Below, piece by piece: positions 1 to 51,181 of a stretch of DNA of 51,181 nucleotides. Source of the DNA: an uncultured Alcanivoracaceae bacterium (GTDB lineage Bacteria > Pseudomonadota > Gammaproteobacteria > Xanthomonadales > Marinicellaceae); contig CAMZLQ010000014.1 of NCBI GenBank assembly GCA_947311585.1, positions 1 through 51,181 of the forward strand, in the 5' to 3' direction. The position numbers and the translations under genes were made by a program. Within the stretch, counting starts at the first letter, position 1, and each line of letters opens with the position of its first letter. The notes below the pieces were generated by a model. That model worked only from the letters and a program-made list of their open reading frames with translations. It made no database searches and was not told the origin of the DNA.

Positions 1-507
1 AGCAAACCGCATTTATCATCAAAGGTTGCTCCAATTTATGCGGTATTTGAAGGCTTGTTTTTAGGTGGATTATCTGTTTTTCTCGAATCAATATACCCAG
101 GAATTGCTATGCAAGCCGCTCTTGCTACTATGGCAACTGTTATTGGTATGCTTATTGCTTACCGTACGGGTATTATTAAAGCCTCTCCTATGTTTAAAAA
201 GATTGTGGTAACAGCTGGAATAGGCATAGGTATATTTTATCTTATATCTATTGCAGGTCATTTTATTTTTGGCTTTGATTTTAGTGCCAACCAAGTTGTT
301 AATGCGACTCCATTTGGCATTGGTTTAAGTGTTTTCACTACGGTCGTTGCAGCCTTATTCTTAATCATGGATTTTGATAGAATCGAACGAGGTGTTCAAG
401 AAGGTGCGCCTAAGTTTATGGAATGGTATGGTGCATTTGCATTGACTGTTACTATTTGCTGGTTGTATTTTGAAATGATTCGTCTATTGGCTAAATTAAG
501 AGACTAA
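1..507 (+). CDS. Bax inhibitor-1/YccA family membrane protein (5' partial)
   Basis: The reading frame is open from the first base, so the N-terminus lies outside the window; 168 residues are visible. They form several hydrophobic segments, and the C-terminal part carries family-like sequence: an LIMDFDRIERG stretch, then EWYGAFALTVTICWLYFE and a final MIRLLAKLRD. These resemble the last helices of bacterial YccA/YbhL-type Bax-inhibitor-1 proteins, which sit in the inner membrane. Some members interact with the FtsH protease or act as pH-sensitive calcium leaks, but no specific role can be assigned here. The gene ends in a strong terminator, so it is transcriptionally separate from htpX. Family assignment is firm; substrate and partner are unknown. 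Confidence 0.85.
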   Translation, partial: SKPHLSSKVAPIYAVFEGLFLGGLSVFLESIYPGIAMQAALATMATVIGMLIAYRTGIIKASPMFKKIVVTAGIGIGIFYLISIAGHFIFGFDFSANQVVNATPFGIGLSVFTTVVAALFLIMDFDRIERGVQEGAPKFMEWYGAFALTVTICWLYFEMIRLLAKLRD

Positions 508-531
508 TCTAAATCAAACAAGATGTAATAG

Positions 532-561
532 AAAGGGAAAGCTTTGCTTTCCCTTTTTTTT
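532..561 (+). terminator. Intrinsic terminator after the YccA-like gene
   Basis: A perfect 11-bp stem (AAAGGGAAAGC / GCTTTCCCTTT) with a three-base loop is followed by a further run of five T. It lies 25 bases after the stop codon and separates this gene from htpX. Confidence 0.9.
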
Positions 562-595
562 GTAACAAATATTTTCGATTGTAACTTTTTAAAAA

Positions 596-604
596 TGCTA
601 TAAT
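596..604 (+). promoter_or_regulatory. Extended -10 promoter of htpX
   Basis: TGCTATAAT is a full extended -10 element. No good -35 is seen at normal spacing. The start of transcription would fall near 611, about 20 bases before the htpX ATG. No clear heat-shock sigma-32 motif is visible here. Confidence 0.5.
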
Positions 605-632
605 CTAATGGTTTAAATTTGTGGAGTTTGAA

Positions 633-1523
633 ATGCAAAGAGTTTTATTGTTTTTAGGAACCAATATTGCCGTATTGGCGGTTATTAGTGTTTTGATGAA
701 GATTTTTGGTTTAGATAACTACATGGATGCTAATGGTATAAACTATAAAACATTGGCAATTATTTCATTTTTATGGGGTTCTGTAGGGGCTTTTATTTCA
801 TTAGCTATGTCCAAATCGGCAGCCAAGCGCTCAATGGGCGTTAAAGTCATTGAATCTCCAAGTTCTGATGATGAGATGTGGTTGGTTGACACAGTACGCA
901 GACAAGCCGAACGAGTTGGTATAGGTATGCCAGAAGTAGGGATTTTTAACAGTGATGCACCTAATGCTTTTGCAACAGGAATGAATAAAAACAAAGCTTT
1001 AGTTGCTGTGAGTACTGGTTTATTACACAACATGAAACGCAATGAAGTGGAAGCTGTTTTAGGACATGAAATCAGTCATGTTTCTAATGGTGATATGGTT
1101 ACTATGACTTTATTACAAGGTATCTTAAATGCTTTTGTTATGTTTATTTCACGTATTATTGGCTTTGTGATGAGTTCATCTTCGCGAGGGAATCGAGGTG
1201 GAATGGGAATGCGAGCAGGCAACTTTATCGGTACAATGATTGCTCAAGTTGTTCTAGGTTTTTTAGCTGCCTTAATAATCAAATGGTTTTCTCGTTACCG
1301 TGAATTTCATGCCGATGCAGGTGGTGGGCGACTTACGAGTAATCAAGACATGATTGCAGCATTACGTGCTTTACAACACACATCAAATCCTCAAAGTCTA
1401 AAAGGACCTTTGGTTGGATTTGGTATCAATGGTGTGAAATCGACAGTGGCAAAATTGTTCTCAACGCATCCACCATTAGAGGAGAGAATTGCAGCACTTG
1501 AACGCAATAATTACGCAAGATAA
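633..1523 (+). CDS. htpX: Protease HtpX (zinc metalloprotease, M48)
   Basis: HtpX is an inner-membrane zinc endopeptidase that works with FtsH in quality control of misfolded membrane proteins. The 296-residue product has two N-terminal membrane segments, the zinc motif HEISH at about 145-149 on the cytoplasmic side, a further hydrophobic region, and the downstream REFHADAG motif that supplies the third zinc ligand. The C-terminal THPPLEERI is typical of the family. The ATG at 633 is chosen because the product then begins like other HtpX proteins (MQRVLLFLGTN) and a GTGGAG ribosome binding site sits at 621-626. An in-frame GTG at 621 is part of that site rather than a start. Neighbours are independent. 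Confidence 0.97.
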   Translation: MQRVLLFLGTNIAVLAVISVLMKIFGLDNYMDANGINYKTLAIISFLWGSVGAFISLAMSKSAAKRSMGVKVIESPSSDDEMWLVDTVRRQAERVGIGMPEVGIFNSDAPNAFATGMNKNKALVAVSTGLLHNMKRNEVEAVLGHEISHVSNGDMVTMTLLQGILNAFVMFISRIIGFVMSSSSRGNRGGMGMRAGNFIGTMIAQVVLGFLAALIIKWFSRYREFHADAGGGRLTSNQDMIAALRALQHTSNPQSLKGPLVGFGINGVKSTVAKLFSTHPPLEERIAALERNNYAR

Positions 1524-1598
1524 GAGCTATTGAAAGTTGTTTTTCTTGCCCTTGGTGATGAAAACGTTAGAATGGTGGTTTTTATCTGTTTATAGATT

Positions 1599-2828
1599 AT
1601 GCGCAATCGAATTATTCTTCACTATGGCGAGTTAACTCTTAAAGGCTGTAACCGTCACTCTTTTGTCAAAAAACTACGTACCAATGTCCGTAACAAAATT
1701 AAGTCATTGGGTTTAACTTGGGATGTGGTTTCAATCCATGACCGAATGTTTATCGAAATCCCTATTGATTTTAGTGGTGATATTGATGAAATAGCCCAAA
1801 AGTTAGCTGAAATTCCTGGCATTGCTTGGTTGAGTAAGGTCTATTGGTTTTCAGTAAAGCAATACGATATATTTGGATTTAAACCTGAGTTAGGTAAATT
1901 GGATGAGTTGATTGAAAAATTAGCCAATGAAACGTATCAAAAAGACAAGAGCTTTGCTGTACGAGTCAAGCGTTCTGACAAACGATTTGTGAAAACATCT
2001 AAAGAACTCGAAATGCAATTGGCAACAATTATTTTAAAAAATACTGAATGGAAGAATGTTAATTTAAACCATGCCGACCAATATTTTTATGTGGATATTT
2101 CATCGCGCGGGATGGCAGTGCACACGAATCGCATCAAGGCTATTGGCGGTTTGCCTGTTGCTTCAACGGGTAAAATTATGTGTTTGTTATCGGGTGGGTT
2201 TGATTCACCCATTGCGGCTTATTTGATGGCAAAACGAGGATGTACCGTTGATTTTGTACATTTTACTGCCAGCAATATCCAGTCCAGTAAAATTGAAACG
2301 TATAAAGTCTCTCGCATAGCTCAGAGAATCAGTGAGTTTTGTGGAAAAGTCAGGCTTTATTTAGTGCCGTATACGCATTTTGATCTGGCTTTGATGGAAA
2401 AGAATTTAGATTATGATTTGATTTTATTCCGCCGCTTTATGGCTAGAGTTGCAGAATCTCTTGCCGAAAAAAATTACGCACAATGCTTAGTAACAGGGGA
2501 TAACTTAGGGCAGGTGGCATCACAGACTATGGAAAATATAGTGAGCATGACGAAATCCATTGGTATGCCAGTTTTACGTCCATTATTAACCTACAATAAA
2601 GAAGAAATTGTTGCTTTATCTCGGCAATTAGGCTTATTTGATGTTTGTGTCGAACCTTATAAAGATTGTTGTGCCTTAATCAGCAACACACCAAAGACTA
2701 AATCTTTACATGAAAAGCTTGAACACATTGAAGAACGGTTTTTTGACTACCAAGAGCTAATAAAAGAGACCCTTGATGAAAAACAGGTGATTGCTTTTCA
2801 ATTTGGAAAACGAATAGATTTTGAGTAA
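1599..2828 (+). CDS. thiI: tRNA sulfurtransferase ThiI (form without rhodanese domain)
   Basis: ThiI adenylates U8 of tRNA and inserts sulfur to make 4-thiouridine. In some bacteria it also supplies sulfur for the thiazole of thiamine. The 409-residue protein has an N-terminal ferredoxin-like region, a THUMP domain (about 60-165), and a PP-loop ATP-binding motif SGGFDS at 198-203 followed by the adenylation domain. It keeps the cysteine pair of the EPYKDCC motif (C357, C358). The C-terminal rhodanese domain present in the roughly 482-residue E. coli protein is absent, as in Gram-positive ThiI. ATG 1599 is the earliest possible start because an in-frame stop lies two codons upstream. Only three bases separate it from the acetyltransferase gene that follows. 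Confidence 0.95.
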   Translation: MRNRIILHYGELTLKGCNRHSFVKKLRTNVRNKIKSLGLTWDVVSIHDRMFIEIPIDFSGDIDEIAQKLAEIPGIAWLSKVYWFSVKQYDIFGFKPELGKLDELIEKLANETYQKDKSFAVRVKRSDKRFVKTSKELEMQLATIILKNTEWKNVNLNHADQYFYVDISSRGMAVHTNRIKAIGGLPVASTGKIMCLLSGGFDSPIAAYLMAKRGCTVDFVHFTASNIQSSKIETYKVSRIAQRISEFCGKVRLYLVPYTHFDLALMEKNLDYDLILFRRFMARVAESLAEKNYAQCLVTGDNLGQVASQTMENIVSMTKSIGMPVLRPLLTYNKEEIVALSRQLGLFDVCVEPYKDCCALISNTPKTKSLHEKLEHIEERFFDYQELIKETLDEKQVIAFQFGKRIDFE

Positions 2829-2831
2829 AAT

Positions 2832-3314
2832 ATGTTAAATATCAGAGAGATACAAAAAACAGATAATCCAATTATTAACAACTTAGTTATTAACACTTTG
2901 CATGAATTTGGTGCAAAAGGTCCAGGCTTTGCTTCTTCTGATGAGGAGCTCAAAGACATGTATACAGCCTATCAAGCGGCTAATAAACAATTTTATGTGG
3001 TTGAACTTGATGGCGAGGTGCTAGGATGTGCTGGTGTTGCTCCATTGGACGGGGAAGAAAATTCTGGTATTTGTGAATTGCGGAAAATGTATTTTGATAA
3101 AAGACTCAGAGGGCAGGGTGCTGGAAAAAAACTGATTGATTTATGCATTGAAAAAGCTAAGGAAATTGGTTTTCATACCATGTACTTGGAGACGATTCCT
3201 GAGATGAAGATTGCACAAAACCTCTATAAGAGCCGAGGTTTTGATTATTTAGATTCTGCAAAGGGCAATACATGCCACAGTGCTTGCCAAGTTTTTATGC
3301 AAAGGTCTTTATAA
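2832..3314 (+). CDS. GNAT family N-acetyltransferase
   Basis: A 160-residue GNAT-fold protein. The acetyl-CoA pyrophosphate-binding motif A reads LRGQGAGKKL (about residues 92-101), preceded by ELRKMYFD on beta-4 and followed by the beta-5 stretch MYLETIPEM and the C-terminal AQNLYKSRGF that completes the cofactor site. The substrate cannot be told from sequence; close-looking family members are annotated only as GNAT or MarR/PadR-associated acetyltransferases. It starts three bases after the thiI stop, so the two are probably co-transcribed, but no functional link is evident. Confidence 0.9.
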   Translation: MLNIREIQKTDNPIINNLVINTLHEFGAKGPGFASSDEELKDMYTAYQAANKQFYVVELDGEVLGCAGVAPLDGEENSGICELRKMYFDKRLRGQGAGKKLIDLCIEKAKEIGFHTMYLETIPEMKIAQNLYKSRGFDYLDSAKGNTCHSACQVFMQRSL

Positions 3315-3324
3315 TTTCGCAGGC

Positions 3325-4725
3325 TTAATAACAATAGGGTAATTTACTCATTGCATTAATTGCTTGATGAGTCGTCGCAAAACACTTACTGTTTATTGGT
3401 TCGTCGGTATAGTCTTTTTCAATGATAGTATAGTCAAAGCCTCTGGGGCAGGTAATATTGCGGTATTTCTTTTTGACAACTTGGCAATATTTTGTTGTTA
3501 ATTTTCTCTTTTGAGCAATAATTTGTTGCCGTTGATAACGATTAAATTCGGTGTTGGAAAGGTTGCATACATCGTCTTTTTTCATCGCTTCATAAGCGGA
3601 TTCTTCACTGCCATAACATTTGGTTTTGTCACCAATTAAATCATTGTTTTTTGTTACATAAGAAAAACCTTTTGTGCAATAGAACTCTTGATTGTTTCGT
3701 TTATTGGTATCCAAACGTTTACAATTACCAAAGCTTAGAAAGTCATCGCGCCACGATTTTCTTTTATAATTTAATTGCTTTTTTGATAATTGACACAAAG
3801 GGTGTTGTTGTATTTTTTCGGTTATTTGCTTAAGACTAATATAGCAAGTTTTAAATTCAGGGTCTGCTAAACTGTAACCATCAGCACCAATAATCATGAA
3901 ACCAGATTCGCAATATTTTCCGTCCTTACTTTTATGTGGGTAGGCTAAAGGCTTACAAGAGGAGGTTGATAGCTTCATTATGTTTTTTTCTCGTTCTTTA
4001 TTCGCATTTGATTCAAACTTTTGTTGTTCCCAAAGGTCTTGCTGGTGCATCTTTTTTAAAGTTTTATCAGGGATGTTTTGGTTATACAGCATGGCTATGT
4101 AGTATTTATCCGTATAAGAAAGTGAATGGCTCTTATCTTGGTACTTTTCATCCCCTGTTATTGTTCGTAAATCGTAGTGCATTATAGAATCTATATCGTA
4201 TTCTGATTCGACAAATACCTCATCAAAGTTTTGTTCAAGAATATTGATGTAGCACCAGTTCTTTGATTTGGTTTGTTGAATTTGACATTGTTCCAATACC
4301 TTAGCTTTGTTGAGAAAATCAGGCCTATCTGCCCGTTGGTGTTCATGACTTAACCCTAACATATGACCAAATTCATGCAATACGGTGGATTTTCTATAAA
4401 TAATATTTTCTGATAATTCACCAAAATGTATTTCTCCATTGACTCGTCCCACACTCGATTGATTGCTATCTCCCTTAAAACTTATGGTGTAAAATTGTTT
4501 AAAGTTAAAAAATCCTGGCTTTTCATTGTGGTAGATAAATTTAATTCCAGTATACCTTTCCCATAGTTTAGCAAAACGTTTTACTTCACTTTGTTGTTCA
4601 GGTGTTCCATCTAAAAAATAAAAAGTTATTGAATCTCGATTCCAAATTCGAGTTTCTTCATAAACAACAAAAGCACTTAGGCTGTTGCTAATTAAAATGA
4701 GGTATAACCAGACTAACAAGCGCAT
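3325..4725 (-). CDS. Secreted astacin-type (M12A) metalloprotease with three C-terminal four-cysteine repeats
   Basis: The 466-residue product starts with a signal peptide (hydrophobic residues about 3-18). The catalytic domain carries the extended zinc motif HEFGHMLGLSHEHQRADR (H117, E118, H121, H127) and the Met-turn SIMHY at 180-184, with Y184 in the place of the astacin tyrosine switch. No long propeptide is present. After a charged linker (about 225-255) come three degenerate repeats of roughly 75 residues, each with four cysteines: C257/272/294/311, C335/350/370/387 and C414/426/448/465. Each has a C-x(2)-G-[FY] or similar turn after its second cysteine. They could be disulfide-bonded binding modules. 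I do not recognise the repeat as a named domain. Its start codon overlaps the stop of the DUF748 gene by one base (TAATG), implying translational coupling. Confidence 0.85.
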   Translation of the reverse strand: MRLLVWLYLILISNSLSAFVVYEETRIWNRDSITFYFLDGTPEQQSEVKRFAKLWERYTGIKFIYHNEKPGFFNFKQFYTISFKGDSNQSSVGRVNGEIHFGELSENIIYRKSTVLHEFGHMLGLSHEHQRADRPDFLNKAKVLEQCQIQQTKSKNWCYINILEQNFDEVFVESEYDIDSIMHYDLRTITGDEKYQDKSHSLSYTDKYYIAMLYNQNIPDKTLKKMHQQDLWEQQKFESNANKEREKNIMKLSTSSCKPLAYPHKSKDGKYCESGFMIIGADGYSLADPEFKTCYISLKQITEKIQQHPLCQLSKKQLNYKRKSWRDDFLSFGNCKRLDTNKRNNQEFYCTKGFSYVTKNNDLIGDKTKCYGSEESAYEAMKKDDVCNLSNTEFNRYQRQQIIAQKRKLTTKYCQVVKKKYRNITCPRGFDYTIIEKDYTDEPINSKCFATTHQAINAMSKLPYCY

Positions 4726-7535
4726 TATTGTGCAATTCCAAATTTGACTTGTGGAGGAAGTTCTTGCGAATTTTCACTGTTTTTTAAAAATACTTTATCT
4801 TGTTTTACTGAATATTTTTCAATCAACTGACTTTGTACAAATAAAACCCTTTGTCTGGCTAACTGCACTAGTTCGGATTTTACGTCTTGTTTTTTAATTA
4901 ATTCATTCCATGCCTTTTCAAGTAATGCGCTCTTTTTTAATTCGCCTTTGCTTGTGGATTCATCACTAAGTTGTTGCCAACTCTTGGGCATCTCTTGACT
5001 GTTATAGAACTTTTTAATGAGTGGAAATTGTGATTTATCGGTAAAATCTGGAACCATATCTATTCCTGTTAATTGCAACAACTTGTTAATACGCAATGCA
5101 ATGCTGTCATTCTTTGTGTTGGTGATTGGGGTTAATTCAAGGTTTAAATTTGGTTTTTTAGACAATATCTGTTGCATGGCTTTAAGCTTTTGTTCTTCAC
5201 CTGCTTGCAATAGTGCAGAGCCTGCTTGAAACTGTACAGCACTTAAATCCAGGTCAGCACCACCAGGGATTAGTTTTCCTAACAATTTAAAAGGAGAGGC
5301 GACAATGCCTGTAATTAGTTTAAAAAATGCTTTAAAGATTAAACCACCATAACTAAATTCTGGATCATCAATATTACCACTTACGGGCATATTAATTTTC
5401 ATTATTCCTTTACCATCTGTTAGCAATGTTACGGCTAACTTCAAGGGTAAATTAACGGCATCTTTACTGTTGGTTTTGTTGCCAAATTTAAGTTGCTTAA
5501 AAGTTAAATTATTAATGCCTTTTAGAATGCTTTGGTTGAGTTTGTATTTTAAATTAAAATCCGCTTTACCACGGTTTATCGGAAAACCAAGGTAACGAGA
5601 ACTATAACTGTTGAAGTTTTGCAAATCCAAATTGCTGATATTTATAGAAAGGTCTGTGTAGGCTTTTTCCGAAAGAGGGTTGATTTTTCCTTTGATAGAT
5701 ACTTTTCCATAACTGTCTATAACTCCTGATAAATTGACCTTGGCTTTTGATAGGTTTGAGCTGGAAAGCCCTTTTATGTTGCCATTTAGGTTGGCTAATT
5801 CCGTGTGGTATTGTGGCTTTATGCTTTTGTCTATAAAACTGGTTTTCGCATCCATAAATTCTATTGTTTTAATTTCTATTTTCCAATCATCTTTTTCGTT
5901 TGCATTAGTTGATGTTGTTGTATCAATAAGCCCTGATAAGTTTAATTGTTTATCAGCAGAAATTTGCAAGGTTCCTTGGGCTTGGTTCAGTTTTATATTG
6001 TTTAATTTGATGGTTTTATTTTTAGAGTCTAATTGAAATTGCTCCAAGTCTAATTGCTTAATCTCAATAAATGGCATTTTATTGTTATCTAATAACTCTA
6101 ACTGAGCAATTTGTATAGAGCCTTGAGCCTTTATGTCATCTGAAATCATGACCTCTTGTTGCATGGATAAAAAGCCTTTATTTATCTCCAATGTTAATTC
6201 CGAGGGAAACCACGCTTTAAATTTACTCAAGTCAATAGCCTTTGCTTTAATTGTTGAATTAATGGCTAATGGCTCTGAAACAATTGTTGAATGAACCTCA
6301 ATCTCTCCTGAGTCATCTAAATAAATGTTCGCTTCAACCTTTATTGCTTGGCTTGAATCTGAGCTAAGATTATCAACAGTCATTGTGCGAAGTTTTACGG
6401 TATTGCTAAAGTCCTTTTCATTAAAGTATTTTTTTACCACAAAAGTAGTGTTGGTATTAATTAATTGTTTTAGTTTAAAAGACCATGAAGTGGAGGGCTC
6501 TACACGTTGAGTTTGTTTGGTTTCAGCATGAATCAGCGACCAAATAAGAGAGTTATCCTCTGTGAAAGCTAGGTCTACTAATGCCCCATCAGTTTCAATT
6601 TTATTTAGTGTGATTGTTTCATTCGTAAGATCAATTGTTGCCTGAGATAGGGATACTTTATTTACATCAAGACGCTGTTGGTTATCGTGTGTCGTTTTGA
6701 AGTGACTTAAGTTGAGTTGGTTAATAGTGATTTGAGCTTGTTTGTTATTATCACCGTGATTATAGTCAACTGTACCATGGCCATTAATCAAACCAGAATG
6801 ATTAGTTAACCCAAGGAATATATTGTTTTCATCACTAATAAAGGTAAAGACAGTTGCAGTTGTCCAGTTTTTAAGTTGCCAATTTGCATTTAATTTTAAT
6901 TGAGCAAAATTAAATGCACCAGATAAGTGAGACTCATCGTTATTGTCGGTTTTAAAAGTCAGGTCAAATTGGCTCTCCGAATCTCTTGTGGTAAATAATT
7001 GTTGGTTAAAATTGAGCTCTTTTAAATTCAAATTGAATTGTTTTTTGCCCGATTGGTCATCGTATTCAATAGCTCCTTTTGTCACGGATATATTTGTTAT
7101 ATCAATGATGAACTTTTCGTGAGATTCTTCCGTGTTTATAGGGGGATTTAGTTTTGGGTATATTACTGAGACCTCATTATTATTATTTTCGGTAATAACT
7201 TTATAAAAGGGACTGCTTATAGCGAGTTCTTCGACACTGATGTTTTTAAATAAAGAACTCCATAAATTTAAGTTCAGACTGATTCTATCAGCACTAAACC
7301 ATAGGGTTGAATCCTTGTCAGTTAATTTAATGCCTGTTACTGTGCTTGAAAAAGTGAAAGGATTAAAAGAGAATTTTTTGATTGTTATTGACGAATTAAG
7401 CTCATTTGCAACAAATTCTTTTGAATATTTCTGAGCAAAATATGGAATAGCAAAAAACCCGAGAGCAGAGTAAAGGAGTATTAAAACCACAATCCAAAAA
7501 GGAATGGATTTAACGAATGGTTTTTTGCTATCCAT
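4725..7535 (-). CDS. DUF748 / AsmA-like family protein
   Basis: A 936-residue protein with one N-terminal membrane anchor (about residues 10-33) and a very long periplasmic region of repeated beta-rich segments. The opening after the anchor (KKFSFNPFTFSSTVTGIKL, then LNLNLWSSLF) matches the start of DUF748 proteins, which are relatives of AsmA/TamB and are thought to form hydrophobic grooves bridging inner and outer membrane. Residues about 760-790 contain the GGLIFKAFFKLITGIVASPF stretch typical of this family before its C-terminal segment. It is the first gene of a two-gene unit with the astacin-type protease. The specific cargo is unknown; envelope biogenesis or lipid traffic is the family-based guess. 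Confidence 0.85.
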   Translation of the reverse strand: MDSKKPFVKSIPFWIVVLILLYSALGFFAIPYFAQKYSKEFVANELNSSITIKKFSFNPFTFSSTVTGIKLTDKDSTLWFSADRISLNLNLWSSLFKNISVEELAISSPFYKVITENNNNEVSVIYPKLNPPINTEESHEKFIIDITNISVTKGAIEYDDQSGKKQFNLNLKELNFNQQLFTTRDSESQFDLTFKTDNNDESHLSGAFNFAQLKLNANWQLKNWTTATVFTFISDENNIFLGLTNHSGLINGHGTVDYNHGDNNKQAQITINQLNLSHFKTTHDNQQRLDVNKVSLSQATIDLTNETITLNKIETDGALVDLAFTEDNSLIWSLIHAETKQTQRVEPSTSWSFKLKQLINTNTTFVVKKYFNEKDFSNTVKLRTMTVDNLSSDSSQAIKVEANIYLDDSGEIEVHSTIVSEPLAINSTIKAKAIDLSKFKAWFPSELTLEINKGFLSMQQEVMISDDIKAQGSIQIAQLELLDNNKMPFIEIKQLDLEQFQLDSKNKTIKLNNIKLNQAQGTLQISADKQLNLSGLIDTTTSTNANEKDDWKIEIKTIEFMDAKTSFIDKSIKPQYHTELANLNGNIKGLSSSNLSKAKVNLSGVIDSYGKVSIKGKINPLSEKAYTDLSINISNLDLQNFNSYSSRYLGFPINRGKADFNLKYKLNQSILKGINNLTFKQLKFGNKTNSKDAVNLPLKLAVTLLTDGKGIMKINMPVSGNIDDPEFSYGGLIFKAFFKLITGIVASPFKLLGKLIPGGADLDLSAVQFQAGSALLQAGEEQKLKAMQQILSKKPNLNLELTPITNTKNDSIALRINKLLQLTGIDMVPDFTDKSQFPLIKKFYNSQEMPKSWQQLSDESTSKGELKKSALLEKAWNELIKKQDVKSELVQLARQRVLFVQSQLIEKYSVKQDKVFLKNSENSQELPPQVKFGIAQ

Positions 7536-7589
7536 GTGTGTATATTACCTGAGTAGTCGTTAATTTAATGTTAATCAATTGTTAAGGTT

Positions 7590-9248
7590 TTATTTTGGTC
7601 TTAAATCTTTTCGTAAAATCTTACCTACATTTGATTTGGGCAATTCATCTTTAAACTCAATATGTCTTGGATTTTTATAACCGGTTAAATTTTCACGGCA
7701 ATGCGCTTTAACCTCCGCTTCTGTCATTGGGGCTTTGACCACTACAAAGAGCTTGACTACTTCACCAGATTTTGGGTCAGGCAGTCCAATGGCTGCCGCT
7801 TCAATAATATTGGGGTGCAGGCATGCAGCATCCTCAATTTCATTGGGATAAACATTAAATCCTGAGACAAGTATCATGTCTTTTTTACGGTCGACAATCT
7901 TAAAGAAACCTTTTTCATCCATTACGGCAATATCACCCGTCAATAACCAACCGTCTTTATCAATTGTTTCAGCAGTGGCTTCTGGGCGATTAAGATACCC
8001 TTTCATCACTTGAGGACCACGAATACAGAGTTCCCCGCGTTCTCCTATAGGCATTTTATTGCCGTCATCGTCTCGAATTTCACATTCAGTTGAAGAAATA
8101 GGCAAACCAATCATACCATTAAATTTATCTAGGTTTGCTGGATTCAAACAAGCAGCTGGACAGGTTTCAGTAAGTCCATAAGCTTCAACAAGAGTAACTC
8201 CAGTCGTTTCCTTCCAACGTTTTGCAGTGTCTTGTTGCACGGCCATTCCGCCACCTAGTGCAAATCTGAAATTGTCAAAGTTTAACTCAGAAAACCCTGG
8301 TGTATTGAGCAGTCCATTAAATAAGGTATTAACGCCAGTCATGGCAGTGAATTTATGTTTAGACAATTCCTTTACAAACCCTAACATATCTCTTGGGTTT
8401 GTAATTAATATATTTTTCGCACCATATTCAGTAAAAAGCAAGCAATTAGCATTTAATGCAAAAATATGATAAAGAGGTAAGGCAGTAATCACAATTTCTT
8501 TGCCTTCTTTTAACTTATCACGATTCCATACTTTTACTTGTTCTACATTAGAAACCATGTTGCGGTTGGTTAACATCGCGCCTTTGGAAACACCTGTTGT
8601 ACCGCCGGTGTATTGTAAAAAGGCAATATCATCCAAATCAATTTTGGGTTCAGTAAATTTCAGTTTTCTGCCTTGCTTGAGCATTTGATTAAATGTAATG
8701 GCACCATCCAAGTTAAATTTGGGCACCATTTTTTTTACGTTTTTAATCATAAAATTCATCAATGAGCCTTTTACCGCACCAAGCATGTCTCCAATTTGTG
8801 TCGTAATTACTTGTTCTACATTGGTCTCTTTAACCACCTCCTCTAAAGTGGTGGCATAATTTTCTATGACAATAATGGCTTTAGCGTCAGAGTCATTCAA
8901 TTGGTGCTTAAGTTCTCTTGGTGTATAAAGAGGATTGGTATTTGTTACAATTAAACCTGCCCTCAATATGCCAAATACAGCAATTGGGTACTGCAATAAA
9001 TTTGGCATCATAATAGCTACTGAATCACCTTTTTTAAATTTAGATTGTAAATAGGCCGCTAAATCCTTGCTGAGTTCATCTAATTGCCCATAAGTGATTT
9101 TTTTGCCATAGTTAACAAAAGCAGTGCGATTGCTATGCTTTTTACAAGCAGTTTCCAACATTTGTGCAACAGAATCATAGGATAATTCTCCAATGAACTC
9201 AGGAATGTTTTTTGGGTAAGACTGTAACCACTGTTTTAATTCTGACAC
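7590..9248 (-). CDS. fadD: Long-chain-fatty-acid-CoA ligase
   Basis: Activates fatty acids to acyl-CoA through an acyl-adenylate, feeding beta-oxidation or phospholipid synthesis. The 552-residue length equals that of typical FadD. The ATP-binding motif YTGGTTGVSKGA lies at 213-224, the A5-type VEAYGLTET further on, and the adenylation and FACS signature DGWLLTGDIAVMDEKGFF, then DRKKDMI, at about 435-460. The C-terminal catalytic lysine sits in SNVGKILRK. A GGAG-type site (CTCC on the plus strand at 9259-9262) precedes the ATG. It lies 54 bases upstream of the DUF748 gene; co-transcription is possible but not required. Divergent from the SLC13 gene. Confidence 0.95.
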   Translation of the reverse strand: MSELKQWLQSYPKNIPEFIGELSYDSVAQMLETACKKHSNRTAFVNYGKKITYGQLDELSKDLAAYLQSKFKKGDSVAIMMPNLLQYPIAVFGILRAGLIVTNTNPLYTPRELKHQLNDSDAKAIIVIENYATTLEEVVKETNVEQVITTQIGDMLGAVKGSLMNFMIKNVKKMVPKFNLDGAITFNQMLKQGRKLKFTEPKIDLDDIAFLQYTGGTTGVSKGAMLTNRNMVSNVEQVKVWNRDKLKEGKEIVITALPLYHIFALNANCLLFTEYGAKNILITNPRDMLGFVKELSKHKFTAMTGVNTLFNGLLNTPGFSELNFDNFRFALGGGMAVQQDTAKRWKETTGVTLVEAYGLTETCPAACLNPANLDKFNGMIGLPISSTECEIRDDDGNKMPIGERGELCIRGPQVMKGYLNRPEATAETIDKDGWLLTGDIAVMDEKGFFKIVDRKKDMILVSGFNVYPNEIEDAACLHPNIIEAAAIGLPDPKSGEVVKLFVVVKAPMTEAEVKAHCRENLTGYKNPRHIEFKDELPKSNVGKILRKDLRPK

Positions 9249-9384
9249 TTTTGTAAACTCCTCATTATTTATTCATGAATTTACTATTCTAAAACAATTG
9301 TGTTCATTTGAAAATTAAAATTTTATTTTATTGCCTTACTCGTGTTAGACTTTGTAATTATGTTTTTAAGAAAATATTATTTTT

Positions 9385-11232
9385 ATGATTGATTCCACCC
9401 TTGCAGTGAGCTCACCTGGGCCACATACCATTGCAGTTTTACTACTGACACTAGTGGCTCTAGTGTTGTTTACCATAGAAAAAATACCTCTTCAAACTTC
9501 TAGTCTTTTTGTATTGTGTGCTTTAATACTTGGATTTGAAGTATTTCCCTACCAATTACCCGATGGCAGTTATTTTAGTACGCGTGTCTTTTTTGCAGGA
9601 TTTGGAAATCAAGCTTTAATAGCAGTTTCGGCATTAATGGTTGCGGGACAAGCATTGGTAAGAACTGGTGCAATGGAACCCATTGGTCGTTTGTTAGCCA
9701 AATTATGGCGAACAAGCCCTAAGCTTAGCTTGTTATTAACTCTTGTTGCAGGTGCAATACTCAGTGCTTTTGTCAATAACACGCCTATTGTTGTGTTGTT
9801 ATTGCCAATTCTTGTCAATGTATCACTCAGGACTGGTCAGTCACCTTCTGGAACACTGCTACCCATGGGAATGGCAACCTTGTTAGGCGGCATGGCAACT
9901 ACCATCGGAACCTCAACCAATTTACTGGTTGTTAAGGTAGCTGAAGATTTAGGAGTTCCTGAATTCGGTATGTTTGATTTCGTTTTACCCGTGGCTCTAA
10001 CCAGTATTGTGGCAATACTTTATTTATGGCTGATTGCACCAATGATATTACCAGAACGTTCTCCACCATTGCAAGACACTTCACCACGAGAATTTACCGC
10101 CGAAATTGAGATAGAAGAGGGAGGCTTTGCCGATGGTGCTACTTTAGCTGAGATTAGAGAAAAAGCTGGTAATGACATTAATATTGAACGCATTATACGT
10201 TCAGGTAAATTATCAATGGCTACTTTGCCAGATGTAAAAATTATGGCAGGCGATCGTTTGGTGATTAAAGATACTTCAGATAATCTGCGCGATTATCAAC
10301 TTGAATTAGGCGGACAATTATTTGCAGGAAATACCGAAGTTGATGATGAACACCCGTTAAAAGATGGCGATCAACGTATTGCCGAATTAGTCGTTATTGC
10401 AGGTTCCACATTAGATAGAGTCAGAATAGAAGACGCACGTTTAAATTCAAAATATGGTCTCACTTTACTCGCGGTGCATTCACATGGTAAAGAAACACAC
10501 GCTCGCTCTAAGGGGATTAAAGAAGTTTTATTAAGAGCAGGGGATGTTTTACTCGTTCAAGGCACCCATGAAGCTATCAGGGAAGTTAAAGCATCTGGAA
10601 CTTTATTGGTTCTTGATGGTGGCGAAGAGTTGCCTCATACATCCAAAGCACCTCTTGCCCTTGTGGTAATGGGACTGATTGTGGGTTTTGCGGCATTTGG
10701 TATACTGCCAATTGTTGTCAGTTCAGTCATTGGTTGCTTAGTCCTTATTGTTACGGGGTGTTTGCGCTGGAAAGATGCAACTAATGCCCTTAGTGCTCAA
10801 GTGATATTTATTATTGTCGCATCCTTGGCCTTAGGCGTTGCACTTATCCAAACAGGTGGAGCCGATTACCTCGCCAGTTTATTCGTAACCAGTACCGCTG
10901 GGTTTTCACCAGGTGTGGTGTTAGCCATTTTGATATTCTCGATGGCAGTGATGACCAATGTGGTATCCAATAATGCAGCAGCGGTTATTGGCACACCAAT
11001 TGCTGTGAGTATTGCTCAAACATTAGGCATGCCTGTTGAGCCTTTTGTTTTGGGCGTTTTATTTGGTGCAAACATGAGTTATGCCACACCGATGGCATAC
11101 CAAACTAATTTACTGGTCATGAATGCAGGGGGTTATAAATTTTCAGATTTCGTCAAAGTAGGGGTGCCATTAGTGATTATTAATTGGTTAATGTTATCTG
11201 GAATTTTAACTTGGGTTTATAAGTTGTATTAA
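9385..11232 (+). CDS. SLC13/DASS family transporter with two RCK_C (TrkA-C) domains
   Basis: A 615-residue membrane protein of the sodium-coupled anion (sulfate or dicarboxylate) type. Two transmembrane blocks (about residues 15-225 and 425-612) flank a soluble insert of some 190 residues containing two RCK_C-like domains (around 245-310 and 330-400). Each transmembrane block holds one hairpin signature: FVNNTPIVVLLLPI in the first and VVSNNAAAVIGTPIAVSIA in the second, the SNT-like repeats characteristic of DASS carriers. Such insert-bearing members are often annotated as sulfate or generic anion permeases. The substrate cannot be set. It is the first gene of a five-gene plus-strand run, 17 bases before the GCS2-CBS gene. 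Confidence 0.9.
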   Translation: MIDSTLAVSSPGPHTIAVLLLTLVALVLFTIEKIPLQTSSLFVLCALILGFEVFPYQLPDGSYFSTRVFFAGFGNQALIAVSALMVAGQALVRTGAMEPIGRLLAKLWRTSPKLSLLLTLVAGAILSAFVNNTPIVVLLLPILVNVSLRTGQSPSGTLLPMGMATLLGGMATTIGTSTNLLVVKVAEDLGVPEFGMFDFVLPVALTSIVAILYLWLIAPMILPERSPPLQDTSPREFTAEIEIEEGGFADGATLAEIREKAGNDINIERIIRSGKLSMATLPDVKIMAGDRLVIKDTSDNLRDYQLELGGQLFAGNTEVDDEHPLKDGDQRIAELVVIAGSTLDRVRIEDARLNSKYGLTLLAVHSHGKETHARSKGIKEVLLRAGDVLLVQGTHEAIREVKASGTLLVLDGGEELPHTSKAPLALVVMGLIVGFAAFGILPIVVSSVIGCLVLIVTGCLRWKDATNALSAQVIFIIVASLALGVALIQTGGADYLASLFVTSTAGFSPGVVLAILIFSMAVMTNVVSNNAAAVIGTPIAVSIAQTLGMPVEPFVLGVLFGANMSYATPMAYQTNLLVMNAGGYKFSDFVKVGVPLVIINWLMLSGILTWVYKLY

Positions 11233-11249
11233 AAAGAGAGAGAAAAAAA

Positions 11250-13172
11250 ATGGGTGAAATGAATATTTCAAGGCAGCAGTGCGAAAAACAACGCAGGCGT
11301 TTTATGCGTGCTGTTCTGAATGATTTAAATGCATTAGAAATAATGATTGAGAAAGGCTTGATTGAATCAGGAATTACTCGAATTGGAGCGGAACAAGAAA
11401 TGTTTTTAGTTGATAGAAATTTTTCACCCGCTTGTGTGTCCGAACAAATCATGAAAGATTTAACCGATCCACGCTTTACCTTTGAAATTGCAAAATTCAA
11501 CTTGGAAGCCAACCTGACTCCTAGTGTTTTAACAGGTAACGCGCTAAGAAAGCTGGAGAATGAAATCAATGAAACGCTTATGATTGCACGAAATGCAGCC
11601 AGTAAATACGATGCTCAAATTGTTCTGGCAGGAATCTTGCCAACTTTAAAGCAATTGGATTTAACTTTAGATAACATGGTTCCAATTGATCGTTATTTTG
11701 AATTAAATGAAACCCTTAAAAACCTCAGAGGATCTGATTTCAAGCTCAATATTCGTGGTATGGATGAATTAAATGTGACTCATGATTCCTACATGTTAGA
11801 AGCACTTAACACCAGTTTCCAAGTACACCTGCAAGTTGGTAGTGAAGATTTTGTAAAAAAGTATAATATAGCTCAGGCAATTACTGGACCAGTTATGGCA
11901 GTTTCTGTTAATTCTGGACTTATCCATCATAACCGTTTATGGCATGAATCCAGAATTGCAGTGTTTCAAAATTCGGTTGATACTCGTTCAGAAACATTCC
12001 AACAACGTGGAATGTTACCCCGTGTTTATTTCGGCAAGCATTGGGTTAAAAGCTTGCCAGACTTATTTAAAGAAGATATCTCTCGCTATCCAGTAGTTCT
12101 CACAGCTGATTTTGATGAAGACCCTGTAGGAATGCTCGAAAAAGGCATTACGCCAAAGTTAAAAGCACTGATGCTTCATAACGGTACCGTTTACCGTTGG
12201 AACCGACCTTGCTATGGTGTGGTTGATAATGTTCCGCATTTAAGAATTGAGAACAGAGTATTGCCCTCCGGTCCTAGTGTTGTTGACGAAGTAGCCAATA
12301 CAGCATTTTTTGTTGGTTTGATGATTGGAATGTCTAATATGTACAATGATATTACACAAGTTATGCGTTTTTCTGATGTGGCTAATAATTTCTTGAATGC
12401 AACAAGAATTGGTTTGGAGGCAAAATTTCACTGGACCGATCATAAAACCATTTCTGCTTCAAATTTGATATTGGAAGAACTTTTGCCGATAGCCAGAGAA
12501 GGGTTGTTACATGAAAATATTGATACCAATGACATTGAGCGTTATTTAGGTATTATAGAAGAGCGAACTAAGTCAAAACAAACGGGCGCAAAATGGGCAA
12601 TAAAATCCATCACAGAAATGGATGAAAGTATCTTGCCAGATGAGAAAGTGCGTTCCATTACCTCTGAAATGGTTGTCAATCAAAAAACTGATGAACCTGT
12701 GCATAAATGGAAACTGGCTCAAGCAGTGGACAATCTTGATTGGCGGGCTACTTTTCTAAGGCTTGGACAATTTATGACTGAAGAACTGTTTACCGTTAGA
12801 CCTGATGACTTGCTTGATTTGGCGGCAAGCATAATGGACTGGAAACACGTGCGTCATGTGCCTGTAGAAGACGATGAAGGTTGCATTGTTGGACTTATTT
12901 CACATCGAGCGATTTTAAGAGACGTTGCTCAGGGGCGAAAAAATGCGGATGATCCCACAGCTGTAAAAGACGTCATGAAAGTCAACCCAATTACTGCAGA
13001 ACCCGAAATGAAGACAGTTGATGCCATTAGATTAATGCGTGAGAACAAACTTGGCTGTTTGCCAATTGTTGATAAAGGTAAACTTGTTGGTATCGTCACC
13101 GACCATGATTTGATAAATGTGGCGGCTAAGTTATTAGAAGATTATTTAGAAGATTTCCCTCAAAACACATGA
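11250..13172 (+). CDS. Glutamate-cysteine ligase-like (GCS2/YbdK type) protein fused to a CBS pair
   Basis: A 640-residue fusion. Residues about 30-420 resemble carboxylate-amine ligases of the GCS2 superfamily: ITRIGAEQEMFLVD near the start contains the metal-binding acidic cluster, and RIENRVLPSGPSVVDE supplies the later active-site arginine and glutamate. Residues about 505-635 form two CBS motifs (VPVEDDEGCIVGLISHRAIL and LPIVDKGKLVGIVTDHDL), which usually sense adenosine nucleotides. The product is likely a gamma-glutamyl or similar amide-forming enzyme gated by nucleotides, but the substrate is unknown. The last four bases overlap the NYN gene start (ATGA), so they are translationally coupled. 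Confidence 0.85.
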   Translation: MGEMNISRQQCEKQRRRFMRAVLNDLNALEIMIEKGLIESGITRIGAEQEMFLVDRNFSPACVSEQIMKDLTDPRFTFEIAKFNLEANLTPSVLTGNALRKLENEINETLMIARNAASKYDAQIVLAGILPTLKQLDLTLDNMVPIDRYFELNETLKNLRGSDFKLNIRGMDELNVTHDSYMLEALNTSFQVHLQVGSEDFVKKYNIAQAITGPVMAVSVNSGLIHHNRLWHESRIAVFQNSVDTRSETFQQRGMLPRVYFGKHWVKSLPDLFKEDISRYPVVLTADFDEDPVGMLEKGITPKLKALMLHNGTVYRWNRPCYGVVDNVPHLRIENRVLPSGPSVVDEVANTAFFVGLMIGMSNMYNDITQVMRFSDVANNFLNATRIGLEAKFHWTDHKTISASNLILEELLPIAREGLLHENIDTNDIERYLGIIEERTKSKQTGAKWAIKSITEMDESILPDEKVRSITSEMVVNQKTDEPVHKWKLAQAVDNLDWRATFLRLGQFMTEELFTVRPDDLLDLAASIMDWKHVRHVPVEDDEGCIVGLISHRAILRDVAQGRKNADDPTAVKDVMKVNPITAEPEMKTVDAIRLMRENKLGCLPIVDKGKLVGIVTDHDLINVAAKLLEDYLEDFPQNT

Positions 13173-13639
13173 AAACAGCTATATTTGTTGATGTGCAGAA
13201 CATCTTTTACACCACTCGAGATACCTATGATCGTCAATTTAACTACCGAAAGTTTTGGGAAATTGTCGAAAAACAGGGCGAAATTGTCTCTGCACGGGCT
13301 TATGCGGTACAAAGAATTGACACCCAACAACACAAGTTCCAAAATGCACTTAAACACATCGGTTTTGATGTTATATTAAAACCATTTATCAGACGCAGTG
13401 ATGGTACAGCAAAAGGTGATTGGGATGTTGGTATAACAATTGATGTCATGGAGATTGCACCAACAGTAGATAAAGTTATTTTGCTAACAGGAGATGGAGA
13501 CTTTGCTATACTGTTAGATAAAATTCGTCACTCGTACGGTGTTACAACCGAAGTCTATGGTGTCAAAGCCCTGACAGCAAAGGGTTTAATTGACAGTGCA
13601 ACTCGATTTCATGCCATTGGCTTAGATTTACTACTTTAG
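13169..13639 (+). CDS. LabA-like NYN domain protein
   Basis: A 156-residue single-domain protein of the NYN/PIN-like nuclease fold (DUF88). Acidic motifs typical of the metal site are visible: the N-terminal IFVDVQNIFY (D8, N11), KGDWDVGITID in the middle (D at about 88 and 90), and LLTGDGDFAILLDKIR (D110, D112). It is therefore probably an active or RNA-binding metallo-RNase. The ATG overlaps the stop of the GCS2-CBS gene in an ATGA arrangement. The RNA target is unknown. Confidence 0.88.
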   Translation: MKTAIFVDVQNIFYTTRDTYDRQFNYRKFWEIVEKQGEIVSARAYAVQRIDTQQHKFQNALKHIGFDVILKPFIRRSDGTAKGDWDVGITIDVMEIAPTVDKVILLTGDGDFAILLDKIRHSYGVTTEVYGVKALTAKGLIDSATRFHAIGLDLLL

Positions 13640-13650
13640 GATGTTTGCTT

Positions 13651-14628
13651 ATGCGATTACTAACATTTGAATACAAAGGTCAATCCAAGCTTGGAGCTTG
13701 GGTTGATAATGATAAAAAAATCATTGATTTACATGAAGAGTCTAAAATTCAATTTGCACATGATTCTGAAATTTTTTTATCTATGCAAGATTTAATTGAA
13801 TCAGGTAAAAAAGGCTTAGAGCAAGCTAAAAAAATGCTTAAAACACCGCAAACTAAACTTATCAACACAGAAGAAGTTAAAATATTATTACCCTTGTTAC
13901 CTGTGCAATTGCGAGATTTTCTTTGTTTTGAACAACACCTTATTAACTCCTTTAAATCCGCAAAAGAAATACAAATTGCACAATCAGATAATCCCCAAGA
14001 TGCTAGAAAAGAATTAGACAACAGTGATTTATTTGATATTCCTAAGGTATGGTATGAAACGCCTATTTATTACAATTGCTCACGTTTAGCAAGTTGTGGG
14101 ACAGGTGAAAAAATTTACTGGCCAAAGTATTCCAAAATTTGGGATTATGAACTTGAGTGGGCAGCAGTAATCGGTAAAAAAGGCAAAGATATTAAAAAAA
14201 AAGAAGCTAAAGACTATATCTTTGGCTACACTATTTTTAATGATTTTAGTGCCAGAGATGAACAACTTCGTGTTTTAGGTGCGAAACTAGGGCCAGGTAA
14301 AGGCAAAGACTTCAATAACTCAAATGTATTTGGACCATGCATTGTAACGGCTGATGAATTTGAGAATCCCTACAATTTAAAAATGACTGCACAAGTCAAT
14401 GGAGAACTTTGGTCACAAGGCACAACAAATTCTATGCACCATACCTTTGAAGATATTATTGCGTATATTTCTCAATCTGAAAGTATTCATCCTGGTGAAG
14501 TTTTAGGCTCAGGAACGGTAGGGACCGGTTGTGGTTTAGAATTATTAAAATTTCTAAAAGATGGTGATAAAATTGAGTTAACGATTGAAAAAATAGGTAC
14601 AATTACAAATACAGTAGTAAAACAATAA
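13651..14628 (+). CDS. Fumarylacetoacetate hydrolase (FAH) family protein
   Basis: A 325-residue member of the FAH superfamily, enzymes that hydrolyse or decarboxylate C-C bonds in beta-diketo and related acids using a divalent metal. The catalytic core from about residue 115 has the signature YELEWAAVIGKKGKDI with the metal-binding glutamates, then IFGYTIFNDFSARDEQ and a C-terminal GEVLGSGTVGTGCGLEL. The N-terminal 100 residues are the usual less conserved domain. ATG 13651 is preferred over the in-frame TTG at 13645: an AGGA site at 13638-13641 is at proper distance and the product then begins MRLLTFEYKG like relatives. Ten bases separate it from the MBL gene. Exact substrate unknown. Confidence 0.9.
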   Translation: MRLLTFEYKGQSKLGAWVDNDKKIIDLHEESKIQFAHDSEIFLSMQDLIESGKKGLEQAKKMLKTPQTKLINTEEVKILLPLLPVQLRDFLCFEQHLINSFKSAKEIQIAQSDNPQDARKELDNSDLFDIPKVWYETPIYYNCSRLASCGTGEKIYWPKYSKIWDYELEWAAVIGKKGKDIKKKEAKDYIFGYTIFNDFSARDEQLRVLGAKLGPGKGKDFNNSNVFGPCIVTADEFENPYNLKMTAQVNGELWSQGTTNSMHHTFEDIIAYISQSESIHPGEVLGSGTVGTGCGLELLKFLKDGDKIELTIEKIGTITNTVVKQ

Positions 14629-14637
14629 AATAATATT

Positions 14638-15645
14638 ATGAATAATGCAAGATATAACAAAGGGTTAAAGGAAATAGGTAATGGAATCTATGCTTACTTA
14701 CAGCCAGATGGTTCATGGGGTTGGAGTAATGCAGGACTAATTGCTGATAGCGGAAAATCGTTGTTAGTCGATACTTTATATGACCAACCTTTAACGGCAA
14801 CAATGTTAAAGGCAATTGAACATGCGACAACAATTAAACCACATGACATCAACACTTTAGTTAATACTCACGCCAATGGTGATCACACATGGGGCAATGG
14901 ATTACTTAAGAATGCTGAAATTATAGCATCCAAAGAAACTGCTGAACAAATGCGAGAAGAAATTAGCCCTCAAATGATGGTTAATATGCTCTTAAATGCC
15001 AAGAATATGGGAGAGGCTGGCGAATTTATACTTGAAAACTTCTCTGGCTTTTCTTGGGAAGGGCTTGAGGTTACCATGCCAACAAAAACATTTGAAGGCA
15101 CAATGGATTTAAAAATAGGGCATAAGGACGTCCGTCTACAAAATGTTGGTCCAGCTCATACCGATGGTGATACCCTTGTTTATGTACCAGATGATAAGAT
15201 AATCTATACTGGTGATATATTGTTTATTGATGGAACGCCAGTAATATGGTCGGGGCCAATTTCTAATTGGATAACAGCTTGTGATTATATCCTATCACTG
15301 GATGTTGATGTTGTTGTTCCAGGTCATGGCCCGATTACTGATAAAAATGGCGTTAAAAAAGTCCGCGAATACTTAAACTATATCGCAGTTGAATCCCGCA
15401 AAAGATACGACGCAGGCATGAGTTTTAATGATGCTGCTAACGATATCGCTTTGGGACACTTTGGCAAATGGACTGACACGGAACGTATAGTTATTAATGT
15501 TTTTTCACAGTACAAAGAATTTAATAAAGAAAATACAAAAGCTGAAGTGCCTGATATTATTGAATTACTTAAATTAATGCAACAGTACAAAAATAATAAA
15601 TGTAAAAACAAAAATCATAATAACCCAAAGCATTGCAATTGTTAA
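14638..15645 (+). CDS. MBL-fold metallo-hydrolase with Cys/His-rich tail
   Basis: A 335-residue metallo-beta-lactamase-fold hydrolase. The first metal motif is NTHANGDH (H78, D82, H83), with further ligands in VGPAHTDGDTLVY and IIYTGDILF, and VPGHGPIT later. Position 80 is asparagine (THANGDH), departing from the HxHxDH consensus at the second histidine, as in several subfamilies. The last 14 residues (CKNKNHNNPKHCNC) are an unusual Cys/His-rich tail that could bind metal. It is the last gene of the plus-strand run that starts with the SLC13 transporter; with the FAH protein it may act on a small carboxylic or thioester substrate, but this is inference. Confidence 0.88.
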   Translation: MNNARYNKGLKEIGNGIYAYLQPDGSWGWSNAGLIADSGKSLLVDTLYDQPLTATMLKAIEHATTIKPHDINTLVNTHANGDHTWGNGLLKNAEIIASKETAEQMREEISPQMMVNMLLNAKNMGEAGEFILENFSGFSWEGLEVTMPTKTFEGTMDLKIGHKDVRLQNVGPAHTDGDTLVYVPDDKIIYTGDILFIDGTPVIWSGPISNWITACDYILSLDVDVVVPGHGPITDKNGVKKVREYLNYIAVESRKRYDAGMSFNDAANDIALGHFGKWTDTERIVINVFSQYKEFNKENTKAEVPDIIELLKLMQQYKNNKCKNKNHNNPKHCNC

Positions 15646-15716
15646 TCGCTTTGTTTTATTGATTCAAACACCTTGTAATTTAACATAATATATATTATAC
15701 GCATATATAGATTATT

Positions 15717-15745
15717 AAAAAAGCAGAACATTTAGCCCTGCTTTT
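15717..15745 (-). terminator. Terminator of the thrS-ihfA-merR operon
   Basis: On the minus strand an 8-bp stem (AAAAGCAG / CTGCTTTT) with an 11-base loop ends in six U, 18 bases after the merR stop. On the plus strand the same hairpin has a shorter T run and could also stop the MBL gene transcript. Confidence 0.75.
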
Positions 15746-15762
15746 GTATATTTAGGAATTAG

Positions 15763-16116
15763 TTACTTAAGAATTTCCAGTATTTCTTCTAACTCCATAC
15801 GGGTTTGCTGAATAACTTGGTAAGACTTGCTGGCATCTTTATCTGTTTTCGTTCCTTCTAGTTTAATACGAGCACCACTGATAGTATAACCGTGTTCATA
15901 CAACAGGCTACGGATTTGGCGTATCATAATAACATCGTGCCTTTGGTAATATCTGCGATTACCGCGACGTTTTACAGGTTTAAGATTAGGAAATTCATTT
16001 TCCCAATACCTTAATACGTGTGGTTTAACATCACACAAAGTGCTGACTTCACCAATAGTAAAGTATCGCTTTGCAGGTATAGTTGGAAGTGAATTATTGT
16101 GTCCTTGATCCAGCAT
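15763..16116 (-). CDS. MerR family transcriptional regulator
   Basis: A 117-residue protein with an N-terminal MerR winged-helix DNA-binding domain: FTIGEVSTLCDVKPHVLRYW, then EFPNLKPVKRRGNRRYYQ (about 18-55), followed by a helical stretch that would form the dimer coiled coil. No effector-binding domain is attached. A short MerR gene directly after ihfA is a common gammaproteobacterial arrangement. Its start overlaps the end of ihfA by 23 bases, so translation is probably coupled. Target promoters are unknown. Confidence 0.9.
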   Translation of the reverse strand: MLDQGHNNSLPTIPAKRYFTIGEVSTLCDVKPHVLRYWENEFPNLKPVKRRGNRRYYQRHDVIMIRQIRSLLYEHGYTISGARIKLEGTKTDKDASKSYQVIQQTRMELEEILEILK

Positions 16117-16396
16117 AAGTTTCTATAGTATCTCTAATTTTTTGTCCTGGTTTAAATGCTACAATTCTTCTTGGAGGAATTGCAATCTCTTCTAGTGTTT
16201 TAGGGTTTCGTCCTGGGCGACCTTTTTTGTCTCTTAATTCAAAATTACCAAAACCAGAAAGTTTAACATCGCGACCTTCAACTAAAAGATCTTTGATGGA
16301 ATTAAAAAAAGCATCAACAAATTCATTTGCTTCACATTTGTTTAAACCTACATCCATGTAAAGCGCTTCAGCTAAATCTGTTTTCGTAACTGACAT
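16094..16396 (-). CDS. ihfA: Integration host factor subunit alpha
   Basis: A 100-residue HU/IHF-family DNA-bending protein, the alpha subunit that pairs with IhfB. Start MSVTKTDLAEALY, the dimer core around residues 20-50, the LSGFGNFELRDKKGRPGRNP arm that inserts into the minor groove, and the closing IAFKP-like stretch (IVAFKPGQKIRDTIE) all match IhfA rather than HU. Its position immediately after pheT (stop and start adjacent, no gap) is the standard gammaproteobacterial operon order. Confidence 0.97.
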   Translation of the reverse strand: MSVTKTDLAEALYMDVGLNKCEANEFVDAFFNSIKDLLVEGRDVKLSGFGNFELRDKKGRPGRNPKTLEEIAIPPRRIVAFKPGQKIRDTIETYAGSRTQ

Positions 16397-18769
16397 TTAT
16401 TGACCTCTAATTTCCACACCTAAATTAACTTTAAGAGAAGATACCACTTTTGCCATCAGTTTGTCTACTTCTTTATCTTCAAAAGTTGAATTATTTTGTT
16501 GTAGAACAATTCCAATAGCTAAAGAGCGATTTCCGACACGAATATTTTCGCCTTGGTATTCATCAAAAACAAAGATGTTTTTTAGTAAATCACCGGTTTC
16601 TTTTACGACAAGAGTTTTAATTTCTTGGTAGGATATATCATTATTGGCAATCATGGCAATATCTCTTCGTACAGAAGGAAATTTAGAGATTTCTTTAAAG
16701 CTTGGAAGTGTGCTTTGTTTGATATTATTTATAAATAATTCAAAAGCATACACAGGCTTTTTAATTCCAATTTTACGGCATATTTGCGGATGAACTTGCC
16801 CTAACCAACCAATTGAATTTCCTCCCAATTTGATTTCAGCTTGTTGCCCAGGATGCAAATAATCTAATGAAGATTTTACAAAATAATACGAAGCTTTTGT
16901 GTTGGCTAATAAGTTTTCTAAATCCCCTTTTATATCAAAGAAATCAATGTTTTCTTTGCTCATGCTCCAGTGCTCTAAATGACGTTTACCCGTGCAAATA
17001 CCAATGAGTTTTTCGTCTTCAACAATACACTCGTCCTTGTGGAAGACGTGGCCCGATTCAAATAATTTAACACTCTCATTTTGGCGTCTTAAGTTGTATT
17101 TAACAGTTTCTAACATACCTGGTAATAGGCTTGTGCGCATTATTGCGAACTCTTCAGTTAATGGATTCTTTAAGGCTATTGAACCTTCTGCTACATTTAA
17201 AGTTTCTAATTGTTTTTGCGAAACAAAACTGTAATTAATTGCTTCGGTATAGCCTAAAGTTGTTAATTGATTTTTAATATAATTTGTTGAAATAATTGCT
17301 TCAGGCAACTGCATGATTACACTGTCACCAAACAAGTTTTGTGATGGCATTTTATCGTAACCAATTAAACGAACGACTTCTTCAATTAAATCCTCTTCAA
17401 TATCCATATCGAAACGACTCGTAGGTGCTATCACTTTCCAGCTATCCTCGCCCTCTTCTACTTGCATATTCAGTCCTTTAAGTATTGTTGTAACTTGTTG
17501 TTTATCAACAGTAAACCCTAGTACGCGTTTTAGTTTATCAACTGTTAATGTAATCGTTTTCGCTTGCGGAATACATTCTTCGGCTTTTGCTTCTATTACA
17601 GGGCCAACTTCTCCACCACATATAGCCAAAATGAGTTGTGTAGCACGGTGCATGGCTTGTTCTTGCAAATACGCATCAACTCCGCGTTCAAAACGCAAAG
17701 CTGATTCGGTGAAAATTCCTAAGTCACGTGATTTACCCATTATAGTGGCAGGATTAAAATAAGCGGACTCTAAAACGATGTCTTTAGTGGCTTGATTACA
17801 ACCACTGTTTAAGCCTCCCATTACCCCTGCAATGGCAAGGTATTTTTGGTTATCAGCAATCATTAAATAGCTTTCATCTAGTACAACTTCTTTGCCATCA
17901 AGCAAGGTGAACTTATCTCCTTTATTTGCCATTTTAACTTCGATAGCACCATCAATTGACGCTTTATCAAAGCCATGCATTGGTTGACCAAGCTCAAGCA
18001 TGACATAGTTGGTTACATCAACTACGGGGTGAATGGCACGAATACCACTGCGGCGCAGTTTTTCCTGCATCCAAATTGGTGTTTGCTTGGTATTATCTAT
18101 GTTGTTTATAACACGGCACAAATATCGAGGTGACTGGTGCTCGGCTGTTAACTTAACTTCAATTTTATCGTCAATTGTTGCATCAACTGGTTCTATTATT
18201 GGCATTGTTAAAGGCATTTCATTTAAGCAGGCGACATCAATAGCAATGCCTTTGACACAAAAACAATCGGCTCGATTAGGCGTTAAATCAATATCAATAA
18301 TTGCATCATTAAGTTCAAAATATTCACGAATATCTGTTCCAACGGGTGCATCATTTGGTAATTCTAAAATACCAGAATGATCATCACTAAGCCCGAGTTC
18401 AACATTTGAGCACAACATACCATTGGATTCTTGACCACGCAATTTTGATTTTTTGATTTTAAAATTACCTGGTAATACCGCGCCAATCATGGCTAATGCA
18501 GATTTTAATCCTTTACGCGCGTTGGGTGCACCGCAAACAATTTGCAAGTTCTCTGATGTACCTACATCCACTTGGCAGATGTTTAATTTATCAGCATCTG
18601 GGTGTTTTTCTATTGAAATAATTTCTGCCACCACAACATTGGTGAAATCCCCTGCAGCTGCTAATGCAGCATCAACTTCCAAACCTAGCATGGTTAATTG
18701 TTCAACCAATTCATCAGTTGTTATTTTTGGATTGACCCATTCTCTTAACCAATTTTCACTAATTTTCAT
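16397..18769 (-). CDS. pheT: Phenylalanine-tRNA ligase beta subunit
   Basis: The 790-residue beta chain of the alpha2-beta2 PheRS. An N-terminal tRNA-binding (EMAP/OB) domain is at about 40-150 (VVVAEIISIEKHPDADKLNI), followed by B3/B4 editing-type modules (GLNSGCNQATKDIVLESAYF around 305-330), the B5 region, and the C-terminal FDX-ACB anticodon-binding domain from about 695 (FPSVRRDIAMI at its start). Length matches E. coli PheT (795). A GGAG ribosome site lies just after the pheS stop, 11 bases upstream of this ATG. Co-transcribed with pheS and ihfA. Confidence 0.98.
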   Translation of the reverse strand: MKISENWLREWVNPKITTDELVEQLTMLGLEVDAALAAAGDFTNVVVAEIISIEKHPDADKLNICQVDVGTSENLQIVCGAPNARKGLKSALAMIGAVLPGNFKIKKSKLRGQESNGMLCSNVELGLSDDHSGILELPNDAPVGTDIREYFELNDAIIDIDLTPNRADCFCVKGIAIDVACLNEMPLTMPIIEPVDATIDDKIEVKLTAEHQSPRYLCRVINNIDNTKQTPIWMQEKLRRSGIRAIHPVVDVTNYVMLELGQPMHGFDKASIDGAIEVKMANKGDKFTLLDGKEVVLDESYLMIADNQKYLAIAGVMGGLNSGCNQATKDIVLESAYFNPATIMGKSRDLGIFTESALRFERGVDAYLQEQAMHRATQLILAICGGEVGPVIEAKAEECIPQAKTITLTVDKLKRVLGFTVDKQQVTTILKGLNMQVEEGEDSWKVIAPTSRFDMDIEEDLIEEVVRLIGYDKMPSQNLFGDSVIMQLPEAIISTNYIKNQLTTLGYTEAINYSFVSQKQLETLNVAEGSIALKNPLTEEFAIMRTSLLPGMLETVKYNLRRQNESVKLFESGHVFHKDECIVEDEKLIGICTGKRHLEHWSMSKENIDFFDIKGDLENLLANTKASYYFVKSSLDYLHPGQQAEIKLGGNSIGWLGQVHPQICRKIGIKKPVYAFELFINNIKQSTLPSFKEISKFPSVRRDIAMIANNDISYQEIKTLVVKETGDLLKNIFVFDEYQGENIRVGNRSLAIGIVLQQNNSTFEDKEVDKLMAKVVSSLKVNLGVEIRGQ

Positions 18770-18780
18770 TTGCCCTACTC

Positions 18781-19776
18781 CTATTTAAATTGCTTAAGAA
18801 AAGCTAAATCATTTTCAAAAAATTGACGCAAATCTTTAACGCCATAACGTAACATGGCAAAGCGTTCTACGCCCAAACCAAAAGCAAAGCCTGTGTATTT
18901 TTCAGGATCAATTCCCCCTGCTCTCAATACATTTGGATGCACCATGCCACAACCGAGTACTTCTAACCAGCCGGTACTGCCATCGTCTTTTTGCCACTCG
19001 ACATCAACCTCAGCTGATGGCTCAGTAAAAGGAAAGTAAGAAGGGCGAAGACGTATCTTCAAATCTTTCTCGAAAAAGGCGTTAACAAATTGATTTAAAA
19101 CACCTTTTAAGCTAGCAAAGGTAATAGTTTCACCTACGACCAAGCCTTCAACTTGGTGAAACATTGGCGTATGTGTTTGATCAGAATCACTGCGGTAAAC
19201 ACGACCTGGTGCGATAATTTTTATCGGTGGCTTCATGTGCTTCATGGCACGAATTTGAACTGGAGAAGTATGTGTGCGTAATAAATGCCCATCATCAAAC
19301 CAAAAGGTATCGTGCATAGTCCGAGCTGGATGATGTGCTGGAAAATTTAACGCTTCAAAATTGTGGTAATCGTCTTCAATCTCAGGCCCTGTTTTAACCT
19401 CAAATCCCAAACCTGTAAACAATTCAACAATGCGATTCATTGTTCGTGTCACAGGATGTAGATTGGCCGATGCAATACTTCTTCCCGGTAGGGTGACATC
19501 TATGGACTCTGCTTCGAGCTTTTTATCCATTTCTAGTTTTTGTAATACTTCACGACGTGCCTGAATCTGTTGTTGTAACTGCCCTTTAGCTTTATTTATT
19601 TCAACTCCTGCTTCTCTACGTTGATCACCTGGTAATGTACCAAGCAGTTTGAGTTGAGCCGTAATTGTTCCTTTTTTACCTAAATATGCCACTCGAATTT
19701 CTTCAAGAACTCGAATATCTGTTGCTGCTTCAATTTCTTTTTTCCCTTGAGCAATTATTTGATTGAGATTTTCCAC
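18781..19776 (-). CDS. pheS: Phenylalanine-tRNA ligase alpha subunit
   Basis: The 331-residue catalytic alpha chain of PheRS. An N-terminal coiled-coil (about 1-85) binds tRNA; the class II core shows motif 1 around 110-140 ([10 protein letters not shown] just after), motif 2 with [20 protein letters not shown] at about 190-210, and motif 3 in [15 protein letters not shown] near 305-320. The start codon is GTG at 19776; an AGGTG site lies just upstream. An intrinsic-terminator-like hairpin separates it from rplT and probably sets PheRS level. Confidence 0.98.
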
Positions 19777-19804
19777 ATTTCACCTGTTAGTGATAATTTT
19801 ACAT

Positions 19805-19856
19805 AAAAAAAGAGGAAATAACCGACCAGCATTAACTGGAAAGCTAATTCCTCTTT
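19805..19856 (-). terminator. Attenuator-like terminator between rplT and pheS
   Basis: On the minus strand AAAGAGGAA (19848-19856) pairs with TTCCTCTTT (19809-19817), enclosing a small inner hairpin (CCAG / CTGG), and is followed by a run of seven U (19805-19811). It lies between genes that are normally one operon, so it should act as a partial terminator or attenuator for pheST. E. coli controls this site with the Phe-rich leader pheM, but no Phe-rich peptide is seen upstream of the hairpin here. A second hairpin (TCCTATT / AATAGGA, 19876-19895) precedes it. Confidence 0.75.
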
Positions 19857-19904
19857 ATAGATTTTAATCTTTAAATCCTATTATTATCAATAGGATGAAT
19901 CGAT

Positions 19905-20261
19905 TTATTTCAATGCTTTAGCAGCAAGTTCAGCAACAGCTGAAAAACCAGCTTTATCATGAACTGCCATATCGGCTAAAACTTTACGATCTAAAGAGAT
20001 ATTAGCTTTCTTTAAACCGTTGATAAATCGAGAATAGGATAAACCGTTGTTTCTTGCAGCCGCATTGATTCGTGTAATCCATAAGGCACGGAATTGACGT
20101 TTTCTTTGCTTTCTATCGCGGTAGGCGTATTGTCCTGCTTTGATAACTGCTTGTTTAGCAACACGGTAAACTTTACGGCGTGCGTTGTAATAACCTTTTG
20201 CTAATTTTAATATTTTCTTATGACGTTTTCTTGCGGTAACGCCTCTTTTTACTCTTGCCAT
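19905..20261 (-). CDS. rplT: 50S ribosomal protein L20
   Basis: A 118-residue L20, which binds 23S rRNA early in 50S assembly and represses its own operon in enterobacteria. Start [20 protein letters not shown] and the basic N-terminal tail are diagnostic. Fourteen bases lie between the rpmI stop and the rplT start, so it is translated with rpmI. Confidence 0.98.
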
Positions 20262-20275
20262 TTTCTCTTAACTCC

Positions 20276-20470
20276 TTATGCGTACGGTAACATTGATTTA
20301 ACTTGCTTGATATCAGACTCAGCTATCATGTCTGTACCACGTAAGTTACGTTTACGTTTCGTTGTCATTTTCGTTAAGATATGACTCTTATTTGCGTATC
20401 CACGCTTAAAACCATTAGCGGTTTTTTTAAAACGCTTCGCAGCGCCTTTTTTGGTTTTCATTTTTGGCAT
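20276..20470 (-). CDS. rpmI: 50S ribosomal protein L35
   Basis: A 64-residue L35: [20 protein letters not shown] is the conserved start and the closing [11 protein letters not shown] is typical. It is preceded by a 153-base leader that folds into several hairpins and is a likely site of L20 control. Confidence 0.98.
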
Positions 20471-20502
20471 TATTATGCTCCATTTAAATGTTTAAAAACT
20501 AC

Positions 20503-20543
20503 AATAAGTAATGGCATGACCATTTTAGCTTCACTAACTTATT
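20503..20543 (-). promoter_or_regulatory. Candidate L20-type leader structure upstream of rpmI
   Basis: In the minus-strand transcript AATAAGT (20537-20543) pairs with ACTTATT (20503-20509), and inside it AATGG pairs with CCATT (20520-20524 with 20510-20514). A further hairpin GATAGA / TCTATC lies upstream. In E. coli the rpmI leader folds around an L20 binding site to block translation. The position matches, but I could not verify a sequence match to the known L20 site. Confidence 0.4.
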
Positions 20544-20623
20544 GCTGTTAACGATAGAAAATAAATCTATCTGTGCTTTTAATCCTTCTGGTAGGTGTTT
20601 TTACCTATTTGCAAATTATTTAT

Positions 20624-21154
20624 TTACTGTTTACTTGTAGCCTTAGGCGCCAATAACATTATCATAAATCGTCCTTCCATTTTTGCAGGTCGTTGTTCCA
20701 CTACAACCTCTTCCTCTAAATCCTGTTCTAAGCGGTCTAACATGTTTGCGCCTATATCGCGGTGAGCTAATTCTCTGCCTCTAAACATGATAGTAACCTT
20801 AACTTTATTACCTTGACCTATAAACTTACGTAAATTACGCAATTTGACCTGGTAATCGGCCTCTTCTGTATTTGGTCTAAACTTGACTTCTTTAAGCTGA
20901 ACTTTCTTTTGCTTTTTCTTTGAAGCTTGTTTCTTTTTGGAATTTTCAAATCTGAATTTCCCGTAATCCATGATTTTGCAAACAGGCGGTTCTGCTTTTG
21001 GTGATATTTCAACCAAATCTAATTTCTGAGCCTTGGCTCTGTCTAGTGCAGCATCTGTTGCCAAAATTCCTACTTGTTTACCATCACTGTCAATTAAGCG
21101 TACTTTCATGCACGTAATTGCTTCATTTATTCTGGTTTGGTGTTTCTTTGCGAT
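20624..21154 (-). CDS. infC: Translation initiation factor IF-3 (probable AUC start)
   Basis: IF-3 binds the 30S subunit and discriminates against non-AUG start codons. The N-domain (to about 75) has NEAITCMKVRLID, then VEISPKAEPPVCKIMDYGKF; after a lysine-rich linker the C-domain has KEVKFRPNTEEADYQVKLR. The first ATG (21109) would remove the conserved RINEAI start of the protein. Reading upstream, the frame stays open for 14 codons to an ATC at 21154, preceded at nine bases by GAGGA (21164-21168), and then reaches a TGA. This gives 176 residues, close to the 180 of E. coli IF-3, which starts at AUU. A rare start lets IF-3 repress itself. No ATG, GTG or TTG exists in the added segment. Confidence 0.93.
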   Translation of the reverse strand: MAKKHQTRINEAITCMKVRLIDSDGKQVGILATDAALDRAKAQKLDLVEISPKAEPPVCKIMDYGKFRFENSKKKQASKKKQKKVQLKEVKFRPNTEEADYQVKLRNLRKFIGQGNKVKVTIMFRGRELAHRDIGANMLDRLEQDLEEEVVVEQRPAKMEGRFMIMLLAPKATSKQ

Positions 21155-21186
21155 TTTTCTAAATCCTCATTTTTTAATAGTGTCTA

Positions 21187-23094
21187 TTATACTTTATCCG
21201 ATTCTAACGATTTAAAGTGTTCTACAAGTTCAGAAACTGTCATATTCCCTGCATCATCGCCATTGAGTTTTCTCACAGTAACTGTACCGTTTTCCATCTC
21301 TTTATTGCCAACAACCAACATGTAAGCACACTTCTCTAAAGTATGTTCGCGAATTTTATAGCCTATCTTCTCATTTCTCAAGTCTAATTTGACTCTAAAT
21401 CCATTGTTTTTCAATTCTTTTGCTAAATTAGCCGCATATTCGCTTTGTGTGTCCGTAATATTCATAATTACTGCTTGAATTGGTGCAAGCCAAAAAGGCA
21501 AGTTACCCGCATGGTGTTCGATTAAAATCCCTAAAAATCGTTCAAACGAACCCAATATTGCACGATGCAACATGACGGGTGCGTGTTTGTTTCCATCTTC
21601 ACCAATAAAACTAGCATCGAGACGGTTTGGCATGGAAAAATCGACTTGAATTGTGCCACATTGCCAGACACGACCCAAACAGTCTTTTAATGAAAACTCA
21701 ATTTTTGGACCGTAAAAAGCCCCTTCTCCAGGCAATTCTTGCCAATCTAATTTTTTATTGTCTAATGCTGTAGCAAGTGCTTGCTCTGACTTATCCCAAA
21801 TTTCATCACTACCAACACGGTTTTCTGGGCGTGTAGACAATCTATAGATAATGTCAGTAAATCCAAAATCTTGATAAATTTCATGTAAGAAGTCTATAAA
21901 TTCAGAAACTTCATCCTGAATTTGTTCCTCAGTACAGAAAATATGCGCATCATCTTGCACAAAGCCACGCACACGCATTAAACCGTGCAATGCACCTGAT
22001 GGTTCATTACGGTGACACGATCCAAATTCGGCTAGACGAAGAGGCAAATCACGGTAAGATTTTAAGCCTTGGTTATACACTTGAACATGGCAAGGGCAAT
22101 TCATAGGCTTTATGGCAAATTTACGCCCTTCTGATTCTACTGAGAACATATCGTCACCAAATTTATCGGCATGACCTGATCGTTCCCATAAGCTAAAATC
22201 AACCACTTGAGGTGTATTTATCTCTTTATAATCACGAAGGTTTAACTTTGTACGCATGTGTTGTTGCACTGCTTGATAAATTGACCAACCATTTGGATGC
22301 CAAAACACCATACCAGGTGCTTCTTCTTGAAAGTGAAATAAATCCATGCGTTTGCCCAATTTTCGGTGGTCACGCTTTTCAGCTTCTTCCAGCATGTGCA
22401 AATATTGTTTTAAGTCCTTTTTATCACCCCAAGCCGTCCCGTAAATTCGCTGCAGCATTTCATTGTCACTGTTGCCACGCCAATAAGCACCTGCAACATG
22501 CATGAGTTTGAAAACTTTTAATTTAGATGTGTTTGGTACATGTGGACCACGACAAAGGTCAATGAATTCTCCTTGCTTATAAAGGCTTAGTGTTTGATCT
22601 TCAGGAATATCACGAATGATTTCCGCTTTATATTTTTCCCCCATGTTTTCGAACAAAGCAACAGCTTCATCTCGTTTCATGGTGTGACGTTCAACAATAA
22701 GTTTTTGTTTTACAATCCTTTTCATTTCTGCAGTAATCTCTGCCAACTCCTTGTCAGTAAAATGATGTTCACTGGAAAAATCGTAGAAAAATCCATTTTC
22801 AATAACCGGACCAATAGTGACTTGCACCTTAGGGTAAAGGCGTTTAACGGCCTGAGCCATTAAATGGGCTGTCGAATGACGAATCACTTCAAGGCCTTCT
22901 TCATCCCTGCTTGTGACAATTGACAAATCTACATCCGTTGAAATTTCAGTTGATAAATCAACCAATTCCCCATTGATTTTGGCAGCAAGCGCTGCATTGG
23001 CAAGTCCAGGGCCGATATCCATTGCGACATCAAAGGCACTGATAGCTTTATCAAAGCTGCGTGTGGATCCATCTGTTAAAGTAATAATTGGCAT
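21187..23094 (-). CDS. thrS: Threonine-tRNA ligase
   Basis: A 635-residue class II synthetase: N-terminal TGS domain (1-62), editing domain (about 65-225, [11 protein letters not shown] with the zinc-type histidines), catalytic core with the zinc ligand in [10 protein letters not shown] (about 330-339) and motif 2 in [15 protein letters not shown], and a C-terminal anticodon-binding domain from about 535. The ATG at 23094 has only a weak ribosome site (TTAGAT region). It is the first gene of the thrS-infC-rpmI-rplT-pheST-ihfA-merR unit. The leader holds a putative threonine attenuator, described separately, rather than an obvious copy of the E. coli tRNA-like operator. Confidence 0.98.
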
Positions 23095-23118
23095 AATTTT
23101 ATCTAATATATTTAAAGC

Positions 23119-23156
23119 AAAAAAAAAGCACGTAAAGTGCTCAAGCTATTTACGTG
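23119..23156 (-). promoter_or_regulatory. Putative thrS attenuator: alternative hairpins and U9 tract
   Basis: In the minus-strand transcript, CACGTAAA (23149-23156) can pair perfectly with TTTACGTG (23129-23136). Alternatively AGCAC (23137-23141) pairs with GTGCT (23127-23131) around a five-base loop. The two folds share bases 23129-23131, so they exclude each other. Nine U (23119-23127) follow at once. The left arm of the longer hairpin begins 13 bases after the stop codon of the MKTTTTN frame, inside the footprint of a ribosome resting at that stop but free when it stalls on the Thr codons. Which fold is terminator and which antiterminator is inference. Confidence 0.7.
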
Positions 23157-23168
23157 TAAGAGTTATAT

Positions 23169-23192
23169 TTAATTTGTTGTCGTCGTTTTCAT
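23169..23192 (-). CDS. Putative threonine leader peptide MKTTTTN of thrS
   Basis: A seven-residue frame, MKTTTTN, with four consecutive threonine codons (ACG ACG ACA ACA), lies 75 bases upstream of thrS on the same strand. Such a run of codons for the amino acid charged by the downstream enzyme is the hallmark of ribosome-mediated attenuation. No Shine-Dalgarno precedes it. The -10 box ends six bases before the ATG, so the transcript probably begins at or next to the A of the start codon, that is, a leaderless message. Too short for similarity evidence; the call rests on codon content, position and the hairpins that follow. Confidence 0.7.
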   Translation of the reverse strand: MKTTTTN

Positions 23193-23198
23193 CGATGA

Positions 23199-23228
23199 AT
23201 TATAACACTTAGCACAATATTTTGTTAA
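23199..23228 (-). promoter_or_regulatory. Promoter of thrS and its leader
   Basis: On the minus strand a -35 TTAACA (23223-23228) and a consensus -10 TATAAT (23199-23204) are separated by 18 bases. The expected transcription start is at 23193-23192, which coincides with the ATG of the MKTTTTN frame. Confidence 0.7.
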
Positions 23229-23260
23229 AATCTTAAGCTTATTCATTAAAATAATTAATT

Positions 23261-23641
23261 ATGGCAACAAGAATCGATAAATGGCTGTGGTCAACACGTT
23301 TTTATAAGACGCGTTCTTTAGCTAAAAAACACGTAGAAAGTGGTAAGGTTAAAATTACTGGACAGAAGGTCAAACCTTCGCGTGCCGTGCATGTGGGTGA
23401 TGAGTTGACTATAAAGAAAGGCGATTTGACTTGGGAAGTGGAGGTTTTACGTACCATTGATAAACGTGTGGGAGCAAAGATAGCCGTTGAGTGTTATGAA
23501 GAAACTCCTGAGTCAATAAAAGCAAGAGAAGATATTATCACCGAAAGTAAGATGGCATTTTCCTCTGCTCCACGCCCTGCTAAACACCCTGACAAAAAAT
23601 CCAGACGCAAATTGATTAAAATTAAGAAGGACGGTTTTTAA
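23261..23641 (+). CDS. hslR: Heat shock protein 15 (S4-domain ribosome rescue factor)
   Basis: A 126-residue Hsp15 homologue, which binds 50S subunits carrying peptidyl-tRNA and helps recycle them. The S4 RNA-binding domain occupies about 3-62 (RIDKWLWSTRFYKTRSLAKK, then GKVKITGQKVKPSRAV) and the basic C-terminal tail (RPAKHPDKKSRRKLIKIKK) is typical. Divergent from thrS, with overlapping promoter space. A sigma-32 site was not identified. Single gene; the next gene is convergent. Confidence 0.93.
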   Translation: MATRIDKWLWSTRFYKTRSLAKKHVESGKVKITGQKVKPSRAVHVGDELTIKKGDLTWEVEVLRTIDKRVGAKIAVECYEETPESIKAREDIITESKMAFSSAPRPAKHPDKKSRRKLIKIKKDGF

Positions 23642-23658
23642 TGATTGCTTTGACTTTA

Positions 23659-25275
23659 CTACTTGTTAAACGGTTCAAATTCATAAGTCTCATACAATTC
23701 AATACCATACAGTGTTGTCTTGTATCTAATTTTAAGTAAATTCTTATTTAAAACGACTATTTCATAAGTAGAATTATCAAGAAATAATTGAGATTTTGTT
23801 TCTGAAAGAGCCCATTGTCCTTGTTTTTCATTTTCTTGAAATCTAATGGTAAGTACGTTGTCTTTTTTAAAGTCGTAAGTAGCAACTTTTTTCTTTGGTG
23901 ATACAACTCCTTTTAATTTATTTGATGAACTATCTGTAATCTCTCCTGATATGACATTTTGATAATACTTTTTTTTGTTTTTCCATAGTGTGTTAATTAA
24001 TAACATATCGAGTTTGCTGTATTTCTTTGGCTGTGTAAACACCCTCTTCTCTTTAGCCTCCTTGACTATCTCTACCGCTCCGTACTCTTTTAAAACATCG
24101 ATTATTGCGTAGAAACCATGCCTGTATTGAGCTTTTGCATTTTTGAGTAATTGGTTGAGGTTTTTTTGCTTGTTTTTATCAACTCCTAATTCTAATAATT
24201 GCTTTGCCAGTTTTAAGTTGTTTAAACCAATGGCTTTACGCAGCCATAAATGACCGTCTTCTCTAACAAAACGCTGTATGTCAATTCCAAAATCCAACAA
24301 CAAATTAAATGCTTCATAATCAACTGTGGGATTATTATTTAACAGCCGGCTAAATATTATTCTTAAAACTGTTCTTTCTTTTTCTACCGCTGTAAAATAA
24401 TTAGGGTTTTCCTTTAAAATGTGCCTTGCAATATCATTTTGACTTTTTAGAAGTGCAGCAGAAAGTATGGACATATTAGCTGAGTTTATTGCAGTAATAT
24501 CTGCACCAATTTTAATAAGTTCTTTAGTGATTTTGGGATGCTTTGTAAGGATACTAATTAATAATACACTATCACCGTCCTTTTTTGCATTTGGTGAAAT
24601 ACCACCCTTTTCAAGCAGTCTTAATGCCGTTTTACCGTGTCCTTGCCTCATTTGCGAAATAAACAAATCATCTTTAAACTCTTGTGACTCAGAACTATCG
24701 TCTAAATCAAATAATTTTTCAGGGTAAATAGATTCGATAATTCTTTGGGTTATTGATTTATCTTCTGAATAGTTACAGTTTTCTTTTAAGTATTTGATGT
24801 AAATGACGTCTTCAGCATTAATTGCAGTAGAAAAAGCATTTTTTCCTGAAACATCTTTGCTGTTACAAGAGATACCTTTGCCAATTAATAGTTTTAAAGC
24901 TGTAAAATTTTGAGATTTTATAGCGCTTGATAACAAATTTGAGGCTTTGGGTTCTAAATCATTTAAGCTTAAATCTGATAGTGTATTTAAAAGCAATATT
25001 TTATCTTTTTTATTGATAGCATTATATAAATCTCTAAACAAAATAAATAATTCTTTACCTCTTTTTTCTTTTTGCTCTAATTCCTCAACTGTAATCCCAT
25101 AGGATTTTGCTATATCTTTTTGTAATATATTATGAGTAGTTTGAGCAAATTGCTTTTCATAATCTTCAGGCGTAGGTATGTAAACTTTAGCTAAGATAAA
25201 AGCAATAATTGCTACAACTACTAACAGCAATGATGGTCTTGACAATTTGAATTTGTTGAGTAATATATTCTTCAC
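23659..25275 (-). CDS. Membrane-anchored ankyrin-repeat protein
   Basis: A 538-residue protein with one N-terminal membrane anchor (about residues 15-32, SLLLVVVAIIAFILAKVYI) and an ankyrin-repeat region of about six to eight degenerate repeats between 95 and 400; examples are LKLLIGKGISCNSKDVSGKN, TALRLLEKGGISPNAKKDGD and LLISILTKHPKITKELIKIG. The final 110 residues form an unrecognised beta-rich domain. The topology predicts a periplasmic repeat region for protein binding; the partner is unknown. It is separated from the TelA operon by an intrinsic terminator, so it is a single-gene unit. Confidence 0.8.
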   Translation of the reverse strand: MKNILLNKFKLSRPSLLLVVVAIIAFILAKVYIPTPEDYEKQFAQTTHNILQKDIAKSYGITVEELEQKEKRGKELFILFRDLYNAINKKDKILLLNTLSDLSLNDLEPKASNLLSSAIKSQNFTALKLLIGKGISCNSKDVSGKNAFSTAINAEDVIYIKYLKENCNYSEDKSITQRIIESIYPEKLFDLDDSSESQEFKDDLFISQMRQGHGKTALRLLEKGGISPNAKKDGDSVLLISILTKHPKITKELIKIGADITAINSANMSILSAALLKSQNDIARHILKENPNYFTAVEKERTVLRIIFSRLLNNNPTVDYEAFNLLLDFGIDIQRFVREDGHLWLRKAIGLNNLKLAKQLLELGVDKNKQKNLNQLLKNAKAQYRHGFYAIIDVLKEYGAVEIVKEAKEKRVFTQPKKYSKLDMLLINTLWKNKKKYYQNVISGEITDSSSNKLKGVVSPKKKVATYDFKKDNVLTIRFQENEKQGQWALSETKSQLFLDNSTYEIVVLNKNLLKIRYKTTLYGIELYETYEFEPFNK

Positions 25276-25288
25276 TTGGTTTTCTCAT

Positions 25289-25314
25289 AAAAAAAGACGC
25301 CGATTTGACGTCTT
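25289..25314 (-). terminator. Terminator of the gcdH-like to telA operon
   Basis: On the minus strand AAGACG (25309-25314) pairs with CGTCTT (25294-25299) around a nine-base loop, followed by a run of seven U ending at 25289. It lies 26 bases after the TelA stop. Confidence 0.8.
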
Positions 25315-25339
25315 CCTCTATTTTATACTTTAGTAACAC

Positions 25340-26491
25340 TTAAGTCTTTTCTATTGCTTCTGCTTTAACCTTATTGGTAATCAAGGCTTCGCGTAGCTTG
25401 CTTTCGGTTTCAGCTAATTCTGCTACCGCTTTTTTGCGCATGGCTTTGCCTTCTTCAGAGATTCGCAAACTATCTTCAATGGTTTCGATTAGTGTTTGAT
25501 TAGCTTCTTTGATGACTTCAATATCAAATATTCCACGCTCTAACTGTTCACGCACTTGTTTATTAGCGATTTTTAGATTTTCTGCGTTACCTTTTAACAA
25601 TTCATTAGTTAAATCGGAGGCATCTTTGATTGTTTTTGCTGCAGCACCACTGCGCCAAATTGTGACGGTTTGAGCCAGTTGTTGTCTCCATAATGGAATG
25701 GTGTTGGCAACTGTTGAATTGATTTTATTAATTAAGCCTTTGTCATTTTCTTGGACAAGTCGAATACTTGGCAAACTCTGTAATGTCACCTGTCGAGTCA
25801 AACGCAAATCATGTACACGGCGTTCTAAATCATCGCGAGATCCTTTTAAATCACGTAATTCTTGAGCTTTGAGCATGTCATCTGAGTCTTCTGCCGCTTT
25901 TTGCAAGGCAGGAATTTCTTCTTCATCCACTTTGCGTAGCTTTTCTTCACCCGCGTGGATATAGGTTTCTAATTTGTGAAAATATTCTAGGTTGGCTTCG
26001 TACAGTTTATCTAAGCTAACGATGTCTTTGAGCAAGACCTGTTCGTGTTTTTCGAGCTTAGTTGTTATGGAGTCTATTTGATGTTGGACTGTTTCGTATT
26101 TTTGTAAAAACTTTGCCAATGGTTTTGCTCGACCAAATAATCGGGCAAAAAAGCCTGGTTTTTTATTGGGATCTAATTCATTAACATCAAAACCACGAAT
26201 AGTCGCCACCATTTCATTTAAGGCTTCACCTGACTGCCCTAATTCTTTGTTTTTGACGCCTTCGAGCATTTTGTCAGATATTTCAGTAACCTTTTCTTGT
26301 GCTGAGGATCCAAAATAAATAATAGAATTGCTGTCTTTCATATTTATTTCATTTATCAAACTGTCAATGGCTTCTTTTTCTTTAGAGTCCACCTCTGAAT
26401 AGGCAACCATGGCATTTTTTACCCCTGGCACAATTTCTCCATCTGCTAATGTGGTTTGCTCAACTGCTGTTTTTATTTCTGTTTCTGTCAT
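25340..26491 (-). CDS. Toxic anion resistance protein, TelA/KlaA family
   Basis: A 383-residue, mostly helical protein of the TelA family. Conserved stretches are visible: IIYFGSSAQEKVTEISDKML near the start, PGFFARLFGRAKPLAKFLQK (about 117-136), VLLKDIVSLDKLYEANLEYF (about 156-175) and QQLAQTVTIWRSGAAAKTIK (about 269-288). Named from tellurite resistance plasmids, but family members occur widely with XpaC proteins in operons linked to envelope stress, so the tellurite label may mislead. Here it follows xpaC by 25 bases. Molecular activity unknown. Confidence 0.9.
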   Translation of the reverse strand: MTETEIKTAVEQTTLADGEIVPGVKNAMVAYSEVDSKEKEAIDSLINEINMKDSNSIIYFGSSAQEKVTEISDKMLEGVKNKELGQSGEALNEMVATIRGFDVNELDPNKKPGFFARLFGRAKPLAKFLQKYETVQHQIDSITTKLEKHEQVLLKDIVSLDKLYEANLEYFHKLETYIHAGEEKLRKVDEEEIPALQKAAEDSDDMLKAQELRDLKGSRDDLERRVHDLRLTRQVTLQSLPSIRLVQENDKGLINKINSTVANTIPLWRQQLAQTVTIWRSGAAAKTIKDASDLTNELLKGNAENLKIANKQVREQLERGIFDIEVIKEANQTLIETIEDSLRISEEGKAMRKKAVAELAETESKLREALITNKVKAEAIEKT

Positions 26492-26516
26492 AATCTTATC
26501 CTTTTGTTCTTAAATT

Positions 26517-27353
26517 TTACTTTATTCCTTGTTTCTTTAACAAGGTGTTTAATACTTCTATATCGACATCTAAATCAAAGACATCACTGGATATGAGTTT
26601 TTCATGTTGTTTGCTAAAAACTTCTTCAATATTATCCAATACTTCTTTGAAGTTTTCTTCTAACTCCATATTTTCTGATTTTTCATGTGTTGCCACATAG
26701 CGTTCAACCACGCTTTCTGCTCCTGTTAAATAGGTGTTGAGAAAACGCCTCGCCTTTTTGATTTTCTTGGGGTTTTCGAATAAAACATTCAGTACTTCGC
26801 GTGCCTTTGCCGCTATGCTATTGAGCTTTGAAGACATTTGCGCATTGTTAATATTTTTTGAAGAGTTTTCAATATTAATAACGAGACTCTCACTGTCTTG
26901 TAGAATTTCCAGTGCTTTTTCTGAATCGTTTATGTCTGAAAAGCTGATATTTTTTGATTTAACTGGATCCATTCCATACCATAACCAGCAACCAATTGTG
27001 GCAGCTAATCCAAAACCAATAGCAGCAAAAAGATTGTAGCCATTTAATAACCATGCCGAAACAAAACTCGCAATGCCGAGTAATAATGAGCCCAAAAACA
27101 TCATCGGAAAAGGTGGGTTTTGAACGAATTTTCGTGAGGAATAAAGTCCTTTGTTTTTTAACCCTATGCTCATCCACAAAGCCGCCAAAATTGTGCCTAC
27201 AAAAACAGCGGAAACAATAACAAGATTGATAATTTCACCTTTGAGAAGTTTGGATATAATACTCAATAGATAAGGTAAGGAATAGAAATACAACAACCAC
27301 GCCCCATAGTTGTTGACACTTTGCACATGTGTTTGTCTGTATTTAATTGCCAT
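26517..27353 (-). CDS. XpaC-like (5-bromo-4-chloroindolyl phosphate hydrolysis) membrane protein
   Basis: A 278-residue protein with four hydrophobic segments in the first 130 residues and a soluble helical C-terminal domain. The conserved XpaC motif appears as KKARRFLNTYLTGAESVVER, followed by an acidic helical stretch. XpaC proteins were named from a Bacillus phenotype, and their real function is unclear. Genetic linkage to TelA, seen again here, is the main clue and suggests a membrane partner of TelA. Its ATG overlaps the end of the 29-codon gene upstream by 11 bases. Confidence 0.85.
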   Translation of the reverse strand: MAIKYRQTHVQSVNNYGAWLLYFYSLPYLLSIISKLLKGEIINLVIVSAVFVGTILAALWMSIGLKNKGLYSSRKFVQNPPFPMMFLGSLLLGIASFVSAWLLNGYNLFAAIGFGLAATIGCWLWYGMDPVKSKNISFSDINDSEKALEILQDSESLVINIENSSKNINNAQMSSKLNSIAAKAREVLNVLFENPKKIKKARRFLNTYLTGAESVVERYVATHEKSENMELEENFKEVLDNIEEVFSKQHEKLISSDVFDLDVDIEVLNTLLKKQGIK

Positions 27354-27432
27354 AAAATAATTTAACTCCTAAATACAATACTGTAAATGTTATCAGTAAA
27401 AACCCACTTATACGCCGAATAAAATCTTGCAT
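27343..27432 (-). CDS. Small 29-residue single-pass membrane protein
   Basis: A short gene not expected from standard length cut-offs. A perfect AAGGAG site (27437-27442) lies four bases before the ATG at 27432, partly inside the stop codon of the cyclase gene. The product starts MQDFIRRISG and continues as one hydrophobic helix of about 17 residues (residues 11-27), ending GN. The positive arginines at 6 and 7 predict the N-terminus inside. It ends 11 bases into xpaC in another frame, so translation is coupled on both sides. Function unknown; a regulator or assembly partner of XpaC/TelA is a guess. Confidence 0.7.
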   Translation of the reverse strand: MQDFIRRISGFLLITFTVLYLGVKLFYGN

Positions 27433-27441
27433 AATTCTCCT

Positions 27442-28320
27442 TTATATTTCAAATTTAATCACTATTGACGGATCGGAAAAATCCGCACTGCCTAATGATA
27501 TTTGCCCTTTACCGAGCAATACCGTTTTGTCACGATGAAGGCGCAAACTGTTGCCTCCAATTTCTAACCATGTGCCATTGGTGCTTTGATCTACTATTTT
27601 AAAATTCCCATCTGAAAATTGGATTTCTGCATGTAAACGGGATGCCATGGGTGCTAATATCTGTATATCGCACTCTTCTCCCCTGCCTATGACTTTGTTC
27701 GGAGAGTTTTCGGTCATTTTGATTTTTCTGCCATTGATTTCCAATTCCATGCAGTAGTCGGATTCGGGCAGCTTTAAATCTAAAGCTGTCGAAATGCGCG
27801 TTACTTGAGACTCGTCTTTTTGCCAAAATATTTCTATAATTTTAACTGCCAATAATTTTCCTTTGACTTTCGTTTTACCCAGTGAACGGTAACGAACGGC
27901 ACAGTTTTCGTCATTTTCTTTAAACGTCACTGAGTTGGTGATAATTTGCCCTTTTTTAGCAAAACCAGCCATTCGTGCTGCAACATTAACCGTGTCACCG
28001 TAAACATCGCCATCCTCAGCAATAACATTGCCGTGGTGAAAACCAATCCTTATGCCGATGGGGTGAGAACCAAGAACAAAATTGCCTGCCACGCGTTCTT
28101 GCATGCCTACAGCCGCACAAATGGCATCATCTGCATTGGGGAAAGTGCACATAATTTCATCGCCAATAGTCTTAATCAGCACGCCATTGTGTTTATCTGA
28201 TACTTCGATTAAGGTATCCAATACAGCAGAAATGGCCGAACGTGCTTTATCGTCACCGTATTTATCAAACAGTGCTGTGCTTTGAGCAATATCGGCAAAA
28301 AGTACCGTTAATTTAGGCAT
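27442..28320 (-). CDS. Class III nucleotide cyclase domain fused to an FHA domain
   Basis: A 292-residue soluble protein. Residues 1-165 are a class III adenylate/guanylate cyclase domain: metal aspartates D10 (LFADIAQST) and D54 (IKTIGDEIM), with K50 at the position that often recognises adenine, and YGDTVNVAARM further on carrying the transition-state asparagine and arginine. Residues about 205-285 form an FHA phosphothreonine-binding domain (VIGRGEECDIQI, ASRLHAEI, DQSTNGTW). No sensor or membrane segment is present, so regulation probably comes through FHA binding of a phosphorylated partner. Its first eight bases overlap the end of the E1 gene. It is adjacent to small-membrane-protein, XpaC and TelA genes. 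Confidence 0.9.
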   Translation of the reverse strand: MPKLTVLFADIAQSTALFDKYGDDKARSAISAVLDTLIEVSDKHNGVLIKTIGDEIMCTFPNADDAICAAVGMQERVAGNFVLGSHPIGIRIGFHHGNVIAEDGDVYGDTVNVAARMAGFAKKGQIITNSVTFKENDENCAVRYRSLGKTKVKGKLLAVKIIEIFWQKDESQVTRISTALDLKLPESDYCMELEINGRKIKMTENSPNKVIGRGEECDIQILAPMASRLHAEIQFSDGNFKIVDQSTNGTWLEIGGNSLRLHRDKTVLLGKGQISLGSADFSDPSIVIKFEI

Positions 28321-30592
28321 TTTCTTTTCTCATTTCGGACAATTCCTTTAATCGTTCAACAACGATATTTTTATGTGGCAAAACCAAAGCAGAGGCATCA
28401 CCAAGTGGTGTAAAAGTATCAAACCCAGTTATTTTGCTAATTCTTGGAGGGTTTTTAAGCCCTTCAATAATAGCACTAACGACACCCTCACCTACCGATG
28501 CGGACTCTCTGCCTTCATCGACAATCAAAATTGTATCAAATTTTTGTGCTAATTGACAGATGCTTTTTTTATTTAACGGTTGTAACCAACGTAAATCCAT
28601 TGTTGCCACTTTATCTGTGTGCGTTAAGTTGAACTCCTTTATCGCCTCCAAACTCATGGGAACACCATTAGCATACGTGATGATGAGAATATCTTGTGCA
28701 TCTTTGTTGTAAACTTTTGTTTCACCAATAGCAATGGACTTGTCTTGAGTGGGGTAATCAAAACACCATTTATTATCACCCTCTTGGTATAAATCCTTTT
28801 TCATGTACAAGGCGATAGGTTCTAAAATGATGGATACACGTTTATCAATTTGTGCTAATGCCATTAATGTTCGCATCATTAGTACCGCATCATCTCCACG
28901 CGATGGACAAGCCACTATAAGTCCGGGTATATCTCGCAAAGCAGCCATAGAGTTATCATTGTGAAAATGCCCTCCAAAACCTTTCTGATAACCTAATCCA
29001 GGTATGCGTACCACCATTGGGTTGGCAAATTGATTGTTGGAAAAAAATTGTAAACTAGCCGCTTCACCTCGAATTTGATCGCAAGCATTGTGAAAATACG
29101 CCAAATACTGAATCTCAGGTATTGGAATCATGCCCATGTTTGCATAACCTTGTGCCAAGCCTAAAATGGTTTGTTCATCTAATAGAGTATTGAATACCCG
29201 TTTGGGTGAAAACTTTTTATACAAACCTTTGGTTAAGGTGTAAACTCCGCCTTTTTGTGCCACATCTTCGCCGAAAATCAGTGAATTATCGTATTTCAGC
29301 ATGATGTCGGTTAAGCCTTTATTTATCAAAACAGCCATGTGTTTTGCTGGCTGATTCTCTGGCAATAATTTCTCATTACCAAATATTTTGATGCGTTTGT
29401 CTTTATCTACGGGTTGGCTAGCTTGTTGATTGACTAACTGCTGAGAATAAGGAGCTAATGGTCGAACAACTTCTTCAATATCGGTAATACGCTCTTGCAA
29501 ATCCGCCTTGTAAGCTGAATCCATGCAACGCTTATTCATTCTTTCATAAAGGTCTAAAATATCCTTTGGCGACATGATGCCTGCATCTACGGCAATTTTA
29601 GCTGATTTTAACAAGGGATCTTTGGCTTCTTCTGCTTCTAATTCGTTTATATCGCGGTAATCCACTTCAAAATCAGTGCCTGCATGCCCCATTAAACGGG
29701 TTGTTTTTAAATGCAAGAAAACGGGTTTTCGCTCATAACGGCAAAAATTAACAGCACGTTGAATTTGCCTGTAACCATTTGCTAAATCTAAACCGTCTGC
29801 TTGAAAATATTGCAGACCTGGTCGGTGTTTGAAGTTTTTCTCAATCCAACCGCTGGGAGTCTTAACCGAAATCCCTATGCCATTGTCTTCGCATATAAAC
29901 AAGACAGGAACATCCAAGCCTTGATAACTTGCCCAAGCTGCGGCATTAAATGCTCCTTGTGCTGTTGAATGGTTGCTACTGGCATCACCAAAATTACATA
30001 TAATTATTGAATCATCTGGAATCGGCAAACCAGAATTGGAACGTTTTCCTAATTCAATACCAAGTGCTGTCCCTACTGCTTTTGGCAAGTGACTAGCAAT
30101 AGTGCTTGTTTGCGGTAAGACCCATAACTCTTTAGATCCCCAAACTTTGTGACGACCACCAGAGGCTGGGTCACTTTTACTGGCAGCAAAAGACAGACAG
30201 GTATCATAAATTGGATCAATTGATGGAATATGACGCGAACGCTCCATCATAAAGCCACCACTGCGGTAATGCAGAAATGCAGGGTCGGTATGACGGGTTA
30301 ATCGTCCTAACATAACACTGCCTTCGTGTCCTGATGAGCCGATTGTATAGAAAACTTTATTTTCCAAACGTAAAGCCCGCGCCATTAAATCCAGTTGTCT
30401 TGACATGATTTGCGATGTAAACATTTCGATAAACGATTTCTCATCTAAACCATATTCGTTTAAATTCAACAAGTTATCAGGATTTTTTAACGCTTTAACA
30501 AAGGCTTTAAAATTATCATCAACCACTTGAGCTCGATTAATGTTTTTTGATTTGTTAGTTAATTTGTTTTTTATTTTGTTAAGAATTGCCAT
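28313..30592 (-). CDS. 2-oxoacid dehydrogenase E1, fused alpha and beta subunits
   Basis: A 759-residue fusion of the alpha and beta chains of a branched-chain-type E1, which decarboxylates a 2-oxoacid with thiamine diphosphate and passes the acyl group to a lipoyl E2. The alpha part (about 50-370) has the cofactor motif FGDASSNHS (from 201) ending in EDNGIGIS (235-242). The beta part (about 410-755) has FGEDVAQKGGVY, RVFNTLLDEQTILGLAQGYA and FGGHFHNDNSMAALRDIPGL. No E2 or E3 gene is in the window. Substrate is unknown; the preceding gene is like glutaryl-CoA dehydrogenase, which raises 2-oxoadipate as a candidate. Six bases follow the preceding stop. Confidence 0.9.
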   Translation of the reverse strand: MAILNKIKNKLTNKSKNINRAQVVDDNFKAFVKALKNPDNLLNLNEYGLDEKSFIEMFTSQIMSRQLDLMARALRLENKVFYTIGSSGHEGSVMLGRLTRHTDPAFLHYRSGGFMMERSRHIPSIDPIYDTCLSFAASKSDPASGGRHKVWGSKELWVLPQTSTIASHLPKAVGTALGIELGKRSNSGLPIPDDSIIICNFGDASSNHSTAQGAFNAAAWASYQGLDVPVLFICEDNGIGISVKTPSGWIEKNFKHRPGLQYFQADGLDLANGYRQIQRAVNFCRYERKPVFLHLKTTRLMGHAGTDFEVDYRDINELEAEEAKDPLLKSAKIAVDAGIMSPKDILDLYERMNKRCMDSAYKADLQERITDIEEVVRPLAPYSQQLVNQQASQPVDKDKRIKIFGNEKLLPENQPAKHMAVLINKGLTDIMLKYDNSLIFGEDVAQKGGVYTLTKGLYKKFSPKRVFNTLLDEQTILGLAQGYANMGMIPIPEIQYLAYFHNACDQIRGEAASLQFFSNNQFANPMVVRIPGLGYQKGFGGHFHNDNSMAALRDIPGLIVACPSRGDDAVLMMRTLMALAQIDKRVSIILEPIALYMKKDLYQEGDNKWCFDYPTQDKSIAIGETKVYNKDAQDILIITYANGVPMSLEAIKEFNLTHTDKVATMDLRWLQPLNKKSICQLAQKFDTILIVDEGRESASVGEGVVSAIIEGLKNPPRISKITGFDTFTPLGDASALVLPHKNIVVERLKELSEMRKENA

Positions 30593-30598
30593 GGTATT

Positions 30599-31765
30599 TT
30601 AGAATGCATTTTTGCCAGTTAATTCACGACCAACCACCAGCTGATGAACCGTTTCGGTTCCTTCATAAGTGATAACACTTTCTAAGTTTAGTGCATGACG
30701 GATAGCCACATGCTCGGTAGTTATCCCTGCTCCACCCAATAAATCACGGCAATCACGTGCGATATCAATTGCCATGCGGACATTATTCCATTTAGCAATC
30801 GAGATTTGTGTGGGTTGCAGTTCACCTTTGTCTTTTAAACGCCCAAGTCTTAGTGCCAAAGTTTGAGCCGTGGTAATCTTACGCGCCATTTCAGCCATGC
30901 GCAATTGCACAATTTGGTTTTCATTAAGGGCTTTGCCAAACAAAATACGGTCTTGGGTATAATCCAAGACTTCTTGTAAACACGCTTGTGCACAACCAAT
31001 TGGCCCCCAAGAGATGCCATAACGCGCATTAGACAAACATGTTAAAGGACCTTTTAAGCCAATAACTTTTGGTAAGCGGTTAGCATCTGGAATGCGAACT
31101 TCATCAAAAAATAAAGCAGAGGTCACGGATGCACGCAATGACATTTTCTTTTTAATAACTTCGGTTGTGAAACCTTTGGTGCCTTTTTCAATCAAAAAAC
31201 CTTGCACGCCGTCATCAGTGTGTGCCCAAACGATAGCAATATCTGCTATTGAACCATTGGTTATCCACATTTTTGAACCATTAATAACCCAGTCATCTCC
31301 ATCCTTTTTTGCCCATGTTTTCATGTTCATCGGATCTGATCCACCGTGAGATTCTGTTAATCCAAAACAACCAATCACCTCACCTCTAGCCATAGGAGGC
31401 AGCCATTTTTTCTTTTGTTCTTCTGAACCAAATTCTGAGATGGGAAACATACACAAAGAACTCTGAACCGATGCAAAACTGCGCAAACCCGAATCGCCAC
31501 GTTCCAATTCTTGGCAAATTAATCCATAACAGGTATAACTCAATCCTGCACAGTCATATCCCTCAATGGTGCTGCCAAAAAGTCCTAAATCAGCCATTTC
31601 AGGAATCAAATCCATAGGGAATTCGTGTTTATCAAAAGCATCACCAATAATAGGCAATACACGTTCATCTACCCAACGCCCAATTGAGTCTTGCACCATG
31701 GTTTCTTCTTCTGAAAGTTCAGAACGGATATCGAATAAATCGAGTGGATTTAAGGTTTTTTTCAT
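30599..31765 (-). CDS. Acyl-CoA dehydrogenase, glutaryl-CoA dehydrogenase-like
   Basis: A 388-residue FAD enzyme of the acyl-CoA dehydrogenase family. The stretches CFGLTESHGGSDPMNMKT, GSKMWITNGSIADIAIVWA, LSNARYGISWGPIGCAQACL and the final LESVITYEGTETVHQLVVGR are closest to GcdH, which converts glutaryl-CoA to crotonyl-CoA with loss of CO2; the glutamate in YEGT is the catalytic base. I chose ATG 31765 (MKKTLNPLDLFD) because a GGGGA site lies seven bases upstream; the longer frame from 31789 would add eight weak residues. First gene of the operon running to telA. Glutaryl specificity is likely but not proven. Confidence 0.85.
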   Translation of the reverse strand: MKKTLNPLDLFDIRSELSEEETMVQDSIGRWVDERVLPIIGDAFDKHEFPMDLIPEMADLGLFGSTIEGYDCAGLSYTCYGLICQELERGDSGLRSFASVQSSLCMFPISEFGSEEQKKKWLPPMARGEVIGCFGLTESHGGSDPMNMKTWAKKDGDDWVINGSKMWITNGSIADIAIVWAHTDDGVQGFLIEKGTKGFTTEVIKKKMSLRASVTSALFFDEVRIPDANRLPKVIGLKGPLTCLSNARYGISWGPIGCAQACLQEVLDYTQDRILFGKALNENQIVQLRMAEMARKITTAQTLALRLGRLKDKGELQPTQISIAKWNNVRMAIDIARDCRDLLGGAGITTEHVAIRHALNLESVITYEGTETVHQLVVGRELTGKNAF

Positions 31766-31868
31766 TTGTTGTCCCCAAATAAATTGCATTAATATAAATA
31801 CAGAGTATTTTACCTCGAATCCGATTACTAAAACTAATGAAAAGAAGAAAACATAAAAGATTTAGCGT

Positions 31869-31898
31869 TTTACAGCCACTTCACTCTCATGTTATCAT
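31869..31898 (+). promoter_or_regulatory. Promoter of the ureide operon
   Basis: A -35 TTTACA (31869-31874) and a -10 TATCAT (31893-31898) are spaced by 18 bases, about 38 bases before the allantoinase ATG. No operator repeat was recognised. Confidence 0.5.
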
Positions 31899-31936
31899 GC
31901 ACAATTAACTAACCAATCCATAGCAAAGAATAAATA

Positions 31937-33271
31937 ATGAAAGCCATCTCCTCTCGCCATGTTTTTACCCAAGGAAAATTACAAGAAGCGGCTATTGTCT
32001 ATAACAAAGGAATCATTACCGACATCGTTTCAGCAAAAGACATTCCAAAGAACTGTCCACACCGCGATTATGGAGATTTAGTTATCATGCCTGGTTTAGT
32101 TGACACGCATGTTCACATCAATGAACCTGGAAGAACTGATTGGGAGGGCTTTAATACCGCCACAAAAGCCGCCGCGGCTGGTGGTGTTACCACAGTAATT
32201 GATATGCCATTAAATTGTATTCCGGTGACTACGACATTAGATGCGGTTAATGTTAAAAAAGCCTGTCTTAAAAACCAAATGTGGGTTGATATTGGCTTTC
32301 ACGGTGGTGTTATTCCTCATAATGAGCACCAACTTAAGGGCATGATGAAGGCTGGAATCAACACATTTAAAGCCTTTATGATTGATTCGGGGGTGGATGA
32401 ATTTCCTGAAAGTGACACAAACACTCTGGATAAAGCCATGCCTATATTAGCCAAAGGAGGAGCCACCTTATTGGTTCATGCCGAATTAGATAATTCCTGC
32501 CAGCAACCATTAATACATGATAAGGCATCCTATGATGAGTTTTTGAACTCTCGACCTCATAAATGGGAGTTAGATGCGATTGCGCTGATTATTCGATTGG
32601 CTCAAAAACACGATTGTAAAGTGCATATTGTGCACTTAAGCTCTGCAAAAGCCTTAAACCTAATTAAAGAGGCACAAGATAAAGGCATTAAGATTAGCGC
32701 AGAAACTTGCCCGCATTACCTCATTTTAAATTCCGAAAGCATTCCAAATGGTGACGGACGCTTCAAATGTTGTCCGCCTATACGAAACCACCGCAATCAA
32801 ATGGCATTGTGGCAAGGGCTAGAGCAAGGAATAATAGACTTTATTGTTTCTGACCATTCGCCTTGCACTCCTGCATTAAAACGCCTTGAAGAACAAAACT
32901 TATGGGATGCTTGGGGCGGCATTTCATCATTACAATTTGGATTAAGTTTAATTTGGAACTATTTGAAAATAAACAACTATTCTATTGAATATTTAGTTAA
33001 ATGGATGTGTGAAAACCCTGCAAAACTAGTTGGTTTAGAGAATCAAAAAGGACAAATTAAAAAAGGTTTTCAAGCAGATTTCGTTATCTGGAACCCAAAC
33101 AAAGAACACACCATTGACAAAAAAGAAATATTATTCAAAAATAAAATGTCAGTCTATGAACAACACAAAGTTTTTGGTGTCATAGAACAAACCATTTTAG
33201 CAGGTGTGGTGATTTATGATAAAAATAAAGAGAATAATTTCACGCATAAACCAAATGGCAAATACTTATAA
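31937..33271 (+). CDS. allB: Allantoinase
   Basis: Hydrolyses allantoin to allantoate. The 444-residue amidohydrolase has the metal motif DTHVHINEPGRTDWEGF (H58, H60), which is characteristic of allantoinase rather than dihydroorotase, the carbamylated-lysine region TFKAFMIDSGVDEF (around 138-150), a metal histidine in LVHAELDN and VHIVHLSSAKAL, and DHSPC (about 312) with the catalytic aspartate. Length is typical (about 450). First gene of the four-gene ureide operon; allantoicase follows after 27 bases. Its product allantoate is the substrate of that next enzyme. Confidence 0.93.
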   Translation: MKAISSRHVFTQGKLQEAAIVYNKGIITDIVSAKDIPKNCPHRDYGDLVIMPGLVDTHVHINEPGRTDWEGFNTATKAAAAGGVTTVIDMPLNCIPVTTTLDAVNVKKACLKNQMWVDIGFHGGVIPHNEHQLKGMMKAGINTFKAFMIDSGVDEFPESDTNTLDKAMPILAKGGATLLVHAELDNSCQQPLIHDKASYDEFLNSRPHKWELDAIALIIRLAQKHDCKVHIVHLSSAKALNLIKEAQDKGIKISAETCPHYLILNSESIPNGDGRFKCCPPIRNHRNQMALWQGLEQGIIDFIVSDHSPCTPALKRLEEQNLWDAWGGISSLQFGLSLIWNYLKINNYSIEYLVKWMCENPAKLVGLENQKGQIKKGFQADFVIWNPNKEHTIDKKEILFKNKMSVYEQHKVFGVIEQTILAGVVIYDKNKENNFTHKPNGKYL

Positions 33272-33298
33272 GACTGTAAAAAGAGGACAAAAAAATAA

Positions 33299-34267
33299 AT
33301 GAAAAAATTTACTCACTTAATAGACCTAGCTGCAGAACGCACGGGTGGCAAAACCTTGGAATGCAGCGATGATTTTTTCGCACCAATGGAAAATTTACTC
33401 AAGCCTGGACGCGGAATTTTTATAGAAGACAAATACACCGAACATGGCAAATGGATGGATGGATGGGAATCTCGTCGCAAACGCGTGGAGGGACATGATT
33501 GGGTAATTATTAAGCTTGGCTTACGAGGCACCATTGCTGGTGTTGATATTGATACCAACCATTTTTTAGGTAACCACCCTCCTCATGCTTCACTTGAGGC
33601 TGCTTGTGTTGCTGGCATTCCAACAGAACAAGACTGGGTAGAAATTCTTGACAAAAACCCATTGGAGCCAGGGTCTCAAAATTTATATGAAATTGAATCC
33701 AATAACGAATGGACGCATCTACGCTTGCATATTTATCCGGATGGTGGCGTTGCTCGCCTAAAGGTTTATGGTGAAGTCAAACCCGATTGGTCACAAGTGG
33801 ATAAAGAGGATGTGTTAGATTTAGCTGCTGTTGAGAATGGCGGCAGAGTTTTATCGTGTAATGATATGTTTTTTAGCCATAAAGACAACCTTATCATGCC
33901 TAACCGTGGCGCTAACATGGGCGATGGTTGGGAAACAAAAAGAAGAAGAGGACCTGGACATGATTGGGCAATATTAAAATTAGGTCATGCGGGTACGGTT
34001 AAAGAAATTGAGGTGGATACTTGTCACTTTAAAGGCAATTACCCAGATCGCTGCTCGATTGAAACTATATATGCACCTGATGCAAATGAAGAAAAGTTAA
34101 ATGGACTCAATTGGCAAGCCTTATTAGCTGAAACCAAATTATCAGCTGATAAACAGCATTATTTTACCAAAGAACTGCTGCACCATAATAAAATCACCCA
34201 TTTACGTTTGAATATTTTCCCCGATGGTGGCATAAGTCGCATTCGAGTCAATGGAATAATTGGATGA
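33299..34267 (+). CDS. alc: Allantoicase
   Basis: Hydrolyses allantoate to ureidoglycolate and urea. The 322-residue protein contains the two homologous allantoicase domains of about 155 residues each. Matching elements recur: TGGKTLECSDDFFAPMENLL and NGGRVLSCNDMFFSHKDNLI; then GWESRRKRVEGHDWVIIKLG and GWETKRRRGPGHDWAILKLG; and the closing LRLHIYPDGGVARLKVYG and LRLNIFPDGGISRIRVNG. The final four bases overlap the uraD start (ATGA). An allantoicase means the pathway here goes through ureidoglycolate and does not use allantoate amidohydrolase. Confidence 0.95.
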   Translation: MKKFTHLIDLAAERTGGKTLECSDDFFAPMENLLKPGRGIFIEDKYTEHGKWMDGWESRRKRVEGHDWVIIKLGLRGTIAGVDIDTNHFLGNHPPHASLEAACVAGIPTEQDWVEILDKNPLEPGSQNLYEIESNNEWTHLRLHIYPDGGVARLKVYGEVKPDWSQVDKEDVLDLAAVENGGRVLSCNDMFFSHKDNLIMPNRGANMGDGWETKRRRGPGHDWAILKLGHAGTVKEIEVDTCHFKGNYPDRCSIETIYAPDANEEKLNGLNWQALLAETKLSADKQHYFTKELLHHNKITHLRLNIFPDGGISRIRVNGIIG

Positions 34268-34776
34268 ATATTAACCAATTCAATCACTTATCAAGACAGC
34301 AAGCTTTTACTGAATTAGAAAAATGCTGTGGCAGCCAAACATGGATAAAAAGCATGATAAATGCGCGCCCTTTTTTGGATGCTGAGTCTTTGCATAAAAA
34401 ATCAGATGAGATTTGGTCAACTGTTTCTAGGGCTGATATATTGGAAGCTTTTAAGCACCATCCGCAAATTGGCAATATTGATGAATTAACAAAGAAATTT
34501 GCCAGCACCGCAACATGGGCTGGCAACGAACAACAAGGCACGGTACATGCATCCGATGAGGTGTTACATGAATTTAAAAAAGGCAATGAAGATTATTTAA
34601 ACAGGTTTGGTTTTATCTTTATTGTTTGTGCCACAGGTAAAAGTGCCCAAGAAATGTTGGATTTACTCAAATCCCGCCTTCCCAATGATGAAGCCATAGA
34701 ACTTCATATCGCCGCTGCTGAACAAAACAAAATCACCCACTTACGCCTTGATAAAATGCTAGAGGAAAAAATATGA
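34264..34776 (+). CDS. uraD: OHCU decarboxylase
   Basis: 2-oxo-4-hydroxy-4-carboxy-5-ureidoimidazoline decarboxylase, which makes S-allantoin from the product of UraH. The 170-residue protein has the family start FNHLSRQQAFTELEKCCGS, the catalytic H in HHPQIG (about 64-69, AFKHHPQIGNID), and the FGFIFIVCATGKSAQEMLDL stretch around 115-135. It is coupled by ATGA overlaps to alc before it and uraH after it. Confidence 0.95.
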   Translation: MNINQFNHLSRQQAFTELEKCCGSQTWIKSMINARPFLDAESLHKKSDEIWSTVSRADILEAFKHHPQIGNIDELTKKFASTATWAGNEQQGTVHASDEVLHEFKKGNEDYLNRFGFIFIVCATGKSAQEMLDLLKSRLPNDEAIELHIAAAEQNKITHLRLDKMLEEKI

Positions 34777-35099
34777 GTCCTATTACCACACACGTACTTG
34801 ATACTGCCAAAGGTTGTCCTGCCGCCAATATTGCCGTCACTTTAGAATATTTAGCTAAGGACAACTGGCGTTTAATTGCCACAGGAACAACGGATAATGA
34901 TGGTCGCATTATGGATTGGATGGATACTGATTCAAATAAAGGGGAATACCGCATCACCTTTGCAACAGCCAAATACCACAACAATAAAGGCTTTTTCCCG
35001 AGTGTCACAATTAATTTTATAATAGACAACCCCAAGCAACACTACCACGTACCTTTATTATTAAGTCCATTTAGTTTTTCAACCTATCGCGGCAGTTAA
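34773..35099 (+). CDS. uraH: 5-hydroxyisourate hydrolase
   Basis: A 108-residue transthyretin-like enzyme opening 5-hydroxyisourate. N-terminal THVLDTAKGCPAANI and the C-terminal YRGS tetrapeptide, which closes the active site and separates the enzyme from transthyretin, are both present. Histidine 7 and a later H in NPKQHYHVPLLLSPF match catalytic positions. ATGA overlap with uraD. No uricase gene is in the window, so the step that supplies its substrate must be encoded elsewhere. Confidence 0.96.
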   Translation: MSPITTHVLDTAKGCPAANIAVTLEYLAKDNWRLIATGTTDNDGRIMDWMDTDSNKGEYRITFATAKYHNNKGFFPSVTINFIIDNPKQHYHVPLLLSPFSFSTYRGS

Positions 35100-35105
35100 T
35101 TCCGG

Positions 35106-35357
35106 TTAATTAAAAATAGTGACACCAAAAACAGGTAGTACATTTTGAAAAAGTCGAATAATAAAAAGTATACTCATAGCAATCATTGCAAAAAAAAGGA
35201 ACTTTTTATTCTTTAAAAGTGACATCTTATTTTCAAGTGCCTTCACTTTCTGTTTATTAAATATCCCTTTTTCGTAATATAGTGAATAAAAGATATAAAC
35301 AGCATATGCAATAACTGCCAAATCCACTAAAACAAATATCTGATTACCAGAAATCAT
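35106..35357 (-). CDS. Small membrane protein, function unknown
   Basis: An 83-residue product with two hydrophobic helices (about 7-26 and 53-73) separated by a basic, lysine-rich cytoplasmic or periplasmic loop (KGIFNKQKVKALENKMSLLK). The gene begins one base after the DUF4139 gene stop, so it is probably translated from the same message. I recognise no family. It converges with uraH, with only six bases between the two stops. Confidence 0.6.
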   Translation of the reverse strand: MISGNQIFVLVDLAVIAYAVYIFYSLYYEKGIFNKQKVKALENKMSLLKNKKFLFFAMIAMSILFIIRLFQNVLPVFGVTIFN

Positions 35358-35358
35358 A

Positions 35359-36870
35359 TTATTTCCACCAATAATGAACCGTATAAGTAATCACTTTTTC
35401 TTGTTCAGGTTTTAAATCAACATCAAATTCTATTGTACTCGAATTTTGTTTGACGTATTTATCGGAAGCTTTCTGAATTTTCCAATTACTCCAACGGTAT
35501 AAAGGCTCGATGACTTTAACTTTAGTATTGGTTTCTTTTTGATTGCGAATTTTGATTTCAAAAGTTTCGGTAATCTCATGTTTTCCAACGATAATATTGG
35601 TTTGTTTTCGTTCTCCAACGACATCAAAAGAATTGCCCAATTCAATCGTCACTGTTTCGTTTCGTGGCGTGTGGTCAATTATATCTTCGCCAATAAACTC
35701 TAAGGAATTATCAGCGGCATCCAGTTGACTGACTCGAATGCGACCAGCAGGCAAAGGCATGCCCAAGCCTTTTTTCTTAGAGTTATCAAAACTAACAAAA
35801 GCTTTAACCTTTGGTTTAGCAACGCGCATGTAGTTTCTATCAGCGATGGGACTATAATAATGGTGGTTGGTGATTTGAGAGCCATTAAATACTAAGTCTT
35901 TTGAACATTCGATATTATTAGCAGCGGGAAACAATTCAATTTGTTTGGTTGAATTATTAGGCAAGTCAACCCGTCTTGGTAAGGTATATAAATGGTATTC
36001 AAATAAAGATTTTTCTTGAAAGCCTGCTTCTGCCACTGGTACAGACATGGTTTTTGCCAAAACCATTCCATTTTGCCTGCCATAGTTTGGTTCTGCTCGA
36101 TGCACATTGCCAGCAATTAATTTTAATTTTGTGTCTTTAAAACTGCTGCCAGCTTGGTTAAGTAAACTCACCCACGAAGATAAATCCATGGTGCATTGAC
36201 CGCCTTCTTCATGCAGGGTCAAATTGTAATCCGCCCACCAAGTCATGCCTTTGGTTTGGTAAGTCACCCGTGCCAATTCATCGCCTGCTTTTTTTCCATT
36301 AAGCAGCCATAAAAGAGTAGGCTTGGTTAATAAACCTCCAGGTAACGAGGGGAAAGCAACACTATCGTATTTACTCAAGGTTATAACCGAACCATCGGCT
36401 TCTTGTACAATAATCCCACCATTTGTTCCGAGCAGCTTACCACGAATAGTTTTATTTGCACCTCCAGAGGTTTGCTCAACTACGACTTGTTGCCCTGTGT
36501 ATTTTTCCAATAGTTTCTGGGTACTAACAATATCAAATTGGTAATTTTGATCCAAAACATAAGCCGCTCCTGGATGATTTGGCGTACTAAATGACACGGT
36601 TGTCGGGTCAATTTGACTGGTAACATCGTCAAACTTCAATTCAAACTGACCTTTTTTTATCTCAATCTTGCGGTCTTGTTTCACCATCGCGTAACCAGGC
36701 ACATTCGCTCCTTGTCTTTGAAATTGTTGCGGGGAAATACTGCCTGCTTGAGCAGTAGAATAAACCGTAATTGCCGTATCATCGGCGTTTACCTGCGTGG
36801 CTATTGTCATAAGAGCGACTCCTGTAGTTAGTACTGATTTAAGCGTTAATTTTTTACTAAAAATATTCAT
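35359..36870 (-). CDS. DUF4139 domain-containing secreted protein
   Basis: A 503-residue protein with a signal peptide (MNIFSKKLTLKSVLTTGVAL with cleavage near VNA-DD at about 29). The body is a beta-rich DUF4139-type protein: the motif LLWLLNGKKAGDELARVTYQ followed by MTWWADYNLTL (around 185-220) and the final ITYTVHYWW are typical, and a region near 275-315 contains the family's central YHLYTLPRRVDLPNNSTKQI. Related proteins are often periplasmic or surface-attached with no known activity. The small membrane protein gene follows directly. Confidence 0.85.
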   Translation of the reverse strand: MNIFSKKLTLKSVLTTGVALMTIATQVNADDTAITVYSTAQAGSISPQQFQRQGANVPGYAMVKQDRKIEIKKGQFELKFDDVTSQIDPTTVSFSTPNHPGAAYVLDQNYQFDIVSTQKLLEKYTGQQVVVEQTSGGANKTIRGKLLGTNGGIIVQEADGSVITLSKYDSVAFPSLPGGLLTKPTLLWLLNGKKAGDELARVTYQTKGMTWWADYNLTLHEEGGQCTMDLSSWVSLLNQAGSSFKDTKLKLIAGNVHRAEPNYGRQNGMVLAKTMSVPVAEAGFQEKSLFEYHLYTLPRRVDLPNNSTKQIELFPAANNIECSKDLVFNGSQITNHHYYSPIADRNYMRVAKPKVKAFVSFDNSKKKGLGMPLPAGRIRVSQLDAADNSLEFIGEDIIDHTPRNETVTIELGNSFDVVGERKQTNIIVGKHEITETFEIKIRNQKETNTKVKVIEPLYRWSNWKIQKASDKYVKQNSSTIEFDVDLKPEQEKVITYTVHYWWK

Positions 36871-36963
36871 AGTTTTGCCTATTTATCGTTAATTCCAGTG
36901 TTTAATCGAATCTCGCCTGTAAAAGGGTTAAAATTCTTATTATTTTACCATTATAACAAAATT

Positions 36964-37386
36964 ATGCGCATTTTTACACTATTACTCCTTTGCCTCTGTA
37001 CACAGGCTCAAGCACAATTTCCTGAAATTAATGATTATTGGTTACAAGCAGCCCCACCCAATGCCACGGTTATGGCGGCTTATGCTACACTCAACAATAA
37101 ATCAGATAAAGATATTCTATTAGTCGATGCCTACAGCCCTGCTTTTAGTATGACGATGATACACCAAACAAAAATCATTGATGGTGTCGCAAAAATGATT
37201 CACCAAGATGAAATTGTGATTAAACCTAATGAACAATTAACTTTTAAGCCAGGCAGTTACCACATCATGTTGATGCAACCGAAATTTAAAATTAACAAAG
37301 GCGATCAAATTAAAATTAATTTGATTTACAAAAATGGTGAGAAAAGAATCGTTCAAGAAATGTGGTTTCCTGTGGAGTTTCGATGA
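36964..37386 (+). CDS. PCu(A)C-type copper chaperone
   Basis: A 140-residue periplasmic copper chaperone of the PCu(A)C (DUF461) family, which delivers Cu(I) to cytochrome oxidase Cu(A) or CuB sites. Signal peptide MRIFTLLLLCLCTQAQA, then the cupredoxin-like domain. Copper ligands in the pattern H-x-M are visible: MTMIHQT (about 62-68), a Met in GVAKMIHQDE, and YHIMLMQPK (about 97-105). ATG 36964 is preferred over an upstream in-frame start at 36898 because it yields a proper signal peptide. The stop overlaps the queA ATG (ATGA). Confidence 0.9.
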   Translation: MRIFTLLLLCLCTQAQAQFPEINDYWLQAAPPNATVMAAYATLNNKSDKDILLVDAYSPAFSMTMIHQTKIIDGVAKMIHQDEIVIKPNEQLTFKPGSYHIMLMQPKFKINKGDQIKINLIYKNGEKRIVQEMWFPVEFR

Positions 37387-38399
37387 AAAAAACTGACTTT
37401 CACTTTGACTTACCCAAAGAGTTAATTGCTCAACACCCAACCAAGCAGCGAACGCAATCTCGGTTATTGGCGTTAAATAAAAACACTGGTCAAACACAGA
37501 ATTTAAAATTTCCAGATATTATTCAATTCTTAAATAAAGGGGATTTACTGGTTTTTAATAACACAAAGGTCATCCCTGCTCGCTTGTTCGGCAAAAAAAT
37601 TACAGGTGGCAAGGTTGAGGTTTTTATTGAACGATTGCTTAATGACAATTCTGCCATTGCGATGTTTAAATCCAGCAAAGCCATTAAACTGGGAACACCA
37701 ATATATTTTAATGAACAAACCATTCTTCCAACCGCCAGAAAAGGCATGTTTTTCTTAATCGAAACACAAAATAATGCATCATTAACTGAATTAATGGATG
37801 AATTCGGGCATATGCCTCTACCTCCTTATATCCAACGCAAAGATGAACTTGAAGACAAATCCAGATACCAAACAGTTTACGCCAAGGAAAAAGGTGCAGT
37901 GGCCGCACCTACTGCAGGTTTGCATTTTGATGAAGAGTTATTGCAACAGATTGAAGACAAAGACATCAATACCGCTTACGTCACCTTGCACGTTGGTGCT
38001 GGTACATTTCAACCCGTAAAAACTGACTCCATAAATGACCACATCATGCACAAAGAATGGTTGCACGTCGATGATGAAGTGGCACAACTTGTTAAACAGA
38101 CCAAAGCAGCAGGCAATAAAGTCATTGCCGTTGGCACAACCGCCGTGCGTTGTTTAGAAACAGCCAGTCAATCTGGTGGAATCAAAGCCTATACGGGCGA
38201 TACCAACATTTTTATCTATCCAGGCTACCAATTTAAGGTGGTGGATAAACTATTAACCAACTTCCACCTACCCGAATCCACCCTTATCATGCTGGTATCA
38301 GCCATGTGTGGGCGTGAAAACACTTTAAATGCCTATAAATACGCTGTTGAAGAAAAATACCGTTTCTTTAGTTATGGGGATGGCATGTTTATTTTTTAG
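37383..38399 (+). CDS. queA: S-adenosylmethionine:tRNA ribosyltransferase-isomerase
   Basis: QueA transfers the ribosyl part of SAM to 7-aminomethyl-7-deazaguanine in tRNA, making epoxyqueuosine. The 338-residue protein starts MKKTDFHFDLPKELIAQHP and has the family motifs LVFNNTKVIPARLFG (about 55-69), GAVAAPTAGLHFDEELL (about 170-186), HVGAGTFQPV and the C-terminal NFHLPESTLIMLVSA. The ATG at 37383 is chosen over GTG 37362 by the GGAG site five bases upstream. No tgt, yajC or secDF follows; the downstream gene is convergent and overlaps by four bases, so queA is separated here from its common partners. Confidence 0.97.
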   Translation: MKKTDFHFDLPKELIAQHPTKQRTQSRLLALNKNTGQTQNLKFPDIIQFLNKGDLLVFNNTKVIPARLFGKKITGGKVEVFIERLLNDNSAIAMFKSSKAIKLGTPIYFNEQTILPTARKGMFFLIETQNNASLTELMDEFGHMPLPPYIQRKDELEDKSRYQTVYAKEKGAVAAPTAGLHFDEELLQQIEDKDINTAYVTLHVGAGTFQPVKTDSINDHIMHKEWLHVDDEVAQLVKQTKAAGNKVIAVGTTAVRCLETASQSGGIKAYTGDTNIFIYPGYQFKVVDKLLTNFHLPESTLIMLVSAMCGRENTLNAYKYAVEEKYRFFSYGDGMFIF

Positions 38400-38707
38400 C
38401 TTGGGTTTATACAAAATCCGTATTTTTTCAAATCTATTGCATTGTTCAAGCCAAATTTGATTCCTTCGGCTTTGAGTAATTCGTATTGAATTTCAAACTT
38501 TTCATCTTTAAGGGATATTTTGCCTTGGATATTAACTATTCGATGCCATGGAAGCTTGTATTTTTTGCTGCAGGTGTGAATAAGGCGAGAGACTCGACGA
38601 GCATTGCGGTGATTGCCAGCAAGCAGTGCAATTTGCCCATAGGTAGCGACTTTTCCTGCGGGAATGGATTGAATTATTTCTATGGCTTTTTCTGAAAATG
38701 GAGTCAT
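38396..38707 (-). CDS. Alkyltransferase-like protein (ATL)
   Basis: A 103-residue protein of the MGMT/Ogt C-domain family. The active-site PCHR of true alkyltransferases is replaced by PWHR (53-56), the substitution of ATL proteins such as E. coli YbaZ. They bind O6-alkylguanine, flip it and recruit nucleotide excision repair rather than removing the group. Other conserved parts: IPAGKVATYGQIALLAG and GNHRNARRVSRLI with the arginine finger. It converges with queA, overlapping it by four bases at the 3' ends. Confidence 0.9.
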   Translation of the reverse strand: MTPFSEKAIEIIQSIPAGKVATYGQIALLAGNHRNARRVSRLIHTCSKKYKLPWHRIVNIQGKISLKDEKFEIQYELLKAEGIKFGLNNAIDLKKYGFCINPS

Positions 38708-38725
38708 TGGCTTTATTTTGGGTAT

Positions 38726-38754
38726 AAAAAAACCCAGCGGTAACTGGGTTTTTT
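38726..38754 (-). terminator. Terminator of rpsF-rpsR-rplI (bidirectional)
   Basis: A perfect 11-bp stem (AAAAAACCCAG / CTGGGTTTTTT) with a six-base loop ends in T runs on both strands. It lies 30 bases after the rplI stop and just upstream of the ATL gene. Confidence 0.9.
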
Positions 38755-38783
38755 ATTATTGATTTTCAACAATGAAAAGTCAA

Positions 38784-39236
38784 TTATACTTCTTCACCTT
38801 CGACTAAAAGAGTAAATTTAGCATTAACATCTGAATGGAATGAAAGCTCAATAATCGCTTCACCGGCTTCACGGATAACGCCTTCTGACATAACCACTTC
38901 ACTCTTATCAACAGGAAAACCATTGGCTGTTAACTTATCAGCAATCTCGCGTGGCCCAATTGAACCATACAATTTTCCTTCAGGTGATGCGTTAGAAGAA
39001 ATGGTAATTTCAAGTCCTTCAATTGATTCTGCACGTGCATTAGCTGCAGATAATGAGTCTTTTTCTTTTGCAATCAATTCAGCTTTACGCTCTTCAAATA
39101 TTTTTTGATTCGCCTCTGTTGCCATTGATGCTTTGCCTTGAGGAATAAGATAGTTACGTGCAAAACCAGGTTTGACGTTAACAATTTCACCTAAATCACC
39201 AAGGTTTTGTACTTTTTGTAATAATATAACTTGCAT
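38784..39236 (-). CDS. rplI: 50S ribosomal protein L9
   Basis: A 150-residue L9: MQVILLQKVQNLGDLGEIVN, then KPGFARNYLIPQGKA (N-domain), the long central helix, and the C-domain GKLYGSIGPREIADKL. Standard third gene of the rpsF operon, 13 bases after rpsR. No priB lies between rpsF and rpsR. Confidence 0.98.
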   Translation of the reverse strand: MQVILLQKVQNLGDLGEIVNVKPGFARNYLIPQGKASMATEANQKIFEERKAELIAKEKDSLSAANARAESIEGLEITISSNASPEGKLYGSIGPREIADKLTANGFPVDKSEVVMSEGVIREAGEAIIELSFHSDVNAKFTLLVEGEEV

Positions 39237-39249
39237 TTTGTACTACTCC

Positions 39250-39489
39250 TTAATAATGTTGGTCACAGTAAGGTAATAACGCAATGTATCGAGCGCGTTT
39301 TACGGCTGTGGTGAGTTGTCTTTGGTATTTTGCCTTTGTGCCTGTGATACGACTTGGAATTATTTTTCCAGTCTCACCAACATTTTGCTTCAATGTATCC
39401 AAATCTTTATAATCAATATGGGTTACGCCTTCTGCTGTAAATTTGCAGAAACGTTTACGGTTGTTTGTTCTTCTTCTACGCTGTTGCAT
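39250..39489 (-). CDS. rpsR: 30S ribosomal protein S18
   Basis: A 79-residue S18: [20 protein letters not shown] and [16 protein letters not shown] are diagnostic. The ATG overlaps the rpsF stop by one base (TAATG), coupling S18 to S6, its binding partner on the platform of the 30S subunit. Confidence 0.98.
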
Positions 39490-39899
39490 TATTCTTCTTC
39501 TCCTGAACCTTTAGCTTCTTTGACTTCTTTGACTTCTTTAGCTGCTGGTTTCTTATCGGCATGTTTTTTATTGTCCTTATCGTCTTTCTTGATAAGTTGT
39601 GACTCTTCTGTCACCGCAGATTTTAACTTAATCACCATGTGACGTAATACCGCATCATTAAATCTAAAAGCTTCTAAAATTTCTTCTAATGGCTTTGTTG
39701 TGCATTCAATGTTAAGTAAATAGTAATGGGCTTTGTGAAGTCTTTGAATTGGGTATGCCAATTGTCTGCGACCCCAGTCTTCTGAACGGTGAACAGTGCC
39801 ACCATCTGCTTCGACCATTGCACGGTATCTTTCAACCATGGCAGGTACTTGCTCGCTCTGATCAGGATGAATCAGAAATACGATTTCGTAATGTCTCAT
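39489..39899 (-). CDS. rpsF: 30S ribosomal protein S6
   Basis: A 136-residue S6: [19 protein letters not shown], then [19 protein letters not shown] and [10 protein letters not shown]. After residue about 100 it carries a long charged tail with the degenerate repeat VKEVKEAK and ends in GSGEEE. E. coli S6 also ends in glutamates and is extended by RimK; the same may apply here, but no rimK is seen in the window. AGGAG (39904-39908 region) precedes the ATG. Confidence 0.98.
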
Positions 39900-39924
39900 T
39901 TATGTCTCCTTATGGATTTAAAAA

Positions 39925-39978
39925 GCCACCCACTTAAATATGTGGTGCAGCAAGGATTCGATTCATTTAAAGAATCGA
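39925..39978 (-). promoter_or_regulatory. Structured rpsF leader (candidate S6:S18 autoregulation site)
   Basis: Two hairpins lie in the short transcript leader. TCGATTC / GAATCGA (39958-39978, 7 bp, loop of seven) sits at the 5' end. A second, at 39925-39948, pairs CCAC with GTGG and outer bases GC with GC. Many bacteria carry an S6:S18-binding element in this leader. Position fits; I could not confirm the conserved CCG bulge, so the identity is inference. Confidence 0.35.
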
Positions 39979-39984
39979 GCGCGG

Positions 39985-40012
39985 ATTATAACGGTTTTGA
40001 AGCAAGAATCAA
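39985..40012 (-). promoter_or_regulatory. Promoter of the rpsF operon
   Basis: On the minus strand -35 TTGATT (40007-40012) and -10 TATAAT (39985-39990), spacer 16 bases. Transcription would start close to 39978, giving a leader of about 80 bases that folds as described for the rpsF leader. Confidence 0.6.
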
Positions 40013-40025
40013 TAAAATTAAGCGT

Positions 40026-40637
40026 TTATGTCACTATTAATAAGATACTAACCGCAACAAAGACAAAAATAGCCAACCAATTGATTATTAGGCTATAACG
40101 TGCCTGGGCTAATAATTTTTGAGCACCTTGGGCTGCCAACCACGCTATAAATGAAAAAACGACCAAGGTCACCCCGATAAATAGCATTCCTAAAATCAAT
40201 AAACGCCCTTGGTATCCCGCTTGGTTAAGATTGGCAAACTGCGGAAAAAAAGCAAGAAAAAACATCAACACTTTGGGGTTGCTGACATTCATTATAAAAC
40301 CACGAAGGTAATAGTTTTCAATGGGTTTGTCTTGCTTTAAATTTATGCCATCATGCCGATGAATATAGGTTTTATAAGATAAGTACAGCAGGTACGCCAC
40401 AGCGAAAATTTTAAGAAATAATAGCCCATACTGCGAGCGACTTACAAGCGTAGAAATACCAACCACTATTAAGAAAGTATGAAGAATAATACCAGTACAA
40501 AGACCAGCTATAAATTTAACCGCAGTTCGAAAACCTTGCGAAAGGCTGGTAACAACCACAAAGATATTATCCGGTCCTGGCGTAAATGCCAAAACCACGG
40601 AAGCTAAAATAAAGGAAATTATTTCAGGAAAAGCCAA
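40026..40637 (-). CDS. LysE/RhtB family amino acid exporter
   Basis: A 203-residue inner-membrane exporter with about six hydrophobic segments. The LysE signature near the start is ASVVLAFTPGPDNIFVVVTS (about 12-31), with GLCTGIILHTFLIVVGIS next, and NPKVLMFFLAFFPQF in the second half (about 118-132). Family members export lysine, threonine, homoserine or leucine; the substrate here is not determinable. It lies five bases after the PilZ gene, so they are probably co-transcribed. Confidence 0.9.
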   Translation of the reverse strand: MAFPEIISFILASVVLAFTPGPDNIFVVVTSLSQGFRTAVKFIAGLCTGIILHTFLIVVGISTLVSRSQYGLLFLKIFAVAYLLYLSYKTYIHRHDGINLKQDKPIENYYLRGFIMNVSNPKVLMFFLAFFPQFANLNQAGYQGRLLILGMLFIGVTLVVFSFIAWLAAQGAQKLLAQARYSLIINWLAIFVFVAVSILLIVT

Positions 40638-40642
40638 AAGAG

Positions 40643-40978
40643 CTATTTTTCAATTTTATCGACATGCTCGCCCAAAAGTTCCCACAATGGTATTTGCTTC
40701 TCTTCGGGAATTTTAATAAAACGCATACCGACTGAGTCATCCAACAATCGAGTTACTTCTGCTTCTACATGCAAATTAAAATCATCGTTTAGAATTATTT
40801 CCAAAACGCAAAAATCACCTTCTTGCAATCGAATTTCCGTGTGCTCATCATAACTTAATAGAATTCCAGAGGCTGAAATATTTTTGACTTCCATAATAAT
40901 CGACTGTCCTTGTTTTACTAACAAACAAGAGGAACTTATGGGTTTTCTTGCATACCTAATTTTACTGTCAACTGTCAT
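40643..40978 (-). CDS. PilZ domain protein (degenerate c-di-GMP motif)
   Basis: A 111-residue single PilZ domain. The second motif NISASG (about 33-38) matches the D/NxSxxG rule, while the arginine switch reads RYARK (8-12), so the second arginine of RxxxR is replaced by lysine and shifted. It may still bind cyclic di-GMP with reduced affinity, or be a non-binding adapter. C-terminal strands include DSVGMRFIKIPEEKQIPLWE, typical of the family's end. Co-transcribed with the LysE gene. It could regulate motility or surface adhesion, but no diguanylate cyclase is in the window. Confidence 0.75.
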   Translation of the reverse strand: MTVDSKIRYARKPISSSCLLVKQGQSIIMEVKNISASGILLSYDEHTEIRLQEGDFCVLEIILNDDFNLHVEAEVTRLLDDSVGMRFIKIPEEKQIPLWELLGEHVDKIEK

Positions 40979-41045
40979 TGCGTTCTCTATTCTACGAAAT
41001 CCACTTTATTATCATCAATTTTATGCTATTTCCTAACAAATTTAG

Positions 41046-41087
41046 GAGTAAAACCCCAAATAATATTCAATATTCAGGATTTTACTC
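41046..41087 (-). other. Hairpin after lysS
   Basis: GAGTAAAA (41080-41087 on the minus strand) pairs with TTTTACTC (41046-41053) and encloses an inner CC/GG and an AATATT inverted pair. There is no U tract, so this may be a weak terminator or a processing site for the lysS transcript. Confidence 0.35.
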
Positions 41088-41102
41088 GCAATAAACTAAA
41101 AT

Positions 41103-42587
41103 TTAAGCTTCGGGGCGCATATAAGGGAACAATAATACGTCACGTATGGATGCCGAATCTGTGAACAGCATCACTAATCTATCAATGCCAATGCCTTCTC
41201 CTGCTGTTGGCGGCATTCCGTATTCTAATGCTCGAATATAATCGGCATCAAAATGCATGGCTTCATCATCGCCTGCTTCCATGTTTGCCACTTGGTCTTT
41301 AAAACGTTGTTCTTGATCTTCTGGATCATTGAGTTCAGAAAACCCATTGGCAATTTCGTTACCCGCAATGAATAGCTCAAACCTATCGGTGTAATTAGGG
41401 TTTTCATCATTGCGACGTGAAAGCGGAGAGATTTCCGTTGGGTATTCAATGATAAAAGTGGGTTGAATTAAGTTATGCTCTGCCGTTTCATCAAACAACT
41501 CTGTCAATAACTTACCCTGCCCCCAGTTATCTTCAATATGAATGCCTAAGCGTTTACAATGTACAGCAAGTGCATCTCGGCTTTCACAATCTTGTTCGGA
41601 AATCTCTGGATTGTATTTTTTAACCACGTCTTTCATGCTTATGCGTTCAAAAGGTTTGCCAAATTCTATTTGGTAATCTTGGTAAGTAACTAAGGAGTTA
41701 CCTGTCGAAATTTCTGCTAGCTGCTTGAATAATTCTTCTGTTAAATCCATTAACTCAGTGTAATCGGCGTAAGCCCAATAAAATTCCATCATGGTAAATT
41801 CGGGATTATGTTTAGTGGAGACACCTTCGTTTCTAAAATTGCGGTTAATTTCATAAACCTTTTCAAAACCACCCACAACCAAGCGTTTGAGAAATAACTC
41901 AGGAGCAATACGCAAATACAACGGTAAATTTAAGGCGTTGTGGTGTGTCTCAAATGGCTTGGCAGCCGCACCGCCTGGAATTAAATGCATCATCGGTGTT
42001 TCGACTTCCATAAATTTTTTGGCTTCCATAAAAGTGCGAATATGAGTGATAATTTTTGAACGAATCTTAAAGGTATCACGACTCTCTTGATTCATGATTA
42101 AATCAACGTAACGTTGACGGTAACGTGTTTCTTGATCGCTTAGTCCATGAAATTTATCAGGTAATGGGCGTAAAGATTTAGTAATTAAACGAATTTCTGT
42201 AGCTTTAACTGACAATTCATCCGTTTTGGTTTTAAACATGACTCCTTTGGCAGCAACAATATCGCCTAAATCCCATGATTTAAACTCATTAAAGCTGTCT
42301 TCACCGACACCATTTAATTGCACAAACAGTTGAATTGAGCCTGTTACATCTTTAATAACCGCAAAGCCGCCTTTACCAAACTCACGTTTACTCATCATGC
42401 GGCCAACAACAGACACCTCTATTCCTTGAGGGTCCAACTCTTCTTTAATGACACCATCGTATTTTTCATGCAATATTTCTGCAAAATGCGTTCGTCTAAA
42501 GTCATTAGGAAATGCAATGCCTTTTTCATCGCGAATAGCTTGCAGTTTTTGGCGTCTTTCTGTGATTAAATGATTTTCATCTGACAT
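41103..42587 (-). CDS. lysS: Lysine-tRNA ligase (class II)
   Basis: A 494-residue class II LysRS. N-terminal OB-fold anticodon domain (about 60-145, [20 protein letters not shown]), motif 1 region [20 protein letters not shown] (about 195-214), motif 2 with [20 protein letters not shown] (about 257-276), and motif 3 in [19 protein letters not shown] (about 459-477). Length is close to E. coli LysS (505). A terminator-like hairpin follows. prfB, its usual upstream partner, is absent here. Confidence 0.98.
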
Positions 42588-42722
42588 TTAATTGGCTTCC
42601 ATTAATTAGTGTGTAAAGTCATGAATTTTAAATCGCATTAGACTGACTGGCAATAATTAACTTATGCAAAATCGTGTTTAAAGAGAATTAATACTCGAAA
42701 TACCTCTCTGAGGGCTTTTTGC

Positions 42723-43439
42723 TTAGTCATTATTCCTTTTTCGACCATTCACACTTATGCTGCCGCTACCACCATCAATTAAATTAAATTTTCCGTGTAA
42801 ATTAGTGATATTTATAGCACCTGAACCATCATCAATTGAAACATCTCCTGTTACCTTATCAATGGTAATTGTGCCAGAGCCATCATCAATGATAACATTT
42901 CCGTCAATATTGGATAAGTTAGTATTGCCAGAGCCATCATCAATAATAACGTTGCCACCAATATTATTAAGGCTAATCGAACCCGAGCCATCATCGATTA
43001 CAACTGAATTATTAATATCTGATAGAGTTATTGAACCCGAACCATCATCAATTTCAACTTTTAAATCCCGTGGAACAAAAACAGTTAAATCCATTAGTAT
43101 ATTATGTCTTGAAAAAGTAAAGAGGCTTTTCTTATTCAATGCTTTTAAAACTATTTTTGAACTCTTTGAGGCAATACTGAACTCCATCTTTTCATCAAAT
43201 GCTTGTTGTAACGCCTCGAGGTTTTTATAATCATCGGAATGAATAATCGCTGCAACTCTCACTTTATCACTATCAGTGCCCATTATATTTAATGCTCCAG
43301 AACCTGTATCAATAAATATTGACGAATGATTTAACACTTTTATGCTTAATTCCTTTTCAAAACTTGCATCACTTTTGGCAAGTGTCAATTGAGTGGTAAA
43401 TAACAGTATTATCAGTAGTATTTGCTGTATTTTTATCAT
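42723..43439 (-). CDS. Secreted DUF4097-like protein with 18-residue DDGSG repeats
   Basis: A 238-residue protein with a signal peptide (hydrophobic 5-20, cleavage near LA-KS). The first part (30-125) is a beta-sheet domain. From 130 to 226 it carries five consecutive copies of an 18-residue repeat whose core is DDGSG (starting at 131, 149, 167, 185 and 203) plus a sixth (DGGSG, 222) at 19 residues; an outlier TGSG copy is at 45. The pattern alternates short hydrophobic strands with Gly-Ser-Asp turns, which fits a right-handed beta-helix or calcium-binding stack like the putative adhesins of DUF4097. In DNA this is a 54-bp tandem repeat. Function is unknown. Confidence 0.75.
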   Translation of the reverse strand: MIKIQQILLIILLFTTQLTLAKSDASFEKELSIKVLNHSSIFIDTGSGALNIMGTDSDKVRVAAIIHSDDYKNLEALQQAFDEKMEFSIASKSSKIVLKALNKKSLFTFSRHNILMDLTVFVPRDLKVEIDDGSGSITLSDINNSVVIDDGSGSISLNNIGGNVIIDDGSGNTNLSNIDGNVIIDDGSGTITIDKVTGDVSIDDGSGAINITNLHGKFNLIDGGSGSISVNGRKRNND

Positions 43440-43495
43440 GTAAAATCTCCAGTTAGTGTTTTCTATAATTTAAAGACGCACCAAAATAGGAAAAG

Positions 43496-43966
43496 TTACA
43501 TTAATTTTTTCAATAAACCACCACAGGCTTCTTGCAATAAGTCCAAAACCAAATCAAATCCACCAGCTCCGCCATAATAAGGATCAGGGACTTCGCAATA
43601 GTCTATATTTTTAGCAAAACTCATCATTTTATATAGTTTTTGCTGTAACTCTGGGCTTGGGCAAATTACCTTTAGATTTTCATAATTGTCATCATCCATG
43701 GCAATAATATAATCAAAATGATTAAAGTCACGAGATTTAGCTTGTCTGGCTCTTTGTATTGTTAAATCAATTCCTCGTTTCTGAGCAAATTTAATCGAAC
43801 GAGAATCGGGTAAACTACCCACATGATAACTGTGTGTTCCAGCTGAATCCACTTCAAATAAGTCAGATAAACCTTTGTCATTAATCAATTTTTCAAACAC
43901 ACCTTGTGCAGAAGGCGAACGGCAAATATTACCCATGCAAACAAATAAGACTTTGGTTTTATTCAC
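43496..43966 (-). CDS. Low-molecular-weight protein tyrosine phosphatase
   Basis: A 156-residue LMW-PTP. The active-site loop CMGNICRS (C10 to R16) matches C(x)5R, and the general acid D is in EVPDPYYGG (about 122-130). The remainder follows the family with SAGTHSYHVGSLPDSRS at about 41-57. The gene overlaps dapB by four bases (ATGA) on the same strand. It may dephosphorylate protein tyrosines or arginines; no tyrosine kinase gene is adjacent. Confidence 0.95.
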   Translation of the reverse strand: MNKTKVLFVCMGNICRSPSAQGVFEKLINDKGLSDLFEVDSAGTHSYHVGSLPDSRSIKFAQKRGIDLTIQRARQAKSRDFNHFDYIIAMDDDNYENLKVICPSPELQQKLYKMMSFAKNIDYCEVPDPYYGGAGGFDLVLDLLQEACGGLLKKLM

Positions 43967-44694
43967 GATAAACTCTCAATATAATCACCCATGGTATAAA
44001 ATCCTTTATCCTGTTTCACTAACCATTTTGCTACATCCAACGCACCTTGTGCAAAGATAATTGGGTCTTTTGCCGTGTGAGTAATACTCAAATTTTCACT
44101 GTCATTATCTAACTCAATAGTGTGAATACCTGCAACCTCTCCTTCGCGAATGGAAACAATTTCTATATTGTCCATGGTAAAATTATCTTCATCAAGGCGT
44201 TTAATCATACCATGAGGTTTAATGGTTTTAGCCAAGGTGATGGCAGTTCCTGATGGCTTGTCTGCTTTATGGACATGGTGAGTTTCAGTGATTTTAACCT
44301 TTGTATCGACTAATTTAGTGTAATTTGACAACAAATGGCGAATAAGATTAATTGAAAGAGCAAAATTTGAAGCCCAAAGAATAGGAATATGAGCCGAGGC
44401 ATTTTCCAAATCATTATAATGTTTTTTGTTCAGTCCTGTAGTACCAGAAACTAAAGGCACTTTATTATCAATGCAATGTGTTAAAACCTTTTCAAAAGCA
44501 CTCGGAGTGGAAAAATCGATCCAAATATCCGCTCTTGTGCACTCTGAATTGATTTCAATACCATCCAAAGTAAAAGAAGAATGTTGTGAGACTAAGCCAC
44601 ACGAGACAGTGGTATTTTTATCTTTCTCAATAACACCAACTAACCTTTGCCCTATTCTGCCACTTATTCCTGCTATACCAATTTTTAAATTCAT
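43963..44694 (-). CDS. dapB: 4-hydroxy-tetrahydrodipicolinate reductase
   Basis: DapB reduces the DapA product to tetrahydrodipicolinate in lysine and peptidoglycan synthesis. The 243-residue protein has the nucleotide-binding GISGRIGQR (about 9-17), the motif LVSGTTGL and the active-site TETHHVHKADKPSGTA with the catalytic histidine pair and lysine. It is about 30 residues shorter than E. coli DapB (273), with a gap in the central part. In most relatives it follows dnaJ directly; here a repeat-bracketed gene lies between. Confidence 0.93.
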   Translation of the reverse strand: MNLKIGIAGISGRIGQRLVGVIEKDKNTTVSCGLVSQHSSFTLDGIEINSECTRADIWIDFSTPSAFEKVLTHCIDNKVPLVSGTTGLNKKHYNDLENASAHIPILWASNFALSINLIRHLLSNYTKLVDTKVKITETHHVHKADKPSGTAITLAKTIKPHGMIKRLDEDNFTMDNIEIVSIREGEVAGIHTIELDNDSENLSITHTAKDPIIFAQGALDVAKWLVKQDKGFYTMGDYIESLS

Positions 44695-44715
44695 TTGTTT
44701 TCTCTTAGAGTATTA

Positions 44716-44757
44716 GTAACACGGAGGTTCACGGAGAAGACACAGAGTTACACTGAG
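44716..44757 (+). repeat. Left arm of 42-bp inverted repeat around the orphan gene
   Basis: The arm begins GTAACACGGAGGTTCACGG and itself consists of two similar half-units (core ACACGGAG then ACACAGAG). It pairs with 45124-45165: the first 21 bases are identical and 38 of 42 match. The orphan gene stop codon lies two bases beyond this arm. Confidence 0.92.
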
Positions 44758-44759
44758 TT

Positions 44760-45119
44760 TTATTTTTTATTCCAAATTTTTTCTATCTTTTTATCGCCCC
44801 ATAGAGAAAGAAGGTTTGTTTCAAAAGCAGGATGAGCAACTTCAGAGAACCAGTCTACGTTAATTCCATCAAAAGGCATTTCAAGGAACTTAACCACATC
44901 ATTGTAACCACTCATTTCCTCATCAATTTCATAAAAAGTTCCTTCAGTATCAACTCTAAATCCAATACATATTAAATCTACACTAAATAAATCTCTTTTA
45001 AATGCAAAAATTTCAATGACAGAATCCCATAAGAATTTTTCAGTACAATTATGTTCTTTTATGTAATATAGATATTTATCATCAAACCTTAACTGAAGTT
45101 TTATTTTTTCATTCATCAA
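44760..45119 (-). CDS. Orphan protein bracketed by inverted repeats
   Basis: A 119-residue acidic soluble protein with no signal peptide or membrane segment. The N-terminal half looks beta-rich (KIKLQLRFDDKYLYYIKEH, then WDSVIEIFAFKRDLFSVDLI), the middle has FYEIDEEMSGYNDVVKFLE and the end AHPAFETNLLSLWGDKKIEK. I do not recognise a named domain with certainty; similar small proteins are listed only as hypothetical in my memory. The frame exactly fills the space between the two repeat arms (stop two bases from one, start four bases from the other). The arrangement suggests a mobile or laterally moved cassette inserted in the dnaJ-dapB junction. Confidence 0.65.
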   Translation of the reverse strand: MMNEKIKLQLRFDDKYLYYIKEHNCTEKFLWDSVIEIFAFKRDLFSVDLICIGFRVDTEGTFYEIDEEMSGYNDVVKFLEMPFDGINVDWFSEVAHPAFETNLLSLWGDKKIEKIWNKK

Positions 45120-45123
45120 GTTT

Positions 45124-45165
45124 CTCTGTGTAACTCCGTGTTTCCTCCGTGAACCTCCGTGTTAC
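45124..45165 (-). repeat. Right arm of 42-bp inverted repeat around the orphan gene
   Basis: Reads, on the minus strand, the same as the left arm with four differences in 42 bases. Together the arms and gene form a unit of 450 bases (44716-45165). No target-site duplication of normal length was found at its outer ends. Confidence 0.92.
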
Positions 45166-45179
45166 AAAAATTCAAACAA

Positions 45180-46292
45180 TTACTCACCCTTTAGTTTATC
45201 CATAAATGATTTAACCGAATCAAACCAGCCTTTTTCCTTGGGGTTATGTTTTGAACCGCCTTTTTGGATGGACTCTGAGAGTTGTTTGATTAACTTCTTT
45301 TGGAAATTGGTTAAGTTTACGGGTGTTTCAACATTAACTTGGCAGTGTAAATCACCTGTTCGGTGTGAACGGACGGATTTTACCCCTTTACCACGAAGTT
45401 TAAAAACCTTACCAGATTGTGTTTCCGATGGAATTTTAAGTTTAACCTCGCCATCAAGGGTTGGGATTTCTAGCTCACCACCCAGTACCGCTGTGGCAAA
45501 GTCAATTGGCATTTCGCAATACAAATCATCGTTATCACGTTTAAAAATAGGGTGTTCACGAACGTTTATATCTACATATAAATCACCAGTAATACCTCCT
45601 GCTGGTGCGGCTTCTCCCTCACCTGACAACCGGATTCTATCGCCATTATCTACACCAGCAGGCACTTTTACGTTAAGCGTTTTAGTTTCACGTTTGCGCC
45701 CTTCTCCATTACAATGGTTGCAAGGATTTTCAATCATTTGACCTTTGCCCTGACAAGTTGGGCAAGCTTGTTGTACAGAAAATATGCCTTGTTGCATACG
45801 CACTTGACCCACACCACCACAGGTTGTGCAACTTGTGGATTTTCCATCTTTTGAACCCGAACCATCGCAATAATTACAACTAACCATGGTTGGAATTTTG
45901 ATTTCTTTTGAGACACCTGTCACCGCTTCTTCCAAATCCACCGTGACTTCTATTTGTATATCACGTCCACGTTGTTGCTGTTGACGTCTTCCCCCTCCAA
46001 AAATATCACCAAAAATGTCACCAAAAATATCACCAACATCAGCACCATGGAAACCACCACCTGGGCCTTGGTTAACACCTTCAGGACCAAACTGATCATA
46101 ACGAGCACGTTTGTTATCATCTCTGAGTGTGTCATAAGCACGATTAACTTCTTTAAATTTATCTTGGGCATCGGGTGAATCGTTACGGTCGGGATGGTAC
46201 TTCATCGCTTTGCGTTTGAACGCTTTTTTTAATTCAGGTTTTGTCGCATTTTTGCTCACACCCAATATTTCATAATAATCTTTTTGTGACAT
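45180..46292 (-). CDS. dnaJ: Chaperone DnaJ
   Basis: A 370-residue co-chaperone that stimulates the DnaK ATPase. J domain (1-70, HPD at KYHPDRND), Gly/Phe-rich linker (about 75-105), zinc domain with four CxxCxGxG motifs ([32 protein letters not shown], about 140-210), then two substrate-binding beta domains. It follows dnaK with a hairpin between them. Confidence 0.98.
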
Positions 46293-46416
46293 TTTATACC
46301 CTTAACTTGCTTATACTCTTTAAATTGATCTTTACAGTAACAATAGAAAGCCAGATTTAGAAACTTTCTCTAATTTCTACGCTTGCGTAGTCTGACAATT
46401 TGATTTTTTATACACA

Positions 46417-46444
46417 AAAGCCCTTAATCGAAATTAAGGGCTTT
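46417..46444 (-). terminator. Hairpin terminator between dnaK and dnaJ
   Basis: A 12-bp perfect stem with a four-base loop (46417-46428 with 46433-46444, AAAGCCCTTAAT / ATTAAGGGCTTT). On the minus strand a short U run follows; on the plus strand the T run is longer. It probably lowers dnaJ expression relative to dnaK. A second hairpin CTACG / CGTAG is at 46377-46390. Confidence 0.75.
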
Positions 46445-46470
46445 ATTTTTACATGATAACTGACAATATG

Positions 46471-48387
46471 TTATTTTTTATCATCAACTTCTTCAAACTC
46501 AGCATCCACTACATCATCATCGTTAGCATCATTGTCTCCATCTGGCGCATCACTTTGAGCACCTGCTTGTGCGGCAGCTTGAGCCTTTTGCATGACAGGA
46601 GCTAAGGCGGTTTGCAATTCTGTACTTGCTGCATCTATGGCATCCTTATCATCGCCTTTCATAGCGTCTTCAACTTTACCGATAGCCGCTTCAATATCTG
46701 CACGCTCACCGTCTTCAATGCTGTCTTTATTGTCTTCAATCAGAGTTTTGGCTTGATGAACAGTGGCATCTGCAGCGTTACGAGATTTCACTACTTCTTG
46801 GAACTTTTTATCTTCCTCTGCGTGCAACTCTGCATCTTTAACCATTTGTTCAACTTCTTCATCGGTTAAACCAGAACCCGCTTTGATTTCAATGCGTTGT
46901 TCTTTACCTGTGGCTTTATCTTTGGCTGAAACGTGTAAAATACCGTTCGAGTCAATATCAAATTCCACTTCAATTTGAGGCATTCCGCGTGGTGCTGGGT
47001 TAATGCCTTGTAAATCAAAACGACCGAGTGATTTATTGGCTGATGCAATTTCACGTTCACCTTGTAACACGTGTACAGTAACCGCTGCTTGATTGTCCTC
47101 AGCTGTTGAAAACACTTGTGATGCCTTTGTTGGAATCGTGGTATTTTTATCAATCAGTTTAGTCATAACACCACCCATAGTCTCAATACCTAGAGATAAT
47201 GGAGTCACATCTAGTAACAATACATCTTTAACATCACCTGATAATACGCCACCTTGAATCGCTGCACCCATGGCTACGGCTTCATCAGGGTTTACGTCTT
47301 TACGAGGTTTTTTACCAAAATAATCTTCAACAACTTGTTGTACTTTAGGCATGCGTGTCTGACCACCAACCAAGATAACATCATCAATCTCTGATAAACT
47401 CAATCCTGAATCCTTAACTGCCATTTTACACGGAGCGATTGTGCGTTCGACCAAATCAGCAACCAAAGACTCCAATTTTGAACGGGTTATTTTCATGTTC
47501 AAATGCTTAGGCCCTGAGGCATCTGCTGTCACATAAGGAAGATTGATTTCCGTTTGTTCACTTGATGACAATTCAATTTTAGCGTTTTCTGCCGCTTCTT
47601 TTAGACGTTGCAATGCCATAGGGTCGTTTTTCAAATCAACACCTTGGTCTTTTTTGAACTCATCAACGATGTAATCAATCACCCGAGCATCAAAATCTTC
47701 ACCACCTAAGAATGTATCGCCGTTTGTCGCTAAAACTTCAAATTGTTGCTCACCATCAATGTCTGCAATTTCGATAATTGACACATCAAATGTACCACCA
47801 CCTAAATCGAAGACCGCAATAGTCTTGTCACCACCTTTTTTATCCATGCCGTAGGCTAATGCTGCAGCTGTTGGTTCATTGATAATACGCTTAACTTCTA
47901 AACCCGCAATTTTACCGGCATCTTTAGTGGCTTGACGTTGCGAGTCATTAAAATAAGCAGGAACCGTTACAACTGCTGCTGATACTTTTTCACCCAAATA
48001 ATCTTCAGCTGTTTTCTTCATTTTCATTAAAATTTGCGCTGAAATTTCTTGTGGTGCTAATTTTTTACCTTTAACTTCAACCCATGCATCACCATTATCT
48101 GCTGCGATAATTTTGTAAGGCACTAAGTCGATGTCTTTTTTAACTGCTTTTTCGCTGAATTTACGCCCGATAAGACGTTTAATTGCGAATAAAGTATTTT
48201 CTGGATTAGTAACTGCTTGTCGTTTAGCCGATTTCCCCACTAATATCTCATTATCATCTGCATACGCGATGATTGAAGGTGTGGTTCTATCGCCCTCAGA
48301 ATTTTCAATGACTTTTACATCATCACCTTCCATTACTGCTACGCAAGAGTTAGTTGTTCCTAAATCTATACCTATAATTTTTGCCAT
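46471..48387 (-). CDS. dnaK: Chaperone DnaK (Hsp70)
   Basis: A 638-residue Hsp70. ATPase domain with [17 protein letters not shown] at the start, [17 protein letters not shown] (about 147-163), and [14 protein letters not shown] (about 196-209); substrate-binding domain from about 390 ([20 protein letters not shown]) and a lid with an acidic, disordered tail ending EFEEVDDKK. Length equals E. coli DnaK (638). Preceded by a possible sigma-32 promoter. Confidence 0.99.
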
Positions 48388-48805
48388 TTTTTTGACCTCT
48401 AAATAATTTTTTATAAATGATTACAAGCCAATAAAACAGCTTGTTTTTTAAGTTGCTACTAATGTATGGCTTAGGTGTTTTTTTTCAAGAGAATTTTTGA
48501 AAAAAATTTAGCCTTCATGTTTCATAGGAGTGCAGAATTTTAGGATGAAACAGTGAGTTCGCTTGTTCTATTTACCGATAAACCTAGCTATTCTTTCGTT
48601 ATGCTCCAAGCTTCCTACCTTGCGCACTAGGGTTCAAATCATTCCATACGATTTAGTGCAGGTAAATCGGGCAAAATGGCTGCTGTTGTTTTCTAAAAAC
48701 TTACATAGCTGACTTGGAGACAAAGTGTACTTTTTTAATATCTTCATAATAGAGACCATTGCACAACTGGTGAAACGAGTTATTCATGGTCTCTAGTTTA
48801 TTTAA
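48388..48805. other. 418-bp non-coding region upstream of dnaK
   Basis: No plausible gene was found. Near dnaK lies a heat-shock promoter candidate. The middle (about 48540-48720) is low in coding potential and has small hairpins such as GATTTA / TAAATC (read on the minus strand), which may be remnants of a mobile or repeat element. Near ppnN there is an inverted repeat AGAGACCAT / ATGGTCTCT (48751-48759 and 48786-48794) that could be the ppnN terminator, although it has no strong U tract. Confidence 0.5.
48462..48489 (-). promoter_or_regulatory. Possible sigma-32 promoter of dnaK
   Basis: On the minus strand CTTGAAA (48483-48489) is an exact heat-shock -35. After 13 bases comes CCATACATTAG (48459-48469), which partly matches the CCCCATnT -10 and ends like the E. 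coli dnaK P1 start region. The -10 is imperfect. Confidence 0.5.
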
Positions 48806-50185
48806 TTAAGTCAACACTTCAAAAACTGGCGTGTACTTACTTCCAGGCAATTTCATGCGTCCTTGTTCAACAAAAGATTGCAGCAATACATCGAGTCGTT
48901 CCATCAATTCTTTATCGCCTTGAATTTTATAAACACCGTGTTCTTTGATTTGTGTTTGTCCAAATTCTTTAACATTTCCAGCAACAATTCCAGAAAAAGC
49001 TTTGCGTAAATCAGCTGCCAATTCATTAACGGGTTGATTGCGATTAAGGTTAAGGTTGAGCATGTTTTCATGTGTTGGCAAAAAGGGAAATTTAAAAGCT
49101 TCTTCGATAACCAACTCCCAATCAAAATAATAACTAATTTGCTTCTGAGTTCTATACGCCTTCACTTTTTCCAATCCCGCTATCATGTGTTTTGCTACTT
49201 TTTCAGGATCTTCAATAATAATTTCATAAAGTTCAGCCACTTCATCACCCAAAGCATAACGAATAAAGGCATCAATTTGTTTAAAATATTCTTCTGACTC
49301 CTTAGGTCCTGTCATAATAAACGGATAAGGATTGTCCTTATTATCAGGGTGAGATAATAGACCTATAAGATACAATATTTCTTCTGCTGTCCCTACCCCG
49401 CCAGGAAAAACAATAATGCCATGACCTAAACGTACAAAAGCTTCTAAACGCTTTTCTATATCTGGCATAATGACTAGTTTATTGACAATTGGATTTGGGG
49501 CTTCAGCCGCGATAATTCCGGGTTCAGTTAAGCCAATATAACGCCCATCAAATATACGTTGTTTCGCATGCCCAACGGAGGCTCCTTTCATCGGCCCTTT
49601 CATTGCGCCAGTCCCACATCCTGTACAAATATCAGCTCCGCGCAAACCCAACTGGTAACCCACATTTTTTGTGTATTGGTATTCCACCTTATTAATTGAA
49701 TGACCACCCCAGCACACCACTAAATTCGGCTCTTTGCCAAATTGATAAACCTCTCCTCGTCTAAGCATTTCAAAAACCATGTTTGATATACCAGAAAGAG
49801 TCGACTCATCAAAATTTCCATCATTATGTTCTGATGATTGGAAAATAATATCACGTAAGACTGAAAAAATTGAGTCGCGTATGCCAGAAATCATCTTGCC
49901 GTCAACAAAAGCTGCCGCTGGTGCATTGACAAACTCTAAATGAATACCGCGTTCACGTGGTAAAAGTTTAACTTCAAAATCTGGAAAACGTGATAATACT
50001 GCCATCGCATCATCTTCTTTTGCATCACAATTCAATACCGCTAAGCAGCATTTTCTAAACAGTGCCTGAACCGAGCCCTTGCCCATATTCATTATTTTAT
50101 TAATTTCATCTTGAGACAATAAGGTCATGCCACCACGGGCAGCAATAACACATTTGTCGATTGTTTTTTCTTTGTTACAGTTCAT
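48806..50185 (-). CDS. ppnN: Pyrimidine/purine nucleotide 5'-monophosphate nucleosidase PpnN (LOG family)
   Basis: PpnN hydrolyses nucleotide monophosphates to free base and ribose-5-phosphate and is activated by (p)ppGpp in E. coli. The 459-residue protein aligns along its length: MTLLSQDEINKIMNMGKGSV start region, CCLAVLN near 47, ICTGCGTGAMKGPMKGASVG (the LOG nucleotide motif, around 187-206), and FPGGVGTAEEILYLIGLLSH (about 260-279), and the C-terminal FSGIVAGNVKEFG. E. coli PpnN has 454 residues. ATG 50185 is the farthest start in frame. The first 20 residues are not conserved and the start could lie at Met-20 (MTLLSQ). Confidence 0.97.
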   Translation of the reverse strand: MNCNKEKTIDKCVIAARGGMTLLSQDEINKIMNMGKGSVQALFRKCCLAVLNCDAKEDDAMAVLSRFPDFEVKLLPRERGIHLEFVNAPAAAFVDGKMISGIRDSIFSVLRDIIFQSSEHNDGNFDESTLSGISNMVFEMLRRGEVYQFGKEPNLVVCWGGHSINKVEYQYTKNVGYQLGLRGADICTGCGTGAMKGPMKGASVGHAKQRIFDGRYIGLTEPGIIAAEAPNPIVNKLVIMPDIEKRLEAFVRLGHGIIVFPGGVGTAEEILYLIGLLSHPDNKDNPYPFIMTGPKESEEYFKQIDAFIRYALGDEVAELYEIIIEDPEKVAKHMIAGLEKVKAYRTQKQISYYFDWELVIEEAFKFPFLPTHENMLNLNLNRNQPVNELAADLRKAFSGIVAGNVKEFGQTQIKEHGVYKIQGDKELMERLDVLLQSFVEQGRMKLPGSKYTPVFEVLT

Positions 50186-50496
50186 GTAATCTCCTGTTGT
50201 TGAGAACTTTCCCTATGAAAGCCTCTTATATTTATTTTTTTACTAAGAGCTTGCCCGTGAATAGATAATCTATTACAGAAAAGCTGGATTTTTGCTATTC
50301 TCCTCAAAAAACCGAAAAACAGCCCTAAATCCAATTTTCCTTCACTACGACTCCTATTCTCGGACAAGCTCCTAACCAAATGTAATGTTTATAAGTTACA
50401 TTTCTATGAATTTATTTGATTTATTATGAGCCAATAGTCTTTATTTTTAAAGCGACCTACCATATTATAAATTTCTACCGCAATTGCAACCAATTT
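50186..50496. other. 311-bp non-coding region upstream of ppnN
   Basis: No gene is supported. A 65-codon minus-strand frame (50182-50379) covers the MITE-like element and is not credible. The rest is AT-rich with no clear promoter that I could assign; the region is between divergent genes and must hold promoters for both. Confidence 0.6.
50247..50371. mobile_element. MITE-like element with terminal inverted repeats and CTAA flanks
   Basis: Ends are imperfect inverted repeats: left GAGCTTGCCCGTGAATAG (50247-50264) and right, inverted, GAGCTTGTCCGAGAATAG (50354-50371), 16 of 18 matching. Both ends are directly flanked by CTAA (50243-50246 and 50372-50375), like the 4-bp target duplication of IS5-group elements; a 2-bp TA duplication of IS630 type is also possible. 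The 125-bp interior encodes nothing, so it would be a non-autonomous element. No parental transposase is in the window. Confidence 0.7.
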
Positions 50497-50817
50497 ATGA
50501 CTGAAATTCCTTTATTACTGTTAACGGGTTTATTTATCCTTTTCATCGCTACAAACAGTAAAGCCAGAGATGTCGCACGAGCTTACGCCAAACGTAAAAC
50601 CATAAAACGCAATGGCGTTTTGTTGGATGACTCCATTGCCATGAAATCCATGAAAATAAAACGAATCAATGGCAAACTTGGGTTTTATCGAAGTTATGCT
50701 TTTGAATACAATGAATCTGATTTTCAACGTTATGATGGCAAGATTGAGTTATTAAGCTATCAAGTCCTGAGTATCCAGTTTTTTCACCCTGACCACATTG
50801 AAATTGATGAATCATAG
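50497..50817 (+). CDS. DUF3301 family protein
   Basis: A 106-residue protein with one N-terminal membrane helix (about 4-19, IPLLLLTGLFILFIA), then a basic stretch (KARDVARAYAKRKTIKRNGV), then LDDSIAMKSMKIKRINGKLGFYRSYAFEYN (read in two parts) matching the DUF3301 pattern of a short alpha/beta domain with conserved F/Y-rich strands, and ending IEIDES. Members are widespread in Gammaproteobacteria and have no known function. ATG 50497 is chosen because it gives a proper membrane start (MTEIPLLLL); the longer frame from 50416 is AT-rich upstream sequence. It overlaps the next gene by 11 bases. Confidence 0.8.
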   Translation: MTEIPLLLLTGLFILFIATNSKARDVARAYAKRKTIKRNGVLLDDSIAMKSMKIKRINGKLGFYRSYAFEYNESDFQRYDGKIELLSYQVLSIQFFHPDHIEIDES

Positions 50818-51181
50818 CAAACCAATTATTCGTTTATTAAAATACGCAAAAGGCATGCGTTTACAAATCACTTTGGCAAGTGTTTGTTCGGTTATCAATA
50901 AAATTTTTGATATTGCACCAGAAATTCTTATCGGAATTGCCATTGATGTGGTTGTTAGCGGGCACGATTCATTTTTATCTTATTTTGGATATACCGAACA
51001 AAAGACTCAATTGATTGTTCTAGCTGTTCTAACTTTTGTTATTTGGCTTGGTGAATCAGTGTTTCAGTTTTTTTACACACTTTTATGGAGAAATTTAGCG
51101 CAAAACCTACAACATAAAATGCGCCTAGATACCTATAATCGCATGCAACAAATGGATATGTCTTTTTTTGAAAATCAAACC
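50807..51181 (+). CDS. ABC transporter, fused permease/ATPase half-transporter (3' partial)
   Basis: The frame starts at ATG 50807, 11 bases before the DUF3301 stop, and runs to the window edge (125 residues visible). The N-terminal segment (MNHSKPIIRLLKYAKGMR) leads into the first transmembrane helices of a type I ABC exporter (SVINKIFDIAPEILIGIAID, then a second helical pair LIVLAVLTFVIWLGESVFQF), and the last visible residues LAQNLQHKMRLDTYNRMQQM with DMSFFEN are the coupling helix region of exporter permeases. The nucleotide-binding domain is outside. Lipid or drug exporter is the likely class; substrate unknown. Confidence 0.85.
   Translation, partial: MNHSKPIIRLLKYAKGMRLQITLASVCSVINKIFDIAPEILIGIAIDVVVSGHDSFLSYFGYTEQKTQLIVLAVLTFVIWLGESVFQFFYTLLWRNLAQNLQHKMRLDTYNRMQQMDMSFFENQT

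Follow-up and report, generated by a model that had tools for sequence, protein, structure and literature searches.

The window, by which we mean the whole stretch of 51,181 nucleotides analysed here, is part of a 2.24-Mb draft genome of the family Marinicellaceae (order Lysobacterales/Xanthomonadales). It carries on the minus strand an operon in which thrS comes first and is followed by infC-rpmI-rplT-pheS-pheT. The neighbour upstream of thrS is hslR (Hsp15-like), which is divergent and starts at 23261. The thrS promoter must thus fall within 23094-23261, which span about 166 bases, and any terminator located there on the minus strand can act on the thrS transcript only; the terminator of a neighbouring gene was ruled out on the same ground. 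Analysis of this region led to the following features:

21187 to 23094, minus strand: thrS, threonine--tRNA ligase (NCBIfam TIGR00418, 745 bits)
23199 to 23228, minus strand: sigma-70 promoter, with -35 element TTAACA (23228-23223), an 18-nt spacer and the extended -10 element TGTTATAAT (TATAAT at 23204-23199)
23169 to 23192, minus strand: leader peptide ORF MKTTTTN*, read as ATG AAA ACG ACG ACA ACA AAT TAA (ATGAAAACGACGACAACAAATTAA), 6 nt after the -10 element
23149 to 23156, minus strand: arm A (CACGTAAA), 5' arm of the proposed antiterminator A:C
23137 to 23142, minus strand: arm B (GAGCAC), 5' arm of the terminator B:C
23126 to 23136, minus strand: shared 3' region C, in which TTTACGTG (23136-23129) pairs with A and GTGCTT (23131-23126) pairs with B
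23119 to 23127, minus strand: U tract of nine T, completing an intrinsic terminator with a predicted terminated RNA of about 74 nt

Read on the minus strand from 23228 to 23119, the order is TTAACA, 18 nt, TATAAT, 6 nt, ATGAAAACGACGACAACAAATTAA, 12 nt, CACGTAAA, TAGCTT, GAGCAC, TTTACGTGCTT and the U tract. The promoter matches the consensus at 11 of 12 positions, has TG before the -10 element and obtained the top score of the region in a promoter scan, and the predicted transcription start is the A of the MKTTTTN start codon or lies at most 1 nt away. A preliminary description of this DNA had reported a consensus TATAAT six bases before an ATG and the peptide MKTTTTN, and sequence, translation and promoter scan bear this out. 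The 13 bases it gave between the stop codon and the first arm are actually 12 nt, and the two hairpins it noticed are present, but with a common 3' arm and with the pairs CACGTAAA/TTTACGTG and GAGCAC/GTGCTT. When ATG-initiated short ORFs of 5-12 codons with at least four Thr were sought together with a near-consensus -10 element 5-8 nt upstream and a T6 run at most 60 nt past the stop, exactly one was found in the 51-kb window, while about 2 Mb of dinucleotide-shuffled sequence (40 shuffles, searched on both strands) gave 18 such short ORFs and none with a promoter. A chance Thr run was ruled out by these shuffles and by the conservation presented below. Genome-wide, TATAAT followed by 6 nt and ATG was found 47 times against 34 for the reversed-pattern control, and since this excess is small, promoter spacing would be weak evidence without conservation.

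Hairpins A:C and B:C are mutually exclusive, because arm C is common to both. Left free, the leader RNA in the window is predicted to adopt A:C (-10.1 kcal/mol); compared as hairpins, A:C has -9.0 and B:C -6.3 kcal/mol. In every leader compared B:C abuts the U tract, whereas A:C ends 1 base before it in the window's genus and is separated from it by about 3 bases in family f8. In the window's genus A:C itself might therefore be a terminator, and this near contact with the U tract is the main doubt there.

The leader was kept in 9/9 genomes of the genus (g1) that were searched and gave a full-length thrS match, the window's own included. All nine members harbor TGnTATAAT followed after 6-7 nt by ATG, a peptide of seven codons of which three or more are Thr (MKTTTTN, MKTTTTI, MITTTIN, MKTTTKN, MKTTTIT, MKTTTIN), both hairpins and a tract of U8 or longer. 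Leader identity to the window is 71-99% in the eight relatives, while the DNA upstream of the promoter has 32-59% identity in seven of them (L004-L010), a level that unrelated AT-rich DNA roughly reaches in global alignment, and 97% in the closest (L003). Conservation by mere relatedness was ruled out, as the upstream DNA of L004-L010 is unrelated while the leader persists. Concerning the alternative helix A:C, 97.2% of the cells are paired within the genus, compared with 19-57% in slid controls, and compensatory changes occur at one pair (GC/AU/UA/GU) and at another (AU/GU/UA). Arm B was misplaced by MAFFT in L009 and L010, so only A:C was counted there and B:C rests on inspection and folding.

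Across the Lysobacterales/Xanthomonadales, a Thr-containing short ORF before an intrinsic terminator was identified in 53/90 upstream regions of thrS. By group, the leader was present in 9/9 for g1, 19/22 for f8, 5/5 for f2, 2/2 for f3, 5/5 for f4, 3/3 for f5, 1/1 for f7, 1/1 for f10, 4/4 for f11, 3/3 for f12, 1/15 for f9 and 0/1 for f6. It is absent from the sister genera g3 (16/16 without it) and g4 (3/3 without it), as well as from most of f9 (14/15 without it). The distance from the stop codon to the terminator hairpin (arm B) is 20-34 nt and mostly 24-28 (52 leaders). Thr accounts for 37% of the leader residues (151/405), a count that is biased since the ORF in each of the 53 leaders was picked by eye. 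We also used an automated tally, which counts for each amino acid the terminator-bearing loci in which some short ORF contains that residue three or more times. Within the order, it gave Thr for 29/47 terminator loci and only 2 for the next amino acid; outside the order, among 78 gammaproteobacteria, the same scan gave Thr for 0/44 terminator loci. Outside Thr the peptide varies (MKTTTTN, MATTTIHR, MNVSFRTTT, MSTTTAHR), and some leaders have only one or two Thr codons, e.g., MTRAERQH and MNLRERTT.

Several further regularities were observed in these upstream regions. In the f8 leaders (L030, L031, L112-L126, L128, L131) an Arg-Thr dicodon CGA-ACN is invariant (19/19; 17 CGA-ACT and 2 CGA-ACG), even where few other Thr codons exist, and in f2, f11 and f12 the Thr run mostly begins with ACT-ACC. 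Upstream of thrS in g3 (Marinicella, L014-L029) lies TGnTATAAT, followed after a few bases by C and a T run at the predicted transcript start, a pattern that recalls promoters with reiterative U addition. In L152-L156, L170 and L171 (f4, f3) the leader start codon lies within a conserved ACACGATCACCATGACGCGA, which is directly preceded by a small hairpin that covaries (GTTC/GAAC, GTCC/GGAC, GCCC/GGGC).

In 31/53 leaders, namely all 28 of g1 and f8, two of f5 and one of f10, a -10 hexamer precedes the start codon by 6-8 nt. With such a spacing, transcription should begin on the AUG or a base or two away from it, and leaderless initiation is accordingly predicted for these 31 leaders (about 60%). 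The leaderless leader peptide proposed in the preliminary description gains support from this spacing. The remaining 22 leaders have no such hexamer, some of them having instead an SD-like GAGGTG or following a tRNA gene, and families other than those with the leaderless spacing have a 5' UTR; leaderless initiation would thus not be essential to the mechanism. In several families, directly upstream of the thrS leader of L144, L145, L149, L150, L154 and L164, there is a tRNA gene (ending in GCCCACCA), with which the leader may be cotranscribed.

In most leaders, a segment A shortly past the stop codon is complementary to the terminator loop and 3' arm. The A/C arms are, for example, GCAAAGCG/CGCTTTGC in f8, CGCAGAA/TTCTGCG in f4, CGCCCAG/CTGGGCG in f5 and CGCCACGC/GCGTGGCG in f12, and two f8 relatives whose peptides begin alike have TATGCG/CGCATA and CGAGCG/CGCTCG. 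Tested locus by locus, A:C is weak in several GC-rich families, and for this reason a pooled permutation was used. Over 49 distinct leaders, matched A:C arms score 17.9, compared with 12.8 when arms are permuted over all loci and 15.3 when they are permuted within families, the latter controlling kinship partly but not wholly. In neither test did any of 20,000 permutations reach the observed score.

At the level of sequence, then, this leader combines a promoter, a Thr-rich short ORF, an intrinsic terminator and an alternative helix that is conserved and covaries. In our view it very likely acts as a ribosome-mediated transcription attenuator of thrS with charged tRNA-Thr as its signal, and its control probably extends to infC-rpmI-rplT-pheST. 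RNA polymerase would start at the AUG and a 70S ribosome would load on this 5'-terminal codon. With ample Thr-tRNA, the ribosome would get to the stop codon and, with arm A lying 12 nt further on, would crowd that arm, so that B:C folds as a terminator and thrS stays untranscribed. With scarce Thr-tRNA, it would stall on codons 3-6 and leave arm A free to pair with C in the more stable fold, blocking the terminator and allowing transcription of thrS. We infer from sequence both the response to Thr-tRNA and the direction of the switch (ample Thr-tRNA giving termination, shortage giving read-through). The attenuation reading of the preliminary description is, given the conservation in the genus and the order, most probably right, and its spread is wider than was supposed there. 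The comparison of relatives that it proposed gave the expected picture within the genus, with the Thr run, the two arms and the U tract kept while the rest varies, and a deeper form of it across the order.

When the RNA is masked to P-site +15, as by a ribosome at the stop codon, the predicted fold changes from A:C to B:C in L114, L124, L147, L160 and L168, although this static calculation is only indicative, as the free fold is already B:C in several other leaders. The leader of the window changes its fold only when masked to P-site +18 to +19, at the edge of the usual footprint; at +15 arm A would still be uncovered, and about 3-4 nt beyond the standard footprint would be needed to cover it.

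In this genus, a Thr attenuator could also have another geometry, in which A:C and B:C are both terminators and the ribosome, whether stalled or initiating, has its effect through timing or RNA polymerase coupling and not through a choice of fold. The window's A:C, 1 base away from the U tract, exceeds B:C in stability (-9.0 vs. -6.3 kcal/mol), and a ribosome at the stop codon just borders arm A, all of which would suit such an arrangement. However, A:C of other families ends about 3 nt before the U tract where B:C abuts it, and in the larger families it covaries with the terminator loop as an antiterminator would, which leaves this geometry unlikely. Control by a protein, with ThrRS or another factor binding the leader and shifting the balance between A:C and B:C while the Thr codons are secondary, appears more doubtful still. 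That ThrRS of E. coli autoregulates through its mRNA leader is established knowledge, and the CGA-ACN invariance of f8 is a hint that the RNA or the codon context, and not amino acid content alone, is constrained. Against this, no recognisable tRNA-like operator was found in the window's leader, the only stable folds of which are the two hairpins, Thr is the sole amino acid enriched in the automated tally, and the leaders have conserved ORF length, stop position and arm spacing. Finally, the terminator may be constitutive and not a switch of thrS at all; its product, a short leaderless mRNA or sRNA, would then work in trans, either itself or through the peptide. Terminated attenuator RNAs and leader peptides can work in trans, as proposed for peTrpL/rnTrpL of S. 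meliloti (PMC7298713), but a peptide that is free to change outside Thr speaks against a function of its own, and the conserved A:C would be superfluous for a plain terminator; we hold this explanation to be very improbable. Attenuation by ribosome stalling on Thr codons, with A:C as the antiterminator, remains the preferred reading.

Regulation of thrS is known mainly from the autoregulation by ThrRS in E. coli and from T-boxes. The E. coli operator belongs to the same gene and likewise lies in the leader just before it; there, ThrRS binds a tRNA-like leader, control is translational and no leader peptide is involved. The T-box leaders of thrS in Firmicutes sense tRNA-Thr charging by antitermination, like the present proposal, but they bind the tRNA directly and are long and structured, unlike the present leader. 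The enterobacterial thrL-thrABC leader (RF00506) shares with ours the Thr-codon runs, the choice between terminator and antiterminator and the inferred charged tRNA-Thr signal, but controls biosynthesis, whereas the present leader precedes thrS. The thrL peptide is longer, with Ile and Thr codons, and is preceded by an ordinary 5' UTR with a ribosome site. No Rfam match to Thr_leader (RF00506) or to T-box was obtained for the window at the gathering threshold or for 17 relatives at E-values up to 0.5. T-box, Thr_leader and other known RNA families were rejected as candidates, the Rfam matches being tRNAs and chance ones, e.g., microRNA models. Concerning leaderless leaders, the RNA of the S. 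meliloti trpL/rnTrpL begins at the leader AUG, as is predicted here, but its 14-aa peptide has Trp codons and its target is trpE(G) (PMC7298713). In Streptomyces lividans, a leaderless Thr-containing leader (thrL) has been proposed before thrS (PMC8079986). It is of 18 aa with only two Thr and no U tract, and its termination is described as unclear (PMC8079986); it also belongs to another phylum and, unlike the present leader, comes without a covarying antiterminator shown. In full-text searches of a mainly open-access library we found neither a proteobacterial Thr-codon attenuator of thrS nor this layout in the order, and a broad survey of premature terminators does not name thrS by gene (PMC2965389). 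The earlier claim that no Thr attenuator of thrS had been described needs qualification for S. lividans, which offers a weaker leaderless candidate (PMC8079986).

Two further elements lie downstream in the operon. Within the rplT-pheS gap (window 19890-19800, minus strand), a promoter-like TTGATA-18-TAAAAT is followed by a long hairpin (AAAGAGGAA../..TTTCCTCTTT) and U7. This element recurs in L003, L004 and L006, and with stem changes in L008; it is possibly a separate pheST attenuator or an internal terminator, without an evident Phe leader ORF. The infC gene apparently starts with AUC at 21154-21152 (minus strand), 15 codons before the first AUG, giving IAKKHQTRINEAITCMKVRL. This probable AUC start is kept in L003, L006 and L008; infC of E. 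coli likewise has a non-canonical start. In E. coli, leaderless translation is inhibited when more infC is expressed (PMC9031893). As raised IF3 disfavours leaderless initiation, a leaderless sensor placed before the IF3 gene could also read the IF3 level. The switch would then read two signals, Thr-tRNA charging by codon stalling and initiation capacity via IF3/70S availability, an idea that we offer as a conjecture with a small chance of being correct. If true, the IF3/ThrRS/PheRS operon would be coupled not only to threonine but also to the state of translation initiation.

Stalling of the ribosome at cognate codons is the oldest known logic, and most families sampled in this order appear to use it for thrS, perhaps to govern the whole IF3/L35/L20/PheRS operon. 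The attenuator reading also explains a stretch that has no match in Rfam. Through it, the cell would probably make more threonyl-tRNA synthetase when charged threonine tRNA is short. Ribosome loading appears to take place at the very 5' end in about 60% of the leaders found, which makes for a very small complete attenuator (about 74 nt), and the leader may be regarded as a compact natural reporter of threonyl-tRNA charging and of leaderless initiation.

Follow-up and report, generated by a model that had tools for sequence, protein, structure and literature searches.

What is the 450-bp block that separates dapB from dnaJ in an uncultured Alcanivoracaceae bacterium, in which a short orphan gene is framed almost without remainder by an inverted repeat? 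The window, i.e., the whole stretch of DNA analyzed here, comprises 51,181 nucleotides (contig CAMZLQ010000014.1 of assembly GCA_947311585.1), and belongs to a fragmented draft genome of 203 contigs and 85% completeness (hereafter G000). The features concerned are as follows.

43963-44694, minus strand: dapB, a flanking host gene (Pfam DapB_N, DapB_C)
44716-44757, plus strand: left arm, GTAAC and four inward-pointing heptamers of the CRCRGAG type in steps of 10, 11, and 10 nt; its outer end faces the dapB start (profile match 44716-44761)
44760-45119, minus strand: orphan ORF of 119 codons from TTG at 45119 (118 aa from ATG at 45116), without a Pfam or NCBIfam family
45124-45165, minus strand: right arm, an inverted copy identical at 38 of 42 positions, the outer 21 exactly; its outer end faces the dnaJ stop (profile match 45122-45165)
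45180-46292, minus strand: dnaJ, a flanking host gene (Pfam DnaJ, DnaJ_C, DnaJ_CXXCXGXG)
38394-38432, no strand: a site empty in the window, where a relative (G010) carries an inverted arm pair of 518 nt (L140), located by flank mapping and alignment of the joined flanks

Elsewhere in the window, a 238-aa ORF with repeated DDGSG motifs (42723-43439) lies between lysS-like and dapB-region genes.

A preliminary description of the locus had reported a 42-bp inverted repeat, a 119-codon frame filling the gap with two and four bases to spare, and arms that are themselves doubled half-units. The coordinates and identities of the repeat and the fit of the frame are confirmed, and the repeat is extendable to 53 nt at 85% identity. 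Each arm is indeed a doubled half-unit of 21 nt, and is better read as the four heptamers listed above. Outside the heptamers lies G[TG]AAC and inside them an A/T-rich stretch (25 arms compared); the conserved outer end of the arms in this genus is TAAG[GT]AA (43 distinct arms). The arms also carry Shine-Dalgarno (SD)-like GGAG/AGAG sequences, and Rfam gave no match in seven loci (43,289 bases). The exact inverted 21-mer is the only one in the window, but 20 windows generated from a dinucleotide-Markov model already contained exact inverted matches within 1 kb of up to 13-19 nt, so that the 21-mer by itself is only modestly unusual and not decisive. Chance is excluded for these arms because of their extension to 42 nt with 38 matches and their conservation in relatives.

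For the enclosed gene, the ATG at 45116 is a likelier start than the TTG at 45119, and the SD-like AGAG of the inner heptamer lies directly upstream of this ATG. The gene has a GC content of 28%, versus 37% for the window, and no Pfam or NCBIfam family matches it above the cut-off. One orthologue each is found in G009 (99% protein identity) and G010 (64%), while the other eight of the 11 genus genomes lack it; all three copies are at dnaJ-dapB and a second site was never seen. Between G000 and G010, dN is 0.22 and dS 2.2 by the NG86 method, giving a dN/dS of about 0.1 with dS saturated; therefore, the protein is under purifying selection. Among 369 sampled genomes from the class there was no convincing orthologue, the matches in G769 and G723 (E near 0.01) being rejected as lacking a convincing ORF, and none was found in phages and viral contigs. 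A distant homologue is encoded on a Niveispirillum plasmid by an unannotated ORF of 109 aa (L484:1429-1758), with 33.8% identity over 77 aa, an E value of 3e-4 and an hhalign probability of 96.6. This homologue has no arms; therefore, the orphan is cargo with relatives elsewhere and not inseparable from the arms. The two proteins may belong to a small undescribed family. A fold of the orphan predicted by AF2 had a mean pLDDT of 45.8 and was discarded.

In a fragmented metagenome assembly, where some arms lie near contig ends, an unrelated ORF could come to stand between random similar sequences by chance or by misassembly. An identical block layout is, however, present in the two relatives mentioned above, the orphan is under purifying selection, and the arms recur in 10 of the 11 genus genomes. 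These observations refute such an artefact, the probability of which we consider practically nil.

Comparison of the dnaJ-dapB junction within the genus reveals several states. G000, G009, and G010 carry both the arms and the orphan. G002 has a decayed solo arm, and G003 and G005 have an arm remnant beside another repeat, which in G005 is followed by other sequence up to a contig end. In G004, G006, and G008, dnaJ and dapB are tight together and armless. The comparison is interrupted by a contig end in G007, and G001 gave no dapB match. The insertion between dnaJ and dapB proposed in the preliminary description is thus borne out, the junction being occupied in the window and tight and armless in three relatives. 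Between G000 and G010, 16 positions changed in either arm, and eight of them changed identically in both, a pattern that pairing between the arms, conversion, or their joint replacement would produce.

Such parallel change is also what might be seen if the arms were functional sites kept in place, i.e., a long RNA stem or an array of operators by which the enclosed gene or, for solo arms, the neighboring gene is insulated or regulated. The SD-like sequences, the persistence of arms at orthologous sites across the genus, and the lower divergence of heptamers than of spacers (10.7% vs. 27.3%, biased since the detector fixes three heptamer positions) are consistent with this. On the other hand, the solo arms at dnaJ-dapB in G002, G003, and G005 are decaying, sites are known in both occupied and unoccupied states, and pairs enclosing no gene, with loops of 6-130 nt, occur in many phyla (see below). 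A purely regulatory role is accordingly quite unlikely.

The arms are not confined to this junction. The arm pattern, with at most one mismatch, matched nine of 200 relatives, all of them in the window's genus (nine of its 11 members), and an arm profile matched 10 of the 11 genus genomes with 156 matches by per-genome counts. Among the 150 arms listed, 33 neighboring pairs lie less than 4 kb apart: 12 inward, 4 outward, and 17 in the same direction. A heptamer-chain scan of 100 of the 116 arm regions (the other 16, from G007, being left out) gave 148 arms, with 18 inward, 6 outward, and 27 same-direction neighbors within 3 kb. What lies between inward-facing arms is the orphan, a GxxExxY gene, a two-gene cassette, or membrane ORFs, and the composition of the heptamers varies between genomes. 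Arms are mostly unpaired, and the many solo arms frequently lie at a distance of 10-60 nt from a gene end. That arms always bracket a gene is therefore not the case, since only 24 of the 150 listed belong to inward pairs; arms without a bracketed gene are one of the two observations that the preliminary description had named as refuting its reading.

Several arrangements at these arms may be recorded. An arm-flanked two-gene cassette of unknown families is found in two genomes (L115 in G009:C30 and L147 in G005:C11); it was rejected as evidence of movement, as both copies adjoin an aldehyde-dehydrogenase-like gene by ORF reading. Composite arms, in which a CACAGAG-type arm is followed directly by a CGCAAAG-type arm, occur at L112, L072, L115, and L119, and give the impression that one element has landed next to or inside another. 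Another dispersed inverted repeat of the GTAAGGTGGGCTTGCCCACC type adjoins arms at L038, L039, and G000:C193 (L014). At L140 in G010, the inverted repeat runs about 29 nt past the arms in a different, GGCTTCCGCCACAGCTACGCTGTT-like sequence, suggesting one repeat element nested in another. At L123, L130, L133, and L128, the arms are accompanied by genes that resemble toxin-antitoxin pairs and GIY-YIG nucleases.

Furthermore, a three-heptamer pattern of this kind is found in other phyla in at least 118 stretches. The 80 loci listed come from Verrucomicrobia, Planctomycetes, Acidobacteria, Bacteroidetes, Chloroflexi, Spirochaetes, Omnitrophota, archaea, and others; among them, neighboring arms point inward in 51 cases, outward in 18, and the same way in 14. 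Many of these inward pairs enclose no gene, their loops measuring only 6-130 nt, and two enclose a GxxExxY gene (L243 in Acidobacteria and L280 in Bacteroidia), the arms of L280 having the same 10/11/10 spacing as in the window. The preliminary description had mentioned such repeats around unrelated orphan genes in many phyla: unrelated small genes are indeed enclosed within the genus, and the arrays do extend to many phyla including archaea; elsewhere, an equally tight frame surrounds GxxExxY genes.

To our knowledge, GxxExxY genes (TIGR04256; PF13366, PDDEXK_3) are scattered through prokaryote genomes and have no function assigned. When inward arms were sought within 150 nt of these genes, 43 of 67 loci of the phylum sample had both arms (15 had one, 9 none), as did 17 of 27 loci of the cross-phylum sample (8 had one, 2 none). 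Neither sample is random: the former consists of the 30 best-scoring loci and 40 further ones, with three of 70 dropped at edges, and the latter of the 30 best-scoring, with two of 30 dropped at edges and L466 as a duplicate of L280. Under narrower heptamer rules, both arms were found at 31 of 67 and 14 of 28 loci. Controls gave both arms at none of 20 dapB genes of other genera (one arm at 1) and at none of 200 mock genes in the same loci (one arm at 9), nor at any of a further 143; an internal control of four and three genes was too small and was set aside. GxxExxY genes are present in 37 of 44 arm-selected genomes versus 63 of 398 in the phylum sample, the two sets being differently drawn. 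The patterns used detected no GxxExxY gene in viral contigs, where arm patterns do occur.

The two arms of a GxxExxY element correspond closely to each other and to the protein. The seventh base of the heptamer agrees between left and right arms in 63 of 63 elements, and the spacing at 45 of 46 loci (mean 8.9 and maximum 19 in 5000 shuffles). On the GxxExxY tree, the seventh base requires four changes over 88 rows (shuffled mean 20.6, minimum 17) and the full arm class 21 changes (shuffled mean 51, minimum 45). GxxExxY genes whose arms have 10/11 spacing are not a single clade on this tree. G009 alone holds a unit with CACAGAG arms (L433) and units with CGCAGAT arms (L439); therefore, the code follows the element and not only the host. 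In the same genome, three tandem GxxExxY units, each with a CGCAGAT left arm, are located 426 bp apart on one contig (C111; L439, L443, and L445), two of the three copies containing a stop. The correlation could arise without recognition, if gene and arms were simply inherited together as a block, but recognition of the arms by GxxExxY is, we infer, the stronger reading. As far as such comparisons of sequences go, GxxExxY appears to be the usual gene of these arms and to have evolved together with them.

What kind of protein might read such a code? In GxxExxY, the catalytic positions E27, D67, E77, and K79 are kept in 99, 100, 96, and 99 of 100 sequences, respectively. The predicted fold (pLDDT 67.3) had no Foldseek match at E ≤ 0.001, and no PDB sequence match was found. 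The top VIA-align matches are mostly nucleases, i.e., BglII (Z 6.1), CinB (6.0), EcoT38I (5.1), and VRR_NUC (4.9), with all Z scores below 8. The predicted fold is thus only consistent with a PD-(D/E)XK nuclease and not decisive.

The window element shares many of these properties. Its arms consist of inward-pointing CRCNRAK heptamers spaced in steps of 8-12 nt and have the same subtype and spacing (10/11/10) on both sides, and a single gene leaves only 2 and 4 nt to the arms. These are three of the four features by which a GxxExxY heptamer-arm element is delimited here, the fourth being that the enclosed gene is GxxExxY. Intact GxxExxY units of the genus have the window's geometry; for example, L433 consists of an arm (1015-1039), an ORF (1042-1413), and an arm (1423-1447), and L435 of an arm (1450-1485), an ORF (1489-1866), and an arm (1876-1911). 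The 10/11/10 arm design itself is shared with the GxxExxY genes at L138 and L161, both broken, and at L280; within the genus, the copies in such arms (in G010 and G005) are all broken. The enclosed gene of the window has no TIGR04256/PF13366 match and is thus not GxxExxY, and G000, 85% complete, has no match to that family. For these two reasons the window element is filed only as a non-autonomous relative.

Evidence on mobility comes from the comparison of sites. At a site shared by G003, G005, G007, and G010, upstream of a gene that we take to be valS-like, G005 and G007 have intact GxxExxY units with CGCAAAG arms, and G010 has a broken GxxExxY gene with 10/11/10 arms. In G003, a remnant of GxxExxY lies between 10/11/10 arms 151 nt apart; therefore, gene-less pairs can arise by gene loss. 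In Sphingomonas parapaucimobilis, a GxxExxY unit is inserted into the fabD-fabG pair; in S. paeninsulae and Rhizobium, which lack the unit there, the two genes are direct neighbors. An examination of 129 arm pairs gave no consistent target-site duplication, the only sign being a weak excess for 4 nt at a single offset (13, versus a mean of 5.5 and a maximum of 11 in 200), and no excision or transposition of arm elements was observed in this sequence comparison. Mobility is supported by the relics, the site comparisons, and the operon insertion. For the window block, the suggestion that the cassette moves as a unit is supported in part: the insertion is absent from the junction in some relatives, but the orphan is found at one site only and its Niveispirillum relative is armless.

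Could another transposase move the arms? They might be generic miniature inverted-repeat transposable element (MITE)-like or REP-like sequences mobilized in trans, with GxxExxY and the orphan as frequent or chance passengers. It would fit this that most arms are solo, that the genus shows several kinds of cargo (GxxExxY, membrane ORFs, a two-gene cassette), and that one arm, in G009:C94, has a Y1 transposase nearby. However, the subtype and spacing of the arms track the GxxExxY tree, no consistent target-site duplication was found, and Y1 genes do not generally accompany the arms: in G004 (74% complete) arms are present and a Y1 match is lacking, while G006 has a Y1 gene and no arms. Y1/RAYT was rejected as the partner, for among 41 Y1 matches in the 11 genomes, only that in G009:C94 lay closer than about 2 kb to one of the arms listed. 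We regard mobilization by another transposase as unlikely. An enzyme gene always encoded near the arms, for which the preliminary description suggested looking, was likewise not found: Y1 transposases are not generally co-located with them, and GxxExxY sits inside such arms elsewhere.

We therefore favor, with moderate confidence, the reading that the window block is a small inverted-repeat element with arms of the GxxExxY type, which GxxExxY would recognize, and that the copy in the window is non-autonomous and kept by the host. GxxExxY, as the putative mobilizing enzyme, would nick or cut the arms, perhaps as an extruded cruciform, and this cutting would insert or excise the unit in short intergenic gaps. 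The heptamer steps of 8-12 nt correspond to about one helical turn, and the protein may read the array and process the inverted pair. The window copy, with CRCRGAG arms at 10/11/10 around a different gene, would have been fixed at dnaJ-dapB before G000 and G009 split from G010, and may now be kept because the host uses the orphan gene. Since G000, at 85% completeness, has no GxxExxY match and the 10/11/10-armed GxxExxY copies of the genus are broken, the element has probably ceased to move and is retained for its gene.

Inverted arms of 7-nt units are found around one more gene family. IVP four-helix-bundle genes (TIGR02436; L363-L392) are framed by inverted arrays of contiguous units of the GTAGGCA, GTGAGGG, AGTAGTGAGTAGTGAG, and GTGAGTA types, and the test for flanking inverted repeats was positive at 18 of 29 IVP loci versus one of 143 mock genes. 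These genes served as the specificity control for CRC arms, which occur at none of the 29, while dapB and mock genes were the control for flanking inverted repeats. We know of no IVP/TIGR02436 protein that is a nuclease; arms need not imply a nuclease, because this family has its own inverted heptad arms. IVP elements and the GxxExxY and window elements are thus alike in having inverted arms of 7-nt units, and differ in that the IVP units are contiguous, GTGAGTA/GTAGGCA-like, and without CRC arms.

More tentatively, and short of calling it probable, a broader view may be proposed. GxxExxY, a nuclease of about 125 aa of the PD-(D/E)XK type, may be the enzyme that founded a hitherto undescribed class of minimal transposable elements. 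It would read a code of heptamer letter and spacing and move the DNA enclosed, which would yield GxxExxY units, gene-less pairs, solo arms, and cargo cassettes like that of the window, with IVP elements as a parallel second lineage and a large hidden layer of single-gene elements in bacterial and archaeal intergenic DNA. On the sequence evidence, the GxxExxY arm family is a little-described and very widespread group of tiny single-gene elements. The strict match between protein clade and arm code makes the function of GxxExxY testable. If the proposal is true, it would explain the CACGGAG/CTCCGTG-type repeats of many genomes as well as how orphan genes enter and stay in tight operons, and would offer naturally occurring nucleases whose site code can be read.

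How does the window element compare with known systems? MITEs and mobile insertion cassettes have short inverted ends, no transposase inside, and an optional passenger gene. Integron gene cassettes are small, carry orphan genes, and have one site per cassette in direct orientation, in arrays. Arms around GxxExxY genes or around the orphan were not described in the literature covered, which left most subscription papers outside its scope and included the accessible parts of a MITE review (PMC10969869), a REP paper (PMC3733652), and a further article (PMC8934634).

The GxxExxY units are the closest: like the window element, they have inward, spaced CRC-heptamers with left and right arms matched in subtype and spacing, a single small ORF that leaves only a few nucleotides to either arm, and a location in short gaps between genes. 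The window element differs from them in its gene and in its CRCRGAG 10/11/10 arms, whose GxxExxY copies in the genus are broken. With MITEs and mobile insertion cassettes it shares terminal inverted repeats without an internal transposase and a passenger gene, but its ends are arrays of spaced heptamers, no consistent target-site duplication was found with them in 129 pairs, and a PD-(D/E)XK gene is all that the likely autonomous partner contains. The arms resemble REP/BIME sequences with RAYT (Y1) in being short, dispersed, intergenic repeats, while they pair only with each other, have no internal palindrome, and are not generally co-located with Y1 genes. Finally, the element is as small as an integron cassette and likewise holds an orphan gene, but its arms are inverted, dispersed, and not arrayed. 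The window element is thus not a GxxExxY element, as its gene differs, nor an integron cassette or a REP/RAYT unit, but a MITE- or cassette-like element with unusual ends.
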